From Candidatus Omnitrophota bacterium (GTDB lineage: Bacteria; Omnitrophota; Gorgyraeia; Gygaellales; Profunditerraquicolaceae): a DNA stretch of 37,605 nucleotides. Positions 1 through 37,605 of this stretch are shown piece by piece (the first letter of the stretch is position 1; each line of letters opens with the position of its first letter). Location of the stretch: contig JADHYK010000004.1 of NCBI GenBank assembly GCA_016782485.1, positions 1 to 37,605 of the forward strand, given 5' to 3'. Under the pieces are notes generated by a model that worked only from the letters and a program-made list of their open reading frames with translations, made no database searches and was not told where the DNA came from. The translations under genes and the position numbers were made by a program.

Positions 1-1
1 T

Positions 2-1582
2 CTACTGATGCAGCCGGTAATCTATCTCCGGAAAAATATTATCCCTGCCTTCGATATCGCCAAGCCAGCCCTCATTCACGGAGTCTGACTTGATCTCCCG
101 GTAGAGGCGGTTAAACCTTAAGAGATGCTCTTTGGTGCGGCGCAGCGCATAATCCGTATGCGTGCCCGTACCCATTATAAATGCCCAATCCGAACTCTGC
201 GCAAGCAGGAGCTCCCTTAATGCCTGGTTCAGCGCCCTCTTGAGTATACCGTTTACGCGGGGAAAACCCTTTGCCAATTCCGTCATCCGGCCTGAAGCGG
301 CGTGCAGGTGGCGGTAAATCCAGTCGTTTGGCCCCTGCATCCACATTTCGTTATAACCCTTCCACCCCCAGCTGGACATCGAAGGGGCGATTACCTGATT
401 GCGCGGATTTTCCGCCAGGTATTCCGAAGGCGTAATCAGGCTGATCTCATCCTGGTCAAAGGCAATCTTCCTGAAAAGGAACTCAAGCCACAGCACCCCT
501 TCATACCACCAGTGGCCGAATAGTTCCGCGTCGTACGGAGAGACTATTATCGGTTTTTTCTTTATAAAATCAAAGAGGTAGCCGGCCTGTTTCTGGCGGT
601 TGAACATAAAATTTCCGGCCTGCTCCGCCGCCTTGTCTCTGGCCCAGGCAGGCACATATGCCTCCTTGTGGTTGCCGGTGCCGGTAATGCGGTAATATTT
701 AATCCCGGTGTTTATCCTTATGCCGTCGGGGTGGATATAGGGCTTGATGTAATCGTAATCCAGGTCAAAGCCGATATCGCGGTAAAACTCACGGTAATTA
801 TAGTCGCCGGGATAGCCCTCTACGGAAGACCAGACCTGCTTTGAGGACTCCAGGTCCCTGCCGAAACAGGCCACCCCCGAACCCTTGCAATAAACCGGGG
901 CAAATACCCCGTATTTAGGGCGGGGCGTGCCGTTTAGAATGCCGTGGGAATCGACAAAAAAATAATTGATCCCCGCATCTTTGATGATCCCGTCGATTCC
1001 GGGAATATAGCCGCATTCCGGAAGCCAGATCCCCCTCGGGCCCCTGCCGAATACCCTCCGGTAGTGCTCAACTGCCACCTTAATCTGCGCTGTCACCGAT
1101 TCCCGGCAGACATCCATCAGGGGGAAAAATCCGTGAGTTGCGCCACAGGTAATAATCTCCAGTTTTCCCAGGTCCTGAAAATTCTTAAAAGCGCTGACGA
1201 GGTTACGGCTGTATTTATTGAAGGTATCGCGCGCCAGAGAAAACTCCTCAAGATACCTCTGGGCCAGGCCCTTAAAATCCTGCTCGTGCGTCAGCCTTTC
1301 TGTCTCCCGGCGGGCCAGTTCAACCAGCTTATTGATGTGGCGCAGATACCGCTCCTGCAGCAAGGGGTCGCCAAGCATGGAAACCAGCGTCGGGCTTAAG
1401 GTCATAGTCAGGCGGAAATCTATTTTTTCCTGCGTCAATTTTTCAAAGAGCAGTATTAGGGGAATATAGGTTTCCGTTATCGCCTCATACAGCCACTCCT
1501 CTTCCAGAAAGTTTTCATATTCCGGATGGCGCACGAAAGGCAGGTGGCCGTGTAAGACTAAACAGAGGTATCCTTTATGCAT
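2..1582 (-). CDS. GH57-family 1,4-alpha-glucan branching enzyme (DUF1957-type C-terminus)
   Basis: 526 aa ORF; N-terminal LCLVLHGHLPFVRHPE and GIWLPECGY, SPYDAELFGHWWYEG motifs typical of GH57 branching enzymes; followed by a DUF4912 gene as often seen. Confidence 0.88.
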   Translation of the reverse strand: MHKGYLCLVLHGHLPFVRHPEYENFLEEEWLYEAITETYIPLILLFEKLTQEKIDFRLTMTLSPTLVSMLGDPLLQERYLRHINKLVELARRETERLTHEQDFKGLAQRYLEEFSLARDTFNKYSRNLVSAFKNFQDLGKLEIITCGATHGFFPLMDVCRESVTAQIKVAVEHYRRVFGRGPRGIWLPECGYIPGIDGIIKDAGINYFFVDSHGILNGTPRPKYGVFAPVYCKGSGVACFGRDLESSKQVWSSVEGYPGDYNYREFYRDIGFDLDYDYIKPYIHPDGIRINTGIKYYRITGTGNHKEAYVPAWARDKAAEQAGNFMFNRQKQAGYLFDFIKKKPIIVSPYDAELFGHWWYEGVLWLEFLFRKIAFDQDEISLITPSEYLAENPRNQVIAPSMSSWGWKGYNEMWMQGPNDWIYRHLHAASGRMTELAKGFPRVNGILKRALNQALRELLLAQSSDWAFIMGTGTHTDYALRRTKEHLLRFNRLYREIKSDSVNEGWLGDIEGRDNIFPEIDYRLHQ

Positions 1583-1585
1583 AAT

Positions 1586-2314
1586 TTATGAACTGATCCT
1601 GCGCGAAGAGACGTCTCTGGCAAGAAGCATCTTTTTTATCCGTTTCTGCCAGGCCTTGCCCACAGGCGAGCTTTTGCCGAATCCGAAACCCATACCGTAA
1701 AGGCGGGCAAAAATATCCTCCTGGACCATCCATTCCTCATCGGTAATCCGGGAGGGGCCGTCCAGCGGCGTATGCACTGTATTGGAACGTAATAATTTTA
1801 TGAAAGTCCCGTCATTTAACCTGAAACCCAACTCCGCGCACCATGACCTCCCCGGGCCAACCTGAATATACCAACTACCCAGATAACCGCTTATCTCTAT
1901 GTCAAAAAAACTGTGCGCATTCCTCCCGTCAAATATGATCTGGCTTATATCGTATACGCGCAGTATAAGCCTGGCGTTGTGAAACTCTTCTTTTAATTCC
2001 TGCAGCTCCCAGTAGGCATGCAGCCACTTCGGGTCACGGACCTGCAGGACGATAACGTCCCTGCCGTAATGTTGCGGCAACTCCTCTGTAAAATAGCGCT
2101 GCGCAGGAACGGCAGCCGCAGGCTGTGAAAACTTTTGTCTTTCTATCGCCACCTCTTCGCTGGGAAAGGTTTCTTTCTTCGGCTGTGCATAAGGCAAAGG
2201 ATTAACGGTCCGTAGCCGGGGCTTTTTCGCAGGCGAACGGGCAGTCCCTCTGGCTGGTCTGGATTTTTTTAATTTACTTTTTTTCTTGCGTACAATATGC
2301 ATCAGAACCTCCAT
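1586..2314 (-). CDS. DUF4912 domain-containing protein
   Basis: 242 aa; LPQHYGRDVIVLQVRDPKWLHAYWEL is characteristic of DUF4912; basic N-terminal tail; adjacent to GH57 gene. Confidence 0.8.
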   Translation of the reverse strand: MEVLMHIVRKKKSKLKKSRPARGTARSPAKKPRLRTVNPLPYAQPKKETFPSEEVAIERQKFSQPAAAVPAQRYFTEELPQHYGRDVIVLQVRDPKWLHAYWELQELKEEFHNARLILRVYDISQIIFDGRNAHSFFDIEISGYLGSWYIQVGPGRSWCAELGFRLNDGTFIKLLRSNTVHTPLDGPSRITDEEWMVQEDIFARLYGMGFGFGKSSPVGKAWQKRIKKMLLARDVSSRRISS

Positions 2315-2317
2315 TGG

Positions 2318-2410
2318 AGATCCTTCGTCCTTCGTTCCACTCAGGACTCAGGATAAGTTCAGTCATAAACTTACGCTCATTTACATTCGCGTAAGTTTAG
2401 GCTTCACTTA
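2318..2410 (+). repeat. Copy a of the dispersed double-hairpin intergenic element
   Basis: AGATCCTTCGTCC..GGAC-TCAGGATAAGTTCAGTC-ATAAACTTACG..CGTAAGTTTAG-GCTTCACTTA. Confidence 0.75.
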
Positions 2411-2437
2411 ATAAAAAAGGGGATAATTATCCCCTTT
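2411..2437 (-). terminator. Rho-independent terminator downstream of the 2490..2882 gene
   Basis: Perfect palindrome AAAGGGGATAATTATCCCCTTT (2416-2437) followed on the minus strand by a TTTTTT run (complement of 2413-2418). Confidence 0.75.
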
Positions 2438-2489
2438 AGGAAAATTCCTCTTTCGCTCGTTTCTTCCCCTCCCTTATAACATCATATAA

Positions 2490-2882
2490 TCATTTTCTTC
2501 TGGGCCTGCTTGACTTATCCGTAACCAGCGCTTCTTTCAAATCCTCCTCAAGCGTCTCTTTTAATTTGGTAACCTTGTGCAGCTCTTCCTTGAGGCCCTG
2601 GCTGGCCAACTGCTCCTCATTAAGGGCCCTTTTGGCCTGGTCAAGCTCGATCTTGGCATCCTGCAGCTCTTTTACCGCTGCCTTAAGTTTCTCGTCTGAC
2701 ACTGAACTTTCCTGGGAGATCTTACTGATTTTTTCCTCCAGGTCCAGCCTGGCAGCCATCTCTTTATCGCGGGCCTGTTTCTGACGGGAGGCGTTACCGC
2801 AGGACTTTAAACACCCGACAAAAAATATGAGCGCCAATACCGATAATACTATAATTATCCTGCTTTTAATGTTTTCTTCCAT
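2490..2882 (-). CDS. Membrane-anchored coiled-coil protein of unknown function
   Basis: 130 aa; N-terminal hydrophobic segment IIIVLSVLALIFFVGC then heptad-like charged coiled coil. Confidence 0.6.
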   Translation of the reverse strand: MEENIKSRIIIVLSVLALIFFVGCLKSCGNASRQKQARDKEMAARLDLEEKISKISQESSVSDEKLKAAVKELQDAKIELDQAKRALNEEQLASQGLKEELHKVTKLKETLEEDLKEALVTDKSSRPRRK

Positions 2883-2900
2883 AAGTTTACCCTGCGTTTA

Positions 2901-2990
2901 AGATCCTTCGTCCGCCTTCGGCGGACTCATGATAAGTTCGGCCAGACGACTTAGCTTCGCTTACCGCTCGCTAAGTCGTGGCCTCACTTA
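2901..2990 (+). repeat. Copy b of the dispersed double-hairpin intergenic element
   Basis: AGATCCTTCGTCCGCC..GGCGGAC-TCATGATAAGTTCGGCC-ACGACTTAGC..GCTAAGTCGT-GGCCTCACTTA. Confidence 0.78.
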
Positions 2991-3629
2991 TTTCAGGTTC
3001 TCCTGCGGTTCAAGCATATCCTTTTTTTGCCCCTTGACCTTTGTGACTTTGGGCATGATTACAATCTCCACCCTGCGGTTGAGCTGCCTGCCCTCCTTAG
3101 TATCATCGGAAACGACCGGACGGTACTCTCCGTATCCGATTGCCGAAAGGCGTTTTGGCGAAATATTCTCCTGATTGACTAAATAATGCAGGACGCTTAA
3201 GGCGCGCGCAGTGGATAACTCCCAGTTGGACTTCCATCCGGAATGCTGAATGGGCTGATTGTCCGTATGGCCTTCTATTGCAACATTTAAATTCGGGACA
3301 TTTTCTTTCAGGAAAAAACCGACTTTATCCAACACCGGATATGCCTCGCGCCTGATGGTAGCCTTTCCCGAATCAAATAAAAGGTCTCCGACCACGGTAA
3401 GGACCAGGCCCTTCTCCTGCATCTCCAGCCTGACCTGTTTATCGGCAATCTCCTGCGCGAACTGCTCTTCCAGCATTTTCTTGGCCTGGTTTAATTCATC
3501 TACCTGGCGGGATAGCTCATTTATCTTTTCCATATCGGAGCGCCTGCCTTTCTGAAAGATAAAAGTACAGCCTGCTAAAGATAAGCTTACAAGGATTATT
3601 AAAACGGTCTTTATGGATTTACTTTTCAT
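2988..3629 (-). CDS. OmpA/MotB-family peptidoglycan-binding lipoprotein
   Basis: 213 aa; lipobox-like SLAGC; coiled-coil; C-terminal VAIEGHTDNQPI...LSTARALSVLHYLV...GYGEYRPV...NRRVEIVI OmpA motif. Confidence 0.85.
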   Translation of the reverse strand: MKSKSIKTVLIILVSLSLAGCTFIFQKGRRSDMEKINELSRQVDELNQAKKMLEEQFAQEIADKQVRLEMQEKGLVLTVVGDLLFDSGKATIRREAYPVLDKVGFFLKENVPNLNVAIEGHTDNQPIQHSGWKSNWELSTARALSVLHYLVNQENISPKRLSAIGYGEYRPVVSDDTKEGRQLNRRVEIVIMPKVTKVKGQKKDMLEPQENLK

Positions 3630-3645
3630 ACTATTTCTCCTTCAA

Positions 3646-3702
3646 TGACCCGCCATGATTCGTGGCGGGGAATTGAATCCGCCAACGCCTTGTGGCGGAT
3701 TC
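3646..3702. repeat. Tandem GC-rich hairpins in the ompA-purA intergenic region
   Basis: CCCGCCA(3649-3655)/TGGCGGG(3663-3669) and AATCCGCCA(3676-3684)/TGGCGGATT(3693-3701), each with a ~7-8 nt loop. Confidence 0.75.
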
Positions 3703-3780
3703 TTCGCCGACTTTTGTTACGAAGTTGCATGTTTACTTACTATAACATAAGCGGTATTTATAGTCAAGATATTTGTGTAG

Positions 3781-6292
<2,512 letters not shown>

Positions 6293-6299
6293 AAATCAC

Positions 6300-6451
6300 C
6301 TCAATGAGCGCTTAACTTACGAACACTGAAAGTGTGAGTAAGTTAATGCGCGAGATTCTTCACTTTGTTCAGAATCGTCCATCGAGTCCTGAGCAAAGCG
6401 AAGGACGAATTGATCCTGAGTCCGCCAAGATTTGTGGCGGACGAAGGATCT
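6300..6451 (-). repeat. Copy e (minus orientation, expanded) of the dispersed double-hairpin intergenic element
   Basis: Minus strand reads AGATCCTTCGTCCGCC...GGCGGACTCAGGATCA...TTAACTTAC...GTAAGTTAA, matching the architecture of the other copies with an extra hairpin pair in the middle. Confidence 0.65.
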
Positions 6452-6456
6452 AACTA

Positions 6457-8220
6457 TCATCGCTTACCAATTATCCTCTCCAGCTCTTCTTTGGATGGGG
6501 CACCTTTTGTGCTGAAGATCTCTTTGTTGTCCAGCATATATACCGGACCGAATAAAACCTGTATCTCCTGGTTAGTGCTGATATTCTCCCTTAAAAGTGC
6601 CTGCCCCTCCTGGCCCCTGGCGCAGGTTTTAATTTTATGCGTATCCAGGCCTGCGGCGCAATCCTCCCACCAGGAGCTGTTGATATCGGCGGCCCGGCAG
6701 CTTACATAATCCCAAAATTTTTGCGGATAATATTTCTTTACGCAAACCGCGCGCAGGTATTCTTCCGCTTCGGGCTGGCCTGCGGCAGCATCAAATTCGC
6801 CCTCTTTTTCAATGGCCAAAAAATGCAGCCCGGGATTAAATTCCCGGGTTACCTCCAGAATCTTGCTGCTATCTTTATTAAAAAGGCTCAAAAATAAATC
6901 AAATCTTCCCTTTTCTTCCTTCCGGTCTATAAAATAGGTGATGCCGCTTGCCCGGGGCGACAATAAATAATACTCCCCCTTTTTCTCGAGGTTCCCCTTG
7001 AACTGGGCGAATTTCCTGTCTTTTTCGACCTCCGCACCGAAAAGATAGGCAGGCAGTGCGGTAATTGCAGACTCCCTGATAATCTCCCGGGCTTTTCTGC
7101 CGGGATAAGAAAGGTAAGAAATATCCAGCCCCGGAAAGTGTTTCTTCAAAGAGCCGACGACGTCATAGGTATTACAGGTCTTGCATTTGCTGGCGGTAAT
7201 AACTAAAAGTTTTATTGCCGGCGATTTTTCGAATACGCAGGAAGCGTTGTTCTCGCCGGGGTCTTTGCAGCTGCCTTCCACGCCGCCCTGTCTGCAGTTG
7301 GCATCCCTGAAGCACTTCGGCAACACTAGAAGAATCTCGGGATCGTCTTTAATTTCATCCCCCAGGCGTAAGTTCTCCACCTTAAAATCCGTTATCTTAT
7401 CCTCTTGCAGCAAAAAGGTAAGCTTATCCAGCCTGCGGCCCTGCCGGGTCGCCCTCACAATTAAAGTATCGGCTATTTTCTCGAAAGGCTGCTCGTCAGA
7501 CCCGCTACCTTCAATAATAATATCTATCCCCTTTATACTTTCGATCAGGCCCTGGTTCTGGGCCCCCTCCAGATTGCTTAAAAGCACGATTACCTTTACC
7601 CCCTCTTTCTTTAATTCATCCACCTGTGCCGTCAGCGCGAGTTTAGGGTCGATGAATTTAAGCCCCCCCGCCTTCTGCATAGCCTTGGGCGAGGTCAAGC
7701 CGATGATGCCGATTCTGGTCCCGGCAATTTCCTTTACCAGCGACGGGAGAAATTTACTGAAGTTAATGTTGCAGGAGAGAAAGGAGAGCTGCGATTTATC
7801 GATATTTTCCAGCAGAAACTCTTTGCCGAAATTAAATTCCGCATCGCCCACTGCTACGGCATCATACCCCATCATCGCCATGGCTTTAAGGTTTATAATT
7901 GTGCGTTTTTTATCGAGCTGGGTATTCTGCGTATATTCATCCAGAAGGCCGCCGGCGAAAAAATTCCCCGAATCCAAAACCAGGCAGGCAGGGTATTTCT
8001 GCCTTAGCTCTTTAATCAGGGCCGCCCGCCTGGCAATGCCTCCGTCGGGTTCTTTGGGGCAGTTGCAGGGATAGAGCATGGCATGAGTCCCGCCGGTATA
8101 TAAAATGGTAATCTCCCCGGCATAGGCATTAGCGGCAAAAAAAAGTGCCATGAAAAAACCTGTGGTCAATAACCAAACCAGGGGTTTGGTTATTGGTATT
8201 TTAGGCTTTGGGGCCTTCAT
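6457..8220 (-). CDS. UshA/5'-nucleotidase-like metallophosphatase domain (degenerate active site) fused to thioredoxin-fold region(s)
   Basis: Signal-like N-terminus; ITILYTGGTHAMLYPCNCPKEPDGGIARRAALI and GYDAVAVGDAEFNFG resemble the UshA family; C-terminal half has ITASKCKTCNTY CxxC and ALPAYLF cis-Pro-like motif. Confidence 0.65.
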   Translation of the reverse strand: MKAPKPKIPITKPLVWLLTTGFFMALFFAANAYAGEITILYTGGTHAMLYPCNCPKEPDGGIARRAALIKELRQKYPACLVLDSGNFFAGGLLDEYTQNTQLDKKRTIINLKAMAMMGYDAVAVGDAEFNFGKEFLLENIDKSQLSFLSCNINFSKFLPSLVKEIAGTRIGIIGLTSPKAMQKAGGLKFIDPKLALTAQVDELKKEGVKVIVLLSNLEGAQNQGLIESIKGIDIIIEGSGSDEQPFEKIADTLIVRATRQGRRLDKLTFLLQEDKITDFKVENLRLGDEIKDDPEILLVLPKCFRDANCRQGGVEGSCKDPGENNASCVFEKSPAIKLLVITASKCKTCNTYDVVGSLKKHFPGLDISYLSYPGRKAREIIRESAITALPAYLFGAEVEKDRKFAQFKGNLEKKGEYYLLSPRASGITYFIDRKEEKGRFDLFLSLFNKDSSKILEVTREFNPGLHFLAIEKEGEFDAAAGQPEAEEYLRAVCVKKYYPQKFWDYVSCRAADINSSWWEDCAAGLDTHKIKTCARGQEGQALLRENISTNQEIQVLFGPVYMLDNKEIFSTKGAPSKEELERIIGKR

Positions 8221-9803
8221 ATTTTTATTGGCTTTACCGTCAGAATATCTTTGAGCTTCTTTATTTTGGCCAGGATCGCCGCTGATACGGGAGTGTCTAC
8301 GTTCAATACGCTGATCGCCTTGCCGCCGCGCTTATCGCGGCCGAAGGTCATTGCCGCGATATTAATATTATGTTCTCCTAAAAGCGTCCCTAAATTACCG
8401 ATGAGACCCGGCTTATCCAGGTTCTGTATAAAAATCATCTCTCCGCAGGGGGATAGTTCCACATAATATTGATTTATCTTTACCACCCGCGGCTGTTTAT
8501 TGGCCGACAGCGTACCGCAGATACTGCGGGTCTCTTTATCGGTTTTTATCTGGAGTTCAATCAGGCTGACGAATTCCTCTTCCTGCGAGGACTTTGCTTC
8601 GCTTATTTTGATGCCCCGCTCTTTTGCCAATGCCACGGCATTGATAAAATTTACCGTCTCCCGCAATATGGGAGAAAGCACGCCCTTGACCAGCGCAAGC
8701 GTCAGGGGTGCGAGGGTCTGCTTGATAATCTCTCCGCTGTATTTTATATTCAATTCGCAGATCCTCCCCTCCACTAACTGGCTGCCGAACATCCCTAATT
8801 TCTCCGCCAGATTTATCTGCGGCTGGATAATCTTGCTTGCCTCCGGCTCAAGGCAGGGATAATTGGCGGCATTACGGATGCCTCTGTTGAGCAGGGCATC
8901 GCGCACTATCTCCGATACCTCAATAGCCACGTTAACCTGGGCCTCTTCGGTTGAGGCGCCTAAATGAGGCGTAGTTATAATATTGTCGTATTTTAAAAGT
9001 TCACTGTCGGCAGGCAACGGTTCCTGCTCAAATACATCCAGGGCCGCACCGGCGACCTTTCCGTCTTTAACTGCCTTTGCTAATGCTGCCTCATCAATAA
9101 TTCCGCCGCGGGCGCAATTAATCACCCGTACCCCCTTCTTCATCAAAGCAAACTCATTATCGGAAATCATATGTTTTGTTTCTTTGCCCAAGGGAGCATG
9201 CACGCTGATATAGTCAGAGCGCTGAAGCAGTTTCTTTAATTCGGTTACCTCTACGCCCAGATTCTTGGCGACTTCCAGTGAAAGGAAAGGGTCATAGGCC
9301 AGGACCTTCATCCCGAAGGCGAGGGCCCTTTTTACCAGCTCCGAACCGATTCTGCCCAGCCCGATTATGCCAAGCGTCTTTGCATAAAGTTCAACTCCCA
9401 TAAACTTTGAACGCTTCCATTCGCCTTTCTTCATGGAGATATCCGCCTGCGCTATGTTCCTGGAAAGCGCCAGGATCATACTCATGGTATGTTCGGTGGT
9501 AGAAATGGTGTTGCCTCCGGGAGTGTTCATTACGATTATCCCCTTCTGCGTGGCCGCATCCAGGTCTACATTATCCAGGCCCACGCCGGCACGGCCGATT
9601 ACCCTTAATCTATCGGCAGCTTTAATCACCTCGCGGGTTACCTTGGTTGTGCTCCTTACCAGCAGGGCATCGTAATCTTTGATAACCCCTATTAACTCCT
9701 GCGGCTTCATCCCTGTCTTAACATCGACCTTGAACTCCTTCACCTCTTTGAGTATTTTGAGTCCTTCTTCCGACAATGCGTCGCTGACTAATATCTTAAT
9801 CAT
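8217..9803 (-). CDS. serA: D-3-phosphoglycerate dehydrogenase
   Basis: 528 aa; VIGRAGVGLDNVDL, LGIIGLGRIGSELVKRA, NCARGGIIDEAALA, C-terminal ACT domain (DKPGLIGNLGTLLGEHNINIAAM). Confidence 0.95.
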   Translation of the reverse strand: MIKILVSDALSEEGLKILKEVKEFKVDVKTGMKPQELIGVIKDYDALLVRSTTKVTREVIKAADRLRVIGRAGVGLDNVDLDAATQKGIIVMNTPGGNTISTTEHTMSMILALSRNIAQADISMKKGEWKRSKFMGVELYAKTLGIIGLGRIGSELVKRALAFGMKVLAYDPFLSLEVAKNLGVEVTELKKLLQRSDYISVHAPLGKETKHMISDNEFALMKKGVRVINCARGGIIDEAALAKAVKDGKVAGAALDVFEQEPLPADSELLKYDNIITTPHLGASTEEAQVNVAIEVSEIVRDALLNRGIRNAANYPCLEPEASKIIQPQINLAEKLGMFGSQLVEGRICELNIKYSGEIIKQTLAPLTLALVKGVLSPILRETVNFINAVALAKERGIKISEAKSSQEEEFVSLIELQIKTDKETRSICGTLSANKQPRVVKINQYYVELSPCGEMIFIQNLDKPGLIGNLGTLLGEHNINIAAMTFGRDKRGGKAISVLNVDTPVSAAILAKIKKLKDILTVKPIKI

Positions 9804-9805
9804 TT

Positions 9806-10948
9806 TTACTCCCCCTGCAAAAATACTTCCTCAGCTGCTTTTATGCCTGAGCCTAATTCGAACTTATGCCCCATCTGCTGCAATACCTTCTCCAGGCAGG
9901 AGATACCCGTAATAATATCAAACTCCCCGATATAGCCCATATGGGCAATCCTGAATAGCTTGCCTTTCAGGTCCCCCTGGCCCCCGGCTATGGTTACTCC
10001 GTAAGTATCGCGCATGGTCTTTACGAGTTTGCCCGTGTCGATATTCGCGGGAACCTTAACCGCGGTGACCGCATCCGAGGCGGCATGCGGGGCAAATAAC
10101 TCCAGCCCTAGCGCCTTTACCGCATTCCTTACTGCCCGGGCCATTTTTTTATGGCGTAAAAAGATATTCTCCAGGCCCTCCTCCCGCATCATCTTTAATG
10201 CCTGGCAAAGGGCAACAATCAGAGTTATCGCCGGAGTAAAAGGAGTATCTACCTGATCATAGGCTTTTTTTGCCTTCTTTAAATTAAAGTAATAGCGCGG
10301 GCATTTGGCGGAATCAACTAGTTTCCAGGCTTTGGGGCTGACGGAAATAAAACCTAATCCCGGCGGAAGCATCAGCCCTTTTTGCGAACCGGAAACCACC
10401 ACATCGCAATGCCAGGCATCGCTTGCGCAGGAAATAGCCCCTAATCCGCTGATGGCATCCACTACCAATACGCTCTCCGTATCCTTTATAACCCTGCCGA
10501 TTGCCTCAATATCGTTGGTAACGCCGGTGGAAGTCTCGCAAAGCGTGGTAAAAACGGCTTTGATTCGCGGGTTTGCCTTTAGCCTCTTCTTTATCTCTTC
10601 GGACTCAACCGGCTTTCCCCATTCCACCTTAATAACTTCGCAATTTACCCCGTATGCCTTGCAAAGCTCTGTCCAGCGCTCGCCAAACTTCCCCCCCTCG
10701 ACCGTAATTACCGTATCCTGCGGCGAAAGTAGATTTGCCACTGCCGCCTCCATCGCCCCGGTACCGGAAGAGGCCAGCATAAAACAATCATTTTTAGTCT
10801 GAAATACGTATTTTAAGCCCTCGTGGGCCTCTTTTATTATTGCCTGGAATTGCGGGGTGCGGTGATGTATTATCGGCCGGGCCATTGCCTCTAGAACCTC
10901 TGAAGGAAGGGGTGTGGGCCCCGGTGTCAATAAGTAAGTCTTTCTCAT
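9806..10948 (-). CDS. Class V aminotransferase (alanine-glyoxylate/serine-pyruvate aminotransferase-like)
   Basis: 380 aa; [45 protein letters not shown]...[18 protein letters not shown]-Lys motif; abuts serA. Confidence 0.9.
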
Positions 10949-11565
10949 TTACTCCTCCTTGCCTCCTGTATAATTACCTCGTCGATTAACCCGTAATCCT
11001 TGGCCTCCTCTGCCGACATAAAATAATCCCTGTCGGTATCCTTCTGGATTTTTTCCAGCGGCTGCTTGGTGTGTTTTGAGAGGATCTGGTTTATCCTATC
11101 GCGCATCTTCAGGATCTCCTGTGCATGGCGGGAGATATCCTCTGCCGCCCCCTGAATGCCACCCCAGGGCTGATGGATCATAATCCTGGAGTTAGGCAGG
11201 CAGTGGCGTTTTCCTTTGGTCCCAGCGCATAAAAGCAACGCCCCCATACTGGATGCCTGTCCCACGCAGTAGGTGGCGACGTCGCATTTTACAAACTGCA
11301 TGGTGTCATATATTGCCAGCCCCGCAGTTACCGAACCGCCGGGAGAATTTATATATACGTTAATATCTTTATTTACGTCTTCCATCTGTAAAAATAACAT
11401 CTGGGCAATCACCAGGTTTGCCACGTAATCTTCGACGGGCGTGCCGATAAATACAATACGCTCCTTAAGCAGGCGCGAATAAATATCATAGGCGCGCTCA
11501 TAGCCCTTCGCCGTCTGCTCAATGACCATGGGAACCAATGTCTGCATCCTTATGCCCATATTCAC
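10945..11565 (-). CDS. clpP: ATP-dependent Clp protease proteolytic subunit
   Basis: 206 aa; [43 protein letters not shown]; catalytic Ser/His/Asp context intact. Confidence 0.96.
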
Positions 11566-11580
11566 CTCCGTTTTAAAAAA

Positions 11581-12456
11581 TTAACCTGCCTTCCAGTCCG
11601 CTTCTTTTAATAAGAACTCCATTATTTTACGCGGCATATTATTATCAAGCGGGATATTTTCTTTTTTTGCGATTTCAGACAATATCAGGTAGACCTTCAC
11701 TTGCCTTTTTGCCTCCGGCTCAAGCTCCTTAACCATCTCTTGTTCCTGTTCGTCTAACTTTTCGCGGGGCATCCCTTTAAGGGCAAGGTCAAGCTTGGCC
11801 TGCCTGACTAACTCCTCCAGCTGGCGCTTGACCATCGTTTGGGGCAGATTAAAATTTACTTGTTTGAGCAGGTTTTCGATAATCTGGTTTTCTACATTCT
11901 GGCGCAGGCTATTCTCCTTCTGCGAAAAAATCTGCCTTTCAATGGCTTTTTCCAAATCGCTAAGTGACGGGTAACACAAACTCCTGGCGAAATTATCATC
12001 TATCGAATCGACCTTCCTCGATTCCTTTAAGGACTCTATGCTGCGCTTCACCTCATCCGGAGAAACGCTCGCCTTTTGATAATCTACTTTTATCCCCCGG
12101 TAATTTTTTATCGCCACTTCCGGGCTTACCGAAACTACTGCCTTAAAAGAAAGGCTGTTCCGGTCAAGCCTGACCTCCGAAATCTTAGGCATCTCTATTA
12201 CATCGAGCTTCTCCTCTTGGATTGCCCGGCTGTAGACATCCGGCACTAACTCCTTAAGCACCTGCTCATGGGCATGGGAGGCATAGTGCTTCTCGATAAT
12301 ATTGCGCGGTGCATGCCCGGGCCGGAAACCCGCTACCTTTGTCTCTTTGGCGATTTTTGCGAAGACCTCTTCGAATTTATGCGTTACGCTGTCGCCGCTT
12401 ACTTCAATAGTCATCTCTCTGGTGGTGCCGTCAATCTTTTTTACTTCCCGCTTCAT
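11581..12456 (-). CDS. tig: Trigger factor lacking the FKBP/PPIase domain
   Basis: 291 aa; N-terminal ribosome-binding domain (VAGFRPGHAPRNIIEKHY) joined directly to the C-terminal chaperone region (DLEKAIERQIFSQKENSLRQNVENQIIENLLKQVNFNLPQTMVKRQLEEL); located next to clpP. Confidence 0.85.
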   Translation of the reverse strand: MKREVKKIDGTTREMTIEVSGDSVTHKFEEVFAKIAKETKVAGFRPGHAPRNIIEKHYASHAHEQVLKELVPDVYSRAIQEEKLDVIEMPKISEVRLDRNSLSFKAVVSVSPEVAIKNYRGIKVDYQKASVSPDEVKRSIESLKESRKVDSIDDNFARSLCYPSLSDLEKAIERQIFSQKENSLRQNVENQIIENLLKQVNFNLPQTMVKRQLEELVRQAKLDLALKGMPREKLDEQEQEMVKELEPEAKRQVKVYLILSEIAKKENIPLDNNMPRKIMEFLLKEADWKAG

Positions 12457-12477
12457 GATAAAATATGCTCCTTATTG

Positions 12478-12567
12478 AGATCCTTCGCAGCCAAAAACAG
12501 GCTGCTTAGGATAAGTTTGGTCATAAACTTATCTCGGCTTCGCCTCCATAAGTTTAGACGCTATTTT
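12478..12567 (+). repeat. Copy c of the dispersed double-hairpin intergenic element
   Basis: AGATCCTTCG-CAGCC..GGCTG-CTTAGGATAAGTTTGGTC-ATAAACTTAT..ATAAGTTTAG; tandem with copy d. Confidence 0.75.
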
Positions 12568-12682
12568 AGATCCCTCGCATAAACACTTGAAAATTTCTTA
12601 CGAAATTTTCTGCGTATGCTTCGGGATAAGTTCGGTCATAGGTTTATGTCGGCTTCGCCTCCATAAACCTAGACCTCACTTA
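12568..12682 (+). repeat. Copy d of the dispersed double-hairpin intergenic element
   Basis: AGATCCCTCG-GCATA..TATGC-TTCGGGATAAGTTCGGTC-ATAGGTTTATG..CATAAACCTAG-ACCTCACTTA. Confidence 0.78.
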
Positions 12683-13402
12683 CATTCTGAATTTTTCACC
12701 CAGATAAATCTGCCGTGCCTGGGGGTTATCAATCAATTCGCTCGCTGAGCCGGAGATAAGGATCCTGCCCTCGGCAATAAGATAGGCCCTGTCGGTTATG
12801 GAAAGGGTCTCTCTGACGTTGTGGTCGGTCAGAAGAATCCCCAGCCCCTTATCCTTTAACTCCTTGATGATCTCCTGCGCCTCGTTGACTACAATCGGGT
12901 CTATTCCGGAAAACGGCTCGTCCAACAGTATAAAAGAAGGGTTGGTGACCAGGGCCCGCGTAATCTCCAGGCGCCTTCTCTCTCCGCCCGAGAGAGTGTA
13001 GGCCTTATGCTTGCTCAAGTGAGAGATATTTAACTCCTCCAAAAGGCTCTCTAACCTGCGCCTTCTTTCGGCCTTGTTAATCGGCAGCGTCTCAAGAATT
13101 GCCATGATGTTTTCTTCAACCGTAAGTTTTCTGAAAACCGATGCCTCCTGGGAAAGATAGCCGATGCCGAAGCGCGCCCGTTCGTGGATAGGGAGTTTTG
13201 TTATATCATTATTATCAAAAATAATGCTTCCGCGGTTGGGAGGGATAATCCCCACAACCATATAAAAGGTGGTGGTTTTTCCGGCGCCGTTGGGGCCTAA
13301 GAGCCCGACAATCTCCCCGCGCTTTACCAGAATATCCACGCCCCGGACCACTTCTTTGCCGTCGTAAGACTTGGATAAACCCTTAACCTCCAAGAGGTGC
13401 AT
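12680..13402 (-). CDS. lptB: LPS export ABC transporter ATP-binding protein
   Basis: 240 aa; Walker [17 protein letters not shown], signature [16 protein letters not shown], Walker [14 protein letters not shown]; within Kdo/Lpt operon. Confidence 0.94.
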
Positions 13403-14309
13403 TCTTCATCTCCTCCGTCGAATAGAGTATTAATTTCGGCCGCCCCTGCAGGATAATTTTACTGTCGGCGGTATTGTAAATTGCCTCATCGCTATAAGAA
13501 GTATTTTCCCCGCGTACAACCTTGACGTTACCGCGGGCAAAAATCTTATCGATACTGGAAGTCATTAATCCGGCGCTGGTATCTTTTGCCGCCGCATCTT
13601 CTTTTGTGCCTGCGGCCTTTTTCTCTCCGGGGATAAAATAAACAATCATCTTATCGCTGTAAATCTGCGAATTATCCCTATCTACTTTAACATTCTTATT
13701 AAATTCGGCAATATTTTTTTCATAATCTATCTCCAGCGGGCCGTCACAGGTAATAATAATCTTTTCTTTTTTGCTGCCTAAGGGCTCATCTTTTGCGGTT
13801 GCCGGTATTATATCCAGCCTGACTTCTTCTTTAAGAGCGACTTTCTTTAAGCCGGGATCGCCGCTGGCGCCGCGGGCCACCGCGGTCAGGTTTTCCCTTG
13901 CGATATTGACTATATCCGGCGTAGTCATCAGCTGGTTTTTGCGGTCATAATCAAGGGAGTCGGTGGTCAGCTTCATCCCCGAGGTTGTGGTGATCACCAC
14001 ATTATCCTCCAGGTGGATCTTGCCGTCCTTCTTATTAAAATCGCCTTTATCGGCAAGAAGATTGACATCCTCCTCTTTGCCGTAAAGGTTGCCTTCAACA
14101 TCCTGGAGTTTCACTACGTCGGTGAATATGTTGGCGGTCTTACCGGCAAGGTCCCAGCTTTTTTTGCCTCTCTCCCCATAGCCTACCAGGTTGAAATCAT
14201 TAATCTGCTGGTCGGACTCTTGCGTATCTTGAGCTCCTTCTGCGTACAAGCCGGGTATTATCAGAAATAATAAACTTAAAGTTAATAGTAATCTTCTAAC
14301 CAATATCAT
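13383..14309 (-). CDS. LptC-like plus LptA/OstA-like periplasmic protein (apparent fusion)
   Basis: 308 aa with signal sequence; N-terminal [25 protein letters not shown] (LptC-like) followed by repeated LptA-type strands ([26 protein letters not shown]; ...[34 protein letters not shown]). Confidence 0.75.
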
Positions 14310-14841
14310 AGCTTTTTAAAACCTGCTGCCATTTATCCTGGAATTTAAGGATGAGCTCGGCGATTTCGCGTACCGCCCCCCTGCCCCCCTCCTTGAGCGT
14401 AATATAGGAGGCCGCCTGTTTTACTTCTGCTGCGGCATTAAATACCGCTACCGGAAAACCGATTTTTTTCATCAGGCAGACGTCCACTAAATCATCTCCG
14501 GCAAAACAGACCTCTTCGGCACTAACCCTGTATTTTTTCAGGATACGCTCCAGTACTGCCGTCTTGGGAGAGGCGTTCTCAAAAATATCCTCTACCCCCA
14601 TGTCGCGGGCACGCGGCTTAATCGCGCCTGAGCCCTTGGCGCTGATTAATACCGTGGGAATCCCCGCTTTTTTGAGCAGAGTTATCCCCAGGCCGTCGGT
14701 GACAGAAAAATTTTTCGTATCCCTGCCTGCGGAGTCGTAAATTATTTTTCCGTCGGTAAGCACGCCGTCAACATCAAGCAGTAATAATTTTATCTTGTTT
14801 ACTTTTAATTTTAATTCCTTGACTACAGACGTTTCTGCCAT
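14296..14841 (-). CDS. kdsC: 3-deoxy-D-manno-octulosonate 8-phosphate phosphatase
   Basis: 181 aa; LLLLDVDGVLTDGKIIYD HAD motif, FAGDDLVDVCLMKKIGFPVAV; Kdo cluster context. Confidence 0.93.
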   Translation of the reverse strand: MAETSVVKELKLKVNKIKLLLLDVDGVLTDGKIIYDSAGRDTKNFSVTDGLGITLLKKAGIPTVLISAKGSGAIKPRARDMGVEDIFENASPKTAVLERILKKYRVSAEEVCFAGDDLVDVCLMKKIGFPVAVFNAAAEVKQAASYITLKEGGRGAVREIAELILKFQDKWQQVLKSYDIG

Positions 14842-14852
14842 TGATTAAATTA

Positions 14853-15818
14853 TTAAAGCAGGCCTGCCCTCAGAAGGTCCTGCACATCGAGCAACCCTAC
14901 GGGCCTCCCGGTCTTATCCACTACCGGGATCTCATCAATCCTCTTCTCCCTCATAATGCTCATCCCCTCGGCAGCAAGCATCTCCTTAGGAATAAGGGTA
15001 GGGTTTCTGGTCATTACCTCTTTTACCTTGCGCCGGGGAAGGCGCAAGGAATCGCTCTCCAGGTGCCGCCTTAAGTCCCCGTCAGTAAAGATGCCGGTTA
15101 CTTTTCCCTGTTTGTTTACTACTGTTGCGGAACCTGCCCGGCTTTGCGTAATTTTCAATAAAACCTGATAAACTCTTTTTTCTTCGTTTACAATTGGGCT
15201 AGACTTGCCCTTCCTCATTATGTCTTCCACCTTTAGGATAAGCCTCCTGCCCAATGCCCCGCCGGGATGGAAAAATGCAAAGTCCTTCTCTTTAAAGCCC
15301 TTTAACTCCAGAAGGCAGACTGCCAGTGCGTCGGCCATCGCCAGGGTGGCGGTAGTGGAAGCGGTAGGGGCCAGGCCTAAAGAACAGGCCTCCCTTTTAA
15401 CGGAAACGTTCAAAACTACATCGCTGTATTTTGCCAATATTGATTTATGATTTCCGGTCAGGGCGATAATCTTTGAACCGATTTTTTTTAATAGAGGCAG
15501 GAGCTGCTTCATCTCTTCGCCGGAGCCGCTGTTTGAGATTATAATTACCGCGTCCTCCGCCCTTACCTTCCCCAGGTCTCCGTGGATTGCCTCGGCAGTA
15601 TGTAAAAACAGGCTGGGCGTGCCTGTGGATGCCAGGGTAGCGGAAAATTTCTGGGCGATAATCCCGGTCTTGCCCATGCCGCTTACCACCACCCTCCCCT
15701 TTGTCCTCAAGAGAACTTTTAGGGCTTCTTTAAAACTGCCTCCGATACGGGGTTTTAAATTCCGGATCGCCTGCGCTTCAATCTCCAAAACCTCTCTTGC
15801 CCTCTTTAAGACGTTCAT
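14853..15818 (-). CDS. kdsD: Arabinose-5-phosphate isomerase (KpsF/GutQ, SIS + CBS domains)
   Basis: 321 aa; VVVSGMGKTGIIAQKFSATLASTGTPSLFLH; ISNSGSGEEM; two C-terminal CBS domains. Confidence 0.93.
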   Translation of the reverse strand: MNVLKRAREVLEIEAQAIRNLKPRIGGSFKEALKVLLRTKGRVVVSGMGKTGIIAQKFSATLASTGTPSLFLHTAEAIHGDLGKVRAEDAVIIISNSGSGEEMKQLLPLLKKIGSKIIALTGNHKSILAKYSDVVLNVSVKREACSLGLAPTASTTATLAMADALAVCLLELKGFKEKDFAFFHPGGALGRRLILKVEDIMRKGKSSPIVNEEKRVYQVLLKITQSRAGSATVVNKQGKVTGIFTDGDLRRHLESDSLRLPRRKVKEVMTRNPTLIPKEMLAAEGMSIMREKRIDEIPVVDKTGRPVGLLDVQDLLRAGLL

Positions 15819-16636
15819 TTTTCTAAAGCCGCCTCTATTTTTTTGACCTGTATCAGGAGTTTTTCCAGATCTTTAATAGCTATCGTATTCGGGCCGTCGC
15901 AGAGCGCGGCTTCAGGCCTTGGGTGCACCTCTAAAAATAACCCGTCGCAGCCAAAGGCAACCGCCGAACGCGACAACCCCTCGATAAACTGCCGCTGTCC
16001 TCCTGAAGAACCGCCCCTGCCCCCGGGCAGCTGCACGCTGTGCGTGGCGTCATAAATTACCGGATAACCGAACTCCCTGATTATACCCAGGCTCCTGAAA
16101 TCCGAAACTAGGTTATTATACCCGAAACAAAAACCGCGTTCGGTAACGAGAATTGACCTGTTGCCGCTGGCTTCGATTTTTCTGATAATCGGCAGGATAT
16201 CCGCCGGCGCCAGGAACTGCCCCTTTTTGATATTGATCGGCTTCTTTGTCTTTGCCGCCGCCACCACGATATCGGTCTGGCGGCATAAAAATGCGGGAAT
16301 CTGAATCACATCCAGCACCCCGGCGGCTGCGCTAATCTCATTCTGGCAGTGTATATCGCTTAGCACCGGTATTTTTAATTTTTGTTTTACCGCGGCAAGG
16401 ATCTCTAAGCCCTTTTCTATCCCCGGCCCGCGAAAAGAATCAAGCGAGAGCCTATTTGCCTTATCATAGCTGGATTTAAAAATAAAGGGGATGCCCAGTT
16501 TTACGGTAATATCTTTTATCCTTTTGGCGGTATCAAGGCAGAGTGCCTTTGATTCAATAACACAGGGCCCGGCGATTAAGACCAGGGAATTGCCCCCGCC
16601 AATTTTAATCTTGCCGATCTTTACGGGCCTAATCAT
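15815..16636 (-). CDS. kdsA: 2-dehydro-3-deoxyphosphooctonate aldolase (Kdo8P synthase)
   Basis: 273 aa; LIAGPCVIES, FKSSYDKANRLS, VIYDATHSVQLPG, FLEVHPRPEAALCDGPN. Confidence 0.95.
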   Translation of the reverse strand: MIRPVKIGKIKIGGGNSLVLIAGPCVIESKALCLDTAKRIKDITVKLGIPFIFKSSYDKANRLSLDSFRGPGIEKGLEILAAVKQKLKIPVLSDIHCQNEISAAAGVLDVIQIPAFLCRQTDIVVAAAKTKKPINIKKGQFLAPADILPIIRKIEASGNRSILVTERGFCFGYNNLVSDFRSLGIIREFGYPVIYDATHSVQLPGGRGGSSGGQRQFIEGLSRSAVAFGCDGLFLEVHPRPEAALCDGPNTIAIKDLEKLLIQVKKIEAALEK

Positions 16637-16639
16637 TCT

Positions 16640-17374
16640 TTATTTATCCAGTAAGTGTTCCTTGACCTTCTCTAAGTCCTGCGGGGTATCTACCCCCACG
16701 GTATCGTATTCTGTTTCTATAACTTTTATCCGGTAACCCTCCTCCAATACCCTTAACTGCTCCAGCGATTCTGTCTTCTCCAGATCGGAAATCGGCAGAT
16801 TCTTATAAATGAACAGAAAATCCTTGGTATAGGCATAAAGGCCGATGTGTTTGTAATAAACGGGGTTGCTGTTGTTGGAATTGGCGGCCAGAAAAGGTAT
16901 CGGCGCCCGGGAAAAATAAAGCGCGAAATTATTTTTATCCACTACCACCTTGACCACATTGGGGTCATTAACAACATCGGGTTCGCTAATTCTTCTCATC
17001 ACCGTTGCCATCGCTATGGAATTATTCTCAAGCAATGCGCGGGCAACATTATCTATCATCGTAGGATGAATCAGCGGCTCATCACCCTGAATATTGACCA
17101 CCACTTTTACCTCTATGGGATTTATGACCTGGATTATCCTGTCCGTGCCGCTGGTATGCGCCTTGGCAGTATAAACGACCTTAGCGCCAAAGCTGCTTGC
17201 GGCCTCTGCGACCTGTTCATGGTCGCAGGCGATAATTAAATCGTCCAGCAGCAATGCCTGTTTTGCCCGCTCCCAGACATGCTGAATCATGGGCTTGCCT
17301 GCGATATCCGCCAGCACCTTGCCTTCAAACCTCGAAGAAGAATACCTGGCGGGGATTATGCCGATTACGTCCAT
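16640..17374 (-). CDS. kdsB: 3-deoxy-manno-octulosonate cytidylyltransferase
   Basis: 244 aa; IIPARYSSSRFEGKVLADIAGKPMIQHVWERA; VVNIQGDEPLI; HIGLYAYTKDFL. Confidence 0.95.
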   Translation of the reverse strand: MDVIGIIPARYSSSRFEGKVLADIAGKPMIQHVWERAKQALLLDDLIIACDHEQVAEAASSFGAKVVYTAKAHTSGTDRIIQVINPIEVKVVVNIQGDEPLIHPTMIDNVARALLENNSIAMATVMRRISEPDVVNDPNVVKVVVDKNNFALYFSRAPIPFLAANSNNSNPVYYKHIGLYAYTKDFLFIYKNLPISDLEKTESLEQLRVLEEGYRIKVIETEYDTVGVDTPQDLEKVKEHLLDK

Positions 17375-17391
17375 CTGTCCTCTCTTTAAAT

Positions 17392-18405
17392 TTAATTAAT
17401 TGCCTCTAGCAGTTCCTGCCTGTTGGTTGTTGCCGTACCCACCTTGCCGACGACGATACCGGCGGCATAGTTGGCAAGGCTGGCTGCTTCAAGGTTAGTG
17501 GCGCCGCAGCAAAGCGCCAGGGTAAAGGTACCTATTACCGTATCACCCGCACCGGAGACGTCAAAGACCTCCCTGGCCACCGTCGGTATGTGCGCTATGC
17601 GGCCGCCCTTTTCGAACAACTTCATCCCCTGCTCTCCCAGGGTAACTAATATTGACTCCGGCTTCAGGTATTCCAATATACGGCCTGCCGCAGAGTCTAT
17701 ATCCTTATCGCTGAATAACCTGTCGTTGTCCAGACGGAAGCTGTTGGAGGTGTCTTTGATTTTTATGTTTCTCATGGCATTCTCAAGTTCCCGGCGGTTC
17801 GGCGTAATCGCAGTTACCCCCCGGTAATACGCAAAATGCTCCTCTTTGGGGTCAACGGTAATAATTTTTTTATGCGCGCGGGCAACTTCTATAAGTTCGG
17901 CTAATAACTGCATATTAATAACGCCCTTGCCGTAGTCCTCTATAATAATGCCGTCGAAATTATTTATCTTTTCCTCTATGAACCTGATAATCCTGCGGTT
18001 TAACTGCATCGGCAAGGCATGGGTATGCTCCCAGTCAACCCTGACCATCTGCTGATGGCCGGCGATAATCCTGGTCTTGAGGGTGGTGTGCCTCCCACGC
18101 TCAGTAAAGATGCCGTTGGTATTAATCTTGCTTTTTTTTAACTCTGAAAGTAAAATATCCGAATCCTTGTATCCGCCCACCACCCCTACCAGGGCAACTT
18201 TGGCGCCGAGGGCACGGATGTTATTTGCCACATTAGCCGCCCCCCCGGGCAGGTAAGTCCTTTTATTTGCCCAGACCACCGGTACCGGCGCCTCCGGGGA
18301 GATCCTCTCCACGCTGCCCCAGATATACTCATCGAGGATGAGGTCGCCGACAACAAGAATCCTTGCCCGCTTAAACCTGTTGATTATGTTTTTGAAGGAT
18401 TTCAT
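17392..18405 (-). CDS. D-glycero-beta-D-manno-heptose-7-phosphate kinase (RfaE domain I, kinase only)
   Basis: 337 aa PfkB kinase; RILVVGDLILDEYIWGSVERISPEAPVPVV, DVSGAGDTVIGTFTLAL; no C-terminal nucleotidyltransferase domain. Confidence 0.88.
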   Translation of the reverse strand: MKSFKNIINRFKRARILVVGDLILDEYIWGSVERISPEAPVPVVWANKRTYLPGGAANVANNIRALGAKVALVGVVGGYKDSDILLSELKKSKINTNGIFTERGRHTTLKTRIIAGHQQMVRVDWEHTHALPMQLNRRIIRFIEEKINNFDGIIIEDYGKGVINMQLLAELIEVARAHKKIITVDPKEEHFAYYRGVTAITPNRRELENAMRNIKIKDTSNSFRLDNDRLFSDKDIDSAAGRILEYLKPESILVTLGEQGMKLFEKGGRIAHIPTVAREVFDVSGAGDTVIGTFTLALCCGATNLEAASLANYAAGIVVGKVGTATTNRQELLEAIN

Positions 18406-19331
18406 ATTTTCTCTATTATCGCCTGCGCCAGCAGAGGAAGCATTACTTCGTGGTGCCCGACGATGTAATAACCATTGCCCGCCCCTGCCACCGGACGCGA
18501 TACCAGGTTCTGCGCGGGCCGGTAATGGTAGATCATATCAAAATTTGCCGCGGTAAAGTCCTTCACCCGGTTGCCTAAATTACGCGCCAGGTTTAACGCC
18601 TTTAAAAAGACCTCCGGCAATATTACCGCCGAGCCGAAGTTCAAAACCACCCCGCCTTTATCCAGGCGGCAGACGTTCTCGACGAGTAGATGAAAATCCC
18701 TTAACGAACCTTCGCCGGTAAGCGCGGCGTCAAAAGAGGGATGCTGATGGATGATATCCGTACCGATGGCAGCAAAGACACAGACCGGAATTTTAAATTT
18801 AAATGCGCTGGCAAGCAGGCTTAAATTTTTGTAGCGCAGTCTGGAACCGGTAATTTTTTCTGCCACCGCTTCTCCTAATCCCAGCCCGCTACACACCCCT
18901 TCTTTTACGGCGTTATTCAAGAAATCAGCAGTCTCTTTACCCATCCCGAACCTGCCGGATGCCAAGTTTTTTCCGACGTCTTCGGAGGTTCTGCCCTGAA
19001 AAGCAACTTCAAAATCATGGATGATACCTGCGCCGTTTAAGCAGATGCAGGTGATAATTTTTTTTCTGATTAGTTCGATGATCACGGGATTTAAGCCGCA
19101 TTTTATCACGTGCGCACCGGCCATGAAAATTACCGCTTTTTTCTTGCGGCGGGCGGCAATTATGGACTCGGCAGTGGCGCGTAACTCCTTTACCTTTAAT
19201 ATATTGGGTAAGGAGTTATAAAAGGCAGAAAAACTTCTCCCGCGCACAGGAGAATCGGCAAAATCAGCCTTTTTTACCTTGCTAAACCTTTTCTTTACTG
19301 AATATCTCTTTACCTTATTTATATTAATCAT
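18402..19331 (-). CDS. Uncharacterised protein with deoxyhypusine-synthase-like / Rossmann-type features
   Basis: 309 aa; VIFMAGAHVIKCGLNPVIIELI...CLNGAGIIHDFEVAFQGRTSEDV...AIGTDIIHQHPSFD...VVLNFGSAVILPEVFLKALN; overlaps the start of the heptose kinase by 4 nt. Confidence 0.5.
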   Translation of the reverse strand: MININKVKRYSVKKRFSKVKKADFADSPVRGRSFSAFYNSLPNILKVKELRATAESIIAARRKKKAVIFMAGAHVIKCGLNPVIIELIRKKIITCICLNGAGIIHDFEVAFQGRTSEDVGKNLASGRFGMGKETADFLNNAVKEGVCSGLGLGEAVAEKITGSRLRYKNLSLLASAFKFKIPVCVFAAIGTDIIHQHPSFDAALTGEGSLRDFHLLVENVCRLDKGGVVLNFGSAVILPEVFLKALNLARNLGNRVKDFTAANFDMIYHYRPAQNLVSRPVAGAGNGYYIVGHHEVMLPLLAQAIIEKI

Positions 19332-19420
19332 ACGAATTTATAAGTATACCACAAATTCAGCCAAATTCAACCGATAATTACCCTTAAGAACTGCCAGTGA
19401 CATTTCTTAAACGCTCTTTT

Positions 19421-19617
19421 TGCGGCGGGCAAGGCTCGTGATTTCGAGGGACGTGGAGGCAAGGAGCGGGCATGGTTCCCGCAGCCGGCTCCTAAATTAA
19501 AAAGACGGATTTATCCACCACCCGGCTGCGGGAGAGCGACGCAGCCGACCCGAGCGAAGCATTTCCACGCTGGGGAAATGCGAGCGTTCCCGAGAAACAC
19601 GAGCCTTGCCAGACGCA
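19421..19617. repeat. Large imperfect inverted-repeat element with three internal hairpins (possible ncRNA or non-autonomous mobile element)
   Basis: Outer 13 bp perfect arms GGCAAGGCTCGTG (19428-19440)/CACGAGCCTTGCC (19598-19610); internal stems 19463-19492, 19523-19547, 19559-19581. Confidence 0.7.
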
Positions 19618-19658
19618 AAACGTCATAGAGTGAGAAGAGTGACAAGGGCACTACCAGC

Positions 19659-21695
19659 TCAACTTTTCAGAATCAGTTCCGCTGCCTGGAGCACGTCATC
19701 CACGGTGATCGCCTTCAGGCAGGTAAACTCCCTGACGCAATTATGCGCCAGGCATTCGATGCAACCGACGTCCTTATGCAGGGCTTTATCCTTTGCGCCC
19801 AGCGGCCCCCAGCGCCTGGGGCTTAAACCTGCTTGAGACCTGCCGAAGATAGAGATAACAGGAGTGCCGACGGCAGAGGCGATATGCACCGGCCCTGAAT
19901 CATTCGATATAAACAAACGGCACTTTTTAAGGATGCTGGCTAATTGACTTACCGAACTCCTGCCTGCCAGATTTAGCGCAGGAGTTTTCATCTTCTTTAT
20001 TACCACCTGCGCCCGAGCAATATCCTTTGGCCCGGCGATAATTAAAACCTTAAATTTATATTCCTGAACCAGTCTATCGGCGACCTCGGCAAAGCGTTCG
20101 TTCGGCCAGATTTTAGACGGGCAGCTTGCGCCGGGATGGATGATCAGTATCTGGTCTTCTTCTTTGATGCCGCTCTCTCTCAATATCTCTTTTGCCCACT
20201 CCTCTGATTCCGGTTTTATGGGCATGAATAAATCTTTGGCAGCGGGCCGGATCCCCAGAGCTTTAAGGAGATCAAAATTGTATTCCAGCTCATGCTTCTC
20301 TCCGAATTGCTTACGGTGTTTTATCCTGTCGGTAAGCAGCATCCCTAATTTGCGGTCATAGCCGATTCTTCTGGGTATTGCCGCAAAAAAAGTTACCAGG
20401 TGCACGCGGTTGGTCGGATGCAGAATTAAGGCCAGGTCAAATTTCCTCTTCTTCAGGCTGCAGGCAAACTTCAGAGAACCAAACCACCCCTTATGCCTGG
20501 CATCTTTATCGTAAATTATCACCTCATCCAGCCAGGGGTTGCCTTCGGCGATATCTCTTGCATAAGCACTCACCATCATCGCAATATACGCATCAGGATA
20601 CGCCTCTCTTAATGCCTTAATCACAGGCGTTGAAAGCAAGACATCTCCGATGCGGTCGGTGCGCACAACGAGTATCCTTTTAAAAATATTATTCTGTCTG
20701 TGGACTATTGGACACTGCCGACTATGGACTAAGAGTTGCTTTACCTGCCTTAATACCTCCTCCACCGTCACCAGCCTCATGCAATCCAGAGTCCCGAACC
20801 TGCACTGCGCCTTTTCGCAGGGGCGACAGAAGACCTCTTTTTTTACCACCGCACTTGTATCAGACCAGGGGCCGTATTTTCTATCGTCAGTGGGCCCAAA
20901 GACTGCCAGCACGGGAATATTCAGGTAGCTCCCCAAGTGCAATACCGCGCTGTCATTGCTGATCAATAACGCCGTTTCCTTTAGCAACGCCCCCAGTTGA
21001 GAAAGGGTGGTCTGCCCGCAAAGATTAACCAGCCCGGCTTTTGGGTCCTTTTGAATAATATAATCGGCAATCTGGCGGTCATCCCGGTCGCCTGCCAGGA
21101 TTATCCTGAACTCCTGCTGCGCAAGCTCTCTGCAAAGCAGGCTGAATTTATCCCTGCCCCACCTTTTAATATGGCTCCTTGCCCCCGGCGCAATAACAAT
21201 AATCTTATCGTCTTTTTTGATATTATTTTCTATGAATATTTTCTCAATGTACTCTTCATCATCCTTTTTTATCGGTAAAGAAATTGTTTTACTGGCAAGT
21301 TTTTTACTATGGACTATGGACCACCGACTATAGGCTTTATAAAGGTGCCTGTCTTTCATATGCATATCCGCAGGAATACGCAAAAAGGCGGGAATTTTAT
21401 ATTGCGCAGGAAGCAATGCCCCAAAGAGCGTGTTGCGTAAATCGATAACCGCGTCAAATTTTTCTTTTTTTAAGCGCAAGAAAATCCGGAAGTTTTCTTT
21501 AAAGCCGGCGCGCTTTTGATAGGCAATCAGCTTTTCTATCCGCGGGTTATCCTCGAATAGCTGCCTCGGCCGCTCTGCGGTAATTAGCGTAATCCTTGCC
21601 TGAGGAAACTTCTGGCATAAAAAATCTAAGGCCGGCAAAGTTAAAATACAATCGCCGATATTGCTTAAGGTTATAAATAGGATTTTTTTAACCAT
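19659..21695 (-). CDS. Tandem GT9-GT9 (ADP-heptose:LPS heptosyltransferase-like) fusion protein
   Basis: 678 aa; two complete GT9 cores: LFITLSNIGDCILTLPAL...LISNDSAVLHLGSYLNIPVLAVFGPTD and ILVVRTDRIGDVLLSTPVI...FISNDSGPVHIASAVGTPVISIFG. Confidence 0.88.
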   Translation of the reverse strand: MVKKILFITLSNIGDCILTLPALDFLCQKFPQARITLITAERPRQLFEDNPRIEKLIAYQKRAGFKENFRIFLRLKKEKFDAVIDLRNTLFGALLPAQYKIPAFLRIPADMHMKDRHLYKAYSRWSIVHSKKLASKTISLPIKKDDEEYIEKIFIENNIKKDDKIIVIAPGARSHIKRWGRDKFSLLCRELAQQEFRIILAGDRDDRQIADYIIQKDPKAGLVNLCGQTTLSQLGALLKETALLISNDSAVLHLGSYLNIPVLAVFGPTDDRKYGPWSDTSAVVKKEVFCRPCEKAQCRFGTLDCMRLVTVEEVLRQVKQLLVHSRQCPIVHRQNNIFKRILVVRTDRIGDVLLSTPVIKALREAYPDAYIAMMVSAYARDIAEGNPWLDEVIIYDKDARHKGWFGSLKFACSLKKRKFDLALILHPTNRVHLVTFFAAIPRRIGYDRKLGMLLTDRIKHRKQFGEKHELEYNFDLLKALGIRPAAKDLFMPIKPESEEWAKEILRESGIKEEDQILIIHPGASCPSKIWPNERFAEVADRLVQEYKFKVLIIAGPKDIARAQVVIKKMKTPALNLAGRSSVSQLASILKKCRLFISNDSGPVHIASAVGTPVISIFGRSQAGLSPRRWGPLGAKDKALHKDVGCIECLAHNCVREFTCLKAITVDDVLQAAELILKS
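20697..20732. repeat. Short repeat (copy 2 of AGTCGG..TCCATAGTCCA type) inside GT9-GT9 ORF
   Basis: Minus strand CTTAGTCCATAGTCGGCAGTGTCCAATAGTCCACAGA, encoding LVHSRQCPIVHR. Confidence 0.65.
21306..21333. repeat. Short repeat (copy 1 of AGTCGG..TCCATAGTCCA type) inside GT9-GT9 ORF
   Basis: Minus strand CCTATAGTCGGTGGTCCATAGTCCATAGT, encoding YSRWSIVHS. Confidence 0.65.
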
Positions 21696-21730
21696 AATTA
21701 TTAAAAACGCAAAAAGAATGCAATATAGAG

Positions 21731-21860
21731 TTAGATTATCAGTGTATCAGAATATCAGAACTGGAATATCAGAAAACCAGAGTATCAGAAGAAACGTCAG
21801 AATCTAATGTTCTGATAATCTGATTCTCTCGCTCCGATAATCTGATATTCCGATATTCTA
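21731..21860. repeat. Degenerate TATCAGA/TCTGATA short-repeat cluster between GT9 genes
   Basis: Multiple TATCAGA-type units then TCTGATA-type units; AGATTATCAG (21733-21742) is complementary to CTGATAATCT (21812-21821). Confidence 0.7.
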
Positions 21861-22883
21861 ACAGGAATTAAATCCTCTTACCTTCTCCATTACCTCCTCT
21901 ACGCTGATCGCCTTCATACACCGGTTGTCCCTGCAGTGCACTACATAACAGGGGATGTTGCAGCCGACGTCTTTTAAAATAAGGGTAACGTTTTTTGAGG
22001 GGTAAGGGCCGGTAACTTCGGGCGAGGTCGGCCCAAAAAGGGCAATGATTTTTTTGGCGCCCGCGGCAGTAGCGATATGCAAAGGACCGGTGTCGGCGCT
22101 GATAAATAAATCCGCCCTCTTAGACAGGGCTGCTAATTGTTTTAAATTTAATACCCCGCAGGCAATCACCGGCTTCTCTTTCATTTTATCGCTGATACCG
22201 GCGGCCAGCTTCCGGTCATGCCCCGCCCCGGTAATCACAACTTTTGCCGCAAATTCAACGCTCAGCCTATCGGCCAACTCCGCCCAGTTTTCCTTAGGCC
22301 AGCGTTTAGGAAGCCAGTTGCCGCCCGGATTTATAACCGCCAGGAAATCAGTTTCGCCTATGGCGTTTTCTTTCAAAAAACTTTTTATGAAAGCCCCATC
22401 TTCCTCAGTTACGAAAAACTCCGGATACCTGTCTTCGACCCTTAACCCCGCCTGTTCAATTATCCTGAGGTAATAATCGATGCGGTGCAAGCTATCCTGT
22501 TTGGGGGGAGAAATCTTTTTAGAAAGCAGAAAACCGCGCTTTTTCGTAACATACCCTATTATCTGGCTAATCCCTGCAAGGCGGCAGATCAGCGCACGGC
22601 TAAACGACCGGTGCAGTAAAAATGCGGTATCAAATCTTTTGCTGCGCAATAGCTTCACAAAGCGCAGCTGCGCCACTATGCTCTTCTGCCTGCCCTTTTC
22701 GTTAAAGATGAGTATTTCATCCAGATGGGGGTTTCCTTTGAGGACCGGATAACAGCGCTCCGGAATGATGCAGGAGATAAAGCTATCAGGAAAACTGTGC
22801 CTGATGTTCCTTATCGTGGCGGTAGAGAATAATACGTCTCCCACCCAGTTAACGTTAAAAATAAGTATGCGTTTTGCCTTCAT
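21858..22883 (-). CDS. GT9 heptosyltransferase (WaaF/lipopolysaccharide heptosyltransferase II-like)
   Basis: 341 aa; ILIFNVNWVGDVLFSTATIRNIR; NPGGNWLPKRWPKENWAEL; FISADTGPLHIATAAGAKKIIALFGPTSP. Confidence 0.88.
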   Translation of the reverse strand: MKAKRILIFNVNWVGDVLFSTATIRNIRHSFPDSFISCIIPERCYPVLKGNPHLDEILIFNEKGRQKSIVAQLRFVKLLRSKRFDTAFLLHRSFSRALICRLAGISQIIGYVTKKRGFLLSKKISPPKQDSLHRIDYYLRIIEQAGLRVEDRYPEFFVTEEDGAFIKSFLKENAIGETDFLAVINPGGNWLPKRWPKENWAELADRLSVEFAAKVVITGAGHDRKLAAGISDKMKEKPVIACGVLNLKQLAALSKRADLFISADTGPLHIATAAGAKKIIALFGPTSPEVTGPYPSKNVTLILKDVGCNIPCYVVHCRDNRCMKAISVEEVMEKVRGFNSC

Positions 22884-22890
22884 CCCAATA

Positions 22891-23682
22891 TCACCTTCTT
22901 CTCTCTTTCATAAAAGTATAGAACCCGCTGGTCTCTACCCAAAAGACAAACAAATTCCCCGCGTTTTCAGAGATCCTTAACCTCTTTAAGGCAAAGACGT
23001 CGTCACTAGGATAATCCCTGCCCGTGTTTGTCGCTACCGCCGCTTTATATCCGGCAGCGACAACTAACTGCCTGATTTCAGGGTTAAATCTCCCCTCAGG
23101 ATAACTAAAAGTTTCGACCTCTTTGCCTAACTGCTCCTTGAGTATCTTGCGGGAACCGAATATCTGCCTCTTTAACTCCTCTGCGGACTTAATCTTTGTC
23201 AGCGGCTCTGGCCCCAGGGCATGGCTGCCGATGGTAAATATCCCTGAATCCTGCATCTGTTTAATCTCCTCCCAGCTAAGCTTGTTTTGCCGCAGGCTCC
23301 CCACTTCGTCCACAATCACAAAAAGAGTTGCCGGCAGCCCGTATTTCTTCAGTATCGGAAAGGCGTAAGTATAATTGTCTTTATTGCCGTCATCAAAGGT
23401 TATGGCAACTGTCCGGGGAGGAATTTTATTTTTACGGCGGATTAAATCAACCAATTCCTGCAGGGTTATGACATTATAACGGTGAATTTTGAGGAAGCGC
23501 ATCTGCCTTTCGAATGTTCTTACGGATACGGCGAGCCTGTTTTCGTATTTTGCTCCGGGAAAGACGGAGTGGTACATTATAACCGGAGGCATATAATGGC
23601 GGCTGGCAACGGCGATAAATATAATAAAAACCGAAGCAAAGAGAATAAAAAAACTGATTGTTATCCTTTTGAGCCAACGCAT
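22891..23682 (-). CDS. Membrane-anchored polysaccharide deacetylase (NodB homology)
   Basis: 263 aa; N-terminal TM; VAITFDDGNKDNY; GSHALGPEPL; ETFSYPEGRFN. Confidence 0.9.
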   Translation of the reverse strand: MRWLKRITISFFILFASVFIIFIAVASRHYMPPVIMYHSVFPGAKYENRLAVSVRTFERQMRFLKIHRYNVITLQELVDLIRRKNKIPPRTVAITFDDGNKDNYTYAFPILKKYGLPATLFVIVDEVGSLRQNKLSWEEIKQMQDSGIFTIGSHALGPEPLTKIKSAEELKRQIFGSRKILKEQLGKEVETFSYPEGRFNPEIRQLVVAAGYKAAVATNTGRDYPSDDVFALKRLRISENAGNLFVFWVETSGFYTFMKERRR

Positions 23683-24764
23683 TCCAGATACACCCTTTCT
23701 GTCTCCGAGGCCATCTTAGTAAGCGGAAAATTTTTCTCTATAAAATCCCTGGCATTTCCCCCCAGGCGCCTGGCCTCTTCGGGATTATCCAGCAGCCTTA
23801 ATATAGCGGCGGCCAACCCATCTGCATCCTTTGGCGGGACTAATAAACCGTTAAAACCTTCTTTAATCAGGGTCTTAATCCCGCCTACGCCAGAGGCAAC
23901 CACTGCCCTGCCTGCGGCCATTGCCTCCATCAACGCCAGGCCCAGCCCCTCTTTTACGGAAGGCATGACGAAAATATCCATAGACGACAGCGCCTCGTTC
24001 ATATCTTTTACCGCCGGAACAAAATATACATTGCCGCCGATCCTCAAGTCCTTAACCAGCCGGAGTAATCCCTCCCTCATTCTGCCCTCGCCGATAATCA
24101 ATAATTGCGCCTGGGGCACTTTCGATAAAACTTTTTTCATCGCCCTGATAAGATACTCCTGGCCCTTGACGTCAGAAAGCCTGCCGATATTGCCTACTAC
24201 CGGCCAATTACCCAGGCCGAATTTATTGTTTAACTGGCGCAACTGCTCTTGCGTAAGAGGCTTGAATGCCCCCATGTCAACGCCGTGATTTACCACCCTG
24301 ATTTTTGTTCCTTCGACATTAAAATCCTTGAGCAAATGCCCCCTGACTTCCTCGCTTATAGCGATTATTCTTTTACCCCAGCAGGGGAAAATCCGCCTGG
24401 AGAGCCGCTTTTTGAAAAATCCGTGGCAGGTCGATATATATGCAACGCCGCTGTATCTGTTCAATAAACACCCCAGGACCTGCGTGGTCCGGCTGTTGCA
24501 ATGTATAAGTTCAATATTCCTGGATTTAAGCAGAGGCAATAATTTAAGCAGGCTGAATATTATTTTGGGGCTTATTTCACATTTTGTCCTGATGGGAATA
24601 TGGATATAATCTATCCCCTTTTCGAGAAACTTCGTAAGCAGCTCCCCGCCGGATGAGGCAACATGTATATTATGCCCTTTGTCCTTCAGGGCTGAGGCGA
24701 GGCGCAAAACATAACTGGTAATGCCGCCGGTGTTTAAATGGTTAGTGATATAAAGGATATTCAT
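23661..24764 (-). CDS. GT4-family glycosyltransferase
   Basis: 367 aa; HLNTGGITSYVLRLASAL; VGNIGRLSDVKGQEYLIRAM; FVMPSVKEGLGLALMEAMAAGRAVVAS. Confidence 0.9.
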   Translation of the reverse strand: MNILYITNHLNTGGITSYVLRLASALKDKGHNIHVASSGGELLTKFLEKGIDYIHIPIRTKCEISPKIIFSLLKLLPLLKSRNIELIHCNSRTTQVLGCLLNRYSGVAYISTCHGFFKKRLSRRIFPCWGKRIIAISEEVRGHLLKDFNVEGTKIRVVNHGVDMGAFKPLTQEQLRQLNNKFGLGNWPVVGNIGRLSDVKGQEYLIRAMKKVLSKVPQAQLLIIGEGRMREGLLRLVKDLRIGGNVYFVPAVKDMNEALSSMDIFVMPSVKEGLGLALMEAMAAGRAVVASGVGGIKTLIKEGFNGLLVPPKDADGLAAAILRLLDNPEEARRLGGNARDFIEKNFPLTKMASETERVYLECVGSKG

Positions 24765-26851
24765 TTCAATAAGTGGTCAACTACTTCCAGCACCTCCTGC
24801 GGCTTAATCAACTCCATGCACTCTTTGCTTTTGCACTTTGTTTTATAGCAGGGGCTGCAGGCCAGATTTTTTTTCAGCACCACGGAATCCTTTGACGGCG
24901 GCAGGTGACGGGCCGAGTCAGTAGGCCCGAAAAGCGCTACAAACGGTACGCCCATTGCCGCGGCAATATGCAACGGGGCAGAATCACCGCAGATATAAAC
25001 GCAGCATTTCTTTATTAAACAGGCCAGCTGGTTAACCGTAGTCTTGCCGCAGGCGTTAATCAGCTTAATGTTCTTAAGCGCAGTGATTAATGCATTTGCC
25101 TCTTCGGCGTCATTTTCTGAACCGGTGATTACCACCCGCATATCGCGGCTGGCCAGCCCCTGGCATAATTTGGCCATATGCGAACGCGGCCAGCTTTTGC
25201 TAAGCCACCTGCGGCTTGCCGTAAGATTTATACCGATCAGCCTATGATTTTGCGTCAGCCACTGCGAACTTAACAACTCCTCGATATATTTGCGATCTTC
25301 TTTTGAAGGCCAGAGTTCCAGATGCGCATCCTGACAATCTATCCCCAACATCGCCAGTATCCTGAACTGATGAGTTACCGGCTCCATAGACGGCTTTTCG
25401 TCCTTTATCCGCCGATTAAGCAAGAAGCCGAATTTCCCATTGTCATAGCCGTAACGCAAGGGGGCGCCGCTTAAAAATGAGAGGATGTGGCTCTTACGGT
25501 TATTCTGCAGGTCAATTACCAGATCGAAATTGCGCCTGCGTAAGCACCCCGCCAATTTAACCAGCCCGAGCAGGCCTTTATCCTTATTCTTAAAATCGGC
25601 GACGATTAATTCGTCTATATACGGACAACCCAAGAGCACATCCCTGGATCCTTCCCCGGCCAGAAGGCTGATTGTGTAATTATGGGAAAACTTTTTTCTG
25701 ATTTCTCTTATCGCCGCCGTAGAAAGAATAATATCTCCCAGAGAGCTCAGTTTTACAATCAGGATCTTGAGATCCCCCCTTGCCTCTTTATACACCTCGA
25801 TGGTGCTCTTTGCCATCTGTTCCAGCGTATAATTCTTGACGGCTTTTTTATAGGCATTCTCGGCTAAAAAACGCGCCAGCTCTTTATCCTGAAAGATCTT
25901 TATGGCGGCAGAGGCTATTGCCCCGGGGTCTGCAGGAGACACAAGCAGCCCGTTAACATTATCTTCGATTATATCCACAACGCCGCCTACTTCAGTCGCC
26001 ACCACCGGTACGCCGCAGGCCTGCGCCTCTATGATTACCCTGCCGAAAGCCTCATGGGTAACGCTGGCCAGCACCAGAAGGTCCAGGTGCGACAAGATCT
26101 CGGGGATATCCCTCTGCGTGCCCAAGAATTCAGTGCAGCCCCATAACCCCTGCCGTTTAACCAGGGCCTGTACTTCTTCTTTATAAGCCTGTTTTGAGGC
26201 CGGCGCATCCCCGACGATCCAGATTTTAAGCTTGGGGACAAACCGGGAAAGCCTGCCCATCGCCCTGATAAAATCCAGATGCCCCTTGATGGGGGTAATC
26301 CTGCCGATGATACCCACGTTAAATTCTTCTTTTCTTCTTGCCCCCGGATCGGTATATTTAAACTTCTCCAGATCCACGCTGCGCGGTATCAGGCGTATGC
26401 GTTCGTGGTCAACCCCGAAATCATCGATCATGTGCCGGGCGACAAGATTACTTAAAACAATCACCCTCCTGCCCCAGCCCATTACCCTGCTAAAAGAATG
26501 CCTGCTGTAATAACCATGGCAGGTGGTTATAAATACCGCGCGGCTCCTCAAGCTGGCAAAATAGGCAATCCATGCCGGCACCCGGGAACGCGCATGCACG
26601 ATATCTATCTCTTCTTTCCTGATAATTTCATTCAGGCGCGGTATGCACTTCAGGATCGAAAAAAGAGATTTTTTATGCACCGGCAGCTGATAATGGACGG
26701 CCCCGCTTGACGTTAGCTCCCTGACCAGCGCTCCGCCTCCGGAGACAACCACCGCCTTGTGGCCGTTTTTTACCAGATACCTGGCCAGGTCCAGCGTCCC
26801 GGTTTCGACACCGCCGACGTTCAGCTCCGGAAGAATCTGCAGTATTTTCAT
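24761..26851 (-). CDS. GT4-GT9 glycosyltransferase fusion protein
   Basis: 696 aa; N-terminal GT4 (LNVGGVETGTLDLARYLV, GIIGRITPIKGHLDFI) then GT9 (ILIVKLSSLGDIILSTAAIREIR, ICGDSAPLHIAAAMGVPFVALFGPTDSARH). Confidence 0.88.
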   Translation of the reverse strand: MKILQILPELNVGGVETGTLDLARYLVKNGHKAVVVSGGGALVRELTSSGAVHYQLPVHKKSLFSILKCIPRLNEIIRKEEIDIVHARSRVPAWIAYFASLRSRAVFITTCHGYYSRHSFSRVMGWGRRVIVLSNLVARHMIDDFGVDHERIRLIPRSVDLEKFKYTDPGARRKEEFNVGIIGRITPIKGHLDFIRAMGRLSRFVPKLKIWIVGDAPASKQAYKEEVQALVKRQGLWGCTEFLGTQRDIPEILSHLDLLVLASVTHEAFGRVIIEAQACGVPVVATEVGGVVDIIEDNVNGLLVSPADPGAIASAAIKIFQDKELARFLAENAYKKAVKNYTLEQMAKSTIEVYKEARGDLKILIVKLSSLGDIILSTAAIREIRKKFSHNYTISLLAGEGSRDVLLGCPYIDELIVADFKNKDKGLLGLVKLAGCLRRRNFDLVIDLQNNRKSHILSFLSGAPLRYGYDNGKFGFLLNRRIKDEKPSMEPVTHQFRILAMLGIDCQDAHLELWPSKEDRKYIEELLSSQWLTQNHRLIGINLTASRRWLSKSWPRSHMAKLCQGLASRDMRVVITGSENDAEEANALITALKNIKLINACGKTTVNQLACLIKKCCVYICGDSAPLHIAAAMGVPFVALFGPTDSARHLPPSKDSVVLKKNLACSPCYKTKCKSKECMELIKPQEVLEVVDHLLK

Positions 26852-28824
26852 ATCAGTAGTTTTACCGCCTCCCTGACTAGGGATGCATCGCCTAAATTGT
26901 GAACTTGCGGTTTATTTCGCCAAATATCCCTAAGCGCCCCGCCCAATTCCTCTGCCTCAACCAAAGATATATATTTATTTTCTTTAAAATACTCCAGGGC
27001 CCTGCGGTGTTTGCTTCTTAATCCTGCCGCATTAAAAACCAAAACGTATTTTTTACTATTGGCTGCCTCGGAAATCATAGAGATGCTTTCCGGCGAGGTA
27101 ATCACAATAGTGCTCAAATCCAATATCCCGCCTACGGCCTCGGGAATATTTTTCTTATTGGCTATCACCAGCAATTTACAACGGGAATAATCTTTAAGTT
27201 CGCTTTCTATCAAATCTTCTACCTCGGCAGGCGTCCTGCGCGAAGTAGTAATTAGAATATCTGCATTCAACTCCTCGGAAACTGCTTTCACCTGTTTTAT
27301 AATTTTCAGCGCAGTATCTTTCTTTAATTTAAACTGCCTGGTATCCCCGCCGATCAACAAACCGATAGAAAAAGCAGACGGTACCTGCCTGGCGGGCAGG
27401 CCTGCCTGCCCGCCAGGCAGGGATAGTTTGAGCAAATTCTGGCTTTGCTCTTTTAAATAAGCTTCGTTTATTAAGGTCAGTGCGCCTTCGGTCGTGACCA
27501 CATTTTTTCTGCGCGGCGGCCGGTCATGCCGGGGCATAATCACTAAATCAAATCTTTTCGTGCTTAAAATAGACGGCCGCATAATCACAACCGATTTAGC
27601 TAAATTCTCCCGTGCCAGTAAAAAATTCACCGGCGCAAGGGATGTTCCGCAGGAAATTATAAAATCGTACTTTTTGCCGATTAAAGCAGTATAGGTCTGT
27701 TTATCTAACGCGCCCTTGAGGCACTTCAGGCAGCCCTGGCAGCGGTATTTTCCGGATAAACAGATGCTTAAGCTCAAGGCGCGCTTGGCGAATCTGTTTT
27801 TGAATCTGACCTCTATGGTGTCAACCGTAGCGGTATTATTTCTTTCCTTGAGGCACCCGCGTAAATGCTCTGATACCGCCTGCGACTGCCTTAGATGACC
27901 GGCCTTTGCGTCGCTTAAGATAAGTATATTTTTATCCAGGCCGTACTTCCAGATTTTATAAAACCAGAGGTATTCCTTCGGGTACAAGCTGATGTATTTT
28001 TCAAAGACCGAAACCAGCTCCTCTAAATTATCATGCACGTCTTTATCGCGTTCGCCGCTTTTTTTAACCTCGAAAGGGGACGCAAAAATAACCCTGATAT
28101 ACGGCCCCTTTAAGCGTACATAAAAACAGGGGATAATCGCAGCCCCGCTCCTTAAAGCTAATTTTACCCCTCCGGTACTCATCGAGGCGCTGCGGCCGAA
28201 AAAATCAACCAGGGCACCGGTCTTACCCCCCTGGTCGGCGGTAATGCCGATGGCTTCGTTTTTTTTAAGCACTCCAATTAACTGCCGCAGCTGCTTCTCC
28301 CGCTGGATTATCCTGCAGCCCTGCTGGGTGCGGTATAAATTCAGGATTCTGTCTAAACGCGGGTATTTCTGGTCGCGCACAAAAAAATTAAAAGGAAACG
28401 CCAGGTACGCACAGATAATATTGGAGAGCTCCCAGCTGCCTTCGTGCACGGCAAGAAGGATAATGCCTTTGCCTTTATCAAAAGCGGCCTGCACATTGTC
28501 CTGCCCGACAATTTCTATGTATTCCTTCAGGTAATTTTTATCTACCTGGGGGATAAGAAATATCTCCATTATATTCTCGCCGAAGGTCCGGTAAAATTCG
28601 TGCGTAAGTTTTTTTAACTCTTGCGGCGATAGCCTGTCACCGAATGCCGTTTTGATATTAGAGTAGGCCACTGCCCTATGCTCGGTTTCAAAATAGTAAA
28701 CCAATCCCCCCAATAATCGTCCCAAAGACAGGCTGAAAGTCTTGGGCATACACCTTATCAGCGGCCCCGATATCTTAAAGAGGCTGCAGAGTAAGTAATC
28801 TATTATCAAATCTCTCTTTGTCAT
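26848..28824 (-). CDS. LpxL/HtrB-type lipid A acyltransferase fused to an ELM1-like (DUF1022) domain
   Basis: 658 aa; LLAVHEGSWELSNI (HX4E acyltransferase motif), AIGITADQGG; from about residue 300 ILILSDAKAGHLRQSQAVSEHL ... IVITSPESISMISEAANSKKYVLVF typical of bacterial ELM1-like proteins. Confidence 0.8.
   Translation of the reverse strand: MTKRDLIIDYLLCSLFKISGPLIRCMPKTFSLSLGRLLGGLVYYFETEHRAVAYSNIKTAFGDRLSPQELKKLTHEFYRTFGENIMEIFLIPQVDKNYLKEYIEIVGQDNVQAAFDKGKGIILLAVHEGSWELSNIICAYLAFPFNFFVRDQKYPRLDRILNLYRTQQGCRIIQREKQLRQLIGVLKKNEAIGITADQGGKTGALVDFFGRSASMSTGGVKLALRSGAAIIPCFYVRLKGPYIRVIFASPFEVKKSGERDKDVHDNLEELVSVFEKYISLYPKEYLWFYKIWKYGLDKNILILSDAKAGHLRQSQAVSEHLRGCLKERNNTATVDTIEVRFKNRFAKRALSLSICLSGKYRCQGCLKCLKGALDKQTYTALIGKKYDFIISCGTSLAPVNFLLARENLAKSVVIMRPSILSTKRFDLVIMPRHDRPPRRKNVVTTEGALTLINEAYLKEQSQNLLKLSLPGGQAGLPARQVPSAFSIGLLIGGDTRQFKLKKDTALKIIKQVKAVSEELNADILITTSRRTPAEVEDLIESELKDYSRCKLLVIANKKNIPEAVGGILDLSTIVITSPESISMISEAANSKKYVLVFNAAGLRSKHRRALEYFKENKYISLVEAEELGGALRDIWRNKPQVHNLGDASLVREAVKLLI
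27384..27421. repeat. 38 bp near-perfect palindrome inside the LpxL-ELM1 ORF
   Basis: CCTGCCTGGCGGGCAGGC (27384-27401) and its exact reverse complement GCCTGCCCGCCAGGCAGG (27404-27421), 2 nt centre. Confidence 0.9.
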
Positions 28825-29815
28825 TGCCTTTAATAACTAATTCGATGCGTAAAACCAAAATGCGTTGCAAGTTGCAGGGTATGCCTTGTGGGCAAAACCT
28901 TGCGGCGTCTTTCTCGGTAGTAACTAATATATTGATATTTCTCCTCTTGGATTCCTCGGCTATCCTTTTGAACTCTTCTTCTGAGTAGTTATAATGATCC
29001 GGGAATCTAAAGCATAAAGCGGCCTTAATATCAAGATTTTCAATTAATTTCTCAAATGAAGCCGGGTCAGCGATGCCGCAAAATAAAGTTACGCTCTCCC
29101 CTTTTAAGCTGTCTGTATTTAATAATTCATCGGGATTATTAAAATCATAAAACCCTGCCGGCCTATGGATTGACTCGCAAATCAATGCCCGTGGATTAAT
29201 CCTGTTCAGGAACCTTTTTAACTCATCGCTGCCCCTGCTCAAGTTGGTTTTAGTCAGGACAAAGATATCGGCGCGCTTAAGCCCGGAAAGCGGCTCGCGC
29301 AAGATTCCTCTGGGCAAAAGATGCCTGTTGCCAAAGGGGTTAACCGCATCAATAGTGACAATCTCCAGGTCCTTACGCAAACGCCACTGCTGAAACCCGT
29401 CATCCAATATAACCGTATCCGCCGCATAATCTTTTATCGCCTGCCTGGCACCCCGTATTCTATCGGCACCAACGATAACCGCAGTATCTTTTAGTTTCTG
29501 CTGGAGCATAAAGGGCTCATCGCCGCTTTTATACCCCCGGCTCAATATCGCCACCTGCCTGCCCTCACCCTTAAGACGCCTGGCGACGTATTCGACGAGG
29601 CTGGTTTTGCCGGTCCCCCCCAGGGTAATATTGCCTATGCTGACAACTCTGCACTCAAGGCGCACGGCGGATAAGCGGGAAAAGAAAATTATAATTTTTA
29701 CGGCAGCGGCGTAAACAAGAGAGAGTAGAAATAAAAAAAACTTTGTAAGCGTATAAACTCCCCCCTGCTTTTTGCCGGTTGCCAAATTATAAAGAAAACC
29801 TTTTGTATTATTCAC
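28775..29815 (-). CDS. lpxK: Tetraacyldisaccharide 4'-kinase
   Basis: 346 aa; VVSIGNITLGGTGKTSLVEYVARRL Walker A, ILSRGYK, VILDDGFQQWRLRKDLEIVTIDA. Confidence 0.94.
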   Translation of the reverse strand: MNNTKGFLYNLATGKKQGGVYTLTKFFLFLLSLVYAAAVKIIIFFSRLSAVRLECRVVSIGNITLGGTGKTSLVEYVARRLKGEGRQVAILSRGYKSGDEPFMLQQKLKDTAVIVGADRIRGARQAIKDYAADTVILDDGFQQWRLRKDLEIVTIDAVNPFGNRHLLPRGILREPLSGLKRADIFVLTKTNLSRGSDELKRFLNRINPRALICESIHRPAGFYDFNNPDELLNTDSLKGESVTLFCGIADPASFEKLIENLDIKAALCFRFPDHYNYSEEEFKRIAEESKRRNINILVTTEKDAARFCPQGIPCNLQRILVLRIELVIKGNDKERFDNRLLTLQPL

Positions 29816-30227
29816 CGATTATCTGGACTATAAGCTCGCGTTTGCGCGGGCGGTTATCAAACTCCGCCAGGACCACCTGCTGCCAGGTACCCAATAAAAG
29901 CCTCCCCTTTTCAAAAGGCACAAGCAGGGCCGGCCCGGTAAGAGCGGCGCGCAGATGGCTGAAACCGTTGGCATCGCCCCAAGTCTGGTCGTGATGATAA
30001 TGCTTGCTGCGCGGGATAATTCTTTCATACAACTCCTGCATATCCTTTGTCAAACCCGGCTCATATTCAAAGGTAGTTATGGCTGCAGTTGAACCGACCA
30101 CAAAGACGTTCAGCATCCCCTTTTTTAGTTTTGATGCCGCAACCATCTCGTTTAACCGGCCGGTGATATTGATCAAATCGGGATTACCTTTAGTGTCAAA
30201 ATTCACTCTTTCGTTGATTATTTTCAT
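29808..30227 (-). CDS. YjbQ/UPF0047 family protein
   Basis: 139 aa; GMLNVFVVGSTAAITTFEYEPGL, HYHHDQTWGDANGFSHLRAALTGPALLVPF...LGTWQQVVLAEFDNRPRKRELIVQI. Confidence 0.9.
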   Translation of the reverse strand: MKIINERVNFDTKGNPDLINITGRLNEMVAASKLKKGMLNVFVVGSTAAITTFEYEPGLTKDMQELYERIIPRSKHYHHDQTWGDANGFSHLRAALTGPALLVPFEKGRLLLGTWQQVVLAEFDNRPRKRELIVQIIGE

Positions 30228-30235
30228 TGTCCGTG

Positions 30236-30304
30236 GGATCCTTCGTCGCTTTGCTCCTCAGGATGAGCAGCTGAAATTATAGAAAATTTATCGGCTGCTC
30301 ATTC
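30236..30304 (+). repeat. Copy f (variant/truncated) of the dispersed intergenic element
   Basis: GGATCCTTCGTCGC...CTCAGGATGAGCAGC...GCTGCTCAT; second stem ATGAGCAGC (30263-30271)/GCTGCTCAT (30294-30302) overlaps the stop of the next gene. Confidence 0.55.
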
Positions 30305-31024
30305 CGAGGAGATACAAGAAAGGTTTCTTTCAATAAATGCGATTAGCTTCTTTTGAACGGGGCCGGGAAGATTGCGAAACTCAACGCCCATGCCGGGATG
30401 AAACTGCGGCTGGACCTGTTTATCGGAAAGCCAGACTACCAGCGCATCTAACTGCAGCTCTTCATGTTTGGACGGCAGGCGTAAAACCAGGACCACCTTA
30501 TCCTGGAGCTTAAACTTATCGCAACCGTAAACGTAGGCACCGACGGCGCTGAAATTCAATATATCCACTTTAAAAGCGGGGGCGCTTTTATCGTATCCTG
30601 ACCTCAACTCTGCCTTGATATCAATAGGCAGGCGCTTAAACCGGCGCCGCAGCTGAAGCTTCTGTATGTGCTCAATGTTCTGGTCTTCCTTAAAGCTCTT
30701 TATCGCCAGCTCCTCGGTGGCAAAGTCTTCGATTGCCTTGTCTATGCCGGAGATAGAAAAGATACTCTTAAGCTGTGCCGGGACATTACTGAACTTCATC
30801 CTGCCCTTATTATTGATTACCTCTTTATAGGCTATAACAATCACCGAGACCCCCATATAGTCTACAAAATCCACCGCCTCAAAATTGCAAAGTATATCCT
30901 TGTAGCCTTCATGGACGCAATTACCGACTATTTCAACAAGGATTGCCGCATTTACGTCTATGCGGCCGGCTAAATCCAGCACAATAACATCATCAACTCT
31001 TCTGGGCCTGATCTGCATTGACAT
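30299..31024 (-). CDS. STAS-PilZ two-domain protein (putative c-di-GMP-responsive)
   Basis: 241 aa; N-terminal STAS (VIVLDLAGRIDVNAA...ILCNFEAVDFVDYMGVSVIV); C-terminal PilZ with RRRFKR and LNFSAVGAYV motifs. Confidence 0.82.
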   Translation of the reverse strand: MSMQIRPRRVDDVIVLDLAGRIDVNAAILVEIVGNCVHEGYKDILCNFEAVDFVDYMGVSVIVIAYKEVINNKGRMKFSNVPAQLKSIFSISGIDKAIEDFATEELAIKSFKEDQNIEHIQKLQLRRRFKRLPIDIKAELRSGYDKSAPAFKVDILNFSAVGAYVYGCDKFKLQDKVVLVLRLPSKHEELQLDALVVWLSDKQVQPQFHPGMGVEFRNLPGPVQKKLIAFIERNLSCISSE

Positions 31025-31025
31025 A

Positions 31026-32306
31026 TTATTCTATTATACCACAAAATTGCGCTAAATTCTGCGCATTCCTTATGGTTGCACCCTGGTTCTGTAGGAGGAC
31101 TCCCCTGGCGCGGCTGCCCAATTCCAGGCAGCGCCGGGGATCACTCAGGAGGCCCTCTATATTTTTCTCTAACTCCCCTTGATTAGCCACCGCTATTGCG
31201 GCATCAGTTTTCATGAACAAGCAGGCAATATCGTGAAAATTCGACATGTACGGCCCGAATAAAATCGGCTTTTCCAGAAACGCCGGCTCCAGGATATTAT
31301 GCCCACCCTTATTGACCAGGCTGCCCCCCACAAAAACTATGTCTGCTACAGCGTAATAATTTACCAGCTGCCCCACGCTGTCTAAAATAAATACGGCCTT
31401 GGGGGCTTGGATGCTTGAGGCCTGCTGGTCTAACCGGCTGAGCATCATCGGCTTAAAACCGTATTTAACGATCAGCCCCTCTATTTCGCCGGCCCGCTCC
31501 GGATGGCGGGGGGCAATAAGCAGCTTCAGGCCAGAAAAGGCCTGCGCTAACCTGCTGTAAACCTGCAATAAAGCTTCCTCTTCGTGCCGGTGAGTTGAAC
31601 CGCAAACCAATAGTTTGTCCGAATGGCCTAATCCCAGGGCCTGCCGGCACCTGATCAACTGCGCAGCCTCCATTCTAAAGCCCGCGGCATCAAACTTCAT
31701 ATTCCCGGTTATTTTTATCTTATCCTGGGCAACACCCAAACGCGATAACCTGGCGGCGTCACGTTCGGACTGCATGCAAAACAGGCTGACCTTATCCAGA
31801 ATGGGCTTTAGTAGGAATTTTATTGCCAGGTAGCCCTTCAAAGAACCGTCGGAAATCCTGCCGTTTACCGTTACAACCGCAACCCTCGCGGCATGCAGGG
31901 CGCAAATAAGATTCGGCCAGATTTCGGTCTCGGCGATTACAAACAACGCCGGATTTATTCTTTTAATCAGCTTTTTTACGATAAAACTTAAATCAAAGGG
32001 CAGGTAGGTAACAAAATCTCCTTCTCCGGCGATCCGGACGGCAATTTTATTGCCGGTGGGGGTTACGGTTGAAATTACAAACCTCTTACCGGGAAATATC
32101 TTTCTCAATTCTTCTACCAGCCCTTTAATCGTTACCGCCTCCCCTACGCTTACCGCATGTATCCAGATAGGCCGCTCCAGCTTCAGGCCGGGCGGTAATA
32201 TGCCCAGCCGCCGGGCAAAGCCCCGGTGGAATCTGCGCCTGAATAAATAGGCCGGCAGGGAAACCAGCGCAAAGATTAGAAATATTAAATCATAAATTAT
32301 GAACAT
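31026..32306 (-). CDS. waaA: 3-deoxy-D-manno-octulosonic acid transferase
   Basis: Start at internal Met MFIIYDLIF (removes overlap with xerC stop); IWIHAVSVGEAVTIKGLVEEL, ETEIWPNLI, FVGGSLVNKGGHNILEPAFLEKPILFGPYMSNF. Confidence 0.93.
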   Translation of the reverse strand: MFIIYDLIFLIFALVSLPAYLFRRRFHRGFARRLGILPPGLKLERPIWIHAVSVGEAVTIKGLVEELRKIFPGKRFVISTVTPTGNKIAVRIAGEGDFVTYLPFDLSFIVKKLIKRINPALFVIAETEIWPNLICALHAARVAVVTVNGRISDGSLKGYLAIKFLLKPILDKVSLFCMQSERDAARLSRLGVAQDKIKITGNMKFDAAGFRMEAAQLIRCRQALGLGHSDKLLVCGSTHRHEEEALLQVYSRLAQAFSGLKLLIAPRHPERAGEIEGLIVKYGFKPMMLSRLDQQASSIQAPKAVFILDSVGQLVNYYAVADIVFVGGSLVNKGGHNILEPAFLEKPILFGPYMSNFHDIACLFMKTDAAIAVANQGELEKNIEGLLSDPRRCLELGSRARGVLLQNQGATIRNAQNLAQFCGIIE

Positions 32307-32307
32307 C

Positions 32308-33177
32308 TTAGGCCCTCGGGTGCGCCTTGTCATAAACGCTTTTTAATTTTTCCGTCGTAAGGTGCGTATAAATCTGGGTGGTGGAAAGATTGGCATGCCC
32401 GAGGAGCTCCTGGACGGTCCTCAGGTCTGCCCCCCGGTTTAAAAGGTGCGTGGCAAAAGAATGCCTGAAGGTATGCGGGGAAACACCCGGGTTGATTCCG
32501 GCACGGTTAATATATTTATCAACGATACCCCTTACCCCTCTTGCGGTAATGCGCCCTCCGTTTTTATTCAGGAATACCGCCTCGGACTCTCTTTTCCTAG
32601 CCTTCAGGTACTTTCTCAGAGAGGCGATGGCAATTTCCCCTATCGGGACGATCCTCTCCTTTTTCCCTTTACCCATCACCTTGATAATCCCGCTGATAAA
32701 GTCAAAATCCCGGACATCAAGCGAGACCAGTTCCGAAATCCTCATCCCGGTGGAATAAAACGTCTCCAGTATCGCCCGGTCGCGCAAACCCCGCACGTCT
32801 GTTTCCTCTTTCATAAAGGCGGACTCTATCAGCTTAACCACTTCCTCTTCTGTCATAAACAAAGGCAGGTGTTTATCAAGCTTGGGGCTGGAGACGACAA
32901 GTATGGGGTTTGACTTAAGGTAACCTTCCCGGGTGAGGAATTTAAAAAAACTGCGCAGGGTAGAAATCCGGCGGGCGATGCTGCGGGGCGCAAGGCTCCT
33001 CTCTTTTAATGCCGCCAGGTACTTTCTCAGATACAGGTAATCGATTTTTTCTATTTCGGTTGAGCCGATGAACCTGGCAAAATCCTCCAGGTCCAGCTTG
33101 TAGTTAAGTATGGTATGAACAGAATAGTTCTTCTCGATTTCTAAATAACGGATGAATTTCTCTATATGCCTTTGCAT
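32308..33177 (-). CDS. xerC: Tyrosine recombinase XerC/XerD-like
   Basis: 289 aa; TGMRISELVSLDVRD, SPHTFRHSFATHLLNRGADLRTVQELLGHANLSTTQIYTHL; conserved dprA-topA-xerC neighbourhood. Confidence 0.92.
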   Translation of the reverse strand: MQRHIEKFIRYLEIEKNYSVHTILNYKLDLEDFARFIGSTEIEKIDYLYLRKYLAALKERSLAPRSIARRISTLRSFFKFLTREGYLKSNPILVVSSPKLDKHLPLFMTEEEVVKLIESAFMKEETDVRGLRDRAILETFYSTGMRISELVSLDVRDFDFISGIIKVMGKGKKERIVPIGEIAIASLRKYLKARKRESEAVFLNKNGGRITARGVRGIVDKYINRAGINPGVSPHTFRHSFATHLLNRGADLRTVQELLGHANLSTTQIYTHLTTEKLKSVYDKAHPRA

Positions 33178-33192
33178 CGGCCGCTTGGTGAT

Positions 33193-35157
33193 TTAAGCGC
33201 TTTTTGATTCATCCTGCGGGAGGTCCCTGGAGGTGAATTTACATCGAGGAAAGTTGGAACAGCCGTAGAAAAACCCCCGCCGGGAACGCCGTTCTATAAG
33301 CTCTCCGCCGCAGTCAGCCTGCGGGCATTTAACCCCTGTGGTGATGGATTTGGAATTTCTACACTCGGGAAATCCGGCACAGCTCAGGAACTTGCCTTTA
33401 CGGCCCCATTTGATAATCATCGGCCTGCCGCATTTATCGCAAAGTTCGTCTGTGACAAGCACCTCTTTTTTAATATGCTCCTGGGCAAAATCAAGTCTCT
33501 GCTTGAAAGGTTTATAGAACTCCTGCAGGACTTTGAGCCTGTTGAGTTGGCCCTCTTCGATCTGGTCAAGTTTTTCCTCCAGATTAGCGGTAAATTTTAC
33601 ATCCATAACCCTGGGGAAATACTCGACCAGCAACTCGCAGACCTTAAACCCTAATTCCGTAGCATGAAAATATCCCTTAACCCTGCGCATATAATCGCGC
33701 AGTATCAGAGTGGAAATTATCGGGGCATAAGTTGAAGGCCTGCCGATCCCCTCCTCCTCCAGCACCTTGACCAGGGAGCTGTCCGAGTATCTCGAAGGCG
33801 GCTTGGTAAAATGCTGCGATGGTATCAGGTTAAGCAAATCCAGCACTTCGTCTTCTTTTAGCGCCGGAAGTTCATTTTTCTCCGGGTCTTTGTTGTTCAT
33901 ATTATATACGACGCTGAAGCCGTCAAAAACAAGGGTGCTGCCGGAAGCGCTGAATTGATAATTCTGCACCTGTATATCAACCGAAGTCTGGCGGTAGAGC
34001 GCCGGGGTCATCTGGGAGGCAAGGAAACGGTTAAAAATAAGTTCGTAAAGCCTGTATTGCTCAGGCGCCAAAAATCCTTTTAAGCCCTGCGGAGACATTT
34101 CTATGGAAGTCGGCCTGATAGCCTCGTGGGCCTCCTGGGCAAGCTTTCTTACTTTATAGGTATTGGGGTGTTCCGGCAGATAAGCCTTACCGAACTTCCT
34201 GTTGATATAGTTTCTCAATTCTTTTATCGCTTCTGGGGCGGCGCGCGGAGAATCAGTGCGCATATAGGTAATCAGGCCCACCGGGCCGCTTTGGCCGATA
34301 TCAATGCCTTCATATAACTGCTGGGCTACAATCATAGTCTTTGTGGCGTTGAACCTCAATTTATTGAATGCCTCCTGCTGCAGGGTGCTGGTGATAAACG
34401 GCGGGGGGGAATAGCGTTTTTTCTCGCTCTTTCTTACCTCAAGGACCCTGAATGTTTTATTTTTTAAATCCTTGACGATTACATCCGCCTCGTCTTTGTT
34501 TCTTATCTCGGCCTTCTTGCCATCTATTTTCTCCAATTTTGCCAAAAATTTACTGTCGACTCTTTGAAGCTCTGCCTCTATCTCCCAATATTCGCTGGGG
34601 AGGAAACCCTGAATCTGCTTTTCTCTTTCAACAACCAGCCTCAGGGCCACGGACTGAACCCTGCCGGCACTCAAGCCCCTGCCGATCTTTTTCCAGAGCA
34701 GGGGGCTCAAGAAATAACCTACGATCCTGTCCAGGACGCGCCGGCCAAACTGCGCCTCAATCATCTTATGGTCGAAATTGCGCGGTTTTTTAAAAGCGGC
34801 GCTGACGGCGGCAGGCGTAATCTCGTGGAAGACCACGCGCAGGACTTTTTTCTTCTTGAAAAGTTTATCCTTGAGGTGCCAGCCGATTGCCTCGCCCTCC
34901 CGGTCAGGGTCGGTAGCCACATAAATGCATGTTTTGCCCACTGACTCTTTCTTCAGCAAGGTCACGAGCTTCTGCCTGCCTGCAAGTACGCTGAATTGCG
35001 GCTCAAAGCCGTTATCGATATCCACCCCCAACTTCTTCTGCGGCAGGTCAATAATATGCCCCATGGAAGAAACTACGCTAAAGCCCTCGCCCAGGATCTT
35101 AGCTATTGTCTTTGCCTTGGTAGGCGATTCAACTATAACCAGGTTTTTCTTTTTCAT
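33193..35157 (-). CDS. topA: DNA topoisomerase I
   Basis: 654 aa; LVIVESPTKAKTIAKILG, ATDPDREGEAIGWHL, LITYMRTDSPR; two C-terminal topoisomerase zinc-ribbon-type repeats (CDKCGRPM..CAGFPEC; CPQADCGGEL..CSNFPRC). Confidence 0.96.
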   Translation of the reverse strand: MKKKNLVIVESPTKAKTIAKILGEGFSVVSSMGHIIDLPQKKLGVDIDNGFEPQFSVLAGRQKLVTLLKKESVGKTCIYVATDPDREGEAIGWHLKDKLFKKKKVLRVVFHEITPAAVSAAFKKPRNFDHKMIEAQFGRRVLDRIVGYFLSPLLWKKIGRGLSAGRVQSVALRLVVEREKQIQGFLPSEYWEIEAELQRVDSKFLAKLEKIDGKKAEIRNKDEADVIVKDLKNKTFRVLEVRKSEKKRYSPPPFITSTLQQEAFNKLRFNATKTMIVAQQLYEGIDIGQSGPVGLITYMRTDSPRAAPEAIKELRNYINRKFGKAYLPEHPNTYKVRKLAQEAHEAIRPTSIEMSPQGLKGFLAPEQYRLYELIFNRFLASQMTPALYRQTSVDIQVQNYQFSASGSTLVFDGFSVVYNMNNKDPEKNELPALKEDEVLDLLNLIPSQHFTKPPSRYSDSSLVKVLEEEGIGRPSTYAPIISTLILRDYMRRVKGYFHATELGFKVCELLVEYFPRVMDVKFTANLEEKLDQIEEGQLNRLKVLQEFYKPFKQRLDFAQEHIKKEVLVTDELCDKCGRPMIIKWGRKGKFLSCAGFPECRNSKSITTGVKCPQADCGGELIERRSRRGFFYGCSNFPRCKFTSRDLPQDESKSA

Positions 35158-35253
35158 ATCAATTATACATTCGCGGCAAAAAACTGTGCCATTATGGGCA
35201 TAAATGCACGATCTGGCCGCTCAGTATCAACCATAGGCAAGCCTTAAGGCCTT

Positions 35254-36375
35254 CTAATTCGAGATGACCGTAGGTTGATTTTTTATAAACTGCTTGCCCG
35301 GCAGTTGCTTAATCAGCTTCTTTAACTGCAACTTTAAAAGTATACCAGATATTTTAGGAATATCCATATTTGTTTTTTCCGCTAAGCTATCCAGCTCTAT
35401 AGACTCCTCAGGAATAAGCGAATAGACCTTGTCTTCTTCCTGCTGCATGCCGGTATCCAAAGCAGGGCCAACGGCTGCATTACGGTTATGCTGGCTTTTG
35501 GCGGCAGGACAGATCTGTAAATCCTCCAATATCTCCTCTACGCAGGAGACTAATTTTGCCCCCTGCTTTATAAGGCCGTTGGTGCCGTAGGAAGTCGCTG
35601 AATCGACCTTTCCCGGCAGGGCAAAAACCTCCCTGCCCTGTTCGAGGGCAAAATCAGCGGTAATCAGCGCGCCGCTATTTTGGGCAGCCTCTGCCACTAG
35701 AACCCCCATGCTTAAACCGCTGATGATACGGTTACGCCTGGGAAAATTCTGTCTCAAAGGCGCCATCTCCATGGGAAATTCCGAGACTACTGCGCCGCTT
35801 CGGGAAATTTCCTCTGCTAATCCGGCGTTCTCTTGGGGATAAATGTCGTTGAAGCCGCTACCGATCACCGCGATAGTGCGGCCCCCCTGTTTTAATGCGC
35901 CTTTGTGCGCAGAGGTATCAATACCGCGGGCCATTCCGGAAACTACGGTTATACCCCTTGCTGCAAGGCCGGCGGCAAACCTCTGTGCACAAGCCAACCC
36001 GTAAAAAGAAGCCCGGCGGCTGCCTACGATGGCGATACTGAACCGATCTTCTTCTTTGAAATTACCTTTAAGGTATAGGACAATCGGCGGGCCAGGGATG
36101 GCTTTGAGCCACTGCGGATAATCGGCATCATCCAGGGTAAGGAGCTTAAGGCCTCTTTTTTTAACCGCAGTAAATTCTTTCTCTATATCCTTAGCGGTAA
36201 GCGAACGTATTTTGGCGGCGATCTCGTTTCCGATACCCGATACGGCGGTTAATTTTTCAAGGGGGGCCTCAAATATATTCTGCGGCCTGCCAAAATAACC
36301 GAGGAGCCTGTCCAGCCGGATACTGCCTATGTCAGATACCATATTCAAGCCGACAAGGGCTTCCAGGCGGGTCAT
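35254..36375 (-). CDS. dprA: DNA-processing protein DprA/Smf
   Basis: 373 aa; IAIVGSRRASFYG, VSGMARGIDTSAHKGAL, VAEAAQNSGALITADFALEQGREVFALPG; C-terminal winged-helix region. Confidence 0.95.
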   Translation of the reverse strand: MTRLEALVGLNMVSDIGSIRLDRLLGYFGRPQNIFEAPLEKLTAVSGIGNEIAAKIRSLTAKDIEKEFTAVKKRGLKLLTLDDADYPQWLKAIPGPPIVLYLKGNFKEEDRFSIAIVGSRRASFYGLACAQRFAAGLAARGITVVSGMARGIDTSAHKGALKQGGRTIAVIGSGFNDIYPQENAGLAEEISRSGAVVSEFPMEMAPLRQNFPRRNRIISGLSMGVLVAEAAQNSGALITADFALEQGREVFALPGKVDSATSYGTNGLIKQGAKLVSCVEEILEDLQICPAAKSQHNRNAAVGPALDTGMQQEEDKVYSLIPEESIELDSLAEKTNMDIPKISGILLKLQLKKLIKQLPGKQFIKNQPTVISN

Positions 36376-36376
36376 T

Positions 36377-36901
36377 TTATTTAACCCTGCGGGGTCGTGG
36401 AGGCGGGATAATTTTCAGTATCCTCTGCGCAACTTCGGCGATAGAAATCCCGGAGGTGTTAATTGTCCTGTCTGCCAGGGCATAATAAGGTGCGCGTAAT
36501 TTCAGTAAAAGCCCTATCTGTTTTTTCTGGTCGCGCACGTTTAATAAGGGCCGGTGCTTATAACCGGATGTCCTCTTTAATATCACATCGGGCGTGGCGG
36601 TCAGGCAAAGAATAGTCCCCGTCTTCTTCATTATCTCTATATTATCCTTATCGCTAACTATGCCGCCGCCGCAGGCCACCACGAAATTCTTCTCTGCCGA
36701 GACCTCTTTTAGAGCCGCTTTTTCTGCTTTGCGGAAATAAGGCTCTTTTTTCCTGGCGAATATATCCGAAATAGCGCACTTTTCTTTTAATTCAACCAGT
36801 TCGTCGAGGTCAACAAACTGCCATTCTTTCCTGCGGGCAACTTCCCTGCCCGCTGCGGTTTTACCGGTACCCATGAACCCCACTAAATAAATATTCCCCA
36901 T
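36377..36901 (-). CDS. aroK: Shikimate kinase
   Basis: 174 aa; IYLVGFMGTGKTAAGREVA Walker A, FVDLDELVE, VACGGGIV, GYKHRPLL. Confidence 0.93.
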   Translation of the reverse strand: MGNIYLVGFMGTGKTAAGREVARRKEWQFVDLDELVELKEKCAISDIFARKKEPYFRKAEKAALKEVSAEKNFVVACGGGIVSDKDNIEIMKKTGTILCLTATPDVILKRTSGYKHRPLLNVRDQKKQIGLLLKLRAPYYALADRTINTSGISIAEVAQRILKIIPPPRPRRVK

Positions 36902-36917
36902 GATTATGCGTTTGCCC

Positions 36918-36943
36918 CGCCGCCCTCACTGACTCGGGCGGCG
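36918..36943. repeat. GC-rich hairpin immediately upstream of aroK
   Basis: CGCCGCCC (36918-36925)/GGGCGGCG (36936-36943), within a larger stem with outer CGTTT/AAACG arms. Confidence 0.7.
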
Positions 36944-36959
36944 CGCTAAACGGTGCTCC

Positions 36960-37010
36960 TTATTCGTCGCACCAGCGCCCCATGAACCCGACTAAATAAA
37001 TATTACTCAT
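36960..37010 (-). pseudogene. 16-codon mini-ORF duplicating the aroK N-terminus (MSNIYLVGFMGRWCDE*)
   Basis: Minus strand ATGAGTAATATTTATTTAGTCGGGTTCATGGGG... nearly identical to the aroK start ATGGGGAATATTTATTTAGTGGGGTTCATGGG. Confidence 0.7.
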
Positions 37011-37016
37011 AAGGAT

Positions 37017-37079
37017 AAGGATTAGGTTAAGGGCGGGAAGGGTAAAGACCGAACCCCAACCTTAACCTAATCCTTTTTT
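37017..37079. terminator. Long inverted repeat with flanking T-run downstream of spoVG (terminator-like; T-run is on the + strand)
   Basis: AAGGATTAGGTTAAGG (37017-37032)/CCTTAACCTAATCCTT (37060-37075), 16 bp perfect stem, 27 nt loop, + strand T-run just after. Confidence 0.55.
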
Positions 37080-37084
37080 GAATA

Positions 37085-37351
37085 TTACTGATTGTAGGCG
37101 TTAATCACTAAATCAGTCAACTCCTGAAGCACTTCCTTGGAGTTAAGAGTAACGGTGTTATACCAACGGCCGTCCTTCCCCTGATGCCGCGGCATACCCA
37201 GAAACAAGCCGTCCTTCCCCTCCACGATGCGCAGGCCCTTGATTACCCAATCGCCGAGAGCTATATCTACAAAGGCCTTAAGCTTTGACTCTCCGTCAAC
37301 CTTATAAATCCGGCTGACTTCCAAATTCTGCTGCTGGAGCATTGCAATCAC
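37085..37351 (-). CDS. spoVG: SpoVG-family RNA/DNA-binding regulatory protein
   Basis: 88 aa; KLKAFVDIALGDWVIKGLRIVEGKDGLFLGMPRHQGKDGRWYNTVTLNSKEVLQELTDLVINAY. Confidence 0.92.
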   Translation of the reverse strand: MIAMLQQQNLEVSRIYKVDGESKLKAFVDIALGDWVIKGLRIVEGKDGLFLGMPRHQGKDGRWYNTVTLNSKEVLQELTDLVINAYNQ

Positions 37352-37403
37352 CCCCTTTTATCTTTAATAGACGCAAAGAGGGCGATTTTCTCACCTATTA
37401 TTT

Positions 37404-37605
37404 TTAATAAGCGCTGTCAACGACAATCTCGTGGCGGGTCATAACATGCATCGCCTTATCATAGGACACTTCTTCAATCCGCTTATCAAAAGACCTGGTC
37501 TGTCCGGCAGCCAGCCCGTTTACGACTACAACCGTGTTTGATAGAGGGATATTCTTTTGAAAGAGGACAATCCGGATAGCTACTGCGGAATAATTCTTTG
37601 ACGAC
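37404..37605 (-). CDS. C-terminal fragment of a protein truncated by the window edge; unknown, possibly beta-sandwich (FxLYD-like)
   Basis: Open minus-strand frame not in the ORF track: ...SSKNYSAVAIRIVLFQKNIPLSNTVVVVNGLAAGQTRSFDKRIEEVSYDKAMHVMTRHEIVVDSAY*. Confidence 0.6.
   Translation of the reverse strand, partial: SSKNYSAVAIRIVLFQKNIPLSNTVVVVNGLAAGQTRSFDKRIEEVSYDKAMHVMTRHEIVVDSAY

Follow-up and report, generated by a model that had tools for sequence, protein, structure and literature searches.

Genomic context and anatomy of the element

The window analysed here, i.e., the whole stretch of 37,605 nucleotides at the start of contig JADHYK010000004.1 of a Candidatus Omnitrophota bacterium (assembly GCA_016782485.1), carries at 14853-22883 a KDO/heptose LPS run, which includes a KpsF/KdsD-like isomerase, kdsA, kdsB, a heptose-7-phosphate kinase (rfaE domain I), a GSU2086-family gene and heptosyltransferases, among them a fused two-domain protein. 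The gene for the latter also adjoins the orthologous site in other genera, as judged by positional comparison. Between the two flanking genes lies a gap of 327 bp (19332-19658), which contains no convincing ORF, in agreement with an earlier, sequence-only reading that had put it at about 330 bp. This gap is occupied by the long form of a palindromic element (Table 1), which matched the family covariance model R1 at 19417-19624 (123.8 bits, E 6e-31). Elsewhere in the window, the intergenic stretch 21727-21851 was found to hold several overlapping imperfect inverted repeats of ATCAGA-like units.

Table 1. Position of the element, its parts and its neighbours in the window.
Feature	Position	Strand	Remarks
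GSU2086-family gene, flanking	18402-19331	-	First of the kinase/kdsB/kdsA/kdsD run
Candidate remnant of the right end of family B, AAGAACTGCCAGTGACATTTCTTAAAC	19386-19412	+	Lies 5' of the element; its resemblance to GAAACTTGCCAGTGTCATTTATATATA beside other copies suggests this assignment
Whole palindromic element, long form	19418-19621	+	Strand set by the conserved core motifs
Left outer arm, TTTTGCGGCGGGCAAGGCTCGTGATTTC	19418-19446	+	Pairs with 19592-19620
Junction helix, 5' side (AGGGACGT region)	19447-19455	+	Tandem GA before it, opposite a GA across
Unpaired conserved motif 1, GAGCGGGCATGGTT	19464-19477	+	Near-invariant in 87 copies
Variable-length hairpin, CCCGCAGCCGG...CCGGCTGCGGG	19478-19532	+	Helix 7 of alignment A3
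Unpaired conserved motif 2, AGAGCGA	19533-19539	+	From the alignments
Conserved motif 3, GAGCGAAG	19552-19559	+	From the alignments
Third hairpin, GCATTTCC-ACGCTGG-GGAAATGC	19559-19581	+	Conserved loop (CC)WCGCWGG(GG); helix 8 of A3
Junction helix, 3' side, GCGTTCCC	19584-19591	+	Pairs with the 5' side
Right outer arm, GAGAAACACGAGCCTTGCCAGACGCAAAA	19592-19620	+	Pairs with the left outer arm
Gene with two fused heptosyltransferase domains, flanking	19659-21695	-	

Folded as RNA, the + strand of the element reached -104.2 kcal/mol (z = -6.98), which none of 200 shuffled sequences equalled, and the minus strand (z = -5.19) was likewise better than every shuffle. The outer arms, which the sequence-only reading saw as closing the structure, are 88% complementary over 26 nt (19418-19443 with 19595-19620), within an element that begins and ends as TTTTGCGG...GACGCAAAA. 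Its third hairpin was also present (19559-19566/19574-19581) and proved to be conserved in the family. By contrast, its first two hairpins did not survive comparison: the letters of GGAGC/GCTCC (19463-19467/19488-19492) and CGGCTGC/GCAGCCG (19523-19529/19541-19547) are indeed there, but these pairings are broken in relatives, for example by a GGATGC opposite GCAGCC in L018 and L042, and they overlap the conserved hairpin CCCGCAGCCGG/CCGGCTGCGGG, which pairs 19478-19488 with 19522-19532 and in which 98.5% of the closing-pair cells of the family alignment are paired. Across 87 relatives, the proposed branched structure was conserved in its outer arms and third hairpin and not in its first two hairpins.

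From 5' to 3', the layout of the family consists of outer arms with internal mismatches, a GA/GA tandem in many copies, the junction helix, the motif GAGCGGGCANGGTT, then a hairpin whose length differs between copies (about 20 nt in the short forms, 55 nt in the window copy), the motif AGAGCGA, another helix, then GAGCGNAG and, finally, the hairpin with the loop (CC)WCGCWGG(GG), whose stem is fully variable. A pseudoknot between the loop of the third hairpin and AGCGT was attractive in the window copy, but was rejected as the partner showed no covariation.

Copies and distribution

The genome that contains the window (an assembly of 1.04 Mb in 62 contigs, about 90% complete) harbours five near-full copies, 88-100% identical and located at unrelated sites, together with fragments; the covariance model counts six copies. 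Copies in relatives were more divergent and often matched in two blocks only, a consequence of the middle hairpin occurring in both short and long versions; element length in the family is about 140-250 bp. Of 384 Omnitrophota genomes, 173 gave matches to model R1, in a search giving copies per genome up to 7 (7 meaning at least 7). In chosen genomes, the covariance model found 30 copies (G033), 21 (G011 and G316), 19 (G010), 16 (G190), 2 (Velamenicoccus LiM, CP019384, at 1164284-1164448 and 1502625-1502790) and 0 (G134), so that the further copies for which the sequence-only reading had suggested a search do exist, both in the genome itself (about six) and in relatives (up to 30).

A degenerate DNA pattern applied to 84,980 species yielded more than 111 stretches; among the matches listed, nearly all belonged to Candidatus Omnitrophota, the complete Velamenicoccus archaeovorus genome among them, and those outside this phylum were a few Ratteibacteria and unnamed-bacteria records and two Aminicenantes records. 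It should be noted that the element matches in two Aminicenantes-labelled contigs (L100, 79.6 bits; L124, 52.1 bits) reflect either transfer outside Omnitrophota or mis-binning. Neither IMG/VR nor phage and plasmid records contained a match to the element, and a phage or plasmid origin was rejected on this ground. No covariance model of Rfam, including the HEARO/omega RNA families, matched within the window, and a search of eight loci with permissive filters gave nothing plausible overlapping the element, so the statement that no known RNA family is recognised still holds. Such repeats are unmentioned in the Omnitrophota literature searched, which consisted of papers available without subscription. 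We are apparently dealing with a real, phylum-wide, dispersed and palindromic family that has so far gone undescribed.

Two side observations were made during these searches. RF00169 (small bacterial SRP RNA) was unmatched in 59 Omnitrophota genomes, versus 9 of 14 controls in which it was found, and the SRP RNA of the class to which the window belongs may have diverged or belong to a different type. A JAPLLR genome (L070, L072, L095, L103) carries a short palindrome with the outer arms of the element and a tiny, different core (TTTAGCGGGTGACTTGGCTTGATCCGAGCACGGC...CAGGACAAGCCAAGGCAGGACCCGCTAAA), in opposite orientation directly upstream of full elements, which is possibly a deletion derivative.

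Orientation, close neighbours and sister families

A simple ORF caller placed 61 of 91 copies between co-directional genes, 28 in the sense and 33 in the antisense orientation. A cis-regulator or riboswitch was dismissed on account of this random orientation. The gene tmk lies downstream of three sense copies (L021, L030, L031), but the orientation to tmk is opposite in L090.

Copies close to one another followed a rule. In the loci examined, 14 pairs of elements were separated by less than 100 nt, and all 14 were divergent, 5'-to-5', with no tandem and no convergent pair. Some of these pairs (three in G011, two or three in G033) are separated by a shared gap sequence, leaving perhaps nine independent ones, for which the chance of a uniform 5'-to-5' arrangement, at one in four each, is about 4e-6. 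The mates of close pairs are 54-69% identical, which points to separate insertions rather than inverted duplicates, and their gaps, down to 7 nt, leave no room for promoters. Such a rule is expected if insertion sets the 5' end beside a target usable from both strands, as we infer.

Two further families, B and C, dispersed and palindromic as well, were found 5' of many copies. Family B, with the core ...GGCTAAAAYCKMCATTCGCTCG..., has variable complementary arms and covarying hairpins; it occurred in 17 of 40 relatives (G010, G013, G022 and others) and not once in a reversed-pattern control. It lies upstream of the element at L020, L025, L035, L039, L053, L115, L175 and L183, and comparison of coordinates gave several B copies neighbouring the element in G006, G010, G013 and G016. 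Family C (TTCGCCGTGTGCTACGGTTTACGG...) is dispersed and was repeatedly seen about 130-150 nt 5' of the element (L034, L045, L101, L171 and L174; C18, C68, C1 and C56 of G007); four such neighbours were counted in G007 by the same comparison.

Covariation and the level at which pairing is selected

The complementarity of the element was clearly maintained across copies of differing sequence. In alignment A3 (87 copies, fitted to the covariance model), 84.7% of cells were paired, versus 60.4% after shuffling and less than 46% when slid, and 904 cells showed double changes versus 265 expected; 44 of 47 pairs had changed on both sides somewhere. An alignment made with MAFFT only gave the same core covariation. 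The helices conserved across the 87 copies were the outer arms, the junction helix, the CCCGCAGCCGG/CCGGCTGCGGG hairpin and the third hairpin. The outer arms differ in sequence among copies and retain their complementarity, with changes on both sides in nine of nine outer pairs; the junction helix (helix 4 of A3) was 87% paired, with double changes, and the third hairpin was 98.5% paired, seven of its eight pairs having changed on both sides.

A structure selected as RNA is expected to accept G.U much more readily than A.C. At the variable pairs of the element, however, G.U and A.C were equally rare, both in A3 (23 versus 21) and when 92 copies were aligned independently with MAFFT (7 versus 6), and the third hairpin alone contained 649 Watson-Crick cells, 2 G.T and 3 A.C. 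RNase P RNA of the same class, used as a control, gave 71 G.U versus 8 A.C at its variable pairs, and tRNA stems gave 36 versus 0, the latter being a weaker control since ARAGORN may bracket standard pairs only. The equal rarity of both mismatches argues for a complementarity policed equally on both strands, as in a DNA palindrome (or in RNA from both strands).

These observations bear directly on a multicopy structured ncRNA, i.e., a trans-acting RNA or ribozyme on the + strand, spread by duplication. Strong covariation combined with near-invariant unpaired motifs would suit such an RNA, and RNA folding was indeed more favourable on the + strand in 113 of 114 copies, with a mean difference of 9.2 kcal/mol; the unpaired motifs of this strand are purine-rich and RNA-like, with tandem GA/GA and single G.A mismatches that are conserved. 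The motifs are therefore strand-specific. Yet the pairing lacks the G.U excess seen in RNase P and tRNA stems, 5'-to-5' copies may be only a few nucleotides apart, and no Rfam family was recognised. Neither a promoter nor a terminator belonging to the element was found at the window copy, where no terminal stem with a T tract, as in an intrinsic terminator, stands at the element end and only weak minus-strand matches were seen. We consider this ncRNA, though the main rival of a DNA-level reading, unlikely; the RNA half of the earlier suggestion of a structured ncRNA or MITE is weakened by absent wobble, random gene orientation and the want of a promoter or terminator. Recognition of single-stranded DNA would reconcile pairing without wobble with motifs specific to one strand.

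An mRNA hairpin module acting on either transcribed strand, through stability, attenuation or processing by RNase III/E, as has been suggested for the ERIC, BOX and Correia elements, is a still less probable explanation. Folding selected on both strands would likewise forbid G.U, and it is also in favour of such a module that the majority of copies lie between co-directional genes and that one lies between two genes which are 25 nt apart in a relative. However, the unpaired motifs are strand-specific and unneeded by a fold of both strands, and the exclusive 5'-to-5' pairing is left unexplained.

Apparent movement of the element and search for an enzyme

Recent movement of the element is indicated by two comparisons. 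In G147, a copy lies between two genes that are only 25 nt apart in the related G123, and another copy near this occupied site is common to G147 and G123. G123 and G190 share, at loci that are not orthologous, a 225-bp unit with 99.1% identity that comprises the element and about 45 nt adjoining it on the 5' side, whereas the orthologous DNA of these genomes is 87-89% identical. The window's own site looks old; the same gene junction, identified from matching flank sequence rather than by a full synteny analysis, is occupied in G123, G190, L101 and G033, the copy in G033 being of another subtype and reversed. These data weigh on the idea that the copies are neutral remnants, with stems perfected only by replication template-switching and with neither function nor current mobility. 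Template-switch repair does perfect palindromes and would remove G.U and A.C equally, but it does not account for the strong conservation, across the phylum, of unpaired and mismatched palindrome positions, nor for the signs of recent movement, and we regard such remnants as highly improbable.

Among 112 copies, direct repeats of 5 nt or more flanked 51, a slight excess over the 35 expected (maximum 44), but neither their length nor their offset was constant, and a target-site duplication of one fixed length was not found. Y1 transposases (RAYT/TIRYT-like; PF01797) are present in 303 of 384 Omnitrophota genomes, and family-free genomes showed no obvious difference in PF01797, the sole transposase family tested. 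The Omnitrophota Y1 genes at L190-L209 are flanked by long inverted repeats with the core GGGGACGGTTCT/GGGACGTTTCT and are TIRtrons in the sense of PMC3733652. The element was absent from all 20 Y1 loci sampled, and the inverted repeats that flank the Y1 genes are of the AGGGGACGGTTCT type, unrelated to the element; a RAYT/REP origin was rejected on these grounds. In a search limited to PF01797, no parent transposase or recombinase linked to the element was found.

Comparison with known systems

Integron attC sites are imperfect palindromes in which the fold matters more than the sequence of the stem. The element is similar in both respects, but has no RYYYAAC/GTTRRRY end boxes, lies outside ordered cassette arrays and is randomly oriented to genes. 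Like ERIC/IRU, Correia/NEMIS, BOX and RUP, it is about 100-200 bp long, non-coding, intergenic and present in many copies, and its 5' end pairs with its 3' end to form long stable stem-loops (PMC2229807, PMC3049150). Unlike them, it has arms that vary yet remain complementary, a three-way branched fold, four near-invariant GAGCG-containing motifs and close neighbours that are 5'-to-5' only, no fixed target duplication was found for it, and it belongs to a different phylum. REP/BIME with RAYT and TIRtrons are also dispersed palindromes with paired inverted units and a possible single-strand DNA substrate, REP being a hairpin of 20-40 bp that is tagged with GTAG or CGTC and flanks a RAYT gene (PMC3733652). 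The element is longer (140-250 bp), no GTAG/CGTC tag was recognised at the ends of the aligned copies, and it is absent from the 20 Y1 loci sampled.

As for the MITE half of the earlier suggestion, the element is short, non-coding, multicopy and folded, and its dispersed, MITE-like nature was upheld by the many copies, the occupied/empty site and the 99% identical copy at a locus that is not orthologous. The name MITE is nevertheless unearned: the arms vary in sequence and stay complementary, conserved terminal inverted repeats common to a transposase gene were not seen, and neither a fixed target-site duplication nor, among PF01797 genes, a parent transposase was found.

Proposed nature of the element and its significance

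We consider it probable that the element is a copy of a phylum-wide, non-autonomous, dispersed palindromic DNA family (MITE/BIME-like) in Omnitrophota, because of its many intergenic copies, conserved motifs, wobble-free covarying stems and occurrence in both gene orientations, and because of its presence or absence at orthologous sites and its exclusively 5'-to-5' close neighbours. Against this DNA family speak the better folding of the + strand, its RNA-like purine-rich motifs, the failure to link a transposase or recombinase to it in the search described above, the slight and offset-inconsistent excess of flanking direct repeats, the lack of an obvious difference in PF01797 between genomes with and without the family, and the occupation of the window's site in several genera, where the element can be old and stable.

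From a mechanistic point of view, copies of this DNA family would spread at the DNA level, a folded single strand or a cruciform being the most likely intermediate. A trans-acting recombinase may recognise its shape and conserved loop motifs, the arms needing complementarity and not a fixed sequence, and insertion would put the 5' side beside either a bidirectional target or an element already in place; neighbouring transcripts would be affected only secondarily, if at all. More tentatively, and with considerable doubt, the element may represent a new class of mobile elements, moved by a hypothetical recombinase that acts on a single DNA strand folded into several branches. Such an enzyme would read the shape of the strand together with its loop motifs and would insert it next to a bidirectional target exclusively 5'-to-5'; the class would be phylum-wide and accompanied by at least two sister families (B and C).

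To our knowledge, small palindromic repeats are mostly confined to one genus or family, and compensatory change has rarely been shown for them. The family described here extends over an entire uncultured phylum and displays strong covariation, yet without the G.U signature of RNA. Counting G.U versus A.C thus offers a sequence-only test of DNA-level versus RNA-level folding, and the family is a warning for RNA-discovery pipelines that covariation alone is no proof of RNA. It also points to a candidate enzyme handling folded DNA in Omnitrophota.
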